This document shows positions 1 to 64,000 of a DNA stretch of 64,000 nt, one piece after another. The position numbers were made by a program, and so were the translations under genes. The stretch spans positions 1-64,000 of IMG/VR virus record IMGVR_UViG_3300027747_004722; one strand, 5' to 3'. This DNA comes from a virus. How positions within the stretch are numbered: position 1 is the first letter of the stretch; each line of letters starts with the position of its first letter. The notes under the pieces are model-generated. The model saw only the letters and a program-made list of their open reading frames with translations. It ran no database searches and was not told the DNA's origin.

Positions 1-652
1 TTATTGGAAATGTCAATAAATTTCCATTTGTCATTTGTGCGCTATCTGCACCGGCAGTAAATTGACCACGAAGATGTCCCAGTACAGCATAAGGGAAGTT
101 GTTGCCAGTTGTTATGCTTGAACTTTGACTGGAATAACTGCTGGTGCCTGCATAGTTGGCCGCTGCCACTCTGAACACATATGATGTCTTTATGGCTAGA
201 TCAAAAAGTTCTATTTTTCCTGCTGATATGGGCTTGCTCACAGATGTCCAGGTAGAACCACCATTGGTCGAAAACTGCGCCAAATAATTTGTTATTGGTC
301 CACTGGGTGCGGTGAAATCTAAAGAAACATATTTGCTCCCTGAAAGCCCCAAAATAGACGGAACAACATTTGATGGAGCCGAAGGGGCTGTAAAGTCTGC
401 TGAATTTATAGAGTTTACAGCAACATTCAAATAAGCGGCGCCAATGTCGCATCTTGGTTTTAACCCCTGAGCCAAATAGTTGACATAAGCCGCCCCCACA
501 TGATATTCGTTCCTAGATATATTTAAATTAGAGTCGGGCCACTTATTGTTATTTATATGGTTGTTGATCTCGTTCAGGTTCCACAAGCCATCTAGGTTGG
601 TGGTTCGTGTTGGGTCTTTTGGATAAACAAAATTTTTGCCTGCTCTGTTCAT
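1..652 (-). CDS. Fibronectin type III virion protein (3' end outside window)
   Basis: Read on the minus strand from an ATG at 652 and open to base 1, so the C-terminus is missing. About 217 residues are visible. After an N-terminal segment rich in Asn and Gly comes one fibronectin-III-like repeat, with the typical TSYVFRVAAANYAG strand near residue 170; the same strand occurs in the FN3 protein at 1023-1439. The start codon shares its A with the TAA stop of the gene before it, so translation is probably coupled. FN3 domains are common in phage tail fibres and baseplate decorations and are thought to bind carbohydrate. The DNA is more A+T-rich than the replication genes. Confidence 0.7.
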   Translation of the reverse strand, partial: MNRAGKNFVYPKDPTRTTNLDGLWNLNEINNHINNNKWPDSNLNISRNEYHVGAAYVNYLAQGLKPRCDIGAAYLNVAVNSINSADFTAPSAPSNVVPSILGLSGSKYVSLDFTAPSGPITNYLAQFSTNGGSTWTSVSKPISAGKIELFDLAIKTSYVFRVAAANYAGTSSYSSQSSSITTGNNFPYAVLGHLRGQFTAGADSAQMTNGNLLTFPI

Positions 653-1011
653 TAGCTGATCCTCTCATAGCTAACAAACCCGCTCAGATCACCAGCGGCA
701 CTTGCTGTTAGTCTTATGCTTTGACCTTCTGTTATGTACACTGGCGAGCCTGCCGTTATAATATTGATCGACCCACCAGCGCCAACAACGGTGTTTTTTA
801 CCAAGTATGATAATACGCTGGTGCCGTTGTGCAGATCGGCAGTTATATTGGCGCTGTTCGTTCCATCAATATTGCTCACGTAAAGACTATTTATTTTCAG
901 CACTTGATTGCTATTACAAGTCACTATAGCCCCAGCACTTGTAGAGATGTCGGCGATGCTGGCATTTTCGCCCAATACCGTTGTGAGACTTTTAAGATTA
1001 ACATTAGCCAT
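652..1011 (-). CDS. Small beta-rich virion protein
   Basis: 119 residues, beta-strand-rich, no Cys, many Ser, Thr, Gly and Asn. A clear ribosome site (GGAGAAAATT before the ATG) supports the start. It sits between two FN3 fibre genes and overlaps the next by one base, so it is probably an accessory fibre or tail-tip component. I do not recognise a named family. Confidence 0.6.
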   Translation of the reverse strand: MANVNLKSLTTVLGENASIADISTSAGAIVTCNSNQVLKINSLYVSNIDGTNSANITADLHNGTSVLSYLVKNTVVGAGGSINIITAGSPVYITEGQSIRLTASAAGDLSGFVSYERIS

Positions 1012-1022
1012 AATTTTCTCCT

Positions 1023-1439
1023 TTATGTGTAATAATATAGTCCATAAATGCTATTGTTTATTGATCCTATGTAGTTTAAATTCATCACATTGTATGCGTA
1101 TCCAACACTGATCGGTGTTATTGCTCCGGTTTGAGTTGAGTAAGAACCGATTCCGGCAAAGTTAACGGCGGCCACCCTAAAAACATAACTCGTTCCAGTC
1201 GTCAGGTCCGTAACCGTTGCGGAAGTCGTTGTAGAGACGCCATCAGAGAAAGTGATCCATGTTGCGCCGCCGTCAGAGCTGTACTGTACGACATAGTCCG
1301 TTATTGCGCTTCCGCCGTTGTCGCTCGGTGCAGACCAAGACAATGATATCTGTGCGTTTCCGCTGACGCCGGCCACTTCCGTGGGCGCCTTTGGTGTCAA
1401 GATGGTTTTTTTCAGGAATGAAAATCTTGCTGAAAGCAT
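1023..1439 (-). CDS. Single fibronectin type III domain protein
   Basis: 138 residues. After a short basic N-terminus, residues about 17-110 form one FN3 domain: a proline-rich entry, the Trp core (SLSWSAPSDNGG), and the final strand TSYVFRVAAVNFAG. The C-terminal 28 residues are Tyr/Asn-rich. It follows the long repeat fibre gene by three bases, so it is probably co-expressed as a fibre tip or fibre-attached adhesin. The domain call is firm; the role is inferred from its neighbours. Confidence 0.7.
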   Translation of the reverse strand: MLSARFSFLKKTILTPKAPTEVAGVSGNAQISLSWSAPSDNGGSAITDYVVQYSSDGGATWITFSDGVSTTTSATVTDLTTGTSYVFRVAAVNFAGIGSYSTQTGAITPISVGYAYNVMNLNYIGSINNSIYGLYYYT

Positions 1440-1442
1440 AGG

Positions 1443-4256
1443 TCAACTGAAATTCTGGGAGGCCGCGCCATACCAATAAGTCCCGTCAGACACGAACGTC
1501 AAGATATCGATCTTGCCCGCGCCTGTCGTGATCGTGGGTGCCGTTCCGCCAGCCCATTTGACGCTGGTGAATGTCGCCGTGAACGAACCGTTTTGCGTCA
1601 AGAACAAGGTGAGCGACGCACCAGCCGACGCGCTGGGCATGGCGAATGTGCAACTGGCAGACAGCGTGACGGTTTGAACTGAACCACTGGAGAGCGACAG
1701 CGTGAGAGCAGACCCGCTGTTGCCGACGCTCACTGCTTTCTCGACAATAACCGGCAATCGCGCAATGTTTAACGTGCCGCTGCTAATGTTCGACGCGTTG
1801 GTCGTATCAGTTGTGGCGCTGGTCGCCAGACCGCTGACCGCACCCGCTGATATTGCAATGGCCGTCGTGCCTGCGGAAGTCACCCTGCCGTCCGACCCGA
1901 CAGTGAACGTGGCGACAGACGAGGCCGAGCCGTAGGAGGCGGCAGTAACGCCCGACGCGGCAATCGACGGATTCGGGTACGTCCCGGCGAGCGAGCCGCC
2001 AGCCGAGCCGGTCGGGGTCCGCGAGTCCGAGAGCCGCGAATCATTGCCCTGACAAAATGTGTTTGCAGTTGTACCGAACGCGCCGGTTGTAAGCACACCA
2101 GAAGTGGTCGTAATGACTGGGAGATTTGCGGTACTCCCAATAGCGCCGGCATTGGTAATGTTGCCGTGCGTGTGCGACGATGCCGCTCCAGCAGTTGTTT
2201 GAGTTGTGTTGTCCGAAAATGTTATGCCAGCATTAGAATCTACTATTTTTAGCGAATTAACATAGGTTTTGTTTGGCGAGTTAGCCGTGATGCCGGAGCC
2301 GATAATGTGGGCGTTAGATTGATTGTTGGTGTTGTTGTTGTGGCCGCCAAGGACTGAAGAGTAGTCGCCGCTCGCGGTGTTGAGCCTGCCGCCGCCGACG
2401 GTGCTGCGGTTGCCGCTGGCGGTATTAACTTTGCCGCCGCCTACGGTGCTGATGTATGCACTTGCGGTGTTGCCCACGCCGCCGCCGACAAAACTCCCGT
2501 ACCCGCTTGCGGTGTTGTTGAAGCCGCCGCCGATAGTGCTGTAGTCGCCGCTCGCGGTGTTGACCCTGCCTCCGGCGACGGTGGCACAGCCGTAGTAGCC
2601 GCTAGCGGTGTTGCCGCGGCCGCCGCCTACGGTGGAGTCGCCGTAGCCTGCGCCCACGCCGACGGTGGCGGTGTTGTACCTTCCGCCGCCTACGGTGCCG
2701 TAGTTGCCACTGACGGTGTTGTTTCGGCCGCCGCCGACGGTGCTGCGGTCGCCGCTGGCGGTGTTCTGCTCGCCGCCGACGACGGTGCAACTTATGCCGC
2801 TGGCGGTGTTTTCAAAGCCGCCGCCGATGATAGACGTGTGATTACTGACAGTGTTGCCATAGCCTCCGCTGATAACACTGCTTCCACAACCATCGGCCAC
2901 AGTGTTGTTAAAACCACCTCCGATAAACGCACCAACACCGTTTGCACTGTTATGCGAACCACCGCCGACGGTGCTGTAGGTGTTGCTGGCGCTGTTGCTT
3001 CTGCCGCCGGATACGGTGCTGTAGTTGCCGCCGGCGGTGTTGCTTAAGCCGCCGCCGATGATGGCAGCAGAGCCGCTGGCTCCGTTAGTAAAACCACCGC
3101 CGACAAATGCACCAAACCCGCTTGCGGTGTTGCCTTGGCCGCCAGCGACAGTACTGCCAAACAGCCCGCTTGCCGTATTATGCTGGCCGCCGCCAACCGT
3201 ACCAAAGTCCGTATTAGCGGTGTTCTGCTCGCCTCCGCTAATGGTGCTGTAGTTGTTGCTGGCGGTGTTTTGTTTGCCGCCGCTAATGGTGCTGTAGTTG
3301 TTGCTGGCGTTGTTGCCAATACCGCCGCCGACGGTGCTGCGGTCGCCGCTGGCGGTGTTGTCTCGCCCGCCGCTGACGGTGCTGAAGTTGCCGTTGGCGG
3401 TGTTGAGCCTGCCGCCGCTGACGGTGCTGATGTAGCCGCTGGCGGTGTTGCTATAGCCGCCGCCGACGGTGCTGATGTAATTGCTGGCTGTGTTGTTTCT
3501 ACCGCCGCCGATGACGCTGCGTTCGCCGCTGGCGGTGTTGTTGAAGCCGCCGCCAACAGTGCTGCGGTTGCCGCTTGCCGTGTTGTTTCTGCCGCCGCCT
3601 ACGGTGCTGTAGTAGGCGCTGGCGGTGTTGCTCTGTCCGCCGCCGATGGTGCTGCGGGGGCCGCTGGCGGTGTTGAATCTGCCGCCGCCGACAAAACTAA
3701 AATCACCGCTGGCGGTGGCTTGGTAGCCGCCGCTGACGGTGCTGACGCCGCCGCTGGCGGTGTTGAATCTGCCGCCGCCGACAAAACTAAAATCACCGCT
3801 GGCGGTGGCTTGGTAGCCGCCGCTGACGGTGCTGTTGTAGCCGGCGCTGTTAAAAATGCCGCCGCCGATGGTGCCGTAGTCGTTTTGAGCGTGGTTGTTC
3901 CAGCCACCGCTGACGGTGCTTCGGGCGCCGCTGGCGGTGTTGAGCACGCCGCCGCTGACGGTGCTGACATAGGCGCTGGCGGTGTTGAGCACGCCTCCGC
4001 CGACGGTGCTGGCGTAGCCGCTAGCGTTGTTACGATCGCCGCTGACGGTGCTGTAAGTTCCGCTGGCGGTGTTTTCTCTGCCGCCGCCGACGGTGCTGAG
4101 GTCGCCGCTGGCGGTGTTGTTGCCGTTGACAGGTTGGATGCTGTTTGTGCCGGAACCGGTTGTGTACGGGCTAGATCCGCCACCACCGCCGGTGACAGAA
4201 GAGTCCAGTGTCGCGTTCTTGAGCGTCTTGCCGCCAAAATTGATTTCGTTTGCCAT
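1443..4256 (-). CDS. Long tail-fibre/adhesin with YadA-head-like repeats
   Basis: 937 residues. Residues about 25-640 are some forty short repeats of the form GGGxxNTASGxxSTV, the pattern of left-handed beta-roll head repeats of trimeric YadA/Hia adhesins, which also occur in phage fibres. Residues 640-760 carry features typical of phage fibre stalks (a HTHGNI motif, then QGNDSRLSDSRTPTGSAGG). The C-terminus is a Gly/Ser-rich beta domain. The protein probably trimerises and binds a cell-surface receptor. It heads the leftward fibre group with the FN3 proteins downstream. Repeat number likely varies: one pair of units is an exact DNA duplication. Long plus-strand ORFs across it are antisense shadows of the low-complexity repeats. 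Confidence 0.75.
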   Translation of the reverse strand: MANEINFGGKTLKNATLDSSVTGGGGGSSPYTTGSGTNSIQPVNGNNTASGDLSTVGGGRENTASGTYSTVSGDRNNASGYASTVGGGVLNTASAYVSTVSGGVLNTASGARSTVSGGWNNHAQNDYGTIGGGIFNSAGYNSTVSGGYQATASGDFSFVGGGRFNTASGGVSTVSGGYQATASGDFSFVGGGRFNTASGPRSTIGGGQSNTASAYYSTVGGGRNNTASGNRSTVGGGFNNTASGERSVIGGGRNNTASNYISTVGGGYSNTASGYISTVSGGRLNTANGNFSTVSGGRDNTASGDRSTVGGGIGNNASNNYSTISGGKQNTASNNYSTISGGEQNTANTDFGTVGGGQHNTASGLFGSTVAGGQGNTASGFGAFVGGGFTNGASGSAAIIGGGLSNTAGGNYSTVSGGRSNSASNTYSTVGGGSHNSANGVGAFIGGGFNNTVADGCGSSVISGGYGNTVSNHTSIIGGGFENTASGISCTVVGGEQNTASGDRSTVGGGRNNTVSGNYGTVGGGRYNTATVGVGAGYGDSTVGGGRGNTASGYYGCATVAGGRVNTASGDYSTIGGGFNNTASGYGSFVGGGVGNTASAYISTVGGGKVNTASGNRSTVGGGRLNTASGDYSSVLGGHNNNTNNQSNAHIIGSGITANSPNKTYVNSLKIVDSNAGITFSDNTTQTTAGAASSHTHGNITNAGAIGSTANLPVITTTSGVLTTGAFGTTANTFCQGNDSRLSDSRTPTGSAGGSLAGTYPNPSIAASGVTAASYGSASSVATFTVGSDGRVTSAGTTAIAISAGAVSGLATSATTDTTNASNISSGTLNIARLPVIVEKAVSVGNSGSALTLSLSSGSVQTVTLSASCTFAMPSASAGASLTLFLTQNGSFTATFTSVKWAGGTAPTITTGAGKIDILTFVSDGTYWYGAASQNFS
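3661..3834. repeat. 84-bp direct duplication in fibre gene
   Basis: Bases 3661-3744 and 3751-3834 are identical over 84 bp, a period of 90 bp, inside the much more degenerate repeat field of the fibre gene. The perfect match indicates a recent in-frame duplication of two beta-roll units. Confidence 0.85.
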
Positions 4257-4350
4257 GTTGTAAAACCCCGTTCCGAGAATGCCGTATCATTTTTGGGCGG
4301 GTTCGAGCCCTCTCTTCTAGACTCGCCCGCCGATGACGCCAGCGTCGCCG

Positions 4351-4358
4351 ATATATAG
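4351..4358 (-). promoter_or_regulatory. Probable late promoter of the fibre genes
   Basis: On the minus strand the box CTATATAT lies about 95 bases before the fibre ATG, in the only gap (4257-4440) between the glycosylase and fibre genes. It matches the CTAnATA type seen elsewhere in the window. The leader then contains a GACGCCAGCGTC inverted repeat. A second A+T box (TTAAATAC) lies a few bases upstream. Confidence 0.45.
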
Positions 4359-4440
4359 AAACTTCGGCAGTATTTAAAAAGAAACTGGGCGGGGGTGCCA
4401 TTCCCTTGAATCGGCGGACACGGTCGCCCGCACTGCTGGA

Positions 4441-5025
4441 CTATCTCTTCCGAGCGGAGGAGCTGTACTTCCTCCATATCTCAAGGTCGAACTCGGCAAC
4501 GGACTTGCCGGAGCGGTCGGCCATCTGCAGGAAAATCTCCTCGAGCTCAAGGTACCTCCTGCCGGACGGGGTGGACTTGGGCACCTCCACACCGTTGGCC
4601 CTCATGTGCTTGAGGATGTGCGTGTCGAGGCCGGCGTGCCTGACGCCCCGGCGACTGTGCATGAGGAAGCACCTGGCGGTCTTGGGGCCGATTCCCCTCA
4701 CGGCCTCCAGGTCGGAGACGGCGCATCGCCGCAGATCGATCCCGCTCGAGGCCAACTCCAGCATGCAACGGGACTTGTTGTTGTAGCACCCTATCCCGTG
4801 GGAGCGGAGGGCCTCCGCGAGGCCGGAGCCGAAGCAGAGGACCATAGAGAACGGCGATTCGACCCCGAACCTGCGGCCGCCTTCCTCGAGCAGCCGACAG
4901 AGGTTGGCGGCGGCGATCTGCGCCTTCTTGCCGGCCGCACACACCCAGAACAGGAGGACGAGTTCCAGGCCGTCGTCGGATAGACTGAAGTCCGTTATGT
5001 TGTCGGGGTCTACCAGATATCTCAT
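4441..5025 (-). CDS. HhH-GPD DNA glycosylase/AP lyase
   Basis: 194 residues, starting at the ATG at 5025; the open frame upstream is non-coding overlap with the next gene. The helix-hairpin-helix is at residues 108-118 (EAVRGIGPKTA). Lys115 fits the catalytic lysine, and Asp134 in GLDTHIL fits the catalytic aspartate of the endonuclease III / MutY / OGG superfamily; their spacing (19) is close to that in Nth (18). No C-terminal iron-sulfur cysteine cluster is present, which recalls the compact 8-oxoguanine glycosylase branch. Probable role: excision of damaged bases from phage DNA. Substrate not decidable from sequence. It follows the UvsY-like gene by 17 bases. Confidence 0.75.
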   Translation of the reverse strand: MRYLVDPDNITDFSLSDDGLELVLLFWVCAAGKKAQIAAANLCRLLEEGGRRFGVESPFSMVLCFGSGLAEALRSHGIGCYNNKSRCMLELASSGIDLRRCAVSDLEAVRGIGPKTARCFLMHSRRGVRHAGLDTHILKHMRANGVEVPKSTPSGRRYLELEEIFLQMADRSGKSVAEFDLEIWRKYSSSARKR

Positions 5026-5042
5026 GAGAATGGGCCGGAACC

Positions 5043-5564
5043 TCAGGACTGGCCGCGGACGATATCGCCCACGCGGTCGTCCCTGCTCCTGAGCACGATG
5101 TCCGTGTTCAGCTTGTCCATCTCCTTGCGGACCATGTGGCCGCGGCTCATGGCGTTCTCGTGCGCCTTGTCCCAGGCCTTGAGGTGCTGCTTCAGGAGCG
5201 TCACCTTGTGCTTGGCCCCTATGATCTCCTTCTTGGCCTCGCACACGTTGGAGTCCTTCTTGGCGTTGGCCTCGGCGAGCTTGTCGGTGCATCCACCCTC
5301 CTTGCTCCTCTCGTAAGCCGCGGAGAAGAGGACGTCGTACTCGTACTCCTTGTAGGCGAGTATGGCCTCGGCCTCGGCGAGCTTCTGGCTGAAGTAGTCG
5401 TACCAGAGGGCGAGGTTCTCCATGAAGGCGTTGAGGCTTGTCTCGTTGAACGAGAGCCTGGAGTTGTCCAGCACCACCTCCTGTCCGCCGATCTTTATCA
5501 CGGTCTGGGCGTGCGGGGACAGGCGGTCGATGTCCGCCTTCGGTATGAGATCGGAAACTTCCAT
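5043..5564 (-). CDS. uvsY: UvsY-like recombination mediator
   Basis: 173 residues, mainly alpha-helical and charged. It resembles T4 UvsY in outline: an N-terminal stretch with a buried hydrophobic patch (SRLSFNETSLNAFMENLALW), a long Lys/Glu-rich helical middle, and a C-terminal helix with SRGHMVRKEMDKL, comparable to the SRG...I..M end of UvsY. UvsY loads the UvsX recombinase onto single-stranded DNA coated by gp32. It lies directly after the helicase gene. The similarity is by eye and weak; an otherwise unknown helical protein is the alternative. Confidence 0.45.
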   Translation of the reverse strand: MEVSDLIPKADIDRLSPHAQTVIKIGGQEVVLDNSRLSFNETSLNAFMENLALWYDYFSQKLAEAEAILAYKEYEYDVLFSAAYERSKEGGCTDKLAEANAKKDSNVCEAKKEIIGAKHKVTLLKQHLKAWDKAHENAMSRGHMVRKEMDKLNTDIVLRSRDDRVGDIVRGQS

Positions 5565-5565
5565 A

Positions 5566-7173
5566 TCAGCTGTTCTCCTCGAGTGGCGGACGCTCGTCGG
5601 GCTGGTCGGGATCCTCGTACCCCGATTCGGACGAGAAGCCCTTGATCTTGCCCTTGCCCACTATGGTCTTGACCTGGTTGTCCATGTCGGCCGCGCGTTC
5701 GGTCTTCTTGAAAGAGTATTCCTTCCAGATTTCGTTGTACCTGCTCTCGCTGATCTGCCTGATCTGGAGGGTCTTCTTGTCGAACTGGGCGTGGCAGGTG
5801 AAGCGGCTCCTGCCGTGGCGGTGCTTGATGACGAATATCCTGGCTATGCCTGCCTCCTTCTCGGCCTGCATCTGGTTTATGCTCCAGCATCCGTCCAGGG
5901 GCCTGATCTGGCCGTAGGAGTCCGCGAGGTTCGTGTCGTCGATGACGCCGTCGCCGAGGGCGGAGTCCTTCTTCTGGGCTTCCCTCGCGTCCTTGTTGGG
6001 CTGCATCGCCGTGAATATGCAGATGCCCTCCTCGGTGGCGAGACCCCTGAGGTCCCTCACGATCCTGTAGCGCGACTCCCATGTGGGCATGCCGGGCAGG
6101 TCCTTCATCTCGCCGATGTAGTCGATGACCAGCAGGTCGGGGACGAAGCCCACCATCTGGAGCTGCTGCATGTAGGCCCGCAGGGAGGCGACGCTCATGG
6201 AGCCGGCGGGGAACTGCTTTATCACCAGCATCCGCTTGTCCTCCTGCTCCTTGTTGAACTCGTCGAACGCGGTTTTGACCTTGTCCTTCATCTCCTGGAG
6301 CTGGTTGATGTCGACGTCGGCGAGCTGGGCGTCGAACCTCTCCGCGATCGCGTCCTCACCCATCTCCAGCGAGATATACAAGACCTTCTTCCCGAGCTGG
6401 ACGACGTTCTTTAGGGCGGCCCCGACGAGCGCGAGGCTCTTGCCGCTGCCGCTTAGGCCTATCCACGAGTATATCTCGCCCCTGTGGCACCCCCCGCCGA
6501 GCAGGGCGTCGTCGATCATCTCGAACCCGCTCGTGAATATCTCCCTCGACTCCTCCTCCTTCGCCATCCTGGCGTACCGCTCCTCGAAGGTCTCGAAGTA
6601 GTTCAGTCCCTCCTCGAAGTTGCGTTCGACGATCAGGGCCTTCTGCAGCTCCTCGCGGATGCCGTTCCAGGTCTCCTCGCTCTCGGGGGCCCTCTTGACC
6701 ATGGCTATCGACTTGTCGAACGCCAGCTTGAGGCTCATCAGCTTCGCGAAGTTCACGATCTTGTCGAGCAGGGACTCCCTCGTCTCCAGTCCCGGAACGA
6801 ACTTCTTGTAGATTATCTCCGTCTCCGCCAGGTACTGGAGTCGCACCCCCTCGTCCCTGTTCGCGGTCTTCTGCTTGACCTCCTGAACCACCAGTATCTT
6901 CGGCGGGACGGACTTGTAGGCGTCGACGTAATCGAAGAGGATCCCGCAGAGAGCCTGGTGCCGCTCGTCCGAGAAATACGACGGACTCATCAGGTCGCGG
7001 CACTGGTTCACGAACCAGCGGTCGTTCAGGAGGAGGCCGAGTATCAGCCTCTGGAAGTCCTCGTCCCAAAGGTACCGCTCGTCCTTCCTCGCGTCGGGGT
7101 TGGTCAGCCCCTCGAGCTCCGCGGCCTCGGCCGCGGTGAGTCCCGCGTTTTCTTCCTGCGTGCCGTCGTTCAA
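5566..7173 (-). CDS. gp41: Replicative DNA helicase, DnaB/gp41 family
   Basis: 535 residues. Residues 30-140 are the DnaB N-terminal helical domain; the RecA-like domain follows, with Walker A GLSGSGKS near residue 240 and Walker B LLVIDYIGEM near 345. It should form the hexameric fork helicase, as gp41 does in T4. The start is chosen as TTG at 7173: it keeps the whole N-terminal domain, overlaps the guaC stop as TTGA, and has GGGGAG just before it; the first ATG would cut away the N-terminal domain. T4 gp41 has 475 residues, so this one is slightly long. Confidence 0.88.
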   Translation of the reverse strand: MNDGTQEENAGLTAAEAAELEGLTNPDARKDERYLWDEDFQRLILGLLLNDRWFVNQCRDLMSPSYFSDERHQALCGILFDYVDAYKSVPPKILVVQEVKQKTANRDEGVRLQYLAETEIIYKKFVPGLETRESLLDKIVNFAKLMSLKLAFDKSIAMVKRAPESEETWNGIREELQKALIVERNFEEGLNYFETFEERYARMAKEEESREIFTSGFEMIDDALLGGGCHRGEIYSWIGLSGSGKSLALVGAALKNVVQLGKKVLYISLEMGEDAIAERFDAQLADVDINQLQEMKDKVKTAFDEFNKEQEDKRMLVIKQFPAGSMSVASLRAYMQQLQMVGFVPDLLVIDYIGEMKDLPGMPTWESRYRIVRDLRGLATEEGICIFTAMQPNKDAREAQKKDSALGDGVIDDTNLADSYGQIRPLDGCWSINQMQAEKEAGIARIFVIKHRHGRSRFTCHAQFDKKTLQIRQISESRYNEIWKEYSFKKTERAADMDNQVKTIVGKGKIKGFSSESGYEDPDQPDERPPLEENS

Positions 7174-8213
7174 TTGGCTCCCCGTTCGAAAACAGTGTTG
7201 TGGGTCCTGTTCACCCTCACGAACTTGCAGCACCTGCTCAGGTCCTTGAGGTTCTCCGTGCCGACATATGTGCACGTGCTCCGAAGGCCCCCGAGTATCT
7301 CCTGCACAGTGTGCTCCACCGGGCCCCTGTACGGCACCTTCACGCTCCTGCCCTCGGAAGCCCTGTAGGGCGCCACTCCGCCGTTGAACCTGTCCATCGC
7401 CTCGCGGCTGCTCATTCCGTAGAAACTCATGGCCACCCTGCTCCCCTCCGCGTCGAGCTCCCACTCGGACTCGCACTCGTCGTGCCCGGCCAGCATGCCG
7501 CCGAGCATGACGAAGTCGGCGCCCGCGGCGAACGCCTTGGCGACGCATCCCGGCGTAGTACAGCCGCCGTCGGCCACGATGTGTCCCTTCAGCCCGTGGG
7601 CGGCGTCAGCGCACTCTATCGTGGCCGACAGCTGAGGATATCCCACGCCGGCCACGACTCGGGTGGTACACGCGGAGCCGGGACCTATGCCTATCTTAAC
7701 TATGTCCACGCCCCCGGAGAGCAGGAGTTCCTGTACCATCTCGGGGGTGCAGACGTTCCCCGCCATGATCGCCGACCCCGGGCACATCTCCCTCAGGACC
7801 CGGCACCTCTCGACGAAGAAGCGAGTGTAGCCGTTCGCGACGTCGAGGCACAGGAACTTGGGAGGGCCGCCGAAGAGGGAACAGAAGGAGCGGAGCCTTT
7901 CGAAGTCTTCGTCCTTTATGCCCAGCGTGTAGAACGCCGGGGTTCTGGAGAAGAATTCGACCAGTCCGCCGAGTTCGTAGTGCTTGTGAATGCAGGCCAT
8001 CATGCCATGCCCGTACAGGGCCTCCGCCATGGCGAAGGTCCCGACGGTGTTCATGTTGGCGGCAAGTATTGGGACGCCCTCCCACTCCAAATGGGAATTG
8101 AGGAAGCGATACCTCCTCACGAGGTTCACGTTGCTTCGGCTGGGCGATTCGGAGCGCTTCGGGCAGATGAGAACATCGGCGTAATCGAGCTTGACCTCGG
8201 ACTCTATCCTCAC
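7170..8213 (-). CDS. guaC: GMP reductase
   Basis: 347 residues, the same length as E. coli GuaC and similar throughout: MRIE start, KLDYADVL, AANMNTVGTFAMA, and the active-site loop GIGPGSACTTR with the catalytic Cys at 182. GuaC converts GMP to IMP and ammonia using NADPH; IMP dehydrogenase works in the other direction and has a different loop and a CBS domain, absent here. Start is GTG at 8213 with AAGGAG eight bases upstream. It is the promoter-proximal gene of the guaC-helicase-uvsY-glycosylase operon. Phage GuaC would shift the host purine pool from GMP toward adenine nucleotides. Confidence 0.92.
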   Translation of the reverse strand: MRIESEVKLDYADVLICPKRSESPSRSNVNLVRRYRFLNSHLEWEGVPILAANMNTVGTFAMAEALYGHGMMACIHKHYELGGLVEFFSRTPAFYTLGIKDEDFERLRSFCSLFGGPPKFLCLDVANGYTRFFVERCRVLREMCPGSAIMAGNVCTPEMVQELLLSGGVDIVKIGIGPGSACTTRVVAGVGYPQLSATIECADAAHGLKGHIVADGGCTTPGCVAKAFAAGADFVMLGGMLAGHDECESEWELDAEGSRVAMSFYGMSSREAMDRFNGGVAPYRASEGRSVKVPYRGPVEHTVQEILGGLRSTCTYVGTENLKDLSRCCKFVRVNRTHNTVFERGAN

Positions 8214-8234
8214 TTCTTGGCTCCTTGAGGCACA

Positions 8235-8263
8235 AATTTAACACCCCGCGAACTTTTAGTCAA
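8235..8263 (-). promoter_or_regulatory. Sigma70-like promoter for guaC operon
   Basis: Minus strand: TTGACT (8263-8258), a 17-base spacer, then TAAATT (8240-8235), placed about 20 bases before the guaC GTG. It is the best -35/-10 pair seen in the window and suggests early or middle transcription by host polymerase. Confidence 0.5.
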
Positions 8264-8271
8264 TGCTTTCG

Positions 8272-8279
8272 CTAGAATA
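8272..8279 (+). promoter_or_regulatory. Late-type promoter box, leaderless HNH gene
   Basis: GCTAGAATAA (8271-8280) ends three bases before the GTG start at 8284. The identical ten bases precede the uvsW start on the other strand at 24012-24003. A start point six to seven bases after the box would fall on or inside the start codon. Confidence 0.5.
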
Positions 8280-8283
8280 ACAC

Positions 8284-8562
8284 GTGCCAAGGAAGAAGAA
8301 ACTGGTCGACAAGGCCGCCAAGAAGAAGTCGGACGGCAGGTGCAAGTTCTGCGGGGAGGACAACTACTGCGTCCTCGACGTCCACAGGATCATGCCGGGC
8401 GAGAAGGGGGGCGAGTACGTGCCGCTCAACGTGGTCACCTGCTGTGCCAACTGCCACCGCAAGGTCCACGAGGGAAAGATCGGCGTCGACAGGATGTACT
8501 ACTCGACCATGGGCTGGGTTCTCCACTGGTTCGACGAGTCCGGGACGGAGCACTGGGATTGA
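8284..8562 (+). CDS. HNH endonuclease
   Basis: 92 residues with a basic N-terminus. CKFCG (20-24) and CCANCHRKVH (about 53-62) give two Cys pairs for a structural zinc. The HNH core is VHRIMPGEKGG...NVVTCCANCH...H; the usual His-His is Val-His here. Likely a small free-standing homing or nicking nuclease, inserted between two leftward operons and transcribed the opposite way. Start is GTG at 8284; there is no ribosome site, only a promoter box just before it. Confidence 0.75.
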   Translation: MPRKKKLVDKAAKKKSDGRCKFCGEDNYCVLDVHRIMPGEKGGEYVPLNVVTCCANCHRKVHEGKIGVDRMYYSTMGWVLHWFDESGTEHWD

Positions 8563-8563
8563 G

Positions 8564-9124
8564 TCAGTCCTTGCCGCCGAGGTAGTCGTACTCGGAAAGC
8601 GAGACCATTCCCGTCCTGATGCTCTTCTCCCTCGTGATCTTCTTCCCGAGCGACTTCTGCGCGTTCCAGGTGATCGCCTTGCAATAGGTGATGAACTTGG
8701 CGTCCATGCGGAGGGCGGCGCGCCTGTCCGGCCTCTGCTTGTTGGGAACCAGCGACCTCACCAACTTCTCGAGCATCTTCTCCTGGTGCGGGCCGAACTT
8801 CTGCTTGTTGGCCCCGTGCCGGGTCTTGTTCTTCCACAGCCCCGCGAGCTGTTTCACGACGGACTTGATCACCTCGTCCTTGGCGCTCTTCTTGCAGAGC
8901 TCGAGGCAGTCCTCTATGTAGCACTGGCGCTTGTAGTACGACGCCGCGCGCAGCAGGGCTATCCGCATGTCCTGGGCTATGTCCTCCTGGCTGTCGGTGT
9001 GGTTGTTCCTCGTGTTCTTCTTGATTAGCTGCCACGCCTGGTACTCGCACAGCTCGCCGAACTTGTCGTTGAGGATGGCGTACTCCTCCTCCGTGACCGG
9101 GAACGAATCGTGTATGTGTTTCAT
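8564..9124 (-). CDS. Possible sigma-factor-like protein
   Basis: 186 residues, basic and helical. Residues 25-75 (AWQLIKKNTRN... QEDIAQDMRIALLRAASYYK) look like sigma region 2, with the DxxQxxxxxLLRA pattern for core-polymerase binding. No clear region 4 is visible, as in T4 gp55. It overlaps the DNA polymerase stop as ATGA, so it is translated with a replication gene. It might be an early or middle sigma factor, separate from the gp55-like protein at 49337-49873. Evidence is one motif by eye. Confidence 0.35.
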   Translation of the reverse strand: MKHIHDSFPVTEEEYAILNDKFGELCEYQAWQLIKKNTRNNHTDSQEDIAQDMRIALLRAASYYKRQCYIEDCLELCKKSAKDEVIKSVVKQLAGLWKNKTRHGANKQKFGPHQEKMLEKLVRSLVPNKQRPDRRAALRMDAKFITYCKAITWNAQKSLGKKITREKSIRTGMVSLSEYDYLGGKD

Positions 9125-10425
9125 TCTTCAACTCCTGTTCTAAGTGGTTTCATGTCGTCCAGGCGGGCGCCGTGGACGCACGAGGTCCTCAGCCCGAGGC
9201 CGGGGAACATCGGATCCTCCTCCTCGAGAACCCTCGTGCCGACCTCGAAAACTTCGCCGACCTTGTTCTTGGCGCATACAACGCAGTATCCGTCGTGAAC
9301 GTGGAAGCACGACCTCGCGAGCCCCGACAAGGAGCCGTGGAGGCGTACGAGCTTCCTGAGACATATCATGCTGGCAGGGGACTGCACGGAGAAGTTGCGT
9401 ATCTTGTAGAGCTCTCGCTCCTCGAACCGACGCCGCCTCCCGAAGAAGTCCACGGCCATGTTGTCGCCATCGGGCGACTGGGAGGTTACCCAGTCAAAGG
9501 CGACAGGAAAGGCATCAACCAGCGTATCTATGATTCTGGAAGCAATTTCTTCCTTGATCCCCGTGCGGGACGCCAGCGACCGCGGGCCCTGGCCGAAAAC
9601 CACGGGCAGGAACACGTCCTTGCAGGTCTTCCTGTTGCCCTCCGTCGCCTCGGAGCGGATGACCCGCGACCATATGGCCCTGTACGGGTCGTCCCCCGAC
9701 TCCAATATCGACCCCAGGGCGGGGTCGCCGGAGAGCCACTGGAGGACGTTCACCTCCATGTTCCTGTAGTCGAAGTACACGAAAACCTCGTCGTACCCCG
9801 GGGGGCGCAGGTTGGCCTTCTGCTCCGCACCCATGGAATGCGGGTTGTAGTGGCCATCCGTCGGGACGACGGCCTTGAGGCGACCGTTGGCCTGGCCCTC
9901 CACCACGTAGGACGGGTACACGCATCGGCGCTTCGAGTTGTCCACCAGGCAGCAGGTCTCCATGTCGGGGAGGACGGAGGACACCAGCGGGAGGTAGACC
10001 TCCGTGTAGAAGGGCTTGAACGCGCCCCAGCCCGGGTGCCCGACGAGCCTCTTGAGGAGCCTCACGGCCTCGGGGAACGAAGAGGGAACCTCGCAATCCA
10101 CGGACAGGTAGGAGGAGATCACGGAAAGGTCGTAAAGGAAACCGCCCATCTCCATGGCCATCTCGGTGCGGGACTTCAGGAACGAGAAGACATCCTTCGC
10201 CGACCAGGAGATCAGGAACCTGTCGTTGTCCAGAAAGTGCTGTATGGACGCCGCCAGGTACGAGAGGGAAAGGTTGTCGGAGCAGGGGACCACCGCCCTC
10301 CCGCCTCCGAAATGGAAACGGAGCTCGGAGTCGGAGGCCCTCCCGGGATCGAACATGTAGAAATATATGTCATGTCCCCTGAGGCGGGACATCACGTCAG
10401 CCACTTCTGCCATCGCCACGATCAT
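9121..10425 (-). CDS. Family A DNA polymerase
   Basis: 434 residues. Motif A is VYFDYRNMEVNVLQWLSGDP (Asp219). Motif B, compared with the E. coli Pol I O-helix, gives Arg265=R754, Lys269=K758, Leu273=F762, Phe277=Y766. Motif C is FHVHDGYCV, with Gly where Pol I has Glu883. Residues 20-110 look like a 3'-5' exonuclease fold (LISWSAKDVFSFL then YDLSVISSYL), but the DxE of ExoI is not evident, so proofreading may be lost. T4 relatives normally carry a family B gp43, so this is unusual. Start is ATG at 10425; ATG 10413 is possible. Confidence 0.85.
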   Translation of the reverse strand: MIVAMAEVADVMSRLRGHDIYFYMFDPGRASDSELRFHFGGGRAVVPCSDNLSLSYLAASIQHFLDNDRFLISWSAKDVFSFLKSRTEMAMEMGGFLYDLSVISSYLSVDCEVPSSFPEAVRLLKRLVGHPGWGAFKPFYTEVYLPLVSSVLPDMETCCLVDNSKRRCVYPSYVVEGQANGRLKAVVPTDGHYNPHSMGAEQKANLRPPGYDEVFVYFDYRNMEVNVLQWLSGDPALGSILESGDDPYRAIWSRVIRSEATEGNRKTCKDVFLPVVFGQGPRSLASRTGIKEEIASRIIDTLVDAFPVAFDWVTSQSPDGDNMAVDFFGRRRRFEERELYKIRNFSVQSPASMICLRKLVRLHGSLSGLARSCFHVHDGYCVVCAKNKVGEVFEVGTRVLEEEDPMFPGLGLRTSCVHGARLDDMKPLRTGVEE

Positions 10426-10609
10426 AACCGGCGCGTGGCGATATTGAAATGCGTCCGGCCTTGGTGTTCTTGTGGAGCGAGTAGAGGAGACTCCTGTTGA
10501 TCTCTCCAAGTTCCTTGCCGTAGAAGAGACTCACGGCCTCCCGATACTCCATGCCCTTCCTCTCCGCGAGCCTTCTGATGTGCCTTCTTGTTTTTTTCTT
10601 GCTGCTCAT
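10397..10609 (-). CDS. Small basic protein, unknown
   Basis: 70 residues beginning MSSKKKTRRHIRRLAERKG; strongly basic in the first half, Arg/Gly-rich at the end. It overlaps the start of the polymerase gene by about 29 bases and is the first gene of that leftward group. It could bind nucleic acid. No family recognised. Confidence 0.5.
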   Translation of the reverse strand: MSSKKKTRRHIRRLAERKGMEYREAVSLFYGKELGEINRSLLYSLHKNTKAGRISISPRAGYDRGDGRSG

Positions 10610-11131
10610 TAGAAAATACTTGTGTAAGATTTGACAAACCACCCCTGTTTCACCCTAGAGAAGGGGCCTTCCCTCTGGGTACCCACTTAAAGAAACATAA
10701 TACCTATTGGCTCATGTCTCCCCAGTCTGGTGTACTTTGAGGTACGCCGACATTCCGATTGCCCGAACCCCTCCACCTGTATTATGGCGATCTTTTGATC
10801 TGGTACCCTTTTTCGGACCGTGACCCAGGCCCACGACGCATCGACTAGCGTCGGGTTACACGGCAAAGCACGGATCTCTCCGCGCCAAAAGACCTTTCTA
10901 CAGGCGACTCAGCCTCCTCCGTCATTGGCTATGCGAGTTTCAACGCAAAGGCTTAGGGACCGGGGAAGTATGATCCCCGTGGCTCCGCGATCTCTCGAAC
11001 GCGGACTCGAAAATGTTCTCCATTCGAATCTAGTTCAGGTTGAAGTTTTTTGCTTTTCGTTATAGGTTATTGCAGGTTTTCCGCAGACGCAAAACATAAC
11101 TAGATTCATCCGGAGGGGCAATACCGAAATC
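10610..11131. other. Hairpin-rich intergenic region, possible ncRNA
   Basis: No convincing gene lies in these 522 bases between divergent transcription units. Several stems are visible: CCCtAGAGaAGG paired with CCTTCCCTCTGGG (about 10654-10680), GATC-TTTT-GATC (about 10790-10800), CGACGC/GCGTCG around 10834-10853, CGGGGA/TCCCCG (about 10961-10979) and TCCGCG/CGCGGA (about 10983-11004). A T6 run follows at about 11046. TTGACA occurs near 10632. This could be a plus-strand structured RNA, a replication origin, or both. A plus ORF at 10820-11065 lacks a ribosome site and is not accepted. Confidence 0.4.
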
Positions 11132-11839
11132 ATGAGAGAGCTCGAGCCCATCATCGAATACAGCATGGACGCCAACGAGGCCAAGGCCTACAAGATAGCG
11201 CTCATGTGGCAGGACGAGTGCCGAAGGGAGATACCGAATGAGCCTTACGCGAGACTGAAGGCGGGATCGGACCCGAGGAGGTGCCTGCTCTTCAAGCACT
11301 GCTTCAAGCTGGCGAGGGAGATGAAAGGGATACTGGAGGACTCGGAGATATCCCTGTACATCAGGGCCCAGATACAGATGCTGAAGGCCATCAACGACGG
11401 TCTCGTGCACGCCCTGATAGAACCCCACTGCCTCACGGGCGACAAGGCCTGGAGAAGGTGGAAGCTCTGGAAGCACCGATACGAGAAGATGATATCCCGC
11501 CCGCGTTCGCCTTCGGACGCGTCCATACGCCCGAGCGACAGGAAGGCGAGGTCGGAGATATCCGCCTCGCTGGCATTCCTCGAAGAGGCCGGATGCACGG
11601 ACGCCTCCGCCTTCCGCGACAGGGCCGAGGACGTACGCAGGTGGGTCAAGAGCGGCAGGCTGTCAGGATTCTACGCGACGCTCTCGCCTTGGGTGCGGAA
11701 ATTCGTCGGAGACCCGTCCGAAATGGGCTTCGACCACGGCTACTACAGGGCCGCCGCCACACCGGAGATAGAGAGGTTCTTCAGGGAGTCCTTCCCCCAC
11801 GAGTTCGACCCCGGGAGGGAACCGTGCCTAGAAGCCTAG
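11132..11839 (+). CDS. Unknown protein, first of accessory group
   Basis: 235 residues, basic and helical, without Cys clusters, signal peptide or membrane segments. Trp-Arg-rich patches (AWRRWKLWKHRYEKM near 106-120) suggest a compact helical fold, perhaps RNA- or DNA-binding. The start ATG has a GGAGGGG about 15 bases upstream, further than usual. Its end overlaps the epimerase start by 16 bases. No family recognised. Confidence 0.6.
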   Translation: MRELEPIIEYSMDANEAKAYKIALMWQDECRREIPNEPYARLKAGSDPRRCLLFKHCFKLAREMKGILEDSEISLYIRAQIQMLKAINDGLVHALIEPHCLTGDKAWRRWKLWKHRYEKMISRPRSPSDASIRPSDRKARSEISASLAFLEEAGCTDASAFRDRAEDVRRWVKSGRLSGFYATLSPWVRKFVGDPSEMGFDHGYYRAAATPEIERFFRESFPHEFDPGREPCLEA

Positions 11840-12729
11840 TCACAGGCGGGGCCGGGTTCATAGGCTCCAACCTCGTGGACGCGCTCGTCGGGGTCGGACA
11901 CGACGTGGTCTGCGTCGACAACGAATCCTCCGAGTCCAACGAAAGGTTCCACTGGAACGGGATGGCGGAGAACCACAAGGTGGACATCTGCGACAAGGAC
12001 TCCATGATGAGGCTCATGGCCGGGGCGGACTACGTCTTCCACCTGGCGGCGGCGGCGAGGATAGGGATAACCATGTCCGACCCCGTGGGAACCTTCAGGA
12101 CGAACGCTCTCGGCACCGCCACCGTGCTAGAATGCGCCAGGGCAAACGGCGTCAGGAGGCTGGTTTTCTCGTCCACGAGCTCCGTGTACGGCAGGAACCC
12201 AGTTCCCAACAGGGAATCCCAGAGGCCCGACCCGCTCAACCCCTATTCGGCGTCGAAGGCCGCAGGCGAGATCGCGTGCAGGATGTACTGGGATGCGTTC
12301 GGCCTCCCCACCATCACGCTTCGCTACTTCAACGTCTACGGGCCGAGGGAGCCGCAGAGGGGCATTTACGCCCCGGTCGTGGGGATATTCAGGAGGCAGA
12401 TTGAATCGGGCGACCACCTGACCGTGGTGGGCGACGGGCTCCAGCGCAGGGACTTCACGCACGTGTACGACGTCGCGAGGGCGAACATAATGGCGGCGGA
12501 GGCGGACCTGCCCGAAGGATGCCTGGGCGAGCCCTTCAACATAGGCTCGGGGAAAAACCTCTCGGTGCTGGAGATAGCGGACATGATGTCCGAAAGGCGG
12601 GTCCATGTCCCGGCCCGCAAGGGCGAGATGAGGGAGACCCTGGCGGACAACTCCAGGGCCATGGATTCATTCGGCTGGCGGCCCGCGTTCAGGATCGAGG
12701 ACTACATCCGATCCGCCGTACGCGACTGA
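11824..12729 (+). CDS. NAD-dependent sugar-nucleotide epimerase/dehydratase
   Basis: 301 residues, extended short-chain dehydrogenase. N-terminal Rossmann motif VTGGAGFIGSN at residues 6-16, SSTSSVYG near 120, catalytic YSASK near 142, and the NVYGPRE substrate strand. This is the GalE/RmlB-like group that epimerises or dehydrates UDP- or dTDP-sugars. GTG start at 11824 with GGGAGGG just before it, inside the end of the preceding gene. With the nearby glycosyltransferases it points to phage-directed sugar modification. The exact substrate is not decidable. Confidence 0.85.
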   Translation: MPRSLVTGGAGFIGSNLVDALVGVGHDVVCVDNESSESNERFHWNGMAENHKVDICDKDSMMRLMAGADYVFHLAAAARIGITMSDPVGTFRTNALGTATVLECARANGVRRLVFSSTSSVYGRNPVPNRESQRPDPLNPYSASKAAGEIACRMYWDAFGLPTITLRYFNVYGPREPQRGIYAPVVGIFRRQIESGDHLTVVGDGLQRRDFTHVYDVARANIMAAEADLPEGCLGEPFNIGSGKNLSVLEIADMMSERRVHVPARKGEMRETLADNSRAMDSFGWRPAFRIEDYIRSAVRD

Positions 12730-13494
12730 AGTTTCGATCTCCTCGCCGTTCATGCACGCCCTTATCCACGGCACGAACAGGCTGATCCTGGTGTGGGCGC
12801 ACTCGTCGCCGTAGTCGGAGTTGGACTTGCCGTCCACGGCCGAAACGAACGAGTTGATGCCCGCCAGCTTCTGGTCGATGAACATCCCGCCTCCGCTGTC
12901 GCCCGGGGCTATCACGAACTCCAGCTCCGTCTTCGCGCCGCTGCCGGTCGAGCACACTAGAACGTGCCTCTCGGCGCGGTCCACCTTGTTCGACCCGGCC
13001 CGCTTCCTGCCGTCCGACCTCACCGCGCCGCTTGAGAAAGTGCCGGTCGATCCGTACCCGCATATGCTCGCAACCTTGCCGCTCTCGTCCAAACCCTCGT
13101 ACAGACCGGGGTAGAAGTCCAGCGCCATGTCGTCCTCGGACTCGCACAGAGCTATGTCGTACCTGCCGAGGTTCTCCTCCTTGAACATTCGGTTCACTAT
13201 CACCCTCTTCATCGCGTGTTCGGCCCCCCTGACCCGCACGCGCACCCCCGAAGTCTTGCTGACGACGTGGGCGGCCGTGACCACCCATCTCCTGCCTATC
13301 ACCACCGCGCTGGCGGAGAACTGGTGGGGCTTACCGTCCTGCATGCCGCACTCGCAGTTGCCGTATATCGGGACCACGCACTCGTGGAGCTCGCCGTAGG
13401 CCAGGTACCTCTCGTCGGGAACCGAAGGGTCCGTCGTGCCCGCGAAGCAGAGCGAGGAAAGGGCGACAAACAGAAGAAACGACCTGACGATCAT
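12667..13494 (-). CDS. Secreted trypsin-like serine protease
   Basis: 275 residues. Residues 1-18 are a signal peptide ending SLCFAG. The S1-family triad is complete: His76 in WVVTAAHVV, Asp113 in RYDIALC and Ser200 in APGDSGGG. Cysteines are scattered and could form disulfides. ATG at 13494 with GGGAGGG six bases upstream. It stands alone on the minus strand and its end overlaps the convergent epimerase gene by 63 bases. A secreted protease could process virion proteins in the periplasm, or digest host or competitor surface proteins. Active-site assignment is firm; role is inferred. Confidence 0.85.
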   Translation of the reverse strand: MIVRSFLLFVALSSLCFAGTTDPSVPDERYLAYGELHECVVPIYGNCECGMQDGKPHQFSASAVVIGRRWVVTAAHVVSKTSGVRVRVRGAEHAMKRVIVNRMFKEENLGRYDIALCESEDDMALDFYPGLYEGLDESGKVASICGYGSTGTFSSGAVRSDGRKRAGSNKVDRAERHVLVCSTGSGAKTELEFVIAPGDSGGGMFIDQKLAGINSFVSAVDGKSNSDYGDECAHTRISLFVPWIRACMNGEEIETSVAYGGSDVVLDPERGPPAE

Positions 13495-13593
13495 GATTCC
13501 CTCCCGAAGATGAGTCCTTTGTGCCAACCCCTATCTATGCCGCCGTTGGGACCATTTTTTTCCCGAGGCATCGCGGATCGAGGCGCATAGGCG

Positions 13594-13601
13594 GTAAATA
13601 C
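13594..13601 (+). promoter_or_regulatory. Probable late promoter of glycosyltransferase operon
   Basis: GTAAATAC, a near match to the T4 late box TATAAATA, about 38 bases before the ATG at 13640; the leader then has a strong AGGAGG ribosome site. Confidence 0.4.
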
Positions 13602-13639
13602 ATCGGATTTCGCAAGAGAAAAACAGCGCAGGAGGCGCG

Positions 13640-14317
13640 ATGAGACTAGGGGCATCAGCAAGGAAGGAGAGGGTTATGGTCGTCATGCCGACCTACCACT
13701 CGGCTCTCGAGTGGATAGACAGGGCCGTCACATCCGTGGCGTCGCAGACCTACGAGGACTTCGACTGCATGATCGTGAAGGACGGATGCAGGCACGCCGA
13801 AGGGGTCCGTTCCTGCATGGAATGCGAGATATGCAGGGACACGGTCGCGTTCTGCAGGTCGGTATCGGACCCGAGGTTCAGCTTCCACTCGCTGCCGGTG
13901 AACTGCGGCGCGGCGGGATGGGGGCCGAGGAACTTCGCCATAATGAACTCCAGGCACGACCTGATCTGCTACCTGGACGACGACAACTGGTACGAACCCG
14001 ACCACATAGAGAGGCTCTACGAGGCCATCTCCGAAAGGGAGTCCGACATGGCATACACGGGGACCCGCCTGTGGAGCCACGACATGAGGGCGGTCGGCGA
14101 GCGCGTCCACCCCGACGCCCCGAAGCAGGGCTACGTGGACACGAGCGAGATAATGCACAGGAGGAGCCTCATAGATAGGCACGGTGGTTGGCGGAAGGTT
14201 CCCAAGGGGAACGACTGGGACCTGGTGTCAAGGTGGGACGGCATACGGTGGTCCCACACGAACCGCATCACCCTGAACTTCTATTTGAGGGAAGGATGCG
14301 GAATACACAGGACCTGA
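13640..14317 (+). CDS. GT2-type glycosyltransferase
   Basis: 225 residues, GT-A fold. Residues 13-60 are the nucleotide-binding start (VMVVMPTYHSALEWIDRAV... SVASQTYEDFDCMIVKDG); the metal-binding YLDDDNW is at about residue 111-117. A Cys-rich loop (CMECEIC, about 60-66) is unusual for the family and could bind a metal. It should transfer a sugar from a nucleotide donor. The stop lies 22 bases inside the next gene, an adenylating enzyme, so the two are probably made together. Confidence 0.8.
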   Translation: MRLGASARKERVMVVMPTYHSALEWIDRAVTSVASQTYEDFDCMIVKDGCRHAEGVRSCMECEICRDTVAFCRSVSDPRFSFHSLPVNCGAAGWGPRNFAIMNSRHDLICYLDDDNWYEPDHIERLYEAISERESDMAYTGTRLWSHDMRAVGERVHPDAPKQGYVDTSEIMHRRSLIDRHGGWRKVPKGNDWDLVSRWDGIRWSHTNRITLNFYLREGCGIHRT

Positions 14318-15507
14318 AGGACTTCATGGAGAGGTGGGCCGACGCCTGCCTCCCCAGCAGGGACATGCTCCTGGAATACCTCCCCATATGCGGCGGACTG
14401 CTCTACGAGGACGAGTCCACGGTCAGGGAGGTTTCTTCCCTCCTGCGCAGGAACATGGAGTCGTGGGCCATGTCCAACAGCCCCGCGTACAGGGACATGG
14501 GCGAGGGATTTGTCACGCGCGACGAACTTGTCCACACCTCCATGTGGCATGTCGGATCGGCACTGGGCGAATCCGCCAGGATGGCCACCAGCGGCAGCAC
14601 TACGGGGCGACCCTTCGGCTACCTGCGGTGGGACCCATCGCTTCGCGCGATCGAGGCCGACAACCACTACGACCTCGTCATGGACGAGTTCGGCATGCCG
14701 GAGACGCCCCACGTACTGAACATGTTCAACAGCGTCATGTACGAGCCGTCGCTCGACGTGACGGTGCGTACGGACTCCGAAAACTTCATGGACCACCACG
14801 GCCTGAAGAGGAGGGCCGTCGTCCACTACGTCAACTTCAAGGCCATGGAGAGGGACAGGAACTCCTACATGAGGCACATACTAGGGTACCTGGGGAGGCG
14901 GAGGGTGGACGTCATATTCGCCCCGGGGTCTACCATAAACGCCCTCTGCGATATCATGAGGAAGCACAAGAGAAGGGACAGGCTCTGCTCCCTAGTCAGC
15001 AACACCAACGAGAGGCTGCTGCCGTCCGACAGGGAGTTCCTCCTGGAAGGCAGGGCGGACTATGTCTGCGACCACATGCGGTCGTGGGACGGCGGGGCCA
15101 CCTTCTTCACCTGCCGCCACGGAACCTACCACCTGATGGACAACATCTCCTGGGCGGAGGAGATGGAGGGCAGGCTGGTGTGCACGGACTACTTCAACAT
15201 CGCCAGCCCCTTCGTCAGGTACTGGAACGGAGACTACTGCCGCATAGCCCCGGAATACGTCAGGTGCGAGTGCGGAAGGCTCTTCCGACCCTTCGAATTC
15301 ATGGAAAGCAGGCCTTTCTCGCTCAAGGGGCTGTGCATCTTGGACATCAGGAAAAAGATCGAATCGCTGTCCCTTTGCGGCATCAAACGGGTGCTCTGCG
15401 GCCTAAATACGATAGACGTCGTGTCTTCGGAAGAAATTTCCGACGAAAACATGAGGGCCATCGAGGCTGTCGCCGGGAATTTCAAGTTCCGATTCTTGGT
15501 CGAATAG
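14296..15507 (+). CDS. CapK/PaaK-like adenylate-forming enzyme
   Basis: 403 residues. The AMP-binding P-loop SGSTTGRP is at residues 99-106, the key motif of phenylacetate-CoA-ligase/CapK-type enzymes. The C-terminal half has ECGRLFRPFEFMESR, matching the ECGR...GR region where the small domain begins. These enzymes activate a carboxylic acid as an acyl-adenylate, then transfer it to a thiol or amine; CapK relatives sit in capsule loci. The start inside the glycosyltransferase suggests they act on one product, for example acyl decoration of a sugar. The acid cannot be deduced. Confidence 0.75.
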   Translation: MRNTQDLKDFMERWADACLPSRDMLLEYLPICGGLLYEDESTVREVSSLLRRNMESWAMSNSPAYRDMGEGFVTRDELVHTSMWHVGSALGESARMATSGSTTGRPFGYLRWDPSLRAIEADNHYDLVMDEFGMPETPHVLNMFNSVMYEPSLDVTVRTDSENFMDHHGLKRRAVVHYVNFKAMERDRNSYMRHILGYLGRRRVDVIFAPGSTINALCDIMRKHKRRDRLCSLVSNTNERLLPSDREFLLEGRADYVCDHMRSWDGGATFFTCRHGTYHLMDNISWAEEMEGRLVCTDYFNIASPFVRYWNGDYCRIAPEYVRCECGRLFRPFEFMESRPFSLKGLCILDIRKKIESLSLCGIKRVLCGLNTIDVVSSEEISDENMRAIEAVAGNFKFRFLVE

Positions 15508-15519
15508 CCTTCGACCAAT

Positions 15520-18500
15520 ATGCACAAAACAAACCCCGAAATACTGTTCAGCCTCACGGACAAGCCTTGCATGTGCCCTGCCGGGAGCAACGATTTTGAT
15601 TCTTGGCCCGAGTATGTCGGAATTTGTGGCGTGCCGTGTCTTGCCTACGTATGCTATAATAGGGACACCATAGATGCAAAGTGCCTGCCATTCCCAAATA
15701 TTGGCTTTGGTTTTCCGACGATAGGGGAATGCGAACAATATTGCGGTTTGAGTAAAAGTTCTTCGAGCTCCGGCGGAGGCCCATCCAGCAGCAGCTCCGG
15801 AGGAGGCCCATCCAGCAGTTCCGGAGGAGGCCCATCCAGCAGTTCCGGCGGAGGCCCATCCAGCAGTTCCGGCGGAGGCCCATCCAGCAGTTCCGGCGAT
15901 CGCTGCCCTATCGGCTTCTACGAAGCCGCCACCGATCCGTCGGGATCGCCCATTTGCTGTCCCGATGGATACTGCTACGACGGTTCGTGCAAGCCGCCAG
16001 GACAGTGTGGAGGCAGTAGCTCCAGTACGGAGTGCCCCGAAGGCGAGACCTGCGGGGAACCGTACACCAAATGCGAACCAAAGACAGAGGGAAGTGGCTG
16101 CGAGGAGCGGGGCTATATAAGAATTTGCCAAAGCGGACAATGCAATGATGTGTTCGCTGGAGTGGTCACATCCGAGTGCGACTGCCCATCCAGCAGCAGC
16201 TCGGCACCCTCCAGCAGCAGCTCCAGAGGTGGTAAGTGGTCCTGCGTGACCGCTAACAGGTGCGAGGAGGGGTCGACAGGCCCGTACGACGACGAGACCG
16301 CGTGCCTCGATGGTGCCAACCAAGACTGCGGTTGTGTCACGATTTCCTGCCCTCCGGACGAGCCGGGGCCGTGCGACCCCGATTACTGCACCAGGACTGT
16401 TACCACCCATCCATGCGTCATCGACAACGACGGCAATCCCTACTGTACAGGGGATCTGCAGATCGTCCCGTGTTCCGAATGCTGCCCGGAGGGTGAGGGG
16501 AACGAGTGCGCCGAGCCGTACTTTGGCGAATGCGTCCCGTCGAACCGCTGGGCAGGATGTGAGCAAGTATGGCTTCACTACAACTGTAGGGATGGAAGTT
16601 GCCAAGAAATTAACGACATCATCAGCTGCGACTGTCCGGCCAGCAGCAGCTCCTCAATTCCTTGTGATCCTCCGTGTGCCAGCTGCCAGAAGTGCGTCAG
16701 CGGCACATGTGTTCCCCACAACGAGGGAGCGATGTGCGAGAACAACCCTTGCAGGTACTGTCAAGGAGGATCATGCGTTGATGTTCCTAAAAACACGCTT
16801 TGCGGCGACGCATGTCACAAGTGTAAGGACGGAGACTGCATATTCCTGTGCCAAAACCCCGACGATGTATGTTGCGACAACGGACAATGCTGTGACAAAA
16901 ACCATGTATGTTGCCCAGACGGTTGCTGCGATCCATGTACCAAATGCGCCGACGGAGGAGGGTGCGAGTCCATACTGAACGACTGCCAGGAGTGCAAGGA
17001 CGGCAAACCCAAGTCAAAGTGCGGGGAATGCGAGGACTGTACGGACGGCAAATGTGTGGCGAACGGCAAGGTAAAGACGACAGGCGGAAAATGCGCATGC
17101 CCGCAGAATACAGTCGAAGTGGACGGAGTTTGCACGCCTTTCGGATTCGACTGCGGACCGTCAGGGTGCACGAAGGTAATAGGGGGTGGAACATACGACA
17201 ACCTGACGGAGTGCAACAGGTGGTGCACCGGAAACTGCAAGCCCATCCCGACCCCCCCTTCGGGCGAGCCTCTTCTTTGTCCTGACGGAAGTCAGTACGG
17301 CATCATAATTTACCCGAACTTCAACCTCACAAGCTGCTCGTGGACCGGACAGCCCCTTTTGTTCAGGTCGTGCGACGATGGCGGAGGCGGAGGAAGCAGC
17401 AGCGATTCCGGCACACCTCCGTCTTCAAGTGCTTGCTGCGACATTGCCGACTCCAAGTCCGATGCCGTTTACGAATTCTTGTGCGACTATGCCGTTCTCA
17501 AGACCTTGGGCTACGGAAGCCCCAGCACATGCTTCGGATTCTATGTTGAATACGAGTGGTGCAAGTCCTGTGCGGACGGAGCGCCCTCTGTCAGACAGAC
17601 CACCGTGCATATTTTCGACAAAAATTCTTGTGAATTTAAAACCATTTCCGTGTCTCAAGCGCTCCCATGCCCCGAGGCATCTTCAAGTTCGGGAGGAAGC
17701 AGTTCGAGCGAGTCCAGCAGTTCGAGCGAGTCCAGCAGTTCGAGCGAGTCCAGCAGTTCGAGCGAGTCCAGCAGCTCAAGTAGCTCAAGCAGTTCGTCGT
17801 CCAGCAGTTCGTCGTCCAGCAGTTCGTCCATAACCTCCAGCAGTTCGTCCAGCAGTTCGAGCGATTCCAGCAGTTCAAGCAGCAGTTCGAGCAGTCTATG
17901 CAGTATAGGCGGACTTACAGACTTCAATTCTGTAAAGTGTTGTTTGTACATAGATTCAAATTTAACTTGGCCTGAAAATTGTCAAACAATAACTCTTGGA
18001 TCAATATGCGAAGAATGTCCACCAGGATCTGGAAGTTATAATTTCACTGACTCTCAAATTTCCGACATAAGCACTCCTTGTTTTGAATGGGAACTTTGCG
18101 GACAAGCAAGCAGCTCAAGCAGCTCTGAATGCACGTGCGACCCTTCAACCGGCTCCAATCCCCCAGGATGCTCCCCCGACTGCGTAGAAAGATTCAAATG
18201 CAATAGCAATGGAAACTGCGACAGCCTAGGCTATTACACTGATTCCAACGCTCCATCGGGAAGCACAACAGATTGCGCAAATTGCTCCATTTGGTGCTGT
18301 ATTTCTGGAAAATGCGTGGAAGTTTTTGGAGACTCCCCATCCGACGCAACTGCTATATGCTATAACGTCCTTGGGGGTTACGCCGGGTGGATCGCAGAAG
18401 ATGGGTCGTCGGCCAATGACCAAGAGCATTGCGAGAAACAGTGCCATCCAACCTCGAGCAATAGCTCTGAATGCACGTGCGACCCTGCAACCGGCTCCAA

Positions 18501-20217
18501 TCCCCCGGGGTGTTCCCCCGACTGCGTAGAAAGATTTGCCTGCAAACAAAATTTCCAATGGCCTTTGCCGGAAAATGGAATTTGTGAATCTGTGGGTTAC
18601 TACACCGACCTTGGTCAGGAACAATACCGGCTTGCGGCCGGCTATTACGACTCATGTATGGATAGAACCACATGTGAAACAAATTGCATATTGAGAAATG
18701 ATGGTTGTTACGACAGTGCCGGATGCGGTATGGTGTACACCGCATATTCGGGAGCGTCGGCTTTGTGGCCTTACGAAGGGCCTTGCGATCCAACATGTGC
18801 GCCAAGATTCAACTGCAACGGCGATGGAAACTGCGATAGCATAAACTATTGGACTGATTCCAACGCCCCAGAGGGAAGCATAAAAGATTGCGTCACATGC
18901 ATATTGAGAAACACCGGTTGCGACAACTCTACGGGATGTTCTGAATCACACTCTACCGATTCAACAACATATCCATATGAAGGAGGTTGCGACTCAACAT
19001 GTGTAGAAAGATATTCGTGCAACGCCAGCAACGGAAGCTGCGATCCTTTGGGTTACTACACTGACTCAAGTGGATATATGGATCAAACCACATGTGGAAC
19101 AAATTGCATATTGAGAAACGACGGTTGTAATGGATATGGACCGTGCTCTTCATTGTACACTACGAATTCAGTGCAGTATCCTTACGAAGGAGCGTGTGAT
19201 CCAACATGCGCAGAAAGATTCAACTGTAATAGCAATGGAAGCTGCGACAGCCTAGACTATCACACTGATTCCAACGCCCCATCGGGAAGTATAAAAGATT
19301 GCTCAAATTGCACATGTTCCCTCAGTCCTGAATTGCCCATCAAAGTCTATCGCACGGGTGGGACTTCCGGGGTCATAGAGGGCGGAGCGGTCGGAGGAAC
19401 AAATCCCGGCGGCAATTTCTGGCAAAACGGCTGCGGTTATGATCTTGTTGGCACGATCAACAACCTACAGGACACAGTGGCCGTAGTTGCAGAAGGGCCG
19501 GCAACTGTCTATTCCGCCATAGAGGCTCAGGCGGTGGACGCCTGCGGACGCAATGTGTTTAGCGGACACGACATTACAAACGGAAGCCCGGCCGCTCAGG
19601 TGACTGTGTCTTATGCAGATTGTGCGGTAGGCTTCCCGTTTGCAAACAAGACCGAAGATGGCTGGTGTGGCAATCCGATCACCGGCAGTTCCACATCCGT
19701 TGGATTCGCGAATGTAGAGATCAAACATGCCGCTCGAGAGAAAAGAAGAGCGTGGGACAAGTGCATATGCGACTACTTCGCCGGTCCCGTCGAGAGCCAG
19801 AGGGGAAACTACGACTGTGGCAAATGCGTCCAGTCATGGGAATGCGATCACTCGGAGGGCCCGAGATTCGCCGGGTTCTACTCCGTTCACGGCCCGTCCG
19901 AGTCCGAAGTCAGGTCGAAGTGCCACCCACTGGGGTACGAGTGCGACAAGGAAATCGGGCCTGTGCCCTTCTACGCGGACTACGACGCCAACGCCCACAG
20001 GGTCATGCGGAGGGAGGAGGCCTGCCTGCCGAGGTACGGATGCTGCGAACGCGAGGGGTGCGTGAGCATCGGATACGGCACCATGGGATACCTCAAGGAG
20101 GAGTGCGATCTTGTGTGCGTCGAGCGATTCCAGATGAATGACGGGGAGTGCGTACCGACGGGGCGGGGGACATTCGGGATGACGGAAGAGGAGTGCGGGC
20201 CGGCGACAGGACGGTGA
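15520..20217 (+). CDS. Giant Cys-rich protein with poly-Ser linkers
   Basis: 1565 residues. Cys-rich modules are joined by Ser-rich linkers: GGGPSSSS repeats (residues about 75-127), short Ser tracts, and a long Ser/Glu tract near 725-790. Residues about 380-520 have dense CxxC patterns (KCKDG, CCDNGQCC). Residues about 865-1270 hold five or six diverged copies of a 50-80-residue module ending in CDPTCAERFNC...TDSNAPSGS..DC. No signal peptide or membrane segment is visible. This resembles extracellular disulfide-rich modular proteins; I infer a virion-attached adhesin or secreted protein. Base composition is patchy, A+T-richer across about 17900-19300, as if assembled from several sources. 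No known family. Confidence 0.75.
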   Translation: MHKTNPEILFSLTDKPCMCPAGSNDFDSWPEYVGICGVPCLAYVCYNRDTIDAKCLPFPNIGFGFPTIGECEQYCGLSKSSSSSGGGPSSSSSGGGPSSSSGGGPSSSSGGGPSSSSGGGPSSSSGDRCPIGFYEAATDPSGSPICCPDGYCYDGSCKPPGQCGGSSSSTECPEGETCGEPYTKCEPKTEGSGCEERGYIRICQSGQCNDVFAGVVTSECDCPSSSSSAPSSSSSRGGKWSCVTANRCEEGSTGPYDDETACLDGANQDCGCVTISCPPDEPGPCDPDYCTRTVTTHPCVIDNDGNPYCTGDLQIVPCSECCPEGEGNECAEPYFGECVPSNRWAGCEQVWLHYNCRDGSCQEINDIISCDCPASSSSSIPCDPPCASCQKCVSGTCVPHNEGAMCENNPCRYCQGGSCVDVPKNTLCGDACHKCKDGDCIFLCQNPDDVCCDNGQCCDKNHVCCPDGCCDPCTKCADGGGCESILNDCQECKDGKPKSKCGECEDCTDGKCVANGKVKTTGGKCACPQNTVEVDGVCTPFGFDCGPSGCTKVIGGGTYDNLTECNRWCTGNCKPIPTPPSGEPLLCPDGSQYGIIIYPNFNLTSCSWTGQPLLFRSCDDGGGGGSSSDSGTPPSSSACCDIADSKSDAVYEFLCDYAVLKTLGYGSPSTCFGFYVEYEWCKSCADGAPSVRQTTVHIFDKNSCEFKTISVSQALPCPEASSSSGGSSSSESSSSSESSSSSESSSSSESSSSSSSSSSSSSSSSSSSSSITSSSSSSSSSDSSSSSSSSSSLCSIGGLTDFNSVKCCLYIDSNLTWPENCQTITLGSICEECPPGSGSYNFTDSQISDISTPCFEWELCGQASSSSSSECTCDPSTGSNPPGCSPDCVERFKCNSNGNCDSLGYYTDSNAPSGSTTDCANCSIWCCISGKCVEVFGDSPSDATAICYNVLGGYAGWIAEDGSSANDQEHCEKQCHPTSSNSSECTCDPATGSNPPGCSPDCVERFACKQNFQWPLPENGICESVGYYTDLGQEQYRLAAGYYDSCMDRTTCETNCILRNDGCYDSAGCGMVYTAYSGASALWPYEGPCDPTCAPRFNCNGDGNCDSINYWTDSNAPEGSIKDCVTCILRNTGCDNSTGCSESHSTDSTTYPYEGGCDSTCVERYSCNASNGSCDPLGYYTDSSGYMDQTTCGTNCILRNDGCNGYGPCSSLYTTNSVQYPYEGACDPTCAERFNCNSNGSCDSLDYHTDSNAPSGSIKDCSNCTCSLSPELPIKVYRTGGTSGVIEGGAVGGTNPGGNFWQNGCGYDLVGTINNLQDTVAVVAEGPATVYSAIEAQAVDACGRNVFSGHDITNGSPAAQVTVSYADCAVGFPFANKTEDGWCGNPITGSSTSVGFANVEIKHAAREKRRAWDKCICDYFAGPVESQRGNYDCGKCVQSWECDHSEGPRFAGFYSVHGPSESEVRSKCHPLGYECDKEIGPVPFYADYDANAHRVMRREEACLPRYGCCEREGCVSIGYGTMGYLKEECDLVCVERFQMNDGECVPTGRGTFGMTEEECGPATGR
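15751..15897 (+). repeat. Short tandem repeats coding GGGPSSSS
   Basis: Repeated 24-base unit encoding Gly-Gly-Gly-Pro-Ser-Ser-Ser-Ser, about five copies. The repeats stay in frame and lack CRISPR-like unique spacers, so this is a protein linker. Confidence 0.8.
17687..17893 (+). repeat. Serine-codon simple repeat tract
   Basis: Runs of AGC/TCG/TCC/AGT encode about 60 Ser with a few Glu and Asp, including exact 15-base units. Likely a flexible linker and a length-variable site. Confidence 0.8.
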
Positions 20218-20613
20218 TCATTCCCAGGATATGGGACTGCCGTCTTTCTTCCTTCTCTTGCCCTTCGCATTGCAGGCCGAAAGAGTAGGCCTGCAGGCCG
20301 GGTACTTCCTGCCCGCACCGCGGCCGGCCTTCTTCCTGCCACAGGGGACAAGGTGTCCCTTGCGGCTCGCCTTGCAGTCAATCCACCCCTTTCCGTGGTT
20401 GCGGTCGAACCACCCCTTCAGCCCCCGCTCCTTCTCCAGTCCGAAGGTAGACTCGCTCACTTCCGATTCGCCCCAGTTGTCGGCCCCGACCTTGCGGCAC
20501 TTGACAAGAGCCCCCGAGGCGTACGCGCTCGGCCATTTCTTGTACCTCGACTTCACCTTGTGGTAGCACGCGTCTCTCGCCGCCCTCTGCTCCATCCAGT
20601 CAGAAAACCTCAT
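20218..20613 (-). CDS. Tagged DUF5872-like Cys/Lys-rich protein
   Basis: 131 residues. It starts MRFSDWMEQR, the shared F-x-x-W tag of this window. The body has two conserved-looking parts: CYHKVKSRYKKWPSAYASG with CRKVGADNWG, and GLKGWFDRNHGKGWIDC...PCGRKK...KYPACRPT. I recall this layout from DUF5872 proteins of marine and jumbo phages; function unknown. Basic and Cys-containing, so zinc and nucleic-acid binding are plausible. Its start overlaps the stop of the receiver-domain gene as ATGA. Confidence 0.7.
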   Translation of the reverse strand: MRFSDWMEQRAARDACYHKVKSRYKKWPSAYASGALVKCRKVGADNWGESEVSESTFGLEKERGLKGWFDRNHGKGWIDCKASRKGHLVPCGRKKAGRGAGRKYPACRPTLSACNAKGKRRKKDGSPISWE

Positions 20614-20909
20614 GCGAACCCCCAGAACCTGTTTGCATTATGTATGCACGATTGCATGTTCTTGGCACCGACCGGGTTGGCGGAATGCACGCGAACCTCC
20701 ATCGGACGCAGGGCTCCCCTGAACGCCATCTCCTCGATGAACTTCGCCACCTCGTACCCGGTTCCGTTGGAGGCGTCCCCCAGGTCGTGATCGAGCGAGA
20801 CCAATCCTACCGTGCCGTCGCCTATCGCCCTGATCACGTCAGCGGCGGTGCGGAAGTGCAGGTCGAAGCCCTCCGGCATAGGCCGCTCGTCGTCCAGCCA
20901 GACCCTCAG
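20610..20909 (-). CDS. Cyclic-phosphate-processing receiver-like (cREC) protein
   Basis: About 99 residues. Receiver-like fold with RVWLDDERPMPEGFD at the start, VSLDHDLGD in the middle and a VHSANPVGAKNMQS end. The DDER, LDHDLG and HSANPxG signature is that of the cREC family, predicted to act on cyclic phosphates and common in phages. The start is uncertain: I use CTG at 20909, overlapping the previous TGA; a GTG at 21017 would run through most of the upstream gene. Confidence 0.65.
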   Translation of the reverse strand: MRVWLDDERPMPEGFDLHFRTAADVIRAIGDGTVGLVSLDHDLGDASNGTGYEVAKFIEEMAFRGALRPMEVRVHSANPVGAKNMQSCIHNANRFWGFA

Positions 20910-21118
20910 CGGTCTTTCTGGTTCGCCAGTCTCCCAAACGGGGAAACCGTCAGGCCGGGGTCCTTGAGGATCCTCGCCATCTCCTTCTCCCCGTCCTTTG
21001 CGGTTATCTTCTCCCACGCCTTGGTCCTCGTCTGCCTCGTGTACTTCTTGAACACCGTCTCAAGGCTTCTCGCCATGTCCATTATAGCGTTTTTTAGGCT
21101 GCTCTTATTGTCCGACAT
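20906..21118 (-). CDS. Small charged helical protein
   Basis: 70 residues, Lys/Arg-rich and probably helical (MSDNKSSLKNAIMDMARSLE...). Its ATG overlaps the stop region of the gene upstream and its TGA overlaps the receiver gene start, so it is translated within a tightly coupled chain. Function unknown. Confidence 0.5.
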   Translation of the reverse strand: MSDNKSSLKNAIMDMARSLETVFKKYTRQTRTKAWEKITAKDGEKEMARILKDPGLTVSPFGRLANQKDR

Positions 21119-21299
21119 CTTTTTCGCCCCCCTTGCGACAGATCCAGTCCTTGAAGCTCATCGTGAGGAGCCTTCCCTTCCTCTTTTTCCTGCACTTCAG
21201 GTCCGAACGCGCCCCCCAGACCTGGAAGTTCGGGTTGTCCTCGCACCCCACCACGGCGAATGTCCCCGCCATCTCCTTCAGTGTTCCGTTCCTGTCCAT
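21105..21299 (-). CDS. 64-residue protein with a C-terminal F-x-x-W motif
   Basis: 64 residues. ATG at 21299 overlaps the stop of the tagged gene upstream (TGATG). It is basic in the middle (KCRKKRKGR) and contains MSFKDWICRKGG at residues 47-58. This is the same pattern as the N-terminal tags of other genes here, but at the C-terminal end. It may be a decayed tagged gene or a fusion. Function unknown. Confidence 0.45.
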   Translation of the reverse strand: MDRNGTLKEMAGTFAVVGCEDNPNFQVWGARSDLKCRKKRKGRLLTMSFKDWICRKGGEKDVGQ

Positions 21300-22102
21300 C
21301 AGTATGTGCTGAGGGCCGCGGCGATGCACTCCGCGATCTCGCTCTCCTTCTGTCCGGATGAAAAGTACTCGTCCCATTCCGAAGGCTGGGGCGTCCACCT
21401 GTGCCCCCTCGCGGGAGACTGTATGTCGTTGCCGAAGCTCCTTATCATCCCGGTCTTCGGGTCGTACGTGAATGTTATGGCGAACTGCTCCACCCTCGCG
21501 CTCCCCGGGGCCGCGACACCCTGCCCCCTGAGCTCGAAGAAAACCAGGTAGTTCCTGTCCTTCTCCACCTCCTTGACGCCCCTGAACAGGAATATCTCGG
21601 GTATCACGTCCCTCCTCTGGGCGAGCCTCGCGGTCTTGGTCACGAGGCTTCGGAGGCCCTTGTAGTCGTGCGAAGGCGCCTCCAGCTCCTCCTTGTGTAT
21701 GCTCTCCATGCTCTCGAATATGTAGTTCGCGAGGTTCTCGTCGAACTGCTCCGTGGCGAAGGCGAGGTCCTTGTACAGGAACATCCGCTTGCAGGTCCAC
21801 ACCTCGCGGCCCTCCAGGTCGAGCTGGAGCCTCCTCACTATGCTCTTGTACGATCCGAGCGGGGTGATCGTCATCATTATCGCACCCGGCTTGTCCCCCC
21901 ACCTTATCTGGTTGGAGAACTCCATGATCGGCTCGGATCCTCCTATGCGGTTCGAGAGCATGAACTCCACCACGAGGTCGGAGTTTATGTCCTTTATGGG
22001 CATGTCCGATCGGGCGGTCGGGGCGGACCTCTCCTCGCGCTTCCTCTCGAACCCGAATATGTCCCGGCCCTCGCCGAGGAGCCAACGCCTAAATGTGGTC
22101 AT
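21299..22102 (-). CDS. Tagged protein MTTFRRWLLGE, unknown
   Basis: 267 residues. N-terminal tag with an LxE site (LLGE) at residues 8-11, as in T4 capsid-targeting sequences. After a polar spacer, residues 40-250 form an apparently globular domain with strands such as IMMTITPLG and YLVFFELRG. No enzyme motif recognised. Start ATG 22102 is six bases from a shared TATATA box and has no ribosome site. Divergent from another tagged gene. Confidence 0.65.
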   Translation of the reverse strand: MTTFRRWLLGEGRDIFGFERKREERSAPTARSDMPIKDINSDLVVEFMLSNRIGGSEPIMEFSNQIRWGDKPGAIMMTITPLGSYKSIVRRLQLDLEGREVWTCKRMFLYKDLAFATEQFDENLANYIFESMESIHKEELEAPSHDYKGLRSLVTKTARLAQRRDVIPEIFLFRGVKEVEKDRNYLVFFELRGQGVAAPGSARVEQFAITFTYDPKTGMIRSFGNDIQSPARGHRWTPQPSEWDEYFSSGQKESEIAECIAAALSTY

Positions 22103-22107
22103 GGATC

Positions 22108-22115
22108 GTATATAC
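22108..22115. promoter_or_regulatory. Palindromic GTATATAC between two tagged genes
   Basis: Perfect 8-base palindrome. The TATATA core ends four bases before the plus-strand ATG (22119) and six bases before the minus-strand ATG (22102). Nothing else lies between the genes, so both must be expressed from this box or from read-through, with almost no leader. Confidence 0.55.
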
Positions 22116-22118
22116 GTC

Positions 22119-22592
22119 ATGCGAACGCCGTTTGGACATGCATTCTCAAGATGGATGGAATCTAGGATGGCCAAGGACGCCGTCGTGGGGGTGGTTGCGG
22201 GGGGAGCCCGTGTCGGCAGGGAGGAGGAAGACCACCTTCTCTCGAGGAAGACCACGGACTTCTCCTCGGAGATCAGGAGCAGGCTCAAGGGACTCGGGGT
22301 GGTCAAGTCGGCCCCCTCCGGGGGGTCTATAATGAGGGCCATAGACGACGGGATACAGGTCTCCGACCTCGTGGACAGGGTGTCCAAGCCGTTCCTCAAG
22401 GAGGACGTGTACGAGTCCGAGGCGGACGGCATGGAGAGGAACGCGAACGTCAGGGCCGCGATGGCCGCGCAGACCCCAGACTACCTCCGCTCCAGAAGGT
22501 CGCTGGTCCGGCACCTGATGGCCAAGGGGCTCACGGAGGAGGAGGCCCAGAAAAGGGCGGACGCCCAATTCGGACCGGGCCGAGGCTCCTAG
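22119..22592 (+). CDS. Tagged protein MRTPFGHAFSRWMES, unknown
   Basis: 157 residues. The FSRWMES tag lies at residues 9-15, slightly further in than in other tagged proteins and identical to that of the gene at 55554. The body is helical with many charged residues; the last 40 residues contain a helix-turn pattern (RRSLVRHLMAKGLTEEEAQKRADAQFG). No ribosome site; the ATG is four bases from the shared TATATA box. Its end overlaps uvsW by four bases. Confidence 0.6.
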   Translation: MRTPFGHAFSRWMESRMAKDAVVGVVAGGARVGREEEDHLLSRKTTDFSSEIRSRLKGLGVVKSAPSGGSIMRAIDDGIQVSDLVDRVSKPFLKEDVYESEADGMERNANVRAAMAAQTPDYLRSRRSLVRHLMAKGLTEEEAQKRADAQFGPGRGS

Positions 22593-23998
22593 AAGTCCAC
22601 CTCGTCCTTGACGAAAATCTCGTGCCCCTCCTTGGACAGTATCTTGATGCGCTTCTTGCTGTGCTCCAGGAGGTACTCGTTGTTGTGGAACACGAAGTCG
22701 TAGTAGTTGAGGATTTCCTTGTCCTCGGCCGTCCTGAGCCCTCTGCCGACCCTCTGGATGATGTGGTGGTCGGCCTGCCCGCCAGCCGCGTTGATGACGT
22801 TGTGAACCATCACGTTGATGCCGGCGTTGAATATCTGCTGGGTGGCTATGCCGACGACCTTCTCCCTAGAGGTCTTGAGCTTGTCGATGACCATCTTGCG
22901 GGTCTCGAGGTCGTCCTTGCCCTGCACCCACAGGGCGCCGGGGATCAACGAGGCTAGGCTGTCTCCGTGGGCGATCCTGTCGACGAGTATGAGCGTGCGG
23001 CCCCCCAGCCCCCCGGTCAGTCTCGTCACCATCTCGTGGAAGTGCCAGTTCTCGGCTATGCCGCGGGTGACCGCGTCGATGTAAACCTCGTACTTCAGCT
23101 CGGGCTCCCGCACGGGGTAGAAAGTGCACCTGCTCTTGGCCAGCATGCCGCGTTCCTGGAGGTGGCTCGTGGTGAGCACGCCCCCGGCGCTCTTGGACTT
23201 CAGAGCCGGGCCGAAGTATCCCTTTACGAGCCACTTCTGGCACAGATCCTTGCCCCCGAACTTGAACGGCGTGGCGCTCACGGCGGCCCGTACGGAGCAG
23301 GCCTTCATCTTGTTGAAGTACTTCTTCGGCTCCTTGCTCATGTTCTCGTGTATCTCGTCCACCACGAGGGCCTTCACCTTGTCGAGGAGGGGTTCCATCT
23401 TGTGGAGGCTCTGAACCGTGGCGCATGTGATCACGCCGGGGTCGTTGTACTTTCCGTATAGCCTCCCCACGTTCTGGAAGCCCCACTTGACGATCTCCTC
23501 GTAGTTCTGCTCCACGAGGCTCTTCTTGTTGGCGAGCACGAGGGTCGGGCAGTTTTTGGGCAGGGCCTTGAGGATGGACACCATCACAAACGTCTTTCCT
23601 GCTGCAGTGGGCGCGCATATGACTCCCCTCCTGTTCCTGATCAGGGCGTTTGTCAGGTCGACCTGGTAGTCGTGCAGATTCACTCCGTCCCCGAGGAAAC
23701 CATCGTCTATCTCCGGGAAGGCGAAATCGAACTCTCCACGCTCGTCGAGGGTCTCGTACTCGACGCCGAGGTGCTTCAGGGCGGCCTTGACTTCGGGGAG
23801 CAGGCCTGTGAGGAACCTGCCCGTCTTCTTGCTGAAGAACTCCGTGTAGCCGTCCCAGAGCTTCTGCTTGTAGAGCCTGCTGTGGAAATAGCCCCTCTCC
23901 CTGAACCTCATGCTCTCGTGCAGTACGGACAGTATGTCCATCCGCTCGCAGTAGAGCCAGGAGTAGCAGTTCTGGATGCGTAGGACGGTCTCTTTCAT
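22589..23998 (-). CDS. uvsW: UvsW-like SF2 DNA helicase
   Basis: 469 residues. The N-terminal 100 residues fit the UvsW accessory domain. The helicase core has motif I APTAAGKT near 130-137, motif II VVDEIHE near 205-215, motif III SATPF and motif VI IIQRVGRGLR near 415. T4 UvsW unwinds branched DNA and R-loops and switches replication from origin to recombination mode. The start ATG at 23998 follows a GCTAGAATAA box by four bases, so it is probably late and leaderless, consistent with late expression of uvsW in T4. Confidence 0.8.
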   Translation of the reverse strand: MKETVLRIQNCYSWLYCERMDILSVLHESMRFRERGYFHSRLYKQKLWDGYTEFFSKKTGRFLTGLLPEVKAALKHLGVEYETLDERGEFDFAFPEIDDGFLGDGVNLHDYQVDLTNALIRNRRGVICAPTAAGKTFVMVSILKALPKNCPTLVLANKKSLVEQNYEEIVKWGFQNVGRLYGKYNDPGVITCATVQSLHKMEPLLDKVKALVVDEIHENMSKEPKKYFNKMKACSVRAAVSATPFKFGGKDLCQKWLVKGYFGPALKSKSAGGVLTTSHLQERGMLAKSRCTFYPVREPELKYEVYIDAVTRGIAENWHFHEMVTRLTGGLGGRTLILVDRIAHGDSLASLIPGALWVQGKDDLETRKMVIDKLKTSREKVVGIATQQIFNAGINVMVHNVINAAGGQADHHIIQRVGRGLRTAEDKEILNYYDFVFHNNEYLLEHSKKRIKILSKEGHEIFVKDEVDF

Positions 23999-24002
23999 GC
24001 CA

Positions 24003-24012
24003 TTATTCTAGC
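24003..24012 (-). promoter_or_regulatory. Late-type promoter of uvsW
   Basis: GCTAGAATAA on the minus strand, then TGGC, then the uvsW ATG. The same ten bases occur in front of the HNH gene at 8271-8280. Confidence 0.5.
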
Positions 24013-24053
24013 GGAAATGGCCGTATTTATCAACCACGGACTATTATTATTCC

Positions 24054-25943
24054 ATGGGAGAGGTTCTGGTTTCGTGGCGTGGCGGCCGGCTTTCAATGAC
24101 CAACAGGAACTGCTGGTGCGACCGCGGCAACAGCATGGAGAGGCTCATCTCCCAGGCGTTCTCCTCCATGACCGAAGACGAGAAGTCCTTGATCGCCCCC
24201 TTCGACCTGGTCTTCAGGGTCGACGACCACGGCAACGGAGACTACACAATATGCTCCGACAGGTACACGGACAAAACCCTGCCGTGCTACATCTTCGACC
24301 ACTGGCGCGAGGCGAAGATAGACGACTACGCGGAGATGTGCGAACGCATCAAGGAAAGAGCCCTTCTTCCCTACAAACACGACAAGCTCTTCTGGGCCGG
24401 CCAGATGAGCCATCCGACGAGAAGGAAGTTTGTCGAACAGTTCTCGTCGCACCCCAAAATGCACATCGTCAGCCACAGAGACCACTGGGGGCACGCAGGG
24501 CAAGTTCCGTCGGGCTACATCTCTCTCCCAGACCACTGCGACTACAAGTACATGCTAGACCTGCAGGGCAACGGATACAGCGGTCGAACCAAGCTGCTGC
24601 TACACACGAAAAGAACCCTGTTCTACCAGACCAGAAAGTTCCATGAATACTGGTTCTGGAGGATGGAGCCGTTCGTTCACTACATACCTGTCGCGGAAGA
24701 CCTGTCGGATATGGGTGAAAAGTTCGAATGGGCAGAGTGCCACCCGGAAGACTGCACAAGAATAGCCGAAGATGGATACAAGTTCGCCTTGGAAAATTTG
24801 AAGAGGTCTGACGCCGTGGACAGGCTGAAGAGGATATTCGTCAATGTCGGAGGAGGCAAGAAAGTGTATCCGTCGATAACTCTTTGCGTATTGGCCTGCG
24901 CCAAGAACGACAAGTACAAGAAGAGGCTCCGCGATTTCGTAGACAGCTACGGCTTCAAGAAGTCCAACCCGGAAGTTTCCGCCAAGGTGGTGTTCCTCGT
25001 GGAAGACGAGGAAAGGCCGGAGTTCCTGGACGACTCCTACGGCTGGCATAATTCCCCTGGTCTGCCTTTGAGCATGAGATTCATGCAGTACCTCTCCGAA
25101 GAGGGATGCGATTCGGATTGGATAATGCAGGTGGACGACGACTCCAGCACCGACATAGACAAAACGATCGAACTCTTAGAGCAGTACTATGACCCGAGAG
25201 ATTCGCTGATTCTCATGGGAGGCAGAAACACCGACCTTGAGATGGGACTGCAAAATATAATCAGAATAATGAACGTCCCCAACTTCCTGTTCGCCAGCGC
25301 AGATATAAGCAAGTTTGATACCACGCCTTACTTTATACACGCTTGGGAGCCGTCGATAATATCAAGGCCTGCCGTGGAAAGAATGCAGAATTGGGAGGGT
25401 TTCCGCGAGTTCATGGAATTGTGCAAAAGCAGACGTCCGACATTCAGCGACCAAGCCCCCTATGTCGCCGCCCGACTCGCTAAAGTTCCGATAGTGGAGT
25501 GCCTTTTCATTTCGCCTTTCTGCAAGAATCAAGACTACTCCGCAATCAACCCCCACGGAAGATTCTCCCACATCCACTATGTCACAGAAAAATGGGGAGA
25601 GTACGAGCAGTTCAAAAGGAATATGCTTGAAGTCAAGAGCAATCAGCCGATCAGCAAAGACCCCAACGCGGGAGAACTATGGGATTTTTATGCCGATGAG
25701 AATGGACGACGCAGAAACATAGGAATATTAAGGCTAGACACAGACGGCAAAATAGGCATCTACAACAATTTCAATGAAAGATTCTGGAAACACGAGGGGG
25801 ATTCTATAGTCATAATGGACGAGAACAAATCCATCACATGCGTCATGTCCAAAATTTCGGAAGACAAGTATTCAGGACTATTTGTAAGAAACGCAAATGT
25901 CACGCACAATATTGAAAAAATAAAAGTTTTAAATCACTCGTAA
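24054..25943 (+). CDS. Two-domain glycosyltransferase (GT90/CAP10 plus GT-A-like)
   Basis: 629 residues. Residues about 50-260 match the GT90 (CAP10/POGLUT) family, for example DYKYMLDLQGNGYSGRTK, the QTRKFHEYWF step and the HYIPVAEDLSDMGEK loop. Residues about 280-500 look like a second transferase with a metal-binding VDDDSSTD. GT90 enzymes add xylose or glucose to proteins or capsule. No ribosome site; an A+T box (TATTATTATT) abuts the ATG. First gene of the glycan cassette; its end overlaps the convergent gene by ten bases. Confidence 0.75.
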   Translation: MGEVLVSWRGGRLSMTNRNCWCDRGNSMERLISQAFSSMTEDEKSLIAPFDLVFRVDDHGNGDYTICSDRYTDKTLPCYIFDHWREAKIDDYAEMCERIKERALLPYKHDKLFWAGQMSHPTRRKFVEQFSSHPKMHIVSHRDHWGHAGQVPSGYISLPDHCDYKYMLDLQGNGYSGRTKLLLHTKRTLFYQTRKFHEYWFWRMEPFVHYIPVAEDLSDMGEKFEWAECHPEDCTRIAEDGYKFALENLKRSDAVDRLKRIFVNVGGGKKVYPSITLCVLACAKNDKYKKRLRDFVDSYGFKKSNPEVSAKVVFLVEDEERPEFLDDSYGWHNSPGLPLSMRFMQYLSEEGCDSDWIMQVDDDSSTDIDKTIELLEQYYDPRDSLILMGGRNTDLEMGLQNIIRIMNVPNFLFASADISKFDTTPYFIHAWEPSIISRPAVERMQNWEGFREFMELCKSRRPTFSDQAPYVAARLAKVPIVECLFISPFCKNQDYSAINPHGRFSHIHYVTEKWGEYEQFKRNMLEVKSNQPISKDPNAGELWDFYADENGRRRNIGILRLDTDGKIGIYNNFNERFWKHEGDSIVIMDENKSITCVMSKISEDKYSGLFVRNANVTHNIEKIKVLNHS

Positions 25944-26899
25944 TAAGATCTTATCAAAGACCTTGTTGAATCTTCATATATTCTTGGCACCCTTTTCAGT
26001 GAATATATGAAATAAGAATCGCACCAATTTTCATGGTTAGGACAGTACAAAGAAGGTGGAATGTGCGGAGAGCAAAGGCAGACCGGATTTGTACGATCGT
26101 CAAAGTGTATTTTTTCGTTGTTTTTTATTTTCTCTATTAATTCCTTGTTGTAGGCAATGTGTTGAGAGTAGTTCTGTAAAGTTATCGGTGCCGTTTGCTT
26201 CTCCCCCCTCTTTTTTAATATGCTTTTTGCAACCATCATAGGAATAAACTCTTCGGTTTCGTATCCTACAACTTGTTCTTCGCCCCATATTCTCTCGTAG
26301 TTGTCGGCAATTTCTTCAAACACCTCATGTTCGTAAAACTGACCTTCTGTTTGTCCGCCTATCAGTTCGCTCCACCCCAGTTCCCTCATGAGAGTTGAAA
26401 CTCTTTTGTCTGGACACTTTTCTGGACAGTCGCTCTCCCACACTATGTATTCCGGATTTTTTACGAAGTCAAAGTCATGAGGCCCTTGATCGCCCCATCT
26501 GTGGCCAGGCAACTGAAATCTGTTGAACAAGTGCCATGTCGGTCTTTGATGCCTAAACACTGCCTGAAATCCATTTTTGTGCTTTTTAACATGATCCGCA
26601 ACGCCCGGCTTCACAAGCATCTCGTTAGAAGACATTACTATGAAGTTGCTGAACTGAACCTTATTTTGTATGAACCTGAAGTTTGATACATGGTGGACAA
26701 GAAGACCCATCCCAGTCAAGTTTCTTTTTGGGTTTACAAAAACATTTTCGTATTGATTCAATCTTTCATGATCAAAAGAATCAAAAATTCTAGAGGCATG
26801 CAGTACAATGCAGCAATTAGGTTCGTAGTGGTTTATGTTCCTCACTAAATCTACCACGCAGTCCATATTTTCATGAACCGGAATTGATATGGCTATCAT
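25934..26899 (-). CDS. Putative glycosyltransferase, unknown family
   Basis: 321 residues from ATG 26899, which overlaps the previous stop as ATGA. The start (MIAISIPVHENMDCVVDLV) resembles core-2/I-branching or GT2 enzymes, which begin with a strand and a pair of helices; a GHRWGDQGPHDFDF loop follows near 155. No classic DxD is clear. Its place at the end of a four-gene leftward glycan operon supports a sugar-transfer role. Noticeably A+T-rich. Confidence 0.5.
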   Translation of the reverse strand: MIAISIPVHENMDCVVDLVRNINHYEPNCCIVLHASRIFDSFDHERLNQYENVFVNPKRNLTGMGLLVHHVSNFRFIQNKVQFSNFIVMSSNEMLVKPGVADHVKKHKNGFQAVFRHQRPTWHLFNRFQLPGHRWGDQGPHDFDFVKNPEYIVWESDCPEKCPDKRVSTLMRELGWSELIGGQTEGQFYEHEVFEEIADNYERIWGEEQVVGYETEEFIPMMVAKSILKKRGEKQTAPITLQNYSQHIAYNKELIEKIKNNEKIHFDDRTNPVCLCSPHIPPSLYCPNHENWCDSYFIYSLKRVPRIYEDSTRSLIRSYYE

Positions 26900-27540
26900 T
26901 TTTTCATCATTCCGATAGATGTGGCGGGCTGGCGTCTTCCCGTCTTTTCTTGCCAAATGCCTACGAGTGATTCGCACGGATAAATCGCAGAAAAATCAGA
27001 CCTCTCTCCAAAATACTCTTCTATGAGCCTTTCAATGTGAGGACAACATGTGTCTTTGTAGTCATCTACGACGATCACGCCGCCCTTGGACAAACGGGGC
27101 CAGAACAAATCTAGGCCGTCTTTCATGGACTGATAGTAGTCCATATCCAAATGGACAAATGCAAACATCTGATCTTCAGAAACAAAATGGGCAGACTCTG
27201 GAATCCAACCTTTTGTAAAAATGCAATTTTTTCTGTTTACATTTTTTTTGACTACTTCTAGTTCTGTTTTTAGATCGCCTTTTTTGAAATAACAATCTTT
27301 CGTATCATCTTTGATGAAACCGTCAAAACTGTCAAAAAGATAAACTTTTTTGTCGCGAAAAATTGTGGCAAGCAACCTCGCACACCCCCCAGTGTAGACG
27401 CCGGCCTCCGCAACATCCCCTTTGATATTGCCTTCAAGTACCATCTGTCCGAGCTGCTCTATAAACAAAAGCTTGGGGCCCAACAAGGAAATTGAGTCCA
27501 AGGACTCCACCCCGCCGGCTTCGTCAATGAATCTACCCAT
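26896..27540 (-). CDS. TylF/MycE-type O-methyltransferase
   Basis: 214 residues. Class I methyltransferase of the macrocin-O-methyltransferase family: a GDVAEAGVYTGGCARL SAM loop near 45-60, YLFDSFDGF near 71, LDMDYYQSM near 135 and VVDDYKDTCCPH near 160. Such enzymes methylate sugar hydroxyls. ATG at 27540, inside the end of the transaldolase gene, with AAGGA seven bases upstream. In this operon it probably methylates a surface sugar or its precursor. Confidence 0.8.
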   Translation of the reverse strand: MGRFIDEAGGVESLDSISLLGPKLLFIEQLGQMVLEGNIKGDVAEAGVYTGGCARLLATIFRDKKVYLFDSFDGFIKDDTKDCYFKKGDLKTELEVVKKNVNRKNCIFTKGWIPESAHFVSEDQMFAFVHLDMDYYQSMKDGLDLFWPRLSKGGVIVVDDYKDTCCPHIERLIEEYFGERSDFSAIYPCESLVGIWQEKTGRRQPATSIGMMKK

Positions 27541-28216
27541 TTTTGTCCTTGATTGATTCAATAGCATCTTCCATGAACTTATTTACTTTTTTTATAGATG
27601 CTGTCTTGATATCTAATTTCATTCTGTCAATTTTTTTCATTATGGAGTCCGGCACGGTTATAATGTGACATCCTGATTCTCTTGCCTGGACGATGTGTAG
27701 ATTCGTCTGGCACCCCGCCCACAGCACTTCCACATTTTTGTGCGGCTTGTATTGAGCCACCGCGTGTCTGACCAACGGCACGGGATCAACCCCGCAATCA
27801 GTGACCCCGCCCGCAAATACGGAAACTATCACGCTGTTTGTCCGTGGCAAAATTTTCAGAACCGAATCTATCTGCTCCTCCGTATGAACCGCAGTCACAT
27901 TTACATTGATTCCGTTATCCAGTACCGCACATATGGCGTTCAAATTATATTCCCCATTGCATTTTATTATGGGAATTTTAACGAAAATGTTTTGGCCCAT
28001 TGAATTGATTCTTGAAGATTGTCGTACTATTTCCTCATCCAAGTCGGACCAAATCTGAAATGAGCAGGGTCTTCCCCTTGCGACATCAAGGTAGTCTGAT
28101 ATGTATTTTTCGTAGTCTTGGCATCCACTTTGACTGAAGAACGAGGTGTTGGTTGTAAAACCCTTTGATGAATGCTCGTACTCTCTAGGATTATTTCCAT
28201 CGTAGTATATTTTCAA
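27533..28216 (-). CDS. Transaldolase / fructose-6-P aldolase-like enzyme
   Basis: 227 residues, the length of short TalC/FSA enzymes. Schiff-base Lys in IFVKIPII near residue 80; VNVTAVHTEEQ, SVFAGGVTD and EVLWAGCQTN match the barrel strands of the family. It would move or release a dihydroxyacetone unit. In cyanophages TalC supports the pentose pathway, but here it sits between a nucleotidyltransferase fusion and a methyltransferase, so it more likely makes a rare sugar or polyol. TTG start at 28216 overlapping TGA. Confidence 0.75.
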   Translation of the reverse strand: MKIYYDGNNPREYEHSSKGFTTNTSFFSQSGCQDYEKYISDYLDVARGRPCSFQIWSDLDEEIVRQSSRINSMGQNIFVKIPIIKCNGEYNLNAICAVLDNGINVNVTAVHTEEQIDSVLKILPRTNSVIVSVFAGGVTDCGVDPVPLVRHAVAQYKPHKNVEVLWAGCQTNLHIVQARESGCHIITVPDSIMKKIDRMKLDIKTASIKKVNKFMEDAIESIKDKNG

Positions 28217-30261
28217 GACGCCCCTCCAAGTAATTTATTGAGCCAAATAACACTCATTATCAATGCAAAATAGCCGTGTTCTTTACTTACCTTCATTCTA
28301 AATGGAACAAACCGTATGAAGTAGCAACACATGTAGAATATCGCGTTTTCTTTTGTCGATCCCTTGTCCAGAACAGCCCCCCAGCAATCAGATATTGAAT
28401 CAAAAACCCCGTCCGAAGGCTTTTCAAAAAAATCACTTATGCACTCAAATCTGCCGCCCCCCAGTGATTTGGCAGGAGCCACAATGTCTTTCCATCTCTT
28501 GTATCCCCCCAATGTTGACTGCGCTATTTTTCCAATGTCTTGTTCGGGAGCGTCAAAGAAATCAGACCCGTCCATGTCTATCAATCGCCAGTCCATACCG
28601 TTGAAAAGGATGTTCTCAAGGCTCATGTCTCCGTGTATGGGCGAAATGTGTTTTGGAAAAAAAACCGAACTGTCTAGGTTTTTAAGGATTTTTTTAATAC
28701 CCATGTATTTCTTTCCATTTATTTCCACATGTCCGTCCGATACTAGGCTGCAGAAACCTTCGTCTATTTTTTCATACAAATTTAATTTTAAATTTAATTT
28801 TGATTCTATAAAATTTTTAAACCATTCTTTTCCATTTAATTTTTTTCGCAAAGAATAGACATCCTTCTGCATTTTGTCTGCGATATCGCAGAGAATTTTT
28901 ATCTGGCTGTCATTTTCAAAGGAAGATAAAGTAGAGTATCCTTCCATGTATTCAATGTCATAGAAATAATCAAATTTGCAATCATTTTCGGCCAAAGGTT
29001 TTGGCACTATCATTTCGCTTAAAAACTTAAACCTTTTTATGTCTTCAAACTGCCTTTTCAGTCTTCTGTAGTGCATTTCGTTTTGGGGAGATTTTAATAT
29101 GTGCTTTCTTATTGCTTTATTTCCTGATTTCTCAATCAGATATGTGTCAGCAAAACTATTGCCTTCCATTTTTCCAAGTATCTTCGTAGAAAATTCACAC
29201 GAATACGAATTGATGTCAAACTCTCCAAGACCGCAGTCGCGCTGCAACTCAAAAGATATGGCTTGGGGCTGAAAAGGCTTGGACGGCTTTCTATCGTTAA
29301 TCAGTATGCGATGTCCCGGCCGGCAGTCCATTATGAGGTCGTCATAAACTATGCCCCTTGATCCCAGCAGCTCAACCAAATCACTCTTTCTTTTTCCATT
29401 TCTTGCCGTCGTGAGAATTATTTTGTGTCCGCTCTCACGAATTTCCTTTAGTATCTCACACCCCGGCAGCATTATATTTGATCCCTCTTCGTAATCAGAA
29501 TGGGGATTGTGCTTGATAATTACGCCGTCTATATCACAAAACACCGTGCATTTTGACCTGAGCTCATTCAAAGTCTTTTCATACATCTCCACATCGCCAT
29601 AGAACAGACATCCAGTTGCGGGTACGCACGACAAATGCCTTCCGAGAAGCACCATGTGATTTATGTATTCGGAAACAAAATTGAAGACCGGAGCGGATTT
29701 CAACTCCTCTATTTTCCTAAACCCAAAACAGCCCACTATTCCCTTGAAATCAACAGAATCCACAAATTCCTTCTCCACGGCTCTGACGACCTTGCCATTT
29801 TCCAATATGATTTTAGACCAATTTTTATACTCTTCTGGTTTTATTTCGTAAGTCGGAATCACCAGGTCAAAATCGCCACTGCCTGTTTTTTGCATGATGG
29901 GCAATGCATCAAGACGATGGTCGCAATCGCAAACTATAGACATTCCCGTTAAATTGCGGATTTTAAGTGCCTCTAGGATTGTTTCAAATGGTCCATTGGT
30001 GTCTTTTTCTATTGCGATTACTTCAAAATTTATCTGGTCGCCAATTATGCTCTTCATGCGACGAGCAACTTCGTATTTTTCGTCTTGTTCCCGCGTGCAT
30101 ATAAAGAACGCTCGATGCGCGGAAAGATCGCCGAAACTTTCCAAAGTCTTTTCTATGAATGTTATGTCTCCTATTTTCAGGAACGGCTTAAAGACACCTC
30201 CGAACCTTTCCCCTTTTCCTGCAACCGGAAATATCAGATTCATGCCCGTGGCGACACTCAC
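28213..30261 (-). CDS. Trifunctional nucleotidyltransferase-HAD-kinase fusion
   Basis: 682 residues, three domains. (1) Residues 7-250: sugar-phosphate nucleotidyltransferase, with FPVAGKGERFGG near the start. (2) About 275-400: HAD phosphatase, with FCDIDGVI, an ILTTARN second motif and an NDRKPSKPF third motif. (3) About 430-680: aminoglycoside-phosphotransferase-type kinase, with HGDMSLENIL and LIDMDG. Together with the transaldolase it could make an NDP-activated sugar or polyol. The GTG at 30261 overlaps the upstream TGA and has GGAG nine bases before it; ATG 30243 is the alternative. A+T-rich DNA, unlike the replication genes. Confidence 0.8.
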   Translation of the reverse strand: MSVATGMNLIFPVAGKGERFGGVFKPFLKIGDITFIEKTLESFGDLSAHRAFFICTREQDEKYEVARRMKSIIGDQINFEVIAIEKDTNGPFETILEALKIRNLTGMSIVCDCDHRLDALPIMQKTGSGDFDLVIPTYEIKPEEYKNWSKIILENGKVVRAVEKEFVDSVDFKGIVGCFGFRKIEELKSAPVFNFVSEYINHMVLLGRHLSCVPATGCLFYGDVEMYEKTLNELRSKCTVFCDIDGVIIKHNPHSDYEEGSNIMLPGCEILKEIRESGHKIILTTARNGKRKSDLVELLGSRGIVYDDLIMDCRPGHRILINDRKPSKPFQPQAISFELQRDCGLGEFDINSYSCEFSTKILGKMEGNSFADTYLIEKSGNKAIRKHILKSPQNEMHYRRLKRQFEDIKRFKFLSEMIVPKPLAENDCKFDYFYDIEYMEGYSTLSSFENDSQIKILCDIADKMQKDVYSLRKKLNGKEWFKNFIESKLNLKLNLYEKIDEGFCSLVSDGHVEINGKKYMGIKKILKNLDSSVFFPKHISPIHGDMSLENILFNGMDWRLIDMDGSDFFDAPEQDIGKIAQSTLGGYKRWKDIVAPAKSLGGGRFECISDFFEKPSDGVFDSISDCWGAVLDKGSTKENAIFYMCCYFIRFVPFRMKVSKEHGYFALIMSVIWLNKLLGGAS

Positions 30262-30464
30262 AAGACCCATCTCCAAATAAAATTCAATATCGTGCAGATT
30301 CCCGAAAGAAAACACACGCAATAGAAGATCGTCAAAAGACACCCGGTCACCACGAATTGGGCACGGACTCCCTCCGAAGCCTTTTTTCTCGCATAAAAGA
30401 TGTAACCGCCAGAAACAAGAAACACGACCAGCCACGCCCACCAGAAATTGCCCACGAACTGCAT
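30258..30464 (-). CDS. Small two-helix membrane protein
   Basis: 68 residues. Two hydrophobic segments: about 8-24 (WWAWLVVFLVSGGYIFY) and about 37-63. The loop between them is basic. A strong ribosome site (GGAGGTG, four bases from ATG) supports it. It heads the leftward glycan operon and shares its promoter region with a divergent tagged gene. It might anchor glycan enzymes to the membrane; unknown. Confidence 0.6.
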   Translation of the reverse strand: MQFVGNFWWAWLVVFLVSGGYIFYARKKASEGVRAQFVVTGCLLTIFYCVCFLSGICTILNFIWRWVL

Positions 30465-30475
30465 TTTTCACCTCC

Positions 30476-30490
30476 GTATACGGTATATAT
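30476..30490. promoter_or_regulatory. Bidirectional TATA region
   Basis: GTATACGGTATATAT lies between the divergent membrane-protein gene (ribosome-site leader) and the tagged metalloprotease-like gene, whose ATG at 30495 is only four bases from the TATATAT run. Confidence 0.5.
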
Positions 30491-30494
30491 GCCC

Positions 30495-31079
30495 ATGATG
30501 GGATTTAAAGACTGGCTAGAAAGCACCGTGGGAACCGAGGAAGTCGAGAGCAGGATAGACCAGCTCTACGACAAGGCGAAGTATGCAATCAAGCTTGTTC
30601 AGCTATACGGCCGCTCCACAAACCAGAAGATTCTAAACAACATCAGCACGATAGCCCCATTGAACAGCGGGGTTTACGGTTTGTACACTTCGGCCGAAAA
30701 TAGGAAGGTCATAGGCTCCTCGGTGACAAACAAAATAAAGTTCAAATTCGGTCAAGACGTCATCCAGCAGAACGCACTGAACAAGGTTCCGAACGTCGTC
30801 ATAAAACAGCACATCCCCGACATAGACGAGAGGCAGATCGTTCCTTCGGATGTCATCCATGTCAATGTCCAGAGGATCGTGAGGGAGCTCGGCGACACGA
30901 AGGAAGCCGTCGTGGAGATCGCCAGCACGATCGTCCACGAGGCCACACACGAGATCGAGTTCCAGACCTCGGGCAAGACCGACGAAAGCGGGCCGAAGAG
31001 GGCAGAGGCGGAATTCCACAGGTGGGTTTCCGCCAACTGGCCCCTCGTCCTCTCCAAGATACCCCAGCTCCGATTCTAG
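30495..31079 (+). CDS. Tagged HExxH metalloprotease-like protein
   Basis: 194 residues. Tag MMGFKDWLEST at the N-terminus. The body has one HExxH motif, IVHEATHEIEF, with His148, Glu149 and His152; acidic residues at 171-173 (RAEAEFHRW) could supply the third zinc ligand. The HExxH helix is flanked as in small zincins (EIASTIVHEATHE). No signal peptide. I infer a small intracellular metalloprotease delivered with the virion. A possible upstream ATG at 30489 lies inside the TATA box. It overlaps the convergent yqaE-like gene by four bases. Confidence 0.65.
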   Translation: MMGFKDWLESTVGTEEVESRIDQLYDKAKYAIKLVQLYGRSTNQKILNNISTIAPLNSGVYGLYTSAENRKVIGSSVTNKIKFKFGQDVIQQNALNKVPNVVIKQHIPDIDERQIVPSDVIHVNVQRIVRELGDTKEAVVEIASTIVHEATHEIEFQTSGKTDESGPKRAEAEFHRWVSANWPLVLSKIPQLRF

Positions 31080-31255
31080 TCTTTGAGAACCACGTAGAGC
31101 CCGTGGACGAGCCCCGCGATGTAGAAGCCGAATACCGTGAGCGCCAGGTTCAGAAGGAACTGAACTCCTATGCCCCTCTTGATTGCCACTCCGAGCGGGG
31201 GCAGGAACACCGTGGCGATGACCGTGATAAGATCCTTTGCGTCCATGTCTGACAT
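31076..31255 (-). CDS. YqaE/Pmp3-family membrane protein
   Basis: 59 residues. Two membrane helices with the family signature: VFLPPLGVAIKRGIG at residues 16-30, and ALTVFGFYIAGLVHGLYVV at 38-56. Pmp3/YqaE (UPF0057) proteins are stress-induced inner-membrane proteins thought to limit cation leakage and membrane hyperpolarisation. A perfect AAGGAGG lies seven bases before ATG 31255. A phage copy could protect the membrane potential of the infected cell, a role I infer. The gene is too short for usual gene-calling cut-offs. Confidence 0.8.
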   Translation of the reverse strand: MSDMDAKDLITVIATVFLPPLGVAIKRGIGVQFLLNLALTVFGFYIAGLVHGLYVVLKD

Positions 31256-31293
31256 TTGAGAACCTCCTTGCTTATTTTATCTACCCCAGCCAA

Positions 31294-31301
31294 CTACATA
31301 A
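31294..31301 (+). promoter_or_regulatory. Late-type promoter CTACATAA
   Basis: The box ends four bases before the ATG at 31306. There is no ribosome site between them. Confidence 0.45.
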
Positions 31302-31305
31302 AACG

Positions 31306-31650
31306 ATGATCACCTTTCACCAATTCCTAGTCAGCGAAGCCGGTCCTCCAACGGGAGGTCCGCCACCCGGCCCACCCGGGGGCCCTCCGGGTCCGCCACC
31401 AGGACCCCCGGGAGGCCCGCCCGCTCCCCTAGGAGGTCCTCCGGGAATGCCATCGGGTCCGCCCGGCGGCGGCCCGCCACCCGGCCCACCGGGCATGGGA
31501 GGGCCGCCTGGAATGGGAGTTCCTCCGGGCGACGCCGGGGCCCCGGCGCCAAACAAAGTTCAGAAGGTCAAGTCTACCGACGTGTGGACGGCCCTGGAGA
31601 AATCTCTGAAATCCGGCAAGGGTGGACAAGAAAAAGTCGAAGAGGTATAG
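31306..31650 (+). CDS. Tagged Pro/Gly-rich collagen-like protein
   Basis: 114 residues. Tag MITFHQFLVSEAG, then residues 14-82 are almost entirely Gly-Pro-Pro-type repeats (GPPGGPPGPP...), then a short charged tail (KSTDVWTALEKSLKSGKGG). The Pro-Gly tract could form a polyproline or collagen-like rod. Compared with other tagged proteins it has no enzymatic domain, so it may be a scaffold or spacer in the head. Promoter box abuts the start. Upstream of gp47/gp46 on the same strand. Confidence 0.65.
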   Translation: MITFHQFLVSEAGPPTGGPPPGPPGGPPGPPPGPPGGPPAPLGGPPGMPSGPPGGGPPPGPPGMGGPPGMGVPPGDAGAPAPNKVQKVKSTDVWTALEKSLKSGKGGQEKVEEV

Positions 31651-31665
31651 TGTTTTCTAGCAGAC

Positions 31666-32757
31666 ATGAAAATACTAATCTTCAGCGATCTCCACATCCA
31701 TCCCCACAAGAAGTCCTCCGCGCGGCTGGACGACTGCCTTAAGGCGCTCGACTGGGCCTTCAGAACCGCAGAGGAGAGGGAAATCTGCAACCTCGTCTTC
31801 CTCGGCGACCTGTTCCACGACAGGCAGAAGATCGACGTGCTGGCCTACCAGAGGACTTTCGAAATCATGGAGGGCCATCTCTCCAAGGGGCGCCTCAAAC
31901 TCCACCTGCTGCTGGGCAACCACGACCTCTGGCACTACGAGAGGCTTGACGTATCAAGCGTGAACCCCCTTCGGACCCTCCCGGGCGTCACGGTGGTGTC
32001 CGAGCCGTCGGTGCAGCGAATATCCGACGGCCGCGACTCTTTCCACATGGGCTTCCTGCCCTACACGCACTCCCCGACCGATGACATCAAGAAGGTCGAG
32101 GAAAAATGGGATTCGGAGGTCTCCAAGCACGAGCCGAGGATCCTCGGGGGCCACATAGCGGTGGACGGAGCCGTCTGGAACGCCCGTTACAAGACGATCT
32201 CGGAGGTGACGGTCGAGCACGAGGGGGACATGGTCAGGGTCGGCCCCGAGGTGTTCCGCAGATGGGACCGCGTGTTCCTGGGCCACTACCACGCCGCCCA
32301 GCAGATGGACGACAGGGTGGAGTACGTCGGATCGCCCCTCCAACTCAGCTTCGGCGAGGCCGACCAGGAAAAGCACCTGCTCGTGTACGACACCGCGGAG
32401 GACAAGTCGGAGTACATAAAGAACGACTTCAGCCCGACCCATTTGATCATAGGCGAGGACCAGGTCGACTCCTCCGGCCTTGCCGGGAACTTCGTGCGGC
32501 TCGAGGTCGACAACATCGCGGACAAGCGCATGTCCGAGCTGCGCCAGAAACTAGTCGAGTCGTGCGGCGTCGCGACGCTGGAGATCAAGCAGTCTTCCAA
32601 GGACGAGTCCCACGTCGTGGACGACGCCAAGTCCATTCTTCAGAACGAAGACCAGATGATAGAGAGGTACGTCGAGCAGGTCGCTCCCGAGGGTCTGGAG
32701 AGGGACGCTCTAGTCCGTATAGGAAAGGGGATCTGCGCCAGAGTCTGCGAGTCATGA
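31666..32757 (+). CDS. gp47: Recombination endonuclease subunit gp47 (SbcD/Mre11-like)
   Basis: 363 residues. Calcineurin-like phosphoesterase motifs in order: SDLHIH (7-12), GDLFHDR (46-52), GNHDLWH (83-89), then GGHI and GHYH for the last metal ligands. With gp46 it resects DNA ends for recombination-dependent replication. The gene ends in an ATGA overlap with gp46, giving a fixed ratio of the two subunits. Confidence 0.9.
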   Translation: MKILIFSDLHIHPHKKSSARLDDCLKALDWAFRTAEEREICNLVFLGDLFHDRQKIDVLAYQRTFEIMEGHLSKGRLKLHLLLGNHDLWHYERLDVSSVNPLRTLPGVTVVSEPSVQRISDGRDSFHMGFLPYTHSPTDDIKKVEEKWDSEVSKHEPRILGGHIAVDGAVWNARYKTISEVTVEHEGDMVRVGPEVFRRWDRVFLGHYHAAQQMDDRVEYVGSPLQLSFGEADQEKHLLVYDTAEDKSEYIKNDFSPTHLIIGEDQVDSSGLAGNFVRLEVDNIADKRMSELRQKLVESCGVATLEIKQSSKDESHVVDDAKSILQNEDQMIERYVEQVAPEGLERDALVRIGKGICARVCES

Positions 32758-34763
32758 GAAGCCTAGACATAAAATACGCCAAGGCCCAGAACTTCCTCTG
32801 CTTCGGCCCCGACGAAGTGGAGATAGACTTTACCGACAAGGGCAAAGTGGTCCTCGTAAGGGGGATCAACCTAGACGTCCAGGACGGGGAGTCCTCCGCG
32901 GCGAGCAACGGCGCCGGCAAGAGCTCCATACCGGAGATAATCGTCTACACGCTATTCGGCAAGACGATCAAGCACCCCAAGAAGATCGGCCACAAGGACG
33001 TCATCAACAACTCCGTCGGCAAGGGGCTCCGCACAGAGGTCAGGTGGGGCGACTACCGAGTCGTCAGGACGCGCAAGCCCGACGGGCTGCGGCTGTGGGA
33101 GAGCAAGGACGGGGTGTGGGACGACTCCACCGAGATAACTCTCGGCGGCCAGCCTGCCACGCAGAAGCTCATAGAGGAAAAGATCGGACTGAACTACGAG
33201 ACCTTCGTGAACGTCGTGGTTTTCACCGACAACAACGCGGGGAGCTTCCTGGAGTGCGACGCGACCAGCAAGAGGGAGATAGTCGAGAACCTCCTGTCGC
33301 TCGAGAAGTACAAGGGCTTCGCGGAGACGGCCAAGTCCCTCAAGAAGGAGAAGAAGGACCAGGCGAAGCTGGTCGAGTCGGAGGCCGCCGCGATATCCAG
33401 GCAGGTCGCGCAGTCCGAATCTAGGATGAAGATAGCGAAGGACGAGGAGGCCTCCTGGAGGTCGAAGGCCGAGTCCGAAATATCTCATATCAAATCCAAG
33501 ATGGAGGTTCTGAAGTCCTCCCTTTCCGCACCTGCGGGCGACGAGGACGCCAGCAAGTACAGCGAGGCCGTCTCCCGCATCTCGGAGATAAACTCCGAAC
33601 TTCCTTCCTTGGAGGCCAAGCGCCAAAAGTTGGAGGAGATGCTGGAGAAGGCCCAAGAAAAGCTGGCCGAGGCAAAGCGCTCCAAGGACGAAATCGACAT
33701 GGAGGCTAAATCGGCCTATTCGGAGGCCCGAAGACTCGCATCCCTCGCCGAAGACCACGAATCGGAGGTCAGAAGGCTTGAGAAGAGCGAGGGAGGAACC
33801 TGCAAGTACTGCTTCGGCAAGGTGTCCAAGGAGAACTTCAAGAAATACGCAGACCAGATGGCGGAGAAGGCGGCCGGCATACGATCCGAGGCGGAGGCGA
33901 TCCTTGCCAAGAAGGCCTCCGCCGAAGAAAAGGCCGTCGCCGCGGAGGCCAAGATCAAGTCCATGTCAGAGGCCGTCTCCACCGCCAAATCCTCGATCGC
34001 ATCAGCCTCTTCGTCCATAAAAGATATGAGGCTAGAACTCGCAGAGCTCGGAAAGGTCGAGAAGCCTAGGGCCGAAGGAGACCGAACCGGGGTCGTCGAG
34101 GGACAGATCAAGGCCCTCACCGAGCAACTTTCTGAAAGAATGAAGCAGCTCGAGGGGGACTCCCCGTTCAAGTCCATGATCGACTCGCTATCCGAGGACG
34201 CGACGGCCAGGCGAGAAGAGCTGTCCTTGAAGGAGTCCGAACTGAAGTCCATAGAGGGAGAGATGCCCTACTATGACTTCTGGTGCGTAGGGTTCGGCGA
34301 CGCCGGCATAAGGAAGTTCGTCATAGACGGGATCATCCCCGCCCTCAACGCCAGGATCGCCCACTGGTTGCAGTTCCTCATCGACGGTCGAATATCCCTT
34401 GAGTTCAACAACGAACTAGAGGAGAAGATCGAGCGCCGTCCGTCCGACGGCGACCCGTTCGTCTACCACGCGATGAGCGGCGGCGAGCGACGCAGGCTCA
34501 ACCTCGCGGTGTCGCAGGCGTTTGCACACGTAATGATGCTGAACTCCGGGACCCACCCAAGCATCGTTTTCCTGGACGAGGTGACCACCAACATTGACCA
34601 AATGGGCGTGGTTGGTGTATATAACATGATTATGGAACTTGCGAAGGACAGGCAGGTTTTCATCACCACCCACGATCACAACCTCCTAGAAATGCTGACC
34701 GGTTGTGAGGTAATAACGCTAGAGAAAAAAGGCGGATTCACTCGCCTGAAAAATTCCGATTAA
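32754..34763 (+). CDS. gp46: Recombination endonuclease subunit gp46 (SbcC/Rad50-like)
   Basis: 669 residues. Walker A SNGAGKSS near 44-51; long coiled coil from about 190 to 500, interrupted by the zinc-hook motif CKYC near 350; ABC signature MSGGERRR near 578, then Walker B SIVFLDEVT. The ATPase drives gp47 nuclease on DNA ends. Start at ATG 32754 overlapping the gp47 stop; the longer open frame upstream is a shadow over gp47. Confidence 0.9.
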   Translation: MRSLDIKYAKAQNFLCFGPDEVEIDFTDKGKVVLVRGINLDVQDGESSAASNGAGKSSIPEIIVYTLFGKTIKHPKKIGHKDVINNSVGKGLRTEVRWGDYRVVRTRKPDGLRLWESKDGVWDDSTEITLGGQPATQKLIEEKIGLNYETFVNVVVFTDNNAGSFLECDATSKREIVENLLSLEKYKGFAETAKSLKKEKKDQAKLVESEAAAISRQVAQSESRMKIAKDEEASWRSKAESEISHIKSKMEVLKSSLSAPAGDEDASKYSEAVSRISEINSELPSLEAKRQKLEEMLEKAQEKLAEAKRSKDEIDMEAKSAYSEARRLASLAEDHESEVRRLEKSEGGTCKYCFGKVSKENFKKYADQMAEKAAGIRSEAEAILAKKASAEEKAVAAEAKIKSMSEAVSTAKSSIASASSSIKDMRLELAELGKVEKPRAEGDRTGVVEGQIKALTEQLSERMKQLEGDSPFKSMIDSLSEDATARREELSLKESELKSIEGEMPYYDFWCVGFGDAGIRKFVIDGIIPALNARIAHWLQFLIDGRISLEFNNELEEKIERRPSDGDPFVYHAMSGGERRRLNLAVSQAFAHVMMLNSGTHPSIVFLDEVTTNIDQMGVVGVYNMIMELAKDRQVFITTHDHNLLEMLTGCEVITLEKKGGFTRLKNSD

Positions 34764-34810
34764 TAGACTTACATACCCCTGCGTTTTAACGAATCAAAGG
34801 AACTCAACAC

Positions 34811-35782
34811 ATGATATTTGACGAGCAGATAAGCAGAAAACCAGATCGCTATCCATGGACTCAAGAGTTCATAGAGGCCATGCACAACGGTTTCTGGACG
34901 GACAAGGAATTCAGCTTCCAGAGCGACAAGCAGGACTTCATGGTTTCCCTGGACGAACAAGAGCGGGAGATCATAATCAGGGCCCTCGCCACCATCGGCC
35001 AACTTGAAATATCCGTCAAGAAGTTCTGGGCGAAACTCGGCGACAACCTCCCGCACCCCAGCATCAACGACATGGGGTATGTCATGGCGAATACGGAGGT
35101 GATCCACGGGGACGCCTACGAGAGATTGCTCGAGGTGCTGGGGATCGACGACGCGTTCGACAAAATTCTGGAACTCGACATCATCAAGGGCAGGGTCAAC
35201 TACCTGCGCAAGCACCTCCATAAGTTTCACTCGGACAACAAGAAGCAGTTCGTCTATTCCCTGATCCTCTTCACGCTGTTCGTCGAGAACATAGCCCTCT
35301 TCAGCCAGTTCTACACTATTAGCTGGTTCGGACGCTACAAGAATGTGCTCAAGGACACGAATAAGCAGGTGGAGTACACCAGCCGGGAAGAGAACCTCCA
35401 CGCCATGATCGGCATGAAACTCATCAAGGCGATCAGAAAAGAGTGCCCAGAGCTGTTCGATGAGGAACTTGAGGAGAAGATACTCCACGAGGCCCAGGAG
35501 GCCATCAAGTACGAGATGCAGATCGTCGAGTGGATCGTCAACGGATATGGAGAGGAAAAGCTGAACTCCGAGGTTCTCAAGGAGTTCATAAAGGACAGAA
35601 TGAACCACTCCCTGAAAGAGATTGGATACAAGAAGGTCTTCGAAGTCGATAAGAAACTGCTGTCGAAAACCATTTGGTTTGAAGAACAGGTTCTCGGAAA
35701 CAATCAGAGTGACTTTTTTCACTCAAGGCCTGTAGAATATTCTAAAAAAGGGAAGAGTTTTGCGGCAGAGGACTTGTTTTGA
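34811..35782 (+). CDS. nrdB: Ribonucleotide reductase small subunit, class Ia
   Basis: 323 residues. Radical centre EVIHGDAYERLL: Glu96, His99 and Tyr103 correspond in spacing to E115, H118 and Y122 of E. coli NrdB. FVENIALFSQFY and SREENLHAMIG give further iron ligands. The C-terminus FAAEDLF fits the tail that docks into NrdA. It supplies the tyrosyl radical for making dNTPs. Ribosome site AAAGGAA before ATG. Its stop overlaps the TTG start of a homing endonuclease gene that splits it from nrdA. Confidence 0.92.
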   Translation: MIFDEQISRKPDRYPWTQEFIEAMHNGFWTDKEFSFQSDKQDFMVSLDEQEREIIIRALATIGQLEISVKKFWAKLGDNLPHPSINDMGYVMANTEVIHGDAYERLLEVLGIDDAFDKILELDIIKGRVNYLRKHLHKFHSDNKKQFVYSLILFTLFVENIALFSQFYTISWFGRYKNVLKDTNKQVEYTSREENLHAMIGMKLIKAIRKECPELFDEELEEKILHEAQEAIKYEMQIVEWIVNGYGEEKLNSEVLKEFIKDRMNHSLKEIGYKKVFEVDKKLLSKTIWFEEQVLGNNQSDFFHSRPVEYSKKGKSFAAEDLF

Positions 35783-37260
35783 AAAAATTGACCCACGAAG
35801 AATTTGTGAGCCGCGCCAAGAAGATATATGGTGATCGATATGACTATGAACAATGTAAGTACGAACACAGCCTTAAAAAGGTAATAATATCATGCCGCAT
35901 TCACGGGCCATTCAAAATAAAGCCCAGCAATCACATAAACAACCGTCAAGGCTGTTGGCATTGTGGAAATGAATCGACGGGCGTCAAACAAAAGAGGACG
36001 ACAACAGAGATTGTGAACTTGATTCAGGCAAAGCCGAATTCCGAAGCCTATGATTTCTCTTCGATTGTGGGGGTCAACGACTATAGGTCGGATTTGGTCA
36101 CCGTAGTCTGCAAGGAGCATGGAAGTTACGAACGAACTGTCCGAGACATACTGCGCAGCAAATACTTCGGATGCAAAAAGTGCAAAATAGCAGATGATAC
36201 ATTTACTAGGGAAATATTCATAGAAAAATCAAGCAAGACGCACGACTCCCGCTACTCCTACGACAAAGTCCGCTACACCAAAGCTCATGATCCGGTCGTG
36301 GTGACCTGCCCCGAACACGGCGACTTTGTCACGGCGCCTTACATACACATCAAAGGAGGCGGCTTCTGTCCGATTTGCGTAAGCCACACCAGTTCGTACG
36401 AGATCGAACTCGCCGACTATATCAAAAACCAATTCCCCGACCTGCCGATAAAGACAACCTGCAAGGAAATCGAAGGGGTCAGCGAGGTTGACATCATGGT
36501 GTATTCCGCCAAGGTCGCGCTCGAACTAGACGGCCTCTACTGGCACAGCGACATCTTCAAGAAAAAGAACTACCACCTTGAAAAAACGGTCGCCGTATCC
36601 AAGGCGGGGCACAGGCTCATTCACATATTCGAAGACGAATGGAGAGACAAGAAAGATATTTGCAAGTCGATGGTCGCAAACGCCCTTGGCCAAACCAAAA
36701 CGAAGATTCATGCGAGAAGTTGTTCGGTGCGTGAGGTGCCTTCGCGCGAGGCGTCAGACTTCCTCCAAGCCAACCACATACAGGGGCGATGTGCCTCGCT
36801 CTATAGGTATGGTCTCTACAAAGACGAGATTTTGGTGGCCCTTATGACCTTCGGCGGCAACCGAGTGTGCCTCGGAGCCAAGAAAAAATTGTCGGAGTAC
36901 GAGTTGCTTCGTTTCTGCAATGCCAGGTTCACATCCGTCGTGGGCGGCGCCTCCAAAATCTTCTCCCACTTCGTATCGGCTCACCAACCACAAAAAGTGA
37001 CCAGCTACTGCGACAAAAGATGGGGAACCGGCGGCCTGTACAAAACCCTTGGCTTCAAAAAGGCAAAAGACACGCCCCCCAACTACTTCTATGTCAGGGG
37101 AGGAAAGAGGTTCGGTCGCTTTGGCTTCCGAAAGAATGTGCTCGTCGCCAAAGGGCACGACCCCAACAAAACTGAGCGACAAATAATGTCCGACCTTGGC
37201 TACAACAGGATTTACGACTGCGGGAGCATGAAATTCGAATGGAAAAGAAAACAGGCATGA
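35779..37260 (+). CDS. Vsr-like (EDxHD-type) homing endonuclease
   Basis: 493 residues. The N-terminal 200 contain repeated zinc modules (VIISCRIHGPF...GCWHC, VVVTCPEHGDF...FCPIC) of the DUF723 type. The catalytic core near 225-300 has SEVDIMV...ELDGLYWHSD and LIHIFEDEW, the pattern of Vsr/PD-(D/E)XK homing nucleases such as I-Bth0305I. The C-terminal half is a second domain, ending RIYDCGSMKFEW. TTG start overlaps the nrdB TGA; its end overlaps the nrdA ATG. It lies next to an intein-bearing gene and probably targets the intein site in nrdA. Somewhat A+T-rich at its start. Confidence 0.8.
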   Translation: MKKLTHEEFVSRAKKIYGDRYDYEQCKYEHSLKKVIISCRIHGPFKIKPSNHINNRQGCWHCGNESTGVKQKRTTTEIVNLIQAKPNSEAYDFSSIVGVNDYRSDLVTVVCKEHGSYERTVRDILRSKYFGCKKCKIADDTFTREIFIEKSSKTHDSRYSYDKVRYTKAHDPVVVTCPEHGDFVTAPYIHIKGGGFCPICVSHTSSYEIELADYIKNQFPDLPIKTTCKEIEGVSEVDIMVYSAKVALELDGLYWHSDIFKKKNYHLEKTVAVSKAGHRLIHIFEDEWRDKKDICKSMVANALGQTKTKIHARSCSVREVPSREASDFLQANHIQGRCASLYRYGLYKDEILVALMTFGGNRVCLGAKKKLSEYELLRFCNARFTSVVGGASKIFSHFVSAHQPQKVTSYCDKRWGTGGLYKTLGFKKAKDTPPNYFYVRGGKRFGRFGFRKNVLVAKGHDPNKTERQIMSDLGYNRIYDCGSMKFEWKRKQA

Positions 37261-39338
37261 CAAACAAGGACTATTATTGGCTCAACTCCCATAGCCGCCT
37301 CTTCCTCGAGCGCGGATACCTCGAGCCGGGCGTGACCCCCGAGCAGAGGATAAGGCAGATAGCTGACAACGCCGAGTCCATCCTCAAGGTCAAGGGTTTC
37401 GCCGACAAGTTCGAGGGCTACATGAAGCGGGGCTTCTACTCCCTCGCCACCCCGGTCTGGTGCAACTTCGGCAACAAGAGGGGGCTCCCGGTCAGCTGCT
37501 TCGGCAGTTACGTCGAGGACAAGATGGAGAGCATCCTCACGAAGGCGGCCGAGGTCGGGATCATGAGCAAGATGGGGGGCGGCACCAGCGGCTTCTTCGG
37601 AGCCCTAAGGCCACGCGGGACGAAGATCAGCGTGGGCGGCGAGAGCAGCGGCGCCGTGCACTTCATGGAGATTTTCGACAAGGTCAGCGAGGTCATCAGC
37701 CAGGGCAGCGCCCGCAGGGGATCGTTCGCCGCCTACATGCCCATAGAGCACGAAGACATCGAGGAGTTCCTCCGAATCAGGAGCGAGGGACACAGCATCC
37801 AGAACATGAGCATCGGGGTCACCGTCACCGACAAGTTCATGAAAGACCTCATCGAAGGGGACAAGGACAAGAGGGCCATATGGGCCAAGGTCATACAGAA
37901 GCGGTTCGAGACCGGATACCCGTACATCATGTTCGTCGACACGGCGAACAAGAACGCCCCCAAGGTCTACAAGGACAAGAAGCTGAAGATAAAGGCAAGC
38001 AACCTCTGTGTGGCCCCGGACACCCTCTTGCTCACCCGCGACGGGGAAATCACGATCGGAGACCACGAGGGCGAGGAGGTCGAGGTCTGGAACGGCAAGG
38101 AATGGTCGGACACGGTGATCCGAAAGACCGGCACGAACCAGCCCGTCCTTGAAATCAAATTCGTCATCAGGGAGCTGGACGACGACGACACCCAGTCGCT
38201 CAAGTTCTCCTCACTGAAGGCCACTGAATACCACAAGTTCTACCTGAAGAACGGGTCGGAGGTCAGGGCTTCCGAACTCAAGCCGGGGGACGAACTCCTA
38301 CGATTCACCGACCACAGGGGCAGGCTCGCCAGGACGGAGGTCCTCGAGGTGGCCCCCGCCGGGAACAGCGACACCTACTGCGTCAACGAGCCAAAGGAAC
38401 ACAAGGCCGTCTTCAACGGCGTCCTCACCGGCAACTGCTCGGAAATACAGCTGTTCTCCGACGAGGAAAACTCGTTCGTTTGCGTGCTGTCGAGCCTGAA
38501 CCTCCTGCACTGGGACGAGATGGCCGACACAGACGCGGTCGAGACCATGGTCATGTTCCTTGACGCCGTCTGCGAGGAGTTCATACGCAAGACCGAGGGC
38601 GCCAAGTACATGGAGGCCCCCCGACGCTTCGCCATGGAGCAGCGCGCCCTGGGCCTCGGCGTTCTCGGATGGCACTCGTACCTCCAGAGTAAGATGATCG
38701 CCTTCGAGAGCATGGAGGCGAAGATGAAGAACGCGGAGATATGGAAGAAGGTGCGTGAGCGGGCCGACAAGACGACGGAGCAGATGGCAAAGGACTACGG
38801 CGAGCCTCCGCTGCTCAAGGGCTACGGGAGGAGGAACGTCACCACGCTCGCGGTCGCCCCCACGACCTCCAGCAGCTTCATACTCGGCCAGGTCAGCCCC
38901 AGCATAGAGCCCCTGAACAGCAACTACTTCGTCAAGAACCTGGCCAAGGGGAAGTTCACCTACAAGAACCCGTACCTCAAAGAGACTCTCAAGAAGTACG
39001 AGAGAAACGACGAAGACACATGGAAGACCATTCTGGTCAAGGGTGGATCGGTTCAGCACCTGGACTTCCTCACCAAGGAGGAGAAGGACGTCTTCAAGAC
39101 CTTCGGAGAAATCTCCCAGAAGGAGATCGTGATACAGGCCGCCCAGAGACAGAAGTACATCGACCAGTCCCAGAGCCTGAATCTCATGATTCCGCCTTCA
39201 ACTTCACCCAAGGATGTCAACAGTCTTCTGATCGAGGGTTGGGAGATGGGCGTAAAGACCTTCTACTACCAGAGGTCTGCCAACCCGGCCCAGGAACTGG
39301 CCCGCAGCATCCTGACCTGCTCGTCGTGCGAGGCATAA
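37257..39338 (+). CDS. nrdA: Ribonucleotide reductase large subunit with mini-intein
   Basis: 693 residues as translated; 550 after splicing. Class I RNR barrel with VSCFGSYV (redox Cys), NMSIGV, the catalytic Cys in NL|C-SEI after the intein, FVCVLSSLNLL (second redox Cys) and a C-terminal CSSCEA pair that passes reducing power. No N-terminal ATP-cone, so the overall activity switch is probably absent. It reduces ribonucleotides to deoxyribonucleotides with NrdB. ATG at 37257 overlaps the homing endonuclease stop. Confidence 0.92.
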   Translation: MTNKDYYWLNSHSRLFLERGYLEPGVTPEQRIRQIADNAESILKVKGFADKFEGYMKRGFYSLATPVWCNFGNKRGLPVSCFGSYVEDKMESILTKAAEVGIMSKMGGGTSGFFGALRPRGTKISVGGESSGAVHFMEIFDKVSEVISQGSARRGSFAAYMPIEHEDIEEFLRIRSEGHSIQNMSIGVTVTDKFMKDLIEGDKDKRAIWAKVIQKRFETGYPYIMFVDTANKNAPKVYKDKKLKIKASNLCVAPDTLLLTRDGEITIGDHEGEEVEVWNGKEWSDTVIRKTGTNQPVLEIKFVIRELDDDDTQSLKFSSLKATEYHKFYLKNGSEVRASELKPGDELLRFTDHRGRLARTEVLEVAPAGNSDTYCVNEPKEHKAVFNGVLTGNCSEIQLFSDEENSFVCVLSSLNLLHWDEMADTDAVETMVMFLDAVCEEFIRKTEGAKYMEAPRRFAMEQRALGLGVLGWHSYLQSKMIAFESMEAKMKNAEIWKKVRERADKTTEQMAKDYGEPPLLKGYGRRNVTTLAVAPTTSSSFILGQVSPSIEPLNSNYFVKNLAKGKFTYKNPYLKETLKKYERNDEDTWKTILVKGGSVQHLDFLTKEEKDVFKTFGEISQKEIVIQAAQRQKYIDQSQSLNLMIPPSTSPKDVNSLLIEGWEMGVKTFYYQRSANPAQELARSILTCSSCEA
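38007..38435 (+). other. Mini-intein at the NrdA catalytic cysteine
   Basis: Residues 251-393 (143 aa) interrupt the NrdA active-site motif. Block A is CVAPDTLLLTRDG, block B has ATEYHKFYL (TxxH-like), block F is SDTYCVNEPKEH, and the end is GVLTGN followed by the +1 Cys. The penultimate His usual in inteins is Gly here. No endonuclease domain is present. Splicing would rebuild NL-CSEI, whose Cys is the thiyl-radical residue, so the enzyme is inactive until spliced. Confidence 0.88.
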
Positions 39339-39339
39339 A

Positions 39340-39816
39340 ATGAACTTCGTATCAAGATGGTTCTACAGGGCCAAGACGGACTACGATGTCCCGCACGTGC
39401 GCGTCCGGCTTCTGGACGCGGACGCCAAGACCCCCGTCCGTTCCAACCCGACCGACGCAGGAGCCGACCTGTCCAGCACGGAGAGCGTCATGATCCACCC
39501 CGGCGAGCGGAAGACCGTCGGCACCGGCGTGGCCATGGAAATACCGGAGGGGTTCTACGGGAGGGTCGCGCCGCGTTCGGGCCTGGCGAGCAAGCACGGC
39601 GTCGACGTTCTCGCAGGCGTCGTGGACAGCTCCTACAGGGGCGAGATAAAGGTGGTGCTGTTGAACACCGACAAGCACAACACCTTCCATGTCGAGAAAG
39701 GGGACAGGATAGCCCAGATCATATTCGAGGGCCATTTCAACTTCCCCCTGGTGGAGTCGGACTCCCTGGAGAATTCCAGCCGCGGGTCTGGGGGCTTCGG
39801 TTCCAGCGGTAAATGA
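39340..39816 (+). CDS. dut: dUTPase
   Basis: 158 residues, trimeric dUTPase. All five motifs are visible: DAGADLSS, PRSGLASK, GVVDSSYRGEI, KGDRIAQIIF and RGSGGFGSSG. Converts dUTP to dUMP, keeping uracil out of phage DNA and feeding thymidylate synthesis. The first 18 residues are an extra basic extension. Next to nrdA in the nucleotide operon; ATGA overlap with the SET gene. Confidence 0.92.
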   Translation: MNFVSRWFYRAKTDYDVPHVRVRLLDADAKTPVRSNPTDAGADLSSTESVMIHPGERKTVGTGVAMEIPEGFYGRVAPRSGLASKHGVDVLAGVVDSSYRGEIKVVLLNTDKHNTFHVEKGDRIAQIIFEGHFNFPLVESDSLENSSRGSGGFGSSGK

Positions 39817-40196
39817 AAAATTTCGCTCCCTTTCTCGACGAACGCCTTCACATCACGTGGGACGAACGCATGGGGCATTGCGTCTTCACCAAGGGAGAAA
39901 TCAAGAGCCAGACCTTCGTGGAGATAGCCCCCGTGGTCGACTTCATGCCCGAGTGCCAGGTCGACCACAACCTGATGAGGTACGTCATCGCGTGGGAGGG
40001 CCGGCTCGCGGTGCCCCTCGGCTGGACCATGATCTACAACCACAGCGACGACAACAACTGCGCCTTCTCAATGAACTTCCACGACAAGCTCATCGCCATC
40101 ATGGCCCTGCGGGACATCAAGGCGGGCGAGCAGATGACCGTCAACTACGGCCCCGACTGGTTCTCCTCTCGCGGGATGGATAAGATGCCTCTATGA
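39813..40196 (+). CDS. SET-domain protein
   Basis: 127 residues. The SET core is short: FTKGEIKSQTFVEIAPV at the front, MIYNHSDDNNC as the NHS motif, and DIKAGEQMTVNYGPDWF as the last strand and knot. SET enzymes methylate lysines with SAM. Stand-alone small SET proteins occur in large phages; substrate unknown (host or virion protein). The first ten residues (MKNFAPFLDE) also resemble the tag described elsewhere, which may be chance. Confidence 0.75.
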   Translation: MKNFAPFLDERLHITWDERMGHCVFTKGEIKSQTFVEIAPVVDFMPECQVDHNLMRYVIAWEGRLAVPLGWTMIYNHSDDNNCAFSMNFHDKLIAIMALRDIKAGEQMTVNYGPDWFSSRGMDKMPL

Positions 40197-40546
40197 AGAA
40201 GATCACCTGCCCGTTGTGCGGCCAGAAGATGGACGTCTACACCACGGCCCACAAGAACGCCCCGTTCGTGGACAACAACACCTACCCGTCCATGTGCTTC
40301 ACCTGCTACTTCGTCCCCAAGACGAGCGAACAGAGGTACGCCAAGGACGGTTCGGTTGCGGAGGACGTCGAACTCCCCTACTCCTGCGAACACCTTTGCA
40401 CGCCGAAGGAACTATACGAATCGGGGGCCGCAGACACCCTCAAGCAGGCGAAGGCCAGCGTGGCGGGCGTGGCGTCGGCGTGCAAAGAAAAACGACCCCC
40501 GAAAAAGCCCGTCGGGAGGCCGAAGGCCTCCTGGAACGTGGCCTGA
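40193..40546 (+). CDS. Zinc-binding small protein
   Basis: 117 residues. CPLC (6-9) and CFTC (35-38) make a likely zinc site; another Cys pair (SCEHLC) follows at about 64-69; the C-terminus is Lys/Pro-rich with a GRPKASW end. ATGA overlap with the SET gene, so translationally coupled. Probably nucleic-acid or protein binding. Confidence 0.6.
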   Translation: MKKITCPLCGQKMDVYTTAHKNAPFVDNNTYPSMCFTCYFVPKTSEQRYAKDGSVAEDVELPYSCEHLCTPKELYESGAADTLKQAKASVAGVASACKEKRPPKKPVGRPKASWNVA

Positions 40547-40563
40547 AAGGCCTAGATAGCACT

Positions 40564-40920
40564 ATGCAATTCAAGGATTTCATCCTGACCGAGGCGGACC
40601 AGTACTTCGCCCAGAGGGTGTCTGATGTGCTGAACGCGCTTCAGGACTTAAATGACAGCGCCGGGGACATGGGCACGAGGCACCTTGTGTCCAACGCCCA
40701 GACGATAGTCAACCAGATCCGCCGGATCGTCCACACCCACTGGTCCCAGCGCCACGAGCCTGGTCTAACGGCACTCCAGAAGTGCGGTGTGGCCGTCATG
40801 AGGGCGATAGAGGAGAAGGACGACCTCCAGGGCGTCCTAAAGGCCTGCCAGGCCCATCTGGAGGCTCTTTCGGGCAAACAGGACAAGCCGTCCAACTCAC
40901 TTGCTTCTGAAGAGCAATAG
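40564..40920 (+). CDS. Tagged helical protein MQFKDFILTEA
   Basis: 118 residues. The N-terminal MQFKDFILTEA has the tag and an LxE site (ILTE) at residue 10, closely matching the T4 internal-protein leader layout. The rest is alpha-helical with no recognised motif. A CTAGATAG box ends four bases before the ATG, with no ribosome site. Confidence 0.6.
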   Translation: MQFKDFILTEADQYFAQRVSDVLNALQDLNDSAGDMGTRHLVSNAQTIVNQIRRIVHTHWSQRHEPGLTALQKCGVAVMRAIEEKDDLQGVLKACQAHLEALSGKQDKPSNSLASEEQ

Positions 40921-40963
40921 CCCCCGCTTTTGGTATTTTTTTCTTCCGCACTACATAGACTTT

Positions 40964-41530
40964 GTGGAAGAAGAAGATTCTGAAATAGAGGATATTCTCA
41001 AGAGCAGGCCCAAGAAGATAAAGTCTGGCCGAAAGGGCAAGAGGGTCGAACTCGACCTCATCAAGAAGCTCAACGACAGGTTCCGGGACGTCATCGCCGC
41101 CCGCCCCGGGGGCGGGTCGTTCAACCGCACGGTGGGCAGCGGAAATCGCTGGGGGCAACGGGTTCACCTGTCGAGGGCGGCCTCCGACACCTACACGGGC
41201 GACATCGTGTGCCCGGAGGGCTTCCTGTTCGTCCTGGAGAGCAAGGGAGGCTACAACGACATCGACCTCTGCACCGCCTTCTCGGGCCGCCAGGCCGAGC
41301 TCGATTCCTTCCTAAAGCAGGTCAGCGACGACTCCAAGAGGTGCGGCAGGATGCCTCTCCTCCTGTGGAAGAAGGACAGGAAGCCGCGGCTGGCCTTCCT
41401 CAGGTCCGCAGACCTCGGGGGCAGGGAGTTCCCCTGCATGATGCGGTACGGCCAGTGGACGGCACTGCTGTTCGACGACCTCATGTCGATCGGGGACGAC
41501 TTCTTCTTCAGCAGCCCAGCGCGGCCCTGA
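40964..41530 (+). CDS. PD-(D/E)XK nuclease
   Basis: 188 residues from GTG 40964. Helix KGKRVELDLIKKLNDRF, then GDIVCPEGFLFVLESKGGY with the Asp and ExK pair (ESK) of the PD-(D/E)XK fold near residues 87-103. Resembles archaeal Holliday-junction resolvases and RecB-like nucleases. A CTACATAG box lies five bases upstream. T4 uses gp49 for resolution; no gp49 is seen here, so this could take that role. The end overlaps the convergent gene by 23 bases. Confidence 0.65.
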   Translation: MEEEDSEIEDILKSRPKKIKSGRKGKRVELDLIKKLNDRFRDVIAARPGGGSFNRTVGSGNRWGQRVHLSRAASDTYTGDIVCPEGFLFVLESKGGYNDIDLCTAFSGRQAELDSFLKQVSDDSKRCGRMPLLLWKKDRKPRLAFLRSADLGGREFPCMMRYGQWTALLFDDLMSIGDDFFFSSPARP

Positions 41531-41717
41531 TATCTTCCGGCATTCTCTCTGGGTCCAAGACCACGACCCCCAGGTCGGAACCCTCGGCCACCACGATCTT
41601 GAGGATGCAAACCGCGGGCAGGAATCGTACGGGGGCGTCCGCCCCGGGCGAGCTGCCGAGCCGGCACTCCACGCCATCGTCGCGTCTCTCGACGACCCTG
41701 ATCGGCACCATGACCAT
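41508..41717 (-). CDS. Small protein, unknown
   Basis: 69 residues; ATG overlaps the stop of the upstream gene (TGATG). Beta-rich sequence with VRFLPAVCILKIVVAEG. No recognised family. Confidence 0.5.
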   Translation of the reverse strand: MVMVPIRVVERRDDGVECRLGSSPGADAPVRFLPAVCILKIVVAEGSDLGVVVLDPERMPEDIRAALGC

Positions 41718-43117
41718 CAGCCGTCCTCCAGCACAGAGAGCATGGCTCCGATCCGCTCCCGTTCCTTCTGGTGGGGAGCCTTCATCTCCGCCCAGTCCTT
41801 GCGTTCGGACTCCTTCTGGGCGAGCCTCTTCGAGGCCTCGCCCCGTCGGGAAGCTATCCTGTCTAGTTCCCCTCGGATGGAGTCGATCTGACGGAGCTTC
41901 TCCTTCTCGGCCAGATCGAGCGCCTCTATGTCAACACGCAGGTTCCTGATCTCCTCCTCCATCGACCCCAGGACGCCGTCTATCTCCGCCACCTGCCTGT
42001 CCGAGTCCTCGTACGAGGCCAGCAGGTCCTTGATCCGCGTGATGGACACCGGGGAAACCGCCGCGGCCGCCGCCGAGTTCGACACCGGTGGGGCCGGGTC
42101 CTCTGACGCCGGGCTGGGAACAGGGCAGGACTGCCCTTGCGTCGCCTTCGGCGCGGAGCCCTTCCGCCATACCGGGTTCAGCCTGGATTCGACCTCGGGA
42201 CCGAAATTGCCCTTTATGGCCTCCAGCCTGCGCTCGCCAGCCGAAGTGATCCTGTACCCCCTGACGCCCTCGCTGACCCCCCTGCCGTTCTGGGATTCGC
42301 ATCGGATTCTCTCGATGTACCTCCCCTTCTTCCTCAATGCCATCGTGAGGGCCCTCATGGCCCCTTCCACGCTCGTGTAGGTCGGACTCAGCCCCGACAC
42401 GAAACTCTTGATTCCGAGGCTCCTGACGATGCTGGAGGAGGCCTCCGCCTTCTTCGCGTACCCGAACTCGGCGACGAAGCCTATGGCCATCAGCGCCCTG
42501 TCCATGGCCCCCTGGTCGGAAAGCAGGGTCGATGGCTCAAGTTCCATCGACGGGAACGCCGTCCTCATGGGTTCCGCTGCCGCATCCCCCTCGGTCTCGC
42601 CGTGTCCCGCCGCGGCCTCTTCGGTGGCCGGGTTCTCTTGAAGGTCTTCGTTCGCTGGGAGCGAAGCAGGCTCGCTGTCTTCCACCTCGACGATCTCCTC
42701 CTCCTTCGGCATCGGCAGGTCGATGTTCAGCGCCCGGGCCATGACGGCCTTCGGTAGTTCGGGGGATTCGGAGACCCTCAGGGTGATTGGGCTCACCCTC
42801 TTTAGTACCGCGAACGCCATCTGCAGGTCCACCCCCGCAGGCGGGAACAGGGAGTACTCGAACGCGGTGTCGTTTCCCCTCGGCTTGCACCACACCCTCA
42901 CGCTCTTGGCCCCCGCCCGCGACTCGAGCCTTATGGCCCCGAACCGCTCCCGACCCTTCTTCTTGATCCTCCTCGAGTCCTTGAGCTCCCACACGCCCTC
43001 GAAGCCCGCCTCGTCGAGGACGTTGAGCATCAGGGCCTTGGTGGGGTTTACGATCTTCTTCTCCGACCTGCGGATGGAGCTCTCGAAAACCAGGTCTACT
43101 GATCCTTGGGCCGTCAT
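41717..43117 (-). CDS. Acidic/coiled-coil protein with winged-helix-like segment
   Basis: 466 residues from ATG 43117, with GGGAG eight bases upstream; the open frame extends further but has no ribosome site. Residues 1-150: a basic globular domain. Residues 170-230: Glu/Ala-rich linker. Residues 240-330: a helix-turn-helix-like domain (EGAMRALTMALRKKGRYI ... RGYRITSAGERRLEAI). Residues 375-466: coiled coil. Could be a DNA- or transcription-related protein. Function unknown. Confidence 0.55.
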   Translation of the reverse strand: MTAQGSVDLVFESSIRRSEKKIVNPTKALMLNVLDEAGFEGVWELKDSRRIKKKGRERFGAIRLESRAGAKSVRVWCKPRGNDTAFEYSLFPPAGVDLQMAFAVLKRVSPITLRVSESPELPKAVMARALNIDLPMPKEEEIVEVEDSEPASLPANEDLQENPATEEAAAGHGETEGDAAAEPMRTAFPSMELEPSTLLSDQGAMDRALMAIGFVAEFGYAKKAEASSSIVRSLGIKSFVSGLSPTYTSVEGAMRALTMALRKKGRYIERIRCESQNGRGVSEGVRGYRITSAGERRLEAIKGNFGPEVESRLNPVWRKGSAPKATQGQSCPVPSPASEDPAPPVSNSAAAAAVSPVSITRIKDLLASYEDSDRQVAEIDGVLGSMEEEIRNLRVDIEALDLAEKEKLRQIDSIRGELDRIASRRGEASKRLAQKESERKDWAEMKAPHQKERERIGAMLSVLEDG

Positions 43118-43231
43118 GGTCTTTCTCCCTGCGGTGTGGGTCGCGTATCTTCCGACACCAAAGGTTATACGGCGAAGTGGCGGATCGTCAACGAATTTTA
43201 GGGGACGGGAAAGTTCGAGGAAGGCGGCACC

Positions 43232-43259
43232 GGAGGGGGAGGATCGCTCCTCCCCCTCC
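43232..43259. terminator. 12-bp perfect hairpin, possible terminator
   Basis: GGAGGGGGAGGA / TCCTCCCCCTCC with a 4-base loop, in the 241-base gap between two minus-strand genes (43118-43358). No T-run follows on either strand, so it may instead be a processing or leader structure. Otherwise this gap shows only a possible TATAAC box near 43165. Confidence 0.4.
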
Positions 43260-43358
43260 TTCTGACACACCACCCCTTCAACCAACCGGGGGAAAAACAA
43301 GGCGTTTAGGCCCGTTTGGCCCCCGACCATGCACTTTCCAAACCCATCCACGGAGCCG

Positions 43359-44108
43359 TCAGTAGACCTGCAGCTGCAGGTTTTCGGATATGAAGCTGTT
43401 CTCGCCGAACTGGAGCTCGAACCACACGTTGTATATCCCGCAGTCCATGCCGAGCTCCACGGTGTCTAGGAAGAAGTAGGCCTCCGTGTCCCTGCGGTAC
43501 TCCACGTCCGCCCCCTCGACCACCATCCGCAGGTCCCTCTCCTTGGGAACGCACTCCCCGCACGCCTTCTCGACGGATATCTTTATGGGGCTGGCCACGG
43601 CGAGGTTCATGTAGTACCTGTCCATGTCCGACGCCCTCGGCACGTTCGGCACCACCTCGATGGTGAGCCATCTCCTCTCGCCCTTCCGTACCCTGTTGGG
43701 CCTGAAGCCGTACGAGAAGTCGTACACAACGGGCATGTCGGACGCGTACCACAGATCCGACAGCACGGAGAACTGGTTTGTCACTGTCCCGGACTGGTTC
43801 TGGCTGAACCTCACGTCCCACACATCGATGTACGTGCCAACCGTGAACACCTCCGACTCGAGAACCACGGCGACCTTGTAGTGGCCCCCGAACGGGTCTC
43901 CGACCTCCTCGATGTCCCCCGGCCCTATCTCCGCGACCAGCCTTCTGCCCTCGGGGTTGTCCTCCGTGGCGCAGGTCTGGTCGATCTGGTAGACGGAGAC
44001 CTTGTCGACGCTCTCGACCGCGCTCCTCTGGTTCGAGTTGTAGGTGAAAAGACGCAGGCTGATCTCGTCGCCCACGACCGGGTTCTGGTTTCTTTCCTTG
44101 GTCGCCAA
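43359..44108 (-). CDS. Beta-rich virion protein, unknown
   Basis: 249 residues, rich in beta strands and Tyr/Val, with two Cys near the end (ACGECVPKE). TTG start at 44108 is supported by a perfect AGGAGG six bases upstream; no in-frame ATG is near. Directly after the baseplate gene and its frameshift extension, so probably a baseplate or tail protein. No family recognised. Confidence 0.6.
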   Translation of the reverse strand: MATKERNQNPVVGDEISLRLFTYNSNQRSAVESVDKVSVYQIDQTCATEDNPEGRRLVAEIGPGDIEEVGDPFGGHYKVAVVLESEVFTVGTYIDVWDVRFSQNQSGTVTNQFSVLSDLWYASDMPVVYDFSYGFRPNRVRKGERRWLTIEVVPNVPRASDMDRYYMNLAVASPIKISVEKACGECVPKERDLRMVVEGADVEYRRDTEAYFFLDTVELGMDCGIYNVWFELQFGENSFISENLQLQVY

Positions 44109-44110
44109 CT

Positions 44111-44344
44111 CTACCTCCTCTTAGCCTTCTTGCGTGCGGACTCCATGGCCTCGTTCTCCCTCTCCTTCTGCTTGATGAAGCGGTCTATCATCCACTTCCT
44201 CTCGTTTATGGGCAAAGACAGAAAATTGTCCCTGCTCTGGCGCATGTGGTACATGAAGAAGAACATCTCCTCCATGAGGTTGTTCCAGAGGGCTAGGCTT
44301 GAGTCTTCGACATCGTCCCCGCCTTTTTCTTTGCCCGAGGGAAG
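44111..44344 (-). CDS. Frameshift extension of gp26-like protein
   Basis: 77 codons in the -1 frame, reached from the gp26-like gene by slippage at its end. The product segment has LALWNNLMEEMFFFMYHMRQSR and NERKWMIDRFIKQKEREN, and ends Lys/Arg-rich. It has no good start codon with a ribosome site of its own, and it begins inside gp26, so translation by frameshift is the simplest reading. T4 gene 51 lies directly after gene 26 and may be the positional counterpart; tail-chaperone G/GT pairs of other phages use the same trick. The fusion would have about 426 residues. Confidence 0.6.
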   Translation of the reverse strand, partial: LPSGKEKGGDDVEDSSLALWNNLMEEMFFFMYHMRQSRDNFLSLPINERKWMIDRFIKQKERENEAMESARKKAKRR

Positions 44345-45390
44345 AAAAAATTTGACTCGAGCGGAAGCTCGATCTCGAAGTCACGCAGGCTGTACGGGTT
44401 GGTGATGGCCACCTTGGTGTCGACTCCGAACGGAGGCTCGTTCACCACGGTCCTGAGGTACGCCACGTCCTGTATCGGCAGCTTCTTGAGCAGGGTCTGG
44501 ATCTCGCTCTTGTCGGTGAGTCCCTCGACCTCCTCGATGAGGTGGGCCGTCCTGTAGAGGAGCGTGTCGTCCGCCTGTCCGGAAAGGTCGAAGTTCTTGG
44601 CTCTTCGCTCCCTGTACTCCTGGATGACCTGCTCGTCCTTGCCGACCGCCAGGCGGTACCGGAACCTGTACCCCGTGACCGGCAGCACGTCCTCAAGGTT
44701 ATCAGAGCCGAACTCCGCCTTGCAGTAGTCGACGAAGAGGTCGTTGAGGTTGATCGTGGTGGCGAACGTCTGGTCCGTCTCCGGGTCCCTGACCTCCACG
44801 TCGTACTCCGGGGTGTACGATATGCCCCTGAGGTAGATCAGCATGTAGGTCCTGTCCTGCGTCAGGAAGTTCGCGGAGTCGTAGTTCTCCTTCATGCACC
44901 TGTTGAATATCATGTTGATGGCCTGGCCCTTCTTCACGAACCGAGGCGTGGCCAGGATCTCCTCCTCCTCGCCCGTCATCGGCCTGATGTGGACTACGCC
45001 GTCGGCCGGACCGTCCTCGCCGGTGTAGAACTTGCCCTTCGAGGGGAGCTCGATCTTCTCGTAGACCATGTTCCCGCGGGTGCCGATCCCGGCGATGAGC
45101 TCCTCGAGCTTGCCGCTTCCGGTGACCCTCATCTCCTGGCCCTTCGCCGGGGCCTGCGCGGTGGAACCCCCACGGACTGCCCTCTTGAAGGCCTCCGGGA
45201 TGTTGCCCTTGACCCTCTGGGCGATCTCGCCCTGCGGCTCCTGGAAGTCGTCGCCCACCTCCTCGGCGGCCTTCCTCCTCATGGCGGCCATGGCCTCCAG
45301 CTGCTCTGAGGCCGCCGCCTGCGTTTCCTCCTGCGAAATCTCTTCCTGCGAAATCTGCCTCTTCTGCTGTCTGAACGAGTCGTCGGCCAT
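44293..45390 (-). CDS. gp26: gp26-like baseplate hub protein
   Basis: 365 residues, starting at ATG 45390 with GGGAG seven bases upstream. Residues 1-100 are Gln/Glu/Ala-rich and flexible. Residues about 105-350 resemble the T4 gp26-type baseplate family: IELPSKGKFYTGEDG, VHIRPMTGEEEEIL, then LIYLRGISYTPEYDVEV. Needed for assembly of the baseplate hub in T4. The end contains a T-TTT-TTC slippery site. Family call is by eye. Confidence 0.6.
   Translation of the reverse strand: MADDSFRQQKRQISQEEISQEETQAAASEQLEAMAAMRRKAAEEVGDDFQEPQGEIAQRVKGNIPEAFKRAVRGGSTAQAPAKGQEMRVTGSGKLEELIAGIGTRGNMVYEKIELPSKGKFYTGEDGPADGVVHIRPMTGEEEEILATPRFVKKGQAINMIFNRCMKENYDSANFLTQDRTYMLIYLRGISYTPEYDVEVRDPETDQTFATTINLNDLFVDYCKAEFGSDNLEDVLPVTGYRFRYRLAVGKDEQVIQEYRERRAKNFDLSGQADDTLLYRTAHLIEEVEGLTDKSEIQTLLKKLPIQDVAYLRTVVNEPPFGVDTKVAITNPYSLRDFEIELPLESNFFFPRAKKKAGTMSKTQA
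44344..44350 (-). promoter_or_regulatory. -1 ribosomal frameshift site
   Basis: T TTT TTC in the gp26 reading frame (codons AAT-TTT-TTC), 51 bases before the gp26 stop. Both tRNAPhe can re-pair after slipping one base back, giving Leu-Pro-Ser in the new frame, which stays open for 77 codons. Confidence 0.55.
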
Positions 45391-45502
45391 TTTTTCTCCC
45401 TCTTTAATTGGACTTTGGTTGGTGTGCATCGGATGTCGGAGTCGCGCGATCGAACCGACGATCCATCAACTACATTAGTGAGGCGAAACAAAAACTGTCA
45501 CG

Positions 45503-45883
45503 ATGGAAACTTCACGCGACCCGATCAGGCTAGGCTTCAAGAACGCGGAAAGCCTGATTTTCGAGGACGATTCCGCATGGAGGCGGATGCCGGAGATGAG
45601 GCGCTTCAGGGACCAGTGGGCGGTCAGCCGGCTGAGTCCCTCCCTCAGGCCCACGGGCCGGGCGGCGATCCTCGACTTCCTTGACTCCGCCGGGCCGGAG
45701 CAGGAGGCGGCGCTTTCGGAGCACTTCGGAAGGGCCGTTACTATCGATAAGGTCGACAGGAACTCCGTGCTGAACATAGAGTTCGAGGCCGACTGCCCGC
45801 CCGACCTGGAGGACATGTCGAGGTATTCGGGCTTCGGATCGTTCCTCAAAGGCAACAGGCTTTACCTGACATTCTGGAGATGA
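45503..45883 (+). CDS. Unknown small acidic/basic protein
   Basis: 126 residues, mixed alpha/beta (RAAILDFLDSAGPEQEAALSE, then VDRNSVLNIEFEAD). First of a four-gene plus-strand chain; divergent from the gp26-like operon. TACATTAG box 35 bases upstream. ATGA overlap with the next gene. No recognised family. Confidence 0.5.
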   Translation: METSRDPIRLGFKNAESLIFEDDSAWRRMPEMRRFRDQWAVSRLSPSLRPTGRAAILDFLDSAGPEQEAALSEHFGRAVTIDKVDRNSVLNIEFEADCPPDLEDMSRYSGFGSFLKGNRLYLTFWR

Positions 45884-46209
45884 GCATGTCCGACATCGCG
45901 AGGATAGTTATATTTTCATTGGCCACCATAGGTCTCACAAACATGATCGTGGACCCGGCCGCCATAATGAAGCCCCTCCGTGACCTCATAGACAGGCGGG
46001 GGCATCCGTGGCTCTCCAAGCTCGTGTCCTGCTACCAGTGCTCCGGCACCTGGGTCGGCTTCCTGTGCGGCTACCTCATCGTGGGCCGCGAGCCGGAGAC
46101 GGTGTTCGCCTGCGGAATGGCCGGGAGCTACCTGGCAACCATGTCGGCCACCTACACGAACTACCTAGAGGCCCGAAGCATCATCGGCGTAGAAGAAAAT
46201 GCCGAGTAG
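45880..46209 (+). CDS. DUF1360-like membrane protein
   Basis: 109 residues. Three hydrophobic stretches: about 8-24, 54-68 and 72-90. The CYQCSGTWVGFLCGYL motif near 49-64 is the CxxCxGxWVG signature of DUF1360 proteins, which occur in phages and Bacillus; function unknown. ATGA overlap with the previous gene. Confidence 0.6.
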   Translation: MSMSDIARIVIFSLATIGLTNMIVDPAAIMKPLRDLIDRRGHPWLSKLVSCYQCSGTWVGFLCGYLIVGREPETVFACGMAGSYLATMSATYTNYLEARSIIGVEENAE

Positions 46210-46489
46210 CAATTCCATACTCCTTTGCCTGTCGTGCGGATGGAAGAAGGTCTGCGACCCCGACGCATCGGGCCTCCTGGAGCTGAAGAACGACTCCATG
46301 AGCTCCCGGAAGTTCAGGTGTCCTGGCTGCGGCCGGGCGATAGCCCCAAGGAGCCACCAGGACCCGCAGTCCGAAATGAACCGAAGGGCCTCCGACGAGC
46401 GAATAAAGGCCGAGAACGAAGTGTTCATAAACGAGGTCATGGATTTCCAGAAGAATTTCATCAGGGAGTCAGAGGATGGCGACAAGTAA
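46199..46489 (+). CDS. Zinc-ribbon protein
   Basis: 96 residues. CLSCGW (10-15) and CPGCGR (41-46) make a zinc ribbon; the rest is helical and charged. Overlaps both neighbours. Could be a transcription or tail-assembly accessory protein; unknown. Confidence 0.55.
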   Translation: MPSSNSILLCLSCGWKKVCDPDASGLLELKNDSMSSRKFRCPGCGRAIAPRSHQDPQSEMNRRASDERIKAENEVFINEVMDFQKNFIRESEDGDK

Positions 46490-46859
46490 AATCACCCTCC
46501 AGGACGTGAAGAAGGCCCTGAAGGACTCCCGCTTCAGACTGTCGCTCCCAAAGGAGCTCGGCCCGCAGGTCGAAGAATTCCTCAACAACCCAGGGTGCGC
46601 ATGCCACACCCCCCTGTACCGCAGAATCATCAAGGATTGCTCCGAGCAGCTGTCCAGGTACTTCCCGGGGATGAAGGTGCCCGAACACGACGAGGACATA
46701 CGGAGGCTTGCCGAGAACCACTGGAGCGTCATCAGCTGCCACATAGACGAGCTGGAGTCCAAGCTGGCCAAGCTCGGCCCGGGCAGGAAGCAGTTGGACG
46801 TGGCAAGGTGGGAGGACCAGGTTACGGTGGTCATCAACGATCTAGACGTCGTATTTTAG
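46476..46859 (+). CDS. Conserved-looking phage protein, unknown
   Basis: 127 residues. NNPGCACHTPLYRRIIKDC near 38-56 contains three Cys and a His; the end LDVARWEDQVTVVINDLDVVF looks like a paired-strand tail. I recall proteins of this layout in T4-like cyanophages with no known role. Overlaps the convergent gene by 18 bases. Confidence 0.55.
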   Translation: MATSKITLQDVKKALKDSRFRLSLPKELGPQVEEFLNNPGCACHTPLYRRIIKDCSEQLSRYFPGMKVPEHDEDIRRLAENHWSVISCHIDELESKLAKLGPGRKQLDVARWEDQVTVVINDLDVVF

Positions 46860-47090
46860 GAAGTCGAGAGCCTGCAGCTCCTCCTGCCTCGTCCTCGGCG
46901 CCAACCTGCACGCCACGACCCTGCGGCTGCAGTACACATTCATGGACTCCAGGAACGCATCCCGCCTGCCGTACTCCAGCATCACGGACGAACACAGATC
47001 CCTGGCATCAGACGAGTTCTGAGCCTCGACCTCGGCAACTTCCTCGCACGACGGATTCTCGTACTGTATGAGCAGCCTGAACTTCAGCAA
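46842..47090 (-). CDS. Small protein, TTG start
   Basis: 82 residues (MLKFRLLIQYENPSC...). TTG at 47090 follows AAGGAGG by five bases; this is better than the GTG at 47108, which precedes the ribosome site. Behind it, CATAAATAAC (47126-47117) matches the T4 late box. Function unknown. Confidence 0.55.
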   Translation of the reverse strand: MLKFRLLIQYENPSCEEVAEVEAQNSSDARDLCSSVMLEYGRRDAFLESMNVYCSRRVVACRLAPRTRQEELQALDFLKYDV

Positions 47091-47116
47091 TGCAGCCTCC
47101 TTGTGCACGACCCATA

Positions 47117-47126
47117 GTTATTTATG
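47117..47126 (-). promoter_or_regulatory. T4-type late promoter box
   Basis: CATAAATAAC on the minus strand, seven of eight positions matching TATAAATA. It overlaps the stop codon of the glycosyltransferase upstream and lies 26 bases before the TTG start of the 82-residue gene. Confidence 0.5.
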
Positions 47127-48063
47127 GCTGCCGATTTCTTTTGGGGGCGACCAAAAACGATCCCCCCACGGCCTTGCGGCACTTTTCTTCCATTAGGGAC
47201 GGATAGGACTCGTATTTGGATATCTCTATGGGGAACGAGTCGTCGTTTCTCCGCCTCTTCCCGGCGATCCTTGCGTTCTGGTACATTTCCATCGCCCTTC
47301 TGTACTCCCCGCGCGAACAGAGCATGTCCCCAAGGAGACACCAGAACTCCGCGAAAGAAGGGTGATAGAACAGGCACTCTATCGCCCTCTGGTACGCCCG
47401 TCTTGAATCCCCCTCTATGAACTCCTGCCTCGCGAGGTAATAGTTCATCAGAACTTGCGAGTCGTCGCGTCCCGATGCGAGGTTTAGGTACTTGGTCGCC
47501 TCGACCATGAACTCCCGACCACGGCCCTCGGCCAGAAGACAGCACGCGAGGTAGTAGTAGGGATCGGGCGAGGTGGGCTTCCTCGCGGCCCACCGCCTAC
47601 AGGCCTCCGTGTTCTGGCCCCTGTTGTCCGGCTGCCCTTCGGAGACTACCACGACGCTCGGGTCGACCACGGCCCCAGAGCCCACCACTGTCTCGAAAAC
47701 CGGGTTCTCGAACCTGCCGCGGTCCCAGAGCCTCACCTGCTTGGAAACGTATCCTCCCGACACCACATAGAACGACCGCGACCCTTCCATGGATCCGACC
47801 GCCTCCGCCCCCCTCGCTATCCTCTCCCACGGCTCGAGATACATGTTCGGGCCCTCCGAACAGAGCCCGTTGCGAACATCGGACATGTCCCCGCCGTCCC
47901 CAACGGCCACCAGTTCGGCACCCATACTTCTGGCGATGTGCGGGGTGTCGTCGCTGGAACCCATGTCCCCCACGATCACCCTGCCGCCCACACGGGCCGC
48001 GGACTCAAGGCACGCCGATATGGTCTTCGCGTTGTTCCTCGTCAGGACTTGTATGGTCAGCAC
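47122..48063 (-). CDS. GT2-like glycosyltransferase with TPR tail
   Basis: 313 residues from GTG 48063, with GGAGAGG upstream. Residues 1-45 are a GT-A start (VLTIQVLTRNNAKTISACL, then IVGDMGSSDDT). Residues about 150-260 contain tetratricopeptide-like helix pairs (PDPYYYLACCLLAEGRG, EFWCLLGDMLCSRGEYRRA). This pairing is known in enzymes that glycosylate proteins or surface polymers. Overlaps the small gene upstream by 59 bases. Confidence 0.7.
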   Translation of the reverse strand: MLTIQVLTRNNAKTISACLESAARVGGRVIVGDMGSSDDTPHIARSMGAELVAVGDGGDMSDVRNGLCSEGPNMYLEPWERIARGAEAVGSMEGSRSFYVVSGGYVSKQVRLWDRGRFENPVFETVVGSGAVVDPSVVVVSEGQPDNRGQNTEACRRWAARKPTSPDPYYYLACCLLAEGRGREFMVEATKYLNLASGRDDSQVLMNYYLARQEFIEGDSRRAYQRAIECLFYHPSFAEFWCLLGDMLCSRGEYRRAMEMYQNARIAGKRRRNDDSFPIEISKYESYPSLMEEKCRKAVGGSFLVAPKRNRQP

Positions 48064-48226
48064 CGAACCTCTCCGAAACAAGAAAACGAACGACCTCGGC
48101 CTCGTCCCCCATGCCCGTGGAGTCGTAGTACGAGGCCAGGTCTTCGTAGCCCTTTCGGGCCCACGGCCTTTCCATGATGAGCTCAACCGCCTCGGCGGCG
48201 CGCTCTATTGATCGCATTCCCTGCAT
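48005..48226 (-). CDS. Small TPR-like protein
   Basis: 73 residues from ATG 48226; ATG 48217 is also possible. One helix pair (RPWARKGYEDLASYYDSTG, then DEAEVVRFLVSERF) resembles a TPR unit and could pack on the TPR tail of the glycosyltransferase that follows. Overlaps both neighbours. Confidence 0.4.
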   Translation of the reverse strand: MQGMRSIERAAEAVELIMERPWARKGYEDLASYYDSTGMGDEAEVVRFLVSERFGADHTSPDEEQREDHIGVP

Positions 48227-48423
48227 ACGCCAAGTATCCGCCTCCAGAAGGGGCATTCTGGCGGGGGGTTGACCGGCCAGCACGAACAGCAGGTCTTATC
48301 GTCTATGAACTGCTGGTTCTCGTCCCTCAGCGCCCTCTCCAAAGCGTTCGATATTTCGTCGTCCGTGAGAAGGAGGTCTATGCATCTCCCGTCAACGGTG
48401 ATCGTAGTGTGCCTAAAAGACAT
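48205..48423 (-). CDS. Cys-rich small protein
   Basis: 72 residues. The N-terminal 38 residues are acidic/helical; six Cys lie in the last 28 (CCSCWP, CPFW, CRECDQ), suggesting a zinc site. GAGGT ribosome site five bases before ATG. Shares a TTATAT promoter region with the divergent glycosyltransferase gene. Confidence 0.5.
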   Translation of the reverse strand: MSFRHTTITVDGRCIDLLLTDDEISNALERALRDENQQFIDDKTCCSCWPVNPPPECPFWRRILGVCRECDQ

Positions 48424-48467
48424 TTTTACCTCTGAAAAATGGTTAGTAACCCTATCTTATATGAGCG

Positions 48468-49340
48468 ATGAACTTCAAAAATTGCGCCCCGCTTCGGAAT
48501 AGGCATGTTAACGAGGCACCATGGAGGGGCTCTTGCGTCCGCAAGCCATGGGAATACAGGGTGACGGCCGTCATACCGGTCATGGACACCCCGGAATCCC
48601 TGGAGCTTTGCGTCGGTATACTCAGGCTCCAGACCGAAAAGCCTTACATAGTCGTCGTGGACACGGGGAGCGAGAGCCACCATCTCGAGCGAATACTCGA
48701 CATGCACGCCGACGACCTAGAGGTCCACTGCGTCAGGCAGAACGGCACCCTGCACCCCTCCGACCCCGTCTGTGTCGCGCTGGACCTGGCGCAGAGCATG
48801 TGCAGGACCGAGTACATGTTCTCCACCCACTCCGACGCCTTCCTCATGAGGCGGGACTTTGTGGAGTGGGCTCTATCCATGTGCGGGGAGGAGGAGGCCG
48901 GACTATCGCCCGTGGTCGGCTACGAGATCAGCCCGAGGAACCACGACGACTGGAAAGGGATGATCAGCCACACCGCCACCATGTACCACATGCCTACGCT
49001 CGACCGCATAGGCTTCGGGTGGAGCATGAGGCGACTGGCCGCCATGTGCGGCCTCCCCAGCCAGGAGCCACACCCGGAGAGACCGAACTGGCCCGACACG
49101 GAGACCCTGGGGAACATGATATTGAGGGAACACGGGGTGCGAACCAAGATCATAGGATCCGAGGCCAACTTCACCAGGAACACCGACGAAAACATAGATC
49201 ACGCAAGGAGCATAACGCTGGGCAAGCTATACGCCCCCGACTACCACCGAGTTGCGTCCGAATGGTTCAAGGACGCGATGGAAAAAGCCCGATCTAGGAT
49301 CGAGGACTGGACGCGTAACGACGAAACAGGAGAAAAGTGA
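48468..49340 (+). CDS. GT2-like glycosyltransferase
   Basis: 290 residues. Rossmann start YRVTAVIPVMDTPESL near 30-45, VVVDTGSESHHL near 62-73, and STHSDAFLMRRDF as the acceptor/metal segment in place of DxD. TTATAT box six to ten bases before ATG; no strong ribosome site. Overlaps the start of the sigma-factor gene. Confidence 0.65.
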   Translation: MNFKNCAPLRNRHVNEAPWRGSCVRKPWEYRVTAVIPVMDTPESLELCVGILRLQTEKPYIVVVDTGSESHHLERILDMHADDLEVHCVRQNGTLHPSDPVCVALDLAQSMCRTEYMFSTHSDAFLMRRDFVEWALSMCGEEEAGLSPVVGYEISPRNHDDWKGMISHTATMYHMPTLDRIGFGWSMRRLAAMCGLPSQEPHPERPNWPDTETLGNMILREHGVRTKIIGSEANFTRNTDENIDHARSITLGKLYAPDYHRVASEWFKDAMEKARSRIEDWTRNDETGEK

Positions 49341-49873
49341 ACGAGTACATAAACAACAAAAACCTAGAGCGACTCATAAACACATTCCAGGAGTCAAAAA
49401 GGAAGCAGGACAGGCTCGGGATGCTCATAGCCGACATCAGGGAGACGATATCGAGGAAGACGGTTCGGAACCTGGACGCCTCCCCGAACGAAGATTCGTT
49501 GAGTTCCAAGATGACTTCCTTGAGCGAGTGCTCCGCCACATACGAGGAATCCAAGCAGAAACTAGCCGTGGCCTTCTTCACCCTCTCCGAGAACATAGTC
49601 AGGTACGCCAAGTTCCAACTCATAGACGCGGACGACGCGATCCAGGAGGGGGCGATGATATGCTTCGACAAGATAAACAGGTTCGATTCGCGCAAGGGCA
49701 AGGCCTTCAACTACATGACCACCTGCATATTGAACCACTTCCGCCAGCTTTACAGAACCGCAAGAAACTACAACGAATTAAAGAAAAAGTACCTAAACCA
49801 CATACAGTTCATTGAGGGGAACTCCGTATTCAAGAACGGAAGGCAGATGTTCGACCCGAACGGACACCATTGA
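49337..49873 (+). CDS. gp55: gp55-like late sigma factor
   Basis: 178 residues. Start EYINNKNL matches the YNYVNNKEL start of T4 gp55. Residues 75-150 are sigma region 2: a core-binding helix (LIDADDAIQEGAMICF) and a -10-recognising part (FDSRKGKAFNYMTTCILNHFRQLYR). There is no region 4, as expected for a factor that reads only a -10 box. T4 gp55 directs host RNA polymerase to TATAAATA. GTG start with AGGAG upstream, overlapping the previous stop. It is the obvious candidate for reading the CTAnATA boxes in this window. Confidence 0.8.
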   Translation: MNEYINNKNLERLINTFQESKRKQDRLGMLIADIRETISRKTVRNLDASPNEDSLSSKMTSLSECSATYEESKQKLAVAFFTLSENIVRYAKFQLIDADDAIQEGAMICFDKINRFDSRKGKAFNYMTTCILNHFRQLYRTARNYNELKKKYLNHIQFIEGNSVFKNGRQMFDPNGHH

Positions 49874-49889
49874 TTTTATCTAGCAAAGT

Positions 49890-49897
49890 CTATATAA
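49890..49897 (+). promoter_or_regulatory. Late-type promoter CTATATAA
   Basis: CTATATAATGG lies seven bases before the ATG at 49905, without a ribosome site. Confidence 0.5.
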
Positions 49898-49904
49898 TGG
49901 CTCT

Positions 49905-50129
49905 ATGAGCGGAACAGAACACATCGAAAGGCAGGAGCTTATCAACAAGCTCATAGCCAACGGATACGGTGACGTAGTCAAGGCCCTACTCGAGGACGAG
50001 AAAAAGGTCTACACAAAAAAGGGTCGCCTCAACAAGAGCGGGGCCTGCCGAAGGCTAAACCTCAAATCAAAGCAGCTCGAGGACATGCTCGCCGAAATGA
50101 GGAACCTTCTCAAGCGGGACATGGACTAG
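49905..50129 (+). CDS. Small conserved-looking helical protein
   Basis: 74 residues. Two amphipathic helices around a basic KKGRLNKSGACRRLNLKSKQ segment that could be a helix-turn-helix. Comparable proteins are common in T4-like cyanophages; unknown role. Its promoter box abuts the start. Confidence 0.6.
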   Translation: MSGTEHIERQELINKLIANGYGDVVKALLEDEKKVYTKKGRLNKSGACRRLNLKSKQLEDMLAEMRNLLKRDMD

Positions 50130-50635
50130 CAGCCTTCTATCCACGCCCTGTCGTACCGCAGCGTGAGCTCGACCACAACATACCCGGACTCGCTCATGTC
50201 GAGGTCGCCCCATTCTATGTTGTTGGGCCACGCGTTCCGTATCACCCACTTCTCCACCGTCTCTCCGCAGCCGTCGTAAAGCTCCAGATTGACGGTCCTC
50301 TTCCAGTTCCCGCCCGGCCTCTTCCATTCGGCCTTGTCGTCGCAGGTGTCGTACTGGTTCTTGAGCCATTCGAATATCGGATTCTTGTTCCTCTTCAGGT
50401 CGAACAGGGTGATCTGTATGGGCTTCCAGTCCGGCTTCCCGGCAAAGTATACTGTCTCGTTCAGGTGCTGCGCCTCTATCTCCTTGAAGCTGAGGCTTGG
50501 CCTCGCGGCCTTGTCGGGGGGGAGCATGCTGGCCCCCTCGCCCACCACGCCGTCGATGCGGAACATCCACCTGAACTTGCGTTTGAAGCACACGTCCATC
50601 CCGCCAAGGACGCCCATGCCCATGTTTCTGCCCAT
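50126..50635 (-). CDS. gp19: Tail tube protein, gp19-like (copy 1)
   Basis: 169 residues, beta-rich, with FKRKFRWMFRIDG near the start, ITLFDLKRNKNPIFEWL and a VNLELYDGCGETVEKWVI pattern as in T4-type tail-tube proteins, which stack as hexamers inside the sheath. Nearly the same architecture as the next gene upstream: paralogues with diverged sequence. Confidence 0.75.
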   Translation of the reverse strand: MGRNMGMGVLGGMDVCFKRKFRWMFRIDGVVGEGASMLPPDKAARPSLSFKEIEAQHLNETVYFAGKPDWKPIQITLFDLKRNKNPIFEWLKNQYDTCDDKAEWKRPGGNWKRTVNLELYDGCGETVEKWVIRNAWPNNIEWGDLDMSESGYVVVELTLRYDRAWIEGC

Positions 50636-50728
50636 CGGTAAAAACCTCCCAGATATCCTAGTCGAAAACCAAACAAAAAAGGCCGGCGGGAATCCCCGCC
50701 GGCCTTCTCTTTGACCTCTGAATACGAA

Positions 50729-51319
50729 TTAGTCGACCGAAGACCCGCCCATTCCCTCGCCGCAACCGCAGCACTTGGCCGTCGGGTTCTGGCCACACTT
50801 GTTGGTGTACTTGACGTTGGAGAACCTCAGGGTGACCTCGATCGTCATCTCGTCGGAAGACGCATAGTCAAGCTCTTGGAAGTTCACGGCCTGCGGCCAG
50901 CAGTCCATCAGCTTCCACTCCTCGAGTTCCTGTCCGCAACCGTCGTACATCGTGATGATTCCGGTTCCGCCGTAGCATCGCCTGCGGGACGACTGGGTCA
51001 GCTTCTCGTTGTCGAGGTAGTTGTATACGCTGGCCAGCCAGCCCCACAGCTCCTCGTTGCCGATACCGCTGAGGGCCGTGATGTCGTAGTACGTGACCGT
51101 CATGGACTGCCACGTTCCCTTGCCGGGGATGTAGGTCTTGGCGTTGAGGAAGTTGATCTCCGTCTCCTCGATCTCGATCTGCGGACGGGCGGCCACCTTC
51201 ACAAAGCTGGCGGGGACTCTCTTGCCCGCGTCGCGCTCCACCGCGAAGGTCCACCGGAACTTACGCTTGTGGATGACGTCGTTGCCGCCCAGGCGGCCCA
51301 TACCCATGTTAATCGGCAT
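50729..51319 (-). CDS. gp19: Tail tube protein, gp19-like (copy 2)
   Basis: 196 residues. HKRKFRWTFAVE, MTVTYYDITALSG, ITMYDGCGQELEEWKLMDCWPQAVNF and MTIEVTLRFSNVKY match copy 1 position by position. It has an extra Cys-rich tail (CCGCGEGMGG). Ribosome site GGAG before ATG. Placed directly after the sheath gene, as gp19 is in T4, so this is probably the main tube protein. Confidence 0.78.
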   Translation of the reverse strand: MPINMGMGRLGGNDVIHKRKFRWTFAVERDAGKRVPASFVKVAARPQIEIEETEINFLNAKTYIPGKGTWQSMTVTYYDITALSGIGNEELWGWLASVYNYLDNEKLTQSSRRRCYGGTGIITMYDGCGQELEEWKLMDCWPQAVNFQELDYASSDEMTIEVTLRFSNVKYTNKCGQNPTAKCCGCGEGMGGSSVD

Positions 51320-51354
51320 TTTCTTGTTCTCCTATGTTATCTATCAAAACTCGA

Positions 51355-54132
51355 TCAGAAGGTGTCCGAACCAGCCTCGAAGCTTCCCGTCCTGTGGATG
51401 CTGAACTCGATGAACATGAACTCGACGGCCTTGGTCGGCTGAACGCCGATTCTGGCACGGAACTCGTTCCTGTCGATCACGTCGGGGGTGTTCAACTCCT
51501 CGTCGGCCTTGATGATGAAAGCCGTGAGGCCTCGGCCGACCTTTATGTCCTGAAGGATCGCCGTTGCTATGTCTACGAAACGCGCACGGAACTGCTCGTC
51601 GTGCGGCTCGAACAGCAGGGCCCTTGACGCGGCGCGAATGCGCTTCTCGATGACGAACATCAGTCTCCTGACGTTCACCCGATCGAGGGCGGTCGGCCTG
51701 CGCTGCAGGGTCTTCTGGCCCCAGACGACGAAGTCCTGGAAGTCGGCGTACTGGACGATCGGGTTGATCGCGTTCCTGTTGCCGTACATCAGGTCTCTTT
51801 CCTCGAGGGTCGGACGGCTGAACACGTCGGTGATGCCCGGCACCACGCCTCTGTTCACGCCGGCAGGTGCGAACCACGGTGCCGCTAGGGCGTCGTTCCT
51901 GGCGTAGACCGCCATCACGGAACCCGACGGCGGAACCCACACGTCAACGTTGTTGAAGGTGTCGCGAATCTTGACCCACGGCCAGTAGAGGGCGGCGAAG
52001 TCAGAGTCGAATCGGGTGGCGTTAAGCGGGTGAGCGCCGTTCTGCCAAGCCACGATCTCTTTCACGGTGAGTCCGAACGGAGCGTCGACGATTGCCAGCG
52101 CGTCCGTTCTGAGGTTCTGTACCATGTCGATGAGAGCGAGAACGACGTTCGTCGAGCTGTGGCCGGGTATGGCCACGAGGTCGAGGTCGATCTGCTCCGG
52201 CTCGCTGAGGGAGTAGATGCCCGTGTAGCCCCTCTGGTTGCCGACGAGGAAGTAGTCCTGGTCGTCCGGATCGGCCGGTATTCCGTCACTGCCACCCGAG
52301 AGGGTGTAAGTTCCGTCAAGCGGCGGCGCCGGGTTGGCCGAGTTGTCCGTTGCACGAACGTAGTCCGAAACGAGCGTGAGGAAGGTCTCGACGTAGTAGC
52401 GGCTCGTCTCGTCCTTGGACAGGTTGCCCCACGACTCTACCTGCACGCCGTTGTTGTACACCTCGAGGACGAAATTGCCCTCTCTGATGTTGTTCTTGAC
52501 AACCACCTGAGTGGCGTTGCCCTCTATTCCGGCCGAGTCGGCCATTAGCATCACCGATACGTCGCCGTACCTGTTGCTGTCGCCGTTGACGAGGCCGTAG
52601 GTCGATATATCGGCGTCTCCGCTCACTCCCTCGGGCGATCCGCCCTCGGCGGTGATGTAGAAGCCCTGGTTCGTGCCGCCCGGCTCGTTGAGGACAGCGG
52701 GGTTGGTCGGGTCGATGAGCGGGGCGTCGAAGCCCAGCATCTCGAACACCGAGCTCTCGTTCTTGACGAGTAGCCTCGCGTCGTTTCCGGCGTGCAGCGT
52801 GCGGACGGACACGTATCCGGCGACCGCCACGGCCTCGAAACCACCGGGGACATCGCCCGCGGATATCTTGGCGTTGATCTCGTCAACCACGTCCGAAGCC
52901 GTGACACCAGAGTTGCTCTTCAGGAAGGACAGGTCAACGACCTGCACGACGTTGTCGATGAGCACGTTGTCCGTGCCGTCGACAACCACCTGGAGGTCGA
53001 ACGACGACAAGTTGGTGAAGTCGTAGTTACCTTCCATGCTTCCGGTCATCTGGGCTACGGTCATGCCGTTGCCGAGTCCTGTCGGCCCGACATGCACGCC
53101 GCTGCCCACGTCGATTGAGGTCGGCCCGTAGAGAGCGTCCGCAACCGACACGAGCTCGAGGCTCGCGCTCGGGCCGAACGAGAAGGTCGTGCGAACGCCG
53201 ATCCTTGAAGTCGTATAGGTGGAGGTGTACTTGTAGTTAACATACACCTTGTTGGCACCTGCCGACGACGACGAGGTCGAGGCGGGCAGGTTCGAGTTGT
53301 ATGTGAGCGTCACAGTGCCGGCCGTGAGATTAAGCACGCCGTTGATGGCCTTGACGGTCGAGCTGGCGACCTGGCGGAAACTGAAGACGCCTGCGTCGTT
53401 CACGGAGAACGACTGCACGACCACGCCGTTGACCACCACGCGGCCCGTCACCGTACCCGCAACCACGTGGTTGTGCGAAAGCGTGAAAGTGGCGTCCGTG
53501 TCGATCTGGGAAGTGGAATGCTCCTCGGCCTCTACATAGCTGATCTGCTCCGTGGTCGAGAAGAACTCTATGCCGTCGACCGCGGGGTCGATCTGCATGT
53601 TGAGGTCTTCGGCGAGCTGCGACGCGCTGTAGCCGTCGTTCTGCACGTTCGGATCGGGATGGTTCTCGTCGGCGAGGGCCACGAGGGTCTTCGAGGCCAG
53701 AATGCCGTTGAGTCTCCAGCGGAAGTACATGTCCTTGTCGAGGCTGTACGGGCCGGCGGTGTCGGAAACGATTGTGACCTGGCCGCCAGCCGAAGGAACT
53801 TCGACCTCGGCGGTCTTGGCGCGCTCCCAGCTGACGGGGTCCGTGTCGGCGACGCGGACAACGTAGAGCTCAGAGGCCACGAGCAGGTACTGCTCGGCGG
53901 CGTATATGAGATAGGGGTCTCCCGCCTCGGGGTGGGGATAGCCGAACACGGTGTTCAGCTGCCTGCGCGAGCGGATGACCGTCGGGATGTTGATCGGCCC
54001 CTTGCTCGCGAAGCCAACGAGGCCGGCGCGGTGGAAGGACTGCTCAGGCGCGATGAAACTCAAGTCCTTCTCGGTGATTCGCACCGACGGCGAAATTGTG
54101 TTGGAGGGTGGAAAGCCCCTTAGGATTGCCAT
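51355..54132 (-). CDS. gp18: Contractile tail sheath protein, gp18-like
   Basis: 925 residues. N-terminal SPSVRITEKDLSF...AGLVGFASKGPIN and the C-terminal third (DVWVPPSGSVMAVYAR ... NPIVQYADFQDFVVWGQKTL ... RRLMFVIEKRIRAA) fit the T4 sheath core. T4 gp18 has 659 residues; the extra length lies between about 190 and 600, in surface-exposed beta insertions. It polymerises around the tube and contracts to drive injection. GGGAG upstream of ATG. Confidence 0.88.
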   Translation of the reverse strand: MAILRGFPPSNTISPSVRITEKDLSFIAPEQSFHRAGLVGFASKGPINIPTVIRSRRQLNTVFGYPHPEAGDPYLIYAAEQYLLVASELYVVRVADTDPVSWERAKTAEVEVPSAGGQVTIVSDTAGPYSLDKDMYFRWRLNGILASKTLVALADENHPDPNVQNDGYSASQLAEDLNMQIDPAVDGIEFFSTTEQISYVEAEEHSTSQIDTDATFTLSHNHVVAGTVTGRVVVNGVVVQSFSVNDAGVFSFRQVASSTVKAINGVLNLTAGTVTLTYNSNLPASTSSSSAGANKVYVNYKYTSTYTTSRIGVRTTFSFGPSASLELVSVADALYGPTSIDVGSGVHVGPTGLGNGMTVAQMTGSMEGNYDFTNLSSFDLQVVVDGTDNVLIDNVVQVVDLSFLKSNSGVTASDVVDEINAKISAGDVPGGFEAVAVAGYVSVRTLHAGNDARLLVKNESSVFEMLGFDAPLIDPTNPAVLNEPGGTNQGFYITAEGGSPEGVSGDADISTYGLVNGDSNRYGDVSVMLMADSAGIEGNATQVVVKNNIREGNFVLEVYNNGVQVESWGNLSKDETSRYYVETFLTLVSDYVRATDNSANPAPPLDGTYTLSGGSDGIPADPDDQDYFLVGNQRGYTGIYSLSEPEQIDLDLVAIPGHSSTNVVLALIDMVQNLRTDALAIVDAPFGLTVKEIVAWQNGAHPLNATRFDSDFAALYWPWVKIRDTFNNVDVWVPPSGSVMAVYARNDALAAPWFAPAGVNRGVVPGITDVFSRPTLEERDLMYGNRNAINPIVQYADFQDFVVWGQKTLQRRPTALDRVNVRRLMFVIEKRIRAASRALLFEPHDEQFRARFVDIATAILQDIKVGRGLTAFIIKADEELNTPDVIDRNEFRARIGVQPTKAVEFMFIEFSIHRTGSFEAGSDTF

Positions 54133-54136
54133 GACG

Positions 54137-54361
54137 TTATTCTCCCTTGTTCAATTCTTTACTTGTGATGTGCCTCGTCGAGATGAGCCCCATCTGCTCT
54201 GCTCGCCCGACGTACTCGGTGTTCCTCTCGTCCTCCAGGAGGAAGATGTTGTTCCCAGCACCAACCCCTGGTATGTTCAGCGTCGTGAACGATCTTGGCG
54301 ACTTCCTTGACCTTATAAGCAGCTGCACAGGACTCTTCGTCTTGTTTTTGATCTCAATCAT
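54137..54361 (-). CDS. Small protein between sheath and tail terminator
   Basis: 74 residues (MIEIKNKTKSPVQLLIRSRK...). Beta-rich, with an IPGVGAGNNIFLL turn. ATGA overlap with the gp15-like gene, which points to tail-assembly. Unknown. Confidence 0.55.
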   Translation of the reverse strand: MIEIKNKTKSPVQLLIRSRKSPRSFTTLNIPGVGAGNNIFLLEDERNTEYVGRAEQMGLISTRHITSKELNKGE

Positions 54362-55338
54362 CCCATCTGCCTTTCTATGTTCTCGACGCTGTTCTCTATC
54401 CTTCCCAAAACATCCGATATGTCCTTCTCTTCCACGCTGTTGTGAAGGTCCACCTTCGTATTCAGCACGGACTTTTTCCGAACTATCGGCTGTGGTATAT
54501 ACGACTTTGCGGTCAGATTAAACTCGAATTTTATGATTCGCTGGTTCTGGTCGCCCGGTTCGTAATCCACGTTGTTCGCTACGGAATCTAGTGTGACTAT
54601 TGTCTCCCACCTGACCCCTCGCACGCTTATATATGCAACTGGCGAGAATTTTACCAGAACCTGTTCAAGAATTTGGTCTATGTCCTCCATGTAGGCCGTC
54701 CAGGCCAGCAGGGTATAGGTCTTGTTCACGGGTATTCCCCTGGCCACGCCGAAAACCGTGTCCCTTTCCGCCTTCTCCTTGACGTGGAAGCCGGGCCTTC
54801 CTCCGTCGCTCCTCAACCTCATGTAGTCCAAGGCCTTGTGGTAGGTGTAGCGGCTCTGATCGAACTCCGTTCCCGACGAGTAAATGGCCATCATGGGCAG
54901 CCTTATGCGCTCGACCACAAGGCTGCCGTCCTTCCGCGTGTTGTCCTGCAGAATCCAGGCGACCGCCCGCTCCTGCGTTCCCCATATGATCGGAACCTTG
55001 TGGGCCTTCCCGTCCTCGTCTATCACCACCACGTTGCTGAAGAGGTCGAGCATGGCCTCGTCGCAACCGCGGAGGCTCTTCGAGTACCTGTACAGAACTT
55101 CACGCTCTGGGTTCCTCATGTCCTCGACTATCTGCCCGGTCTGCATTGGGTCGCACTGGGCGTCTCTGCCCACGCTGACCTTGGATGACGACCCCCGCTC
55201 CAACCAACCGGATCCCATGCCGACGGGCCCCGGGCAATCCCGAGGGGGCGGATCCACCCCCCTGCTCGTCTCGACGGGGCTGGACGGCTTGCAGTCGTTC
55301 AGGCTTTTGTCTTGGTGGTTCCCCGGATTAACGGGCAT
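54358..55338 (-). CDS. gp15: Tail sheath stabiliser/terminator, gp15-like
   Basis: 326 residues from ATG 55338, with AAAGGAG seven bases upstream. The first 80 residues are disordered and Pro-rich. The rest aligns by motif order with T4 gp15: LDLFSNVVV, KVPIIWGTQERAVA, LPMMAIYSSG, YMEDIDQILEQVLVKFSP and a final RIIKFEFNLTAKSYIPQP. In T4 it caps the sheath and joins tail to neck. Promoter CTACATAT at 55362-55355. Confidence 0.65.
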   Translation of the reverse strand: MPVNPGNHQDKSLNDCKPSSPVETSRGVDPPPRDCPGPVGMGSGWLERGSSSKVSVGRDAQCDPMQTGQIVEDMRNPEREVLYRYSKSLRGCDEAMLDLFSNVVVIDEDGKAHKVPIIWGTQERAVAWILQDNTRKDGSLVVERIRLPMMAIYSSGTEFDQSRYTYHKALDYMRLRSDGGRPGFHVKEKAERDTVFGVARGIPVNKTYTLLAWTAYMEDIDQILEQVLVKFSPVAYISVRGVRWETIVTLDSVANNVDYEPGDQNQRIIKFEFNLTAKSYIPQPIVRKKSVLNTKVDLHNSVEEKDISDVLGRIENSVENIERQMG

Positions 55339-55350
55339 GTCGATCTCCTT

Positions 55351-55363
55351 TAGAATATGTAGG
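55351..55363. promoter_or_regulatory. Bidirectional late-type box
   Basis: TAGAATATGTAGG: read left it is CTACATATTCTA for the gp15-like gene; read right it is TAGAATAT, 25 bases before the small plus-strand gene. Confidence 0.4.
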
Positions 55364-55383
55364 ACTAGCGGATTGGAAAAAAC

Positions 55384-55557
55384 ATGAAACACTTCCCACT
55401 AAAGAAGAAGAGCTCCGGCCGCCGCCGAAAGACCTTCGTTCCCGAAGGCGTGAGGACCACCATGCCGAAGCCAAATTTCCCGAGGGTGGTCATGTGGGAC
55501 GCCCACAAGCCGGGACGGCCGAAAGAAAAGCCGTCCGACGCGTTAAATAGGGAATGA
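55384..55557 (+). CDS. Basic 57-residue protein
   Basis: 57 residues, too short for most gene callers, starting MKHFPLKKKSSGRRRKTF; 30 percent Lys/Arg/His and Pro-rich. Its TGA overlaps the ATG of the following tagged gene, which supports translation. Perhaps a nucleic-acid-binding head protein. Confidence 0.45.
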   Translation: MKHFPLKKKSSGRRRKTFVPEGVRTTMPKPNFPRVVMWDAHKPGRPKEKPSDALNRE

Positions 55558-55973
55558 GATTCTCCCGGTGGATGGAGTCGAAAGTACCGCGCGTCAACAA
55601 GGTCGGCCATGAGATGTCCGACAGGCTAGGATTGATCAGGGGCGCCAAAGCATGGAACCAGTCCGGGCAGGACTGCTACGAGATCGCATCCGCCGTGGCC
55701 GAGCGTTTCGGATACGAGCCAGCGCCGGCCCACGAAATATCGTCTAGAATGGACCAATACAAGAGGTTCTGGGCGAGCAAGAACGTCCCTTGGATCAAGG
55801 CTCCCGAGCCGAAAGCCAGCAGGGAGGGAGTCGCCAATTTCGTCGTGAGGGTCGGGGACGACTTCAGGCACCATGTGGCGTTCGAGTACAAAGGAAAAGA
55901 GTACAACTACGGAGCCGCAAAGCCAGACGGTTTCGAAGTCCTGTTCAGGGTCCCGCTGAAGCCCAGATCATGA
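55554..55973 (+). CDS. Tagged protein MRFSRWMES, possible Cys/His fold
   Basis: 139 residues. Tag MRFSRWMES, then QSGQDCYEIASAVAERFG with a Cys at the start of a helix, and near the end FRHHVAFEYKGKEYNYGA, a His in a strand. A Cys-helix plus later His strand is the layout of papain-like and transglutaminase-like folds; the protein at 63548-63937 has a similar order. No third catalytic residue is certain. Inferred only. Confidence 0.5.
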   Translation: MRFSRWMESKVPRVNKVGHEMSDRLGLIRGAKAWNQSGQDCYEIASAVAERFGYEPAPAHEISSRMDQYKRFWASKNVPWIKAPEPKASREGVANFVVRVGDDFRHHVAFEYKGKEYNYGAAKPDGFEVLFRVPLKPRS

Positions 55974-56519
55974 GCGGTTGTTCAGGTCGTTGAGGTCGAA
56001 GTCCGGCTTCTTCTGCGTGACCTTGCCCTCGCCGGTCGTGACGCTCTCCTGGAACCTCTGGCAGAGTATCTGGAGCCTCATCCTGCTCCACAGCATCGTC
56101 TCGCCCATGTTGAGCTGTATGATCACCCAGTCCTCTCCCCTGTGGGGGCTGTGTATTCGGGATCCTATCTTCGGGGGATGGCCGACCTTCTGGATGACCT
56201 CCCTGTAGTTCAGGTCGAATATCACCTCGTCGGGCGAGTCAATGCCGAACGCGCTCTGGTAGTTCTGGCCCACGACGGGCTCGTAGCTCGCGTAGAGCGT
56301 GACCGGGTTGTTCGACCACAGCTTGCCCCTGTCCTCGCGGTACAGCCTGTCCAGCGAGCCCGTCTGTATGAAGACCTCGTAGTAGAATATCGGAGACCCG
56401 TATATCTTGATCCACTCGGCGTCCCAGTCGTTCCAGATACATCGCTCCGGGTTGTCCGGGTCGAACTGCTCCAGGCTCCCCGTCACCTTGTACGGCGTTC
56501 CGTCCGGGTTCTTCAGCAT
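55968..56519 (-). CDS. gp14: Neck protein, gp14-like
   Basis: 183 residues. IYGSPIFYYEVFIQTGSL..LYREDRG and the later AFGIDSPDEVIFDL resemble the neck proteins of T4-like phages (gp14: IYG..VYYxPR, TLYGED, F.GLEIRDQI). The neck seals the head portal after packaging. T4 gp14 has 256 residues, so this is short. Its end overlaps the plus-strand tagged gene by six bases. Confidence 0.55.
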   Translation of the reverse strand: MLKNPDGTPYKVTGSLEQFDPDNPERCIWNDWDAEWIKIYGSPIFYYEVFIQTGSLDRLYREDRGKLWSNNPVTLYASYEPVVGQNYQSAFGIDSPDEVIFDLNYREVIQKVGHPPKIGSRIHSPHRGEDWVIIQLNMGETMLWSRMRLQILCQRFQESVTTGEGKVTQKKPDFDLNDLNNRS

Positions 56520-56556
56520 GTCTCCTCCTACACTATGTAGGGCCGGAGACGCGCAA

Positions 56557-56958
56557 TCAGTTCAGCTGGACCTGGGGCCTCACGGATATCTCCCCGCCAC
56601 CGGCCGGCAGGTTGAACGGAGCCCCGGGGAACTCCTCCGCCCACAGTATGCCCCCGGAGGTGTTGGTCACATAGTAGCCGTAAACGCTCTGACCCACATC
56701 GAACATGAAGGTTATCGTGGTGTTGTAGACGGCGGTGGTCACGCCTCCGTCCGTCGCCACAGTCCAGTTGGAGCCAACAAGCGTCTCGGAAGCGTAGCCC
56801 GATGCGTTCGCCTCGGTGAAGCTCGACGCGGTGAAAGTCTCGCCCGAAAGGCTCACCGAGTTGATGTACAGATGAAGAACCAAGTTCGTAGGGGCAGTCT
56901 TGTTCACTATGTACTCAAGAAGCCTACGCTCACCCTCGTCAGGAACCACCAAAGTCAT
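56557..56958 (-). CDS. Beta-rich virion protein
   Basis: 133 residues; Thr/Ser/Val-rich with VVPDEGERRLLEYIVN at the start. Proteins with this start are frequent in T4-like cyanophages and are taken as head or fibre decoration. Ribosome site AAGGGGG before ATG. Divergent from the next gene across a shared TATATA. Confidence 0.55.
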   Translation of the reverse strand: MTLVVPDEGERRLLEYIVNKTAPTNLVLHLYINSVSLSGETFTASSFTEANASGYASETLVGSNWTVATDGGVTTAVYNTTITFMFDVGQSVYGYYVTNTSGGILWAEEFPGAPFNLPAGGGEISVRPQVQLN

Positions 56959-56987
56959 ATTGCCCCCTTCTTAATCTCGGCCGTATC

Positions 56988-56995
56988 GTATATAG
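56988..56995. promoter_or_regulatory. Shared GTATATAG box
   Basis: Single TATATA box between divergent genes at 56958 (-) and 57014 (+). Here both genes have ribosome sites and short leaders of about 12-25 bases. Confidence 0.5.
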
Positions 56996-57013
56996 TAGTT
57001 TGGAGAAAAAACC

Positions 57014-57652
57014 ATGGCCATTTTGACTAGGGACGGAAACGTGTTTGTTCTGGAGGGCCCAAACCCGCTCGTCGAAAAGCAGGTGGCGTGGGACAAATCG
57101 AAGCTCGTGTTCCACAACTTCCAGTGGGACGAGATACGGCACAAAGGCCCCCAAAGAAAACAGGAACAGAACCCGGAAAAGCCCGAACGCCCCCAGCCGC
57201 CGATCGCGACATTCGAGAGCGCGCCGGAACCCACTCCGGCAAATGACCCGGAGCCGCAAGAGCAACAGAAAAGGGACTTCGACCTCCCGCTCATAAAATA
57301 CAAGGTTCTCTGCCACTGCCTGCCGGCCAAGGTCGAGAAGAGGTCGGACCCTCTCTACGGCGAGTCGTGGACGAGGATCAACTACGGATCCAAGTTCGTA
57401 TTCCCCTGCGTCATGATCTCCTCCCAAGACCTGCTGATCGAATTCTGGACGAGCGACCCGAGGCAGCAGATATCCGAGAAGAGCGTGATCTACCCCTTCT
57501 CCTACGAGGTCCACAACTCGCAGACCAACTCCTACGACAGAGTCCCGTACGACGACTACAGATGGTGGAGGGTGACTTCGAAGGAGCCCAAGGAGGGCGG
57601 CTGGCTATTCACGGCCGGGCCTAGCGACATGCAGCCAGACTTCTCGGACTAG
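57014..57652 (+). CDS. Putative virion/neck protein
   Basis: 212 residues. Beta-rich N-terminus (AILTRDGNVFVLEGP), a Pro/Glu/Gln-rich linker (residues about 45-90), then a globular domain with ESWTRINYGSKFVFPCVM and RWWRVTSKEPKEGGWLF. GGAG before ATG. Among neck genes, so presumably structural. No family recognised. Overlaps the next (convergent) gene by four bases. Confidence 0.5.
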   Translation: MAILTRDGNVFVLEGPNPLVEKQVAWDKSKLVFHNFQWDEIRHKGPQRKQEQNPEKPERPQPPIATFESAPEPTPANDPEPQEQQKRDFDLPLIKYKVLCHCLPAKVEKRSDPLYGESWTRINYGSKFVFPCVMISSQDLLIEFWTSDPRQQISEKSVIYPFSYEVHNSQTNSYDRVPYDDYRWWRVTSKEPKEGGWLFTAGPSDMQPDFSD

Positions 57653-57939
57653 ATGTCGCGGAATATCGGATCGCCCTTCGGAGGCTCCGATTCGGGCACC
57701 ACGTCTATCTTGAACCCCATCTTCGCGATCTGATCCTTGTACTGATCGACAGCCCGAAGGAAGCCGACCTCGAACAGGTCGGCAACGAGCGTGCTCAACC
57801 CCTCGTAGTCCTCCCTGACGACCGTCGTGGCCGCGAGACGCTCGACATACCTCTCGTTCCTGCGGTACCTTTCCTTGAGCACCTCGAAAAGGTACTTCTT
57901 TATGGCGACCGAATGGGGGTTGTTGGCGAAAGGGTTCAC
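57649..57939 (-). CDS. Small helical protein
   Basis: 96 residues, GTG start, two long helices (IKKYLFEVLKERYRRNERYVERL ends near 35). Possible assembly chaperone; unknown. Confidence 0.5.
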   Translation of the reverse strand: MNPFANNPHSVAIKKYLFEVLKERYRRNERYVERLAATTVVREDYEGLSTLVADLFEVGFLRAVDQYKDQIAKMGFKIDVVPESEPPKGDPIFRDI

Positions 57940-57984
57940 GACCTAAAAGAGAGAAGCATTGCCAAATAAAAGCGCCGCGTCCGT

Positions 57985-58251
57985 CTAGACGCGCCTCGGC
58001 CAAACCTTGTAGTACCCTATGACCGAAAGAAAGACTATGTTGGCGGCGTAGTTGAACATAAGGGGCAGCTCCATCTTCGGGAAAACGTACGCCAAGGTGA
58101 GGACCTCGCCCGCCCCCCACATGATGAGAAGCCCCCAAGTCACGCCCGGCGAAGACTTGGTGCGAAAAGACTCTATGGCCTGCGGCAGCCCGCAGAAGGC
58201 CAACAACACGGAACCGACCCACCCGATGGCTTCGATCAAACCCGTTTCCAT
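57985..58251 (-). CDS. PQ-loop/SemiSWEET-like membrane protein
   Basis: 88 residues, the size of SemiSWEET transporters. Three membrane helices: about 5-23 (with GLPQ, the PQ-loop motif, at 21-24), 38-58 and 64-82, giving the usual three-helix half-unit that dimerises. SemiSWEETs carry sugars. ATG at 58251 is four bases from a TATATA box, no ribosome site. In a phage it might act during infection on sugar or metabolite flux; inferred. Confidence 0.7.
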   Translation of the reverse strand: METGLIEAIGWVGSVLLAFCGLPQAIESFRTKSSPGVTWGLLIMWGAGEVLTLAYVFPKMELPLMFNYAANIVFLSVIGYYKVWPRRV

Positions 58252-58255
58252 GCAT

Positions 58256-58263
58256 GTATATAC
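58256..58263. promoter_or_regulatory. Palindromic GTATATAC box
   Basis: Identical to the box at 22108-22115. Four bases from the minus-strand SemiSWEET-like ATG; 38 bases from the plus-strand GTG of a tagged gene. Confidence 0.5.
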
Positions 58264-58301
58264 CCCCGTCAGAGCAACAGTTAAAAACGGAGCAAAAGGG
58301 C

Positions 58302-59129
58302 GTGAAATTCAGCGAATGGCTTCTGTCCAGACACCATGATTGGCAAGAGTCCGCACTGTCGATGCTCGCCCCCTCGACGGGAAGGGGCGGGTTCGGAAAC
58401 GACGACGAAGAAGGCGATGACGACGGGGGCGGAGACGAATGGGACTGGGAGCGCATGGACCGATACAGGTGGAATCTCTTCAAGTGGTGCGGCGAGACCG
58501 CGTCCATGAGGGAAATCGCCGGTCTTATTGGCGACTTCGTGGAAAGGCAGAATCCCAAAAAAGTGACATACCTGATACAGCATTCAAAATACCAGGGCGA
58601 GGGACGCCCAAGGTATTTGCTGCAACTCAGGTACCACTTTGATTTCGACATCTCTCCCGTCGAAGACAAGCTGAGGAAAATACTGGAGAGGTCCGACCTC
58701 CACAAAGTCCTCGGCAAGGAAAAAAAGGACAACTGGACGCTCCTGCAGGAAGAGGAGGTCAGAGACTACATGACATACATCATATGCTTCTACCTTACTC
58801 AAAATCACGATTCGTCAAAAGACAATTGGGCAAAGGCCGCAGAAGGATCCCCGCTTGACAGGCATTTTTCTTTCAATGTATGGAACAGACTCAAAAAAAC
58901 ATGGGCGTCCAAGGTCCTCCCTGAAATTTCAGAAATAGCCATCGGGGCCGCATCCAAGGGCAGGATAGAAAGACCAAAAAGCTGGCTGGACATAGGAAAG
59001 CCAGAGGTCAAGTCCGACATTTCCGAAATGCGTCCTCCTTGGGGCGCATCGACCTACAACTCCGAAACGAAAGAATTGGGAGCGTCGGTCACGGCGATGA
59101 TACCCTTCGACTGGAACTACGCCAGATAG
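58302..59129 (+). CDS. Tagged protein MKFSEWLLS, unknown
   Basis: 275 residues from GTG 58302, with GGAG about ten bases before it; the ATG at 58254 lies within the TATA box and is not used. After the tag comes a Gly/Asp-rich acidic stretch (residues about 25-45), then a helical domain with many Trp (RMDRYRWNLFKWCGET; ERPKSWLDIG). No motif recognised. Convergent with the ADP-ribosyltransferase-like gene, 13-base overlap. Confidence 0.6.
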   Translation: MKFSEWLLSRHHDWQESALSMLAPSTGRGGFGNDDEEGDDDGGGDEWDWERMDRYRWNLFKWCGETASMREIAGLIGDFVERQNPKKVTYLIQHSKYQGEGRPRYLLQLRYHFDFDISPVEDKLRKILERSDLHKVLGKEKKDNWTLLQEEEVRDYMTYIICFYLTQNHDSSKDNWAKAAEGSPLDRHFSFNVWNRLKKTWASKVLPEISEIAIGAASKGRIERPKSWLDIGKPEVKSDISEMRPPWGASTYNSETKELGASVTAMIPFDWNYAR

Positions 59130-60004
59130 GGCTCCGTTCCCGTCCACTCGCCCTTCCTCTGCCCCCACTGCCTGACAAGATCCTCGGGAACCTCCCCGTA
59201 GACGAGCCTCGGCCTCTGCTTGTAGTCGAAAGGCACATGCAGCACGCAGACGATCCTGTTCGTACCCCTGAAGCCTATGGGCTCCTCCACCCGTGCGGTC
59301 AGGTTGAAAGGCTCGCTGGAATGGCGGAACGGGTTGGCGAGCCCCTTGAGCGTCCTCGTCATCTTCTCCCGCGCGGCCATGAAGTCCCTCTCCGCTTTCG
59401 ACTTGTCGGGCACCTCCGCGTCCTTGAAGTATCTCTTTAGGTAATAGCCCGAATACGCAGCCTGCCTCCTCAAGGCCGCCTTGAAAACCTCGTCCGCAAC
59501 CGCACCGACCCTCTCCTTTGCCATCGGATTCAACCCGATGTAGGAGGCCGTCCTGCTGAATACGCGATCCCTGTACTCCTCCCGAGCCTTCTCGACATAC
59601 TCCTCGTACGAAGGGTCGCCGAGCATGGAGTACAGGTCGGCGACCTTCATCTCGTTGTTCGCGACCGTGGCCATGAAGTTGAGGTCGTCCTCGTCCGCGA
59701 ACGCGGTCTTCGGCTGCATCTCCACCGCGACCAGGAGGTCGCCCTCCTCCATGTACTTGCGGTTCGCCCCGTTGGTGGCCGCCGAAAGCGCGGTCATGAG
59801 GTTCCTCGTCAGGTAGATGCCGTCGAGCGAGGCGCGGCTCGCGCTGTTGAACGAAGAGCCGGGGTCGTCCGCCCACGCCTTGCTCCTCCCCCTCGGCAGA
59901 AGCCCGTGGGACATGATCGAGCGCAGGTTCCTGAAGGCAGTGCCGTGGTACATGATCACCTTCGGCGTGCGGGCCTCCCGCAGAATCCACTCGGAAAACT
60001 TCAT
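59117..60004 (-). CDS. Tagged ADP-ribosyltransferase-like protein
   Basis: 295 residues. Tag MKFSEWILREA, with an LxE site at residue 10. Residues 18-36 (MYHGTAFRNLRSIMSHGLL) and 61-68 (DGIYLTRN) are the paired H and Y motifs of H-Y-E type ADP-ribosyl/phospho-transferases (PARP, diphtheria toxin, KptA, DarT). His20 and Tyr64 should hold NAD; a candidate Glu is at 95. The C-terminal 150 residues are helical. T4 packages the ADP-ribosyltransferase Alt in its head and injects it; this may be a structurally different counterpart. ATGA overlap with the next tagged gene upstream. Confidence 0.65.
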   Translation of the reverse strand: MKFSEWILREARTPKVIMYHGTAFRNLRSIMSHGLLPRGRSKAWADDPGSSFNSASRASLDGIYLTRNLMTALSAATNGANRKYMEEGDLLVAVEMQPKTAFADEDDLNFMATVANNEMKVADLYSMLGDPSYEEYVEKAREEYRDRVFSRTASYIGLNPMAKERVGAVADEVFKAALRRQAAYSGYYLKRYFKDAEVPDKSKAERDFMAAREKMTRTLKGLANPFRHSSEPFNLTARVEEPIGFRGTNRIVCVLHVPFDYKQRPRLVYGEVPEDLVRQWGQRKGEWTGTEPYLA

Positions 60005-60615
60005 TTCACCCTCCGGAGCATCGACCAGTCGATCTCCAATTTGCCCTTGAAGCCGAGGTTCTTCTCCACCTGCCAGGTGAAGTACCACCCCCGCGGCAGT
60101 TCGTAAAGCCGCCCGCCAATCACCGCCATATTGTCCAGCTCGGTGGGGTTGGTCTTCGAGCCCTCGGGAGACTCGCTCCACTCCGATCCGTTGTCGTACT
60201 TGATGAGCCTGTACGACCTGTTGCACTCCAAAGGATAAGTCAGCAGGTAGCCGTCACCGTAAGCATGCTCAAGAGCGTAGGTCCTCGGGTCGTAGTGGTG
60301 CACCGGCTGGATGTCGTAGGTGAACCACAGCATCCCGCTCATCGCTCTTTCTCCATTCAGGTATAGCCTTCCCCCCGACTCTTCGGCGTCCCTCTCGAAC
60401 GACCTCATGTCGAAACCCCTCCAGCACGTGATCCTGTGCGGTTCCTCCACGATTCTGTCGGATACCACCTTGCGCTGCATCTTGGCGAGCCTGTCCTTCA
60501 GGTCGCTTTCGTACCTCCGCCTGTCCTCGGGGTCGTCCATGTCGTATGTGGCCTTGTTGACCGGCCAGCGGTCGGTAACCTCCATGTCATAATCGAGGAA
60601 CTCCCTGAACTTCAT
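60001..60615 (-). CDS. Tagged protein MKFREFLD, possible second transferase
   Basis: 204 residues. After the tag, a charged helix, then RITCWRGFDM near 61-70, with GMLWFTYDI near 94-102. An Arg-Gly after a strand followed by a Ser/Thr strand recalls the R-S-E class of ADP-ribosyltransferases, the class of T4 Alt; the final Glu is not clear. Ribosome site GGAGGCGCG before the ATG. Coupled to the H-Y-E-like gene. Confidence 0.5.
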   Translation of the reverse strand: MKFREFLDYDMEVTDRWPVNKATYDMDDPEDRRRYESDLKDRLAKMQRKVVSDRIVEEPHRITCWRGFDMRSFERDAEESGGRLYLNGERAMSGMLWFTYDIQPVHHYDPRTYALEHAYGDGYLLTYPLECNRSYRLIKYDNGSEWSESPEGSKTNPTELDNMAVIGGRLYELPRGWYFTWQVEKNLGFKGKLEIDWSMLRRVK

Positions 60616-61025
60616 CGCGCCTCCACCCTCTTGAATTCATCCTTGCCCCGCAGGCGCTCGAGGAAGGAGCTCATTCGCTGGAAGGTGAAGACCCTGACCT
60701 CGTACTCGCCGCGCCCGTTCTGGGTCACTGATAGCACCCTGCCGCCCTCCTCCGATATTATCTCGGACACGGCCCGCGGATTCATCCCCCCGGCCGACAC
60801 GGTTATGCTCCGCGTCTTCGTCACGGCGACGCCCGCAGACGCGATGGCGATGAAAAGACATGCGACCGACGAGTAGGCCAAAGCCCTCACCCACCCCCTG
60901 GGGCGGTCGTCCACTATCATCCCCATCTCCACCACCGGCACATAGTCCCCCTGCCCCCGCTCCCTCACGGAGTCCAGGTAGGCGGGGAGATCCTTCAAAG
61001 GCATGGGCCTGTCTTGTCGTTCCAT
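60612..61025 (-). CDS. Single-span membrane protein
   Basis: 137 residues. A membrane helix at about 50-70 (AYSSVACLFIAIASAGVAV), then an alpha/beta domain with ITVSAGGMNPRAVSEIISEEGG and VLSVTQNGRGEYEVRVF. The globular part would lie outside the cytoplasm if oriented N-in. Overlaps the next gene by four bases. Confidence 0.6.
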   Translation of the reverse strand: MERQDRPMPLKDLPAYLDSVRERGQGDYVPVVEMGMIVDDRPRGWVRALAYSSVACLFIAIASAGVAVTKTRSITVSAGGMNPRAVSEIISEEGGRVLSVTQNGRGEYEVRVFTFQRMSSFLERLRGKDEFKRVEAR

Positions 61026-61037
61026 ACTCTGTCCTCC

Positions 61038-61271
61038 CTATCGTTTTCGAAAACCCCTCCGCACCGCCACCGCACCGCACGCGAGGCTCAACAGCCCCAA
61101 AAGCGGGACCTGGGGCAGGACGCACAGGAGCCAGACGCCCGCCGCGGCCGACAGAACGCCCAACGCCAAACCCACGCGCCTGAACCCCAGGAAACTCAGC
61201 AGCAGCGAAGCGCCCGCAACCCCCCACACGGAGAGCATCACTACGGCCGCCAACAGAGCTATAGATTCCAT
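61038..61271 (-). CDS. Small hydrophobic membrane protein
   Basis: 77 residues, nearly all hydrophobic, with two or three membrane segments (residues about 4-27, 33-52, 53-68) and a basic RRGFRKR end. Located before the single-span gene; perhaps they form a pair. Holin-like features (small, hydrophobic, basic tail) are present but not specific. Confidence 0.5.
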   Translation of the reverse strand: MESIALLAAVVMLSVWGVAGASLLLSFLGFRRVGLALGVLSAAAGVWLLCVLPQVPLLGLLSLACGAVAVRRGFRKR

Positions 61272-61289
61272 GAGCTCCCTCTTGCGGTA

Positions 61290-62600
61290 CTACCGCCCGT
61301 TCCTCTTCTGGCCCGTCGCACCCACAACACCGCCGGCGACGGCCGCGGGAACCGTGTACTTATCGGGCGAGAACTGTGCTTTAGCAGCTGCCAACCTTTT
61401 GGCAATTTCTTCAGAGCCACTGTGTCCGTAATGTTTTAAATCTAATCTAGCACTTAATGGGGTAGGAGAAGACTGAAGCATTGCATTTGTTGCGTCACTT
61501 CTGTCTGCATCCCCTCCAAAAACGCCACCAAGAACTCCAGGTTTATACTCTCCCTGTAAAACTCTTGCGGCATCCCTATATGTGTCTCTCAAATCAGGAC
61601 TGCTCGGGACGCCCACCCTAGTAAGCGACTCCGAACCTCCAGTACTACTTGCGTTTATGGTTCTTCCAATTCCACTGCCTTGGGCATGAAGATCTTTAGG
61701 GTCGAGACCACTCGATGCTCCCTTATTTTTCAATAATTTATCCGCCATTGAAACTGATTGATCACCGTAAACTTTGTGTCCGTCATCGTTGATGAAATAA
61801 GGGTGATTTACTTCTTGTCCGCCTTTGGAGGTTATTCGATCACCACTTGCCGACTTTCCGTTATCGTCCAGAACTATATTCTGCTTAACCCAGCTAAGAA
61901 CTTGTGGGTCTATTCCTTGGTCTTTTATCTTTTCCATTATGAAATCTTTGACCTCATGAGTGATCTTACCTACTCCTGCGCCTATAGCGGCCCCTGCTCC
62001 CACGAGAAACAACATCCTTGCGACTTCCTTCGGGTTGCCCTTGGCCCACTCTCCTATTTCCTTCGCTCTCTGACCCAAGGCTCCTGCTATCTTGCTGCCG
62101 TATCCGGCGACGTTGCCCGCCACTGACCCAGCAGCCCCACCTATTTTCTCCCCGGCCCAATCCCCCCACGTGTCGGCCTCGACGAAAGCCCTGAATGACT
62201 CCAGGGCCGGCTTTGGTTGGGGAGCCATCGCCTGACCAACCTTGCCGGCGACTTTGGCGCCTGCGTCCCATGTGGCGTCGAACGCCTTGTTCGCGCCCTT
62301 CATGAGCGGCTGCTTCACGAAGTAGAGAAGAGCCGCGAATGGCACCGCCGCCGGCCCGCCAGTTATGCCGGCCGCGACCAGCGCAGTGGCCAAGGGCAGA
62401 GGCACGCCCGTCTTCTGCGACAGAGCCTTGGCCGCCCCTCCGGCCCTAGACAATGCCTGCTTGGCCGCATCCGCATACCTGTCGTAGTTCTGCTCCACGC
62501 CCTGACGGGCCTGCTGGTAGCCCTGTCCGTAGCCCTTCTTGAGACTGTCGAAAAAACCCTCTTCGTACCGCTCCAAAGCCCATTCATTAAAGGTTCGCAT
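61290..62600 (-). CDS. Tagged Ala/Gly-rich protein MRTFNEWALE
   Basis: 436 residues. Tag MRTFNEWALE, then a Tyr/Gln-rich helix, then long Ala/Gly-rich amphipathic or membrane-active segments (residues about 55-95; 200-225). The C-terminal half contains a NHPYFINDDGHKVYGD patch and is encoded by more A+T-rich DNA (about 61430-61980). Its composition is like internal or membrane-penetrating virion proteins. ATG is four bases from TATATAT; no ribosome site. Confidence 0.6.
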   Translation of the reverse strand: MRTFNEWALERYEEGFFDSLKKGYGQGYQQARQGVEQNYDRYADAAKQALSRAGGAAKALSQKTGVPLPLATALVAAGITGGPAAVPFAALLYFVKQPLMKGANKAFDATWDAGAKVAGKVGQAMAPQPKPALESFRAFVEADTWGDWAGEKIGGAAGSVAGNVAGYGSKIAGALGQRAKEIGEWAKGNPKEVARMLFLVGAGAAIGAGVGKITHEVKDFIMEKIKDQGIDPQVLSWVKQNIVLDDNGKSASGDRITSKGGQEVNHPYFINDDGHKVYGDQSVSMADKLLKNKGASSGLDPKDLHAQGSGIGRTINASSTGGSESLTRVGVPSSPDLRDTYRDAARVLQGEYKPGVLGGVFGGDADRSDATNAMLQSSPTPLSARLDLKHYGHSGSEEIAKRLAAAKAQFSPDKYTVPAAVAGGVVGATGQKRNGR

Positions 62601-62603
62601 GCC

Positions 62604-62611
62604 ATATATAC
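62604..62611. promoter_or_regulatory. Shared ATATATAC box
   Basis: Between the divergent tagged gene (ATG at 62600, three to four bases away) and the gp13-like gene, which has a GGAGG leader. Confidence 0.5.
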
Positions 62612-62627
62612 ACTCGGAGGACCACTT

Positions 62628-63521
62628 ATGTCATGTAACGGAAGCAACACCCTCGCCATCAACAGGCCCAGCATGAGCGGCATGGCCAGCGCCCAGTGCA
62701 ACAGCGCCTGCACCGCCCTCGGACACGCAGACCCCCTCAACAAGGCCCAGCTCGGCCCGAGGAGGCAGAGGGAGAAGGTCAGGGAGCAGATCAAGGACTA
62801 CTGCCTCCACATGCTCGGCGCCCCCGTCGTCAAGCTGGAGCTCGACGCCCAGAACCTAGACTTCGCCGTCGACCAGGCCATGAAGGTCTTCGAGGACTAC
62901 GCCGGCAGGGAGCACTTCCAGTACTACGTGTTCGACAGCGTCCCCGGGCAGAGCGTCTACCAGATGCCCCCCGAGGTCGGCGTCGTCAGGAATGTCTTCT
63001 ACAAGGAGGTCGGCAACTACGCATTCCAGGCAAGCGACGTGGGAGGGGCGATACCAATCGAGTACTTCTACGCCTCCGGCAGCTACAGCTCAATCCAAGG
63101 AGGACTCATCGACCCAGTCCATCCCATATGGGGAAAAATGGGGGAGTGGGTTCAGTATCGGCAGTATGAACAAATGTACAGTAGAACGAGTTCTGCACTG
63201 GGGGGGTGGGAGTTCCTCGGTGGGCTGAATTCCATCAAGCTATACCCTGTTCCGTATAGAATACAGAAAGTTATGGTTCACTACCTCCAGAAGAACAAGG
63301 ACTGGGCGGAAGTCTCGCAGGCTCTTCAAGAGGGGGCGTTGACATACGCCAAGGAGATTCTCGGGAGGATCAGGAGTAAATACCAGAGCGTACCCGGAGC
63401 CCAAGGCGCAGTTGCGATGGACGGATCCACCCTCATTCAGGAAGCCAGGGAGGACAGACAGAAGTGGTTCGAGGACCTGATCTACAAGTTCGGAGACCTG
63501 CCGTTCATCAGTCTTGACTGA
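62628..63521 (+). CDS. gp13: Neck protein, gp13-like
   Basis: 297 residues. IKDYCLHMLGAPVVKLELDAQNLDFAVDQA near 55-85 (given in part) and GQSVYQMPPEVGVVRNVFYKEVG near 105 are typical of the gp13 head-completion/neck family. The C-terminal helices LTYAKEILGRIRSKY and WFEDLIYKFGDLPF complete the fold. Ribosome site GGAGG, eight bases before ATG. With gp14-like and gp15-like it forms the head-tail joint. Confidence 0.7.
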   Translation: MSCNGSNTLAINRPSMSGMASAQCNSACTALGHADPLNKAQLGPRRQREKVREQIKDYCLHMLGAPVVKLELDAQNLDFAVDQAMKVFEDYAGREHFQYYVFDSVPGQSVYQMPPEVGVVRNVFYKEVGNYAFQASDVGGAIPIEYFYASGSYSSIQGGLIDPVHPIWGKMGEWVQYRQYEQMYSRTSSALGGWEFLGGLNSIKLYPVPYRIQKVMVHYLQKNKDWAEVSQALQEGALTYAKEILGRIRSKYQSVPGAQGAVAMDGSTLIQEAREDRQKWFEDLIYKFGDLPFISLD

Positions 63522-63547
63522 TTTTGTTGAAATGTTATGATGATTTG

Positions 63548-63937
63548 ATGGAAATCGAAAAGGTCATCAAATCGATATTGGATTGTCTATCCCCCGATCT
63601 TCTCAAACCGAGTTATCGGGAAGAAAACAAGAAAAATCCAACCTTCGGACATTGCTATGTGGCTTCGGAAGTGCTATTCCATTTAATCGAGGCGGATATT
63701 CCCGGAAGATTTTCTCCATGGATCGGCAAAGATGACCAAGGCATCAATCACTGGTGGCTCGTCGACAACGAGGATGGATCCATAGTCGATCCCACGGCCG
63801 ACCAATACATTTCCCAAGGAAAGATTCCGCCGTACGAACACGGAAGGAAGTTTTCCTTTTTGACCAAAAATCCATCCCGGCGCGCCAAGATTGTTATGGA
63901 AAGAATCAACCTCGGTCGCGCTGCCCCTCCCACCTGA
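63548..63937 (+). CDS. Papain-like/transglutaminase-like fold protein
   Basis: 129 residues. FGHCYVASEVLFHL (Cys at the start of a helix), HWWLVDNEDGSIVDPTADQY (His strand followed by Asp) is the Cys-His-Asp order of small papain-like peptidases and transglutaminases. I recall unannotated phage proteins of the same kind. ATG 63548 chosen; TTG 63524 lies upstream without a ribosome site. A+T-rich compared with the neck gene. Confidence 0.55.
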   Translation: MEIEKVIKSILDCLSPDLLKPSYREENKKNPTFGHCYVASEVLFHLIEADIPGRFSPWIGKDDQGINHWWLVDNEDGSIVDPTADQYISQGKIPPYEHGRKFSFLTKNPSRRAKIVMERINLGRAAPPT

Positions 63938-64000
63938 CGGAGTTGCAGTGGGCGAATGAGAGGGGTCTTTCGCGAATCTGGGACTGCGGGAAAGTCCGAT
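63934..64000 (+). pseudogene. Remnant of a Vsr-like homing endonuclease C-terminus
   Basis: The frame starting within the stop of the previous gene reads LTELQWANERGLSRIWDCG and runs out of the window. It resembles the end of the endonuclease at 35779-37260 (TERQIMSDLGYNRIYDCG): T-E-x-Q, then G-x-x-R-I-[YW]-D-C-G. No N-terminal part is present upstream in this frame, so it looks like a decayed tail left by an insertion or deletion. Confidence 0.5.

Follow-up and report, generated by a model that had tools for sequence, protein, structure and literature searches.

At the nrdA/nrdB junction of T4-like phages reside the free-standing homing endonucleases Hef (phage U5) and MobE (T4), both of which cut nrdB (PMC2988022). 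A second type of arrangement is represented by F-CphI, an Endo VII-type nuclease whose gene adjoins the nuclease-free group I intron in psbA of S-PM2. For this pair, cutting at the insertion site has been shown, and in this case of collaborative homing the splicing element blocks self-cutting (PMC6083498). Fusions of a Mom-family domain with a REase-fold nuclease occur in jumbo phages and are predicted to be restriction-modification-like proteins (PMC7824862). Inteins reside in NrdA of the cultured phages Caulobacter phiCbK, Brevundimonas Gurke, Escherichia SelmaRatti, Curvibacter P26059A and Pseudoalteromonas PH357, and mini forms at the same site are present in Nitrincola 1M3-16 and Burkholderia FLC6.

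The locus described here brings together an intein and a nuclease gene, each of a known kind, in one ribonucleotide reductase (RNR) operon. The window, i.e. the whole stretch of DNA analysed, comprises 64,000 nucleotides (positions 1-64,000 of IMGVR_UViG_3300027747_004722, a 99-kb IMG/VR virus record), and all of its genes mentioned below lie on the plus strand. The class I RNR small subunit of 323 aa is encoded by nrdB (34811..35782; Pfam Ribonuc_red_sm, E 1.6e-51). It is followed by a free-standing homing-endonuclease-type gene with a TTG start and a product of 493 aa (35779..37260; PHROG 559/3339, E 2e-113/1e-100) and by nrdA (37257..39338; TIGR02510 NrdE-prime, E 4.5e-229; PDB 6dqw), whose precursor of 693 aa contains the intein. 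ATG 37257 is the likely nrdA start; an alternative in-frame ATG at 37239 would give a precursor of 699 aa. As the initial annotation had described, the nuclease gene overlaps both neighbours, namely by four bases (TTGA) where its TTG at 35779 meets the end of nrdB, and by four bases (ATGA) where its stop codon (37258-37260) meets the likely nrdA start. A free-standing homing-type gene at an RNR gene junction is what Hef and MobE exemplify, and MobE also shows overlapping start and stop codons. MobE is an HNH enzyme, however, unlike the EDxHD nuclease of the window, and the kinship of the latter with Hef rests on the annotation of other authors.

Other genes of the window deserve mention. A SET-domain protein of 127 aa, unusual for a phage, is encoded directly 3′ of the dUTPase gene in the same gene row (39813-40196; Pfam SET, E 6.5e-13). 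A putative phage PDDEXK endonuclease is located at 40901-41530 (Pfam PDDEXK_15, E 5.7e-18), and the phage gene at 24054-25943 carries a glycosyl transferase family 90 domain (E 1.7e-23).

The mini-intein in NrdA

The intein of 143 aa (38007..38435) interrupts NrdA between SNL and CSEI. Its translation extends from C1 to N143 with KASNL and CSEIQ as flanks, and intein-free relatives read through an uninterrupted SNLCSEI. Its initially annotated placement just before the catalytic cysteine held to the exact nucleotide. The NrdA extein aligned end to end with the solved RNR alpha chains 6dqw/6dqx (E 5e-201) and also with E. coli R1 across the NLC motif region. By way of the established C439 motif of E. 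coli, we take the +1 cysteine of the intein to be the RNR radical cysteine.

Several lines of evidence identify the element as a class 1 mini-intein. C1, the block B TxxH motif (TEYH with T73 and H76), H132, the C-terminal asparagine of G142-N143 and the +1 cysteine are present, and the AlphaFold model (pLDDT 95) displays a HINT fold whose leading Foldseek PDB matches are inteins (NpuDnaB, E 6e-8; NrdJ-1, E 1e-7). The match to NCBIfam TIGR01445 intein_Nterm had an E-value of 1.3e-4, at 22.9 bits slightly below the cut-off of 24.5 bits. T73, H76 and N143 are invariant in 14 aligned intein homologues. Conservation of the intein core despite diverged synonymous sites is an indirect hint that the element splices. 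In agreement with the initial annotation, the 143 aa contain no nuclease domain.

The penultimate histidine usual for class 1 inteins is replaced by glycine. This substitution, which had been noticed before, is found as G142 in 14/14 aligned homologues, and the glycine is shared throughout the intein lineage, LAGLIDADG-bearing versions at the same site included, with Gly-Asn or Gly-Gln as the end in the examples inspected. On this comparison of sequences, it is a lineage-wide feature rather than a defect or a peculiarity of the copy in the window. Splicing without the penultimate histidine has been reported, according to a title cited in PMC8772380. At the same NrdA site, the inteins of five other loci (L113, L114, L116, L119 and L120) end in Gly-Gln instead of His-Asn, and their C-terminal cyclisation would thus have to use glutamine.

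Like the intein of the window, those of the cultured phages are inserted between SNL (or SQL or TNL) and C, end in FNG-x-x-(T/A)G(N/Q) before that cysteine and lack the penultimate histidine. Their splicing parts are about 36-49% identical to it. Unlike it, most are 307-341 aa long and have an extra central domain, which Pfam identifies as LAGLIDADG in the kindred L109 and L210. The close kinship to environmental split inteins proposed in the initial annotation stood only in part. NrdJ-1, gp41-1 and related split inteins share the HINT fold, and NrdJ-1, which also has an RNR host, gave a weak profile match (E 0.004). In contrast to these, the intein of the window is contiguous; its sequence similarity to them is weak, and its nearest kin are contiguous phage NrdA inteins.

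The nuclease and its Mom-like domain

The protein encoded between nrdB and nrdA is composed of three zinc repeats, an EDxHD (Vsr-like) nuclease domain and a C-terminal Mom-like domain. The three CxxH...CxxC zinc-ligand repeats (35893..36378) are DUF723-like (E 8.6e-8), and 12/12 ligands (C39, H42, C59, C62; C111, H114, C132, C135; C177, H180, C197, C200) are invariant in 49 nuclease homologues. The same holds for D238, E249, W255-H256, H266, K269, H282 and E285-D286-E287-W288 of the nuclease domain (36391..36678), all of which are kept in the window. The family profile matched PDB 3r3p, 'Mobile intron protein' (E 4e-4), in line with the Vsr-like nature initially assigned to the gene; a match to MTES_1575 was weak. 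PDB 3r3p is presumably I-Bth0305I. The catalytic domain hence resembles that of I-Bth0305I and the EDxHD homing endonucleases, whereas I-Bth0305I is intron-encoded and the nuclease of the window is free-standing with a Mom-like domain. Relatives of the nuclease adjoin gp32 or capsid genes in cultured phages, and kin of the nuclease carry Hef-like annotation. Conserved putative catalytic residues, DNA-binding repeats and the optional occurrence of the gene between two conserved genes all agree with a homing endonuclease.

The C-terminal domain (residues 305-480; 36691..37218) has a GNAT fold, and its best Foldseek match was Mom of phage Mu (8bv8, E 1.5e-6). The nuclease of the window also matched phrog_1384, a group of Mom-like proteins (E 5.5e-7), as did 21 of the 49 homologues. 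The domain is conserved across all 49 aligned family members, in which the putative active-site residues H333, E375, R378, D412, R414 and Y421 are invariant and aligned with identical residues of Mu Mom, the pairing of H333 coming from the HMM alignment only. The position aligned with S124 of Mom is a serine in 31/49 homologues, and the profile-profile score against Mom was weak. Mom was not returned by a sequence search of the domain against the PDB; the link is based on the fold search, PHROG 1384 and the direct profile comparison.

A fusion of Mom with a nuclease as such has already been described and is not new. Mom-REase fusions of jumbo phages are predicted to act in a restriction-modification-like manner (PMC7824862), and the protein of the window could be a weapon of this type, which would modify its own genome and destroy unmodified DNA of the host or of superinfecting phages, its position in the operon being incidental. 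The Mom-like fold and the invariant putative catalytic residues would suit this role. However, the zinc repeat array and relatives annotated as 'homing endonuclease' in PHROG are features of homing genes, as are the exact insertion between two conserved genes and the absence from sister phages. The position of a homing gene and the zinc repeats distinguish the nuclease from the jumbo-phage fusions, and we consider a role as a mere weapon quite improbable.

The predicted fold of the C-terminal domain suggests a nuclease that protects its own carrier. In a tentative and rather doubtful elaboration of this idea, the zinc repeats would read the target, the EDxHD domain would cut unmodified competitors and the Mom-like domain would acyl-modify adenines in the carrier's own copy. 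If true, homing would be fused with the logic of restriction-modification in one protein.

Distribution and history of the two elements

Relatives of nrdA, the intein and the nuclease were taken from IMG/VR, and each was scored for both elements. Among 62 distinct nrdA exteins, 11 carry the intein. Besides the window, they comprise nine further rows with a mini-intein, of which two are nearly identical, and L210 with a full-length form. The intein and a nuclease gene at the junction occur together in the window only. Ten exteins have the intein without the nuclease, and one (L092) has the nuclease without the intein. Nearly all relatives lack the nuclease between nrdB and nrdA; the two genomes in which it resides there are the window and L092, whose nuclease is 53% identical and has the same insertion point and the same overlaps. 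At six further loci, a relative of the nuclease lies 0.55-1.3 kb from a different nrdA with an intact NLC site. No bacterial carriers of the NrdA intein were found in a genome scan.

Intein carriers cluster on the extein tree, and the intein-free L091 and L092 are nested among them; intein presence requires at least four to five changes in all. Occasional homing could account for this patchy absence, and so could loss. Intein and extein distances are correlated among nine carriers (Mantel r=0.55, P=0.005), with intein distances about three times larger, and divergence at four-fold sites is similar in intein and exteins. Intein and nrdB distances are not correlated (r=0.08), as expected if nrdB and nrdA have recombined. 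GC3 is 0.87 in the intein, 0.85-0.90 in the exteins and 0.63 in the nuclease gene. Since its divergence follows that of the exteins and its GC3 matches the host gene, the intein looks like an old resident of nrdA; the nuclease, by its composition, looks like a newcomer. Identity profiles against relatives were also inspected for recent co-conversion around the intein and revealed no island of high identity there, in a set of relatives whose divergence is too deep for detecting short tracts.

A likely picture of the ancestor of the mini-intein is provided by L210. With the same nrdB-nrdA layout, it carries the same NrdA intein (2695-3675 of that locus), which there includes a LAGLIDADG domain (Pfam E 2.7e-9). 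Identity over the last 22 intein residues amounts to 91%. In both L210 and L109, Pfam assigns the domain to LAGLIDADG_3. Most simply, the mini form would be a derivative that has lost its nuclease.

The history of the nuclease can be approached by comparison with L082, the nearest intein-bearing relative, which shares the intein and is devoid of the nuclease. The two differ most in a single tract that begins at nrdB codon 203, includes the nuclease and ends at nrdA codon 3 (35417..37265); divergence amounts to 26.6% in it, against 11.1% (permutation P about 0.003). The nrdA exteins lie outside this tract; for the intein, a separate comparison gave 81% DNA identity. Variation at the 3′ end of nrdB is also seen in other pairs (L093-L105). 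The tract is likely the footprint of a gain or loss of the nuclease, with either the window or L082 as the recombinant, and the simplest reading is a recombination in which the nuclease was gained or removed along with the end of nrdB. A footprint in nrdB fits intronless homing as described for Hef and MobE, not a cut at the intein site.

These results bear on the claim of the initial annotation that the nuclease spreads the intein. In such collaborative homing, the nuclease would cut intein-free nrdA at the intein site, repair would move both elements, and the intein would protect its carrier. The layout resembles that of the S-PM2 psbA intron and F-CphI (PMC6083498) in that a nuclease gene lies beside a gene with a nuclease-free splicing element, although cutting has been shown in that case and the window is known from sequence. 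Furthermore, the distance from the end of the nuclease gene to the intein is 747 bp, and MobE mobilises a nearby nrdB intron in trans (PMC2988022). Joint inheritance, however, was not found among the 62 exteins, and the comparison with intein-free relatives that had been proposed as a check uncoupled the two elements: ten other intein carriers lack the nuclease, L092 maintains the nuclease beside an intact intein-free site, and the sites of the six more distant nuclease-nrdA neighbours are intact as well. From this distribution, the nuclease has no need of the intein and is not its regular companion. The footprint on the nrdB side, ending at the start of nrdA, and the apparently long residence of the intein also speak against the claim, which we now regard as very unlikely.

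Protection of L092 by a change of its intein site was considered and rejected. Its protein sequence there is identical to that of intein carriers (KASNL before CSEIQLF), and its DNA shows only synonymous differences over the nearest codons, with no resistant variant evident.

The two elements might still be coupled more loosely, the nuclease homing for itself and long repair tracts sometimes bringing the linked intein into intein-free phages. Their close linkage, the repeated changes in intein presence on the extein tree and the ability of free-standing nucleases to cut at a distance of hundreds of bp or more from their own gene (PMC2988022) favour this possibility. Yet the nuclease was found in no other intein-bearing relative and the tract that was found ends before nrdA proper, which makes such occasional carriage of the intein as a passenger rather unlikely.

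In L135/L136 and L145/L146, the nrdB-nrdA junction is taken by another ORF, which is about 290 aa long and has HTH domains; the junction thus seems to be a hotspot for free-standing genes. For the ORFs of L135 and L145, a GIY-YIG assignment made by eye was discarded, as Pfam found HTH domains only. In L140 (IMGVR_UViG_3300021962_005667), an intein of about 318 aa lies inside nrdB at a conserved EE...H motif, between REE and C at its start and between AGN and CLHSMIG at its end (Pfam Intein_splicing, E 1.5e-6, below its cut-off).

Two mobile elements in one operon

On the whole, the RNR operon probably harbours two selfish elements that are independent of each other. The mini-intein would descend from the lineage of LAGLIDADG inteins found at the same NrdA site in many phages; its nuclease domain was probably lost before diversification of the phage clade, and since then it would have been inherited mainly with nrdA. 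It is expected to excise post-translationally and to join SNL to the radical cysteine, its own +1 nucleophile. The EDxHD nuclease would be a Hef-type free-standing homing endonuclease of the nrdB/nrdA junction, whose most likely way of spreading is to cut a neighbouring gene, probably nrdB, of phages without the nuclease, whereupon repair would copy the nuclease gene together with part of nrdB. DNA modification by the Mom-like domain may protect the carrier. Self-cutting would then be prevented without an intein, and such modification would explain how L092 tolerates the nuclease without an intein. At most, a long repair tract would carry the intein along by chance.

A preference of two mobile elements for the same essential operon can therefore produce a layout resembling collaborative homing, and comparison across relatives separates a partnership from two independent elements. 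The more interesting question concerns the activity of the Mom-like domain in a common homing-nuclease family. Tying this widespread family of free-standing nucleases to a Mom-like DNA-modification fold provides a concrete hypothesis for how such an enzyme may spare its own genome.
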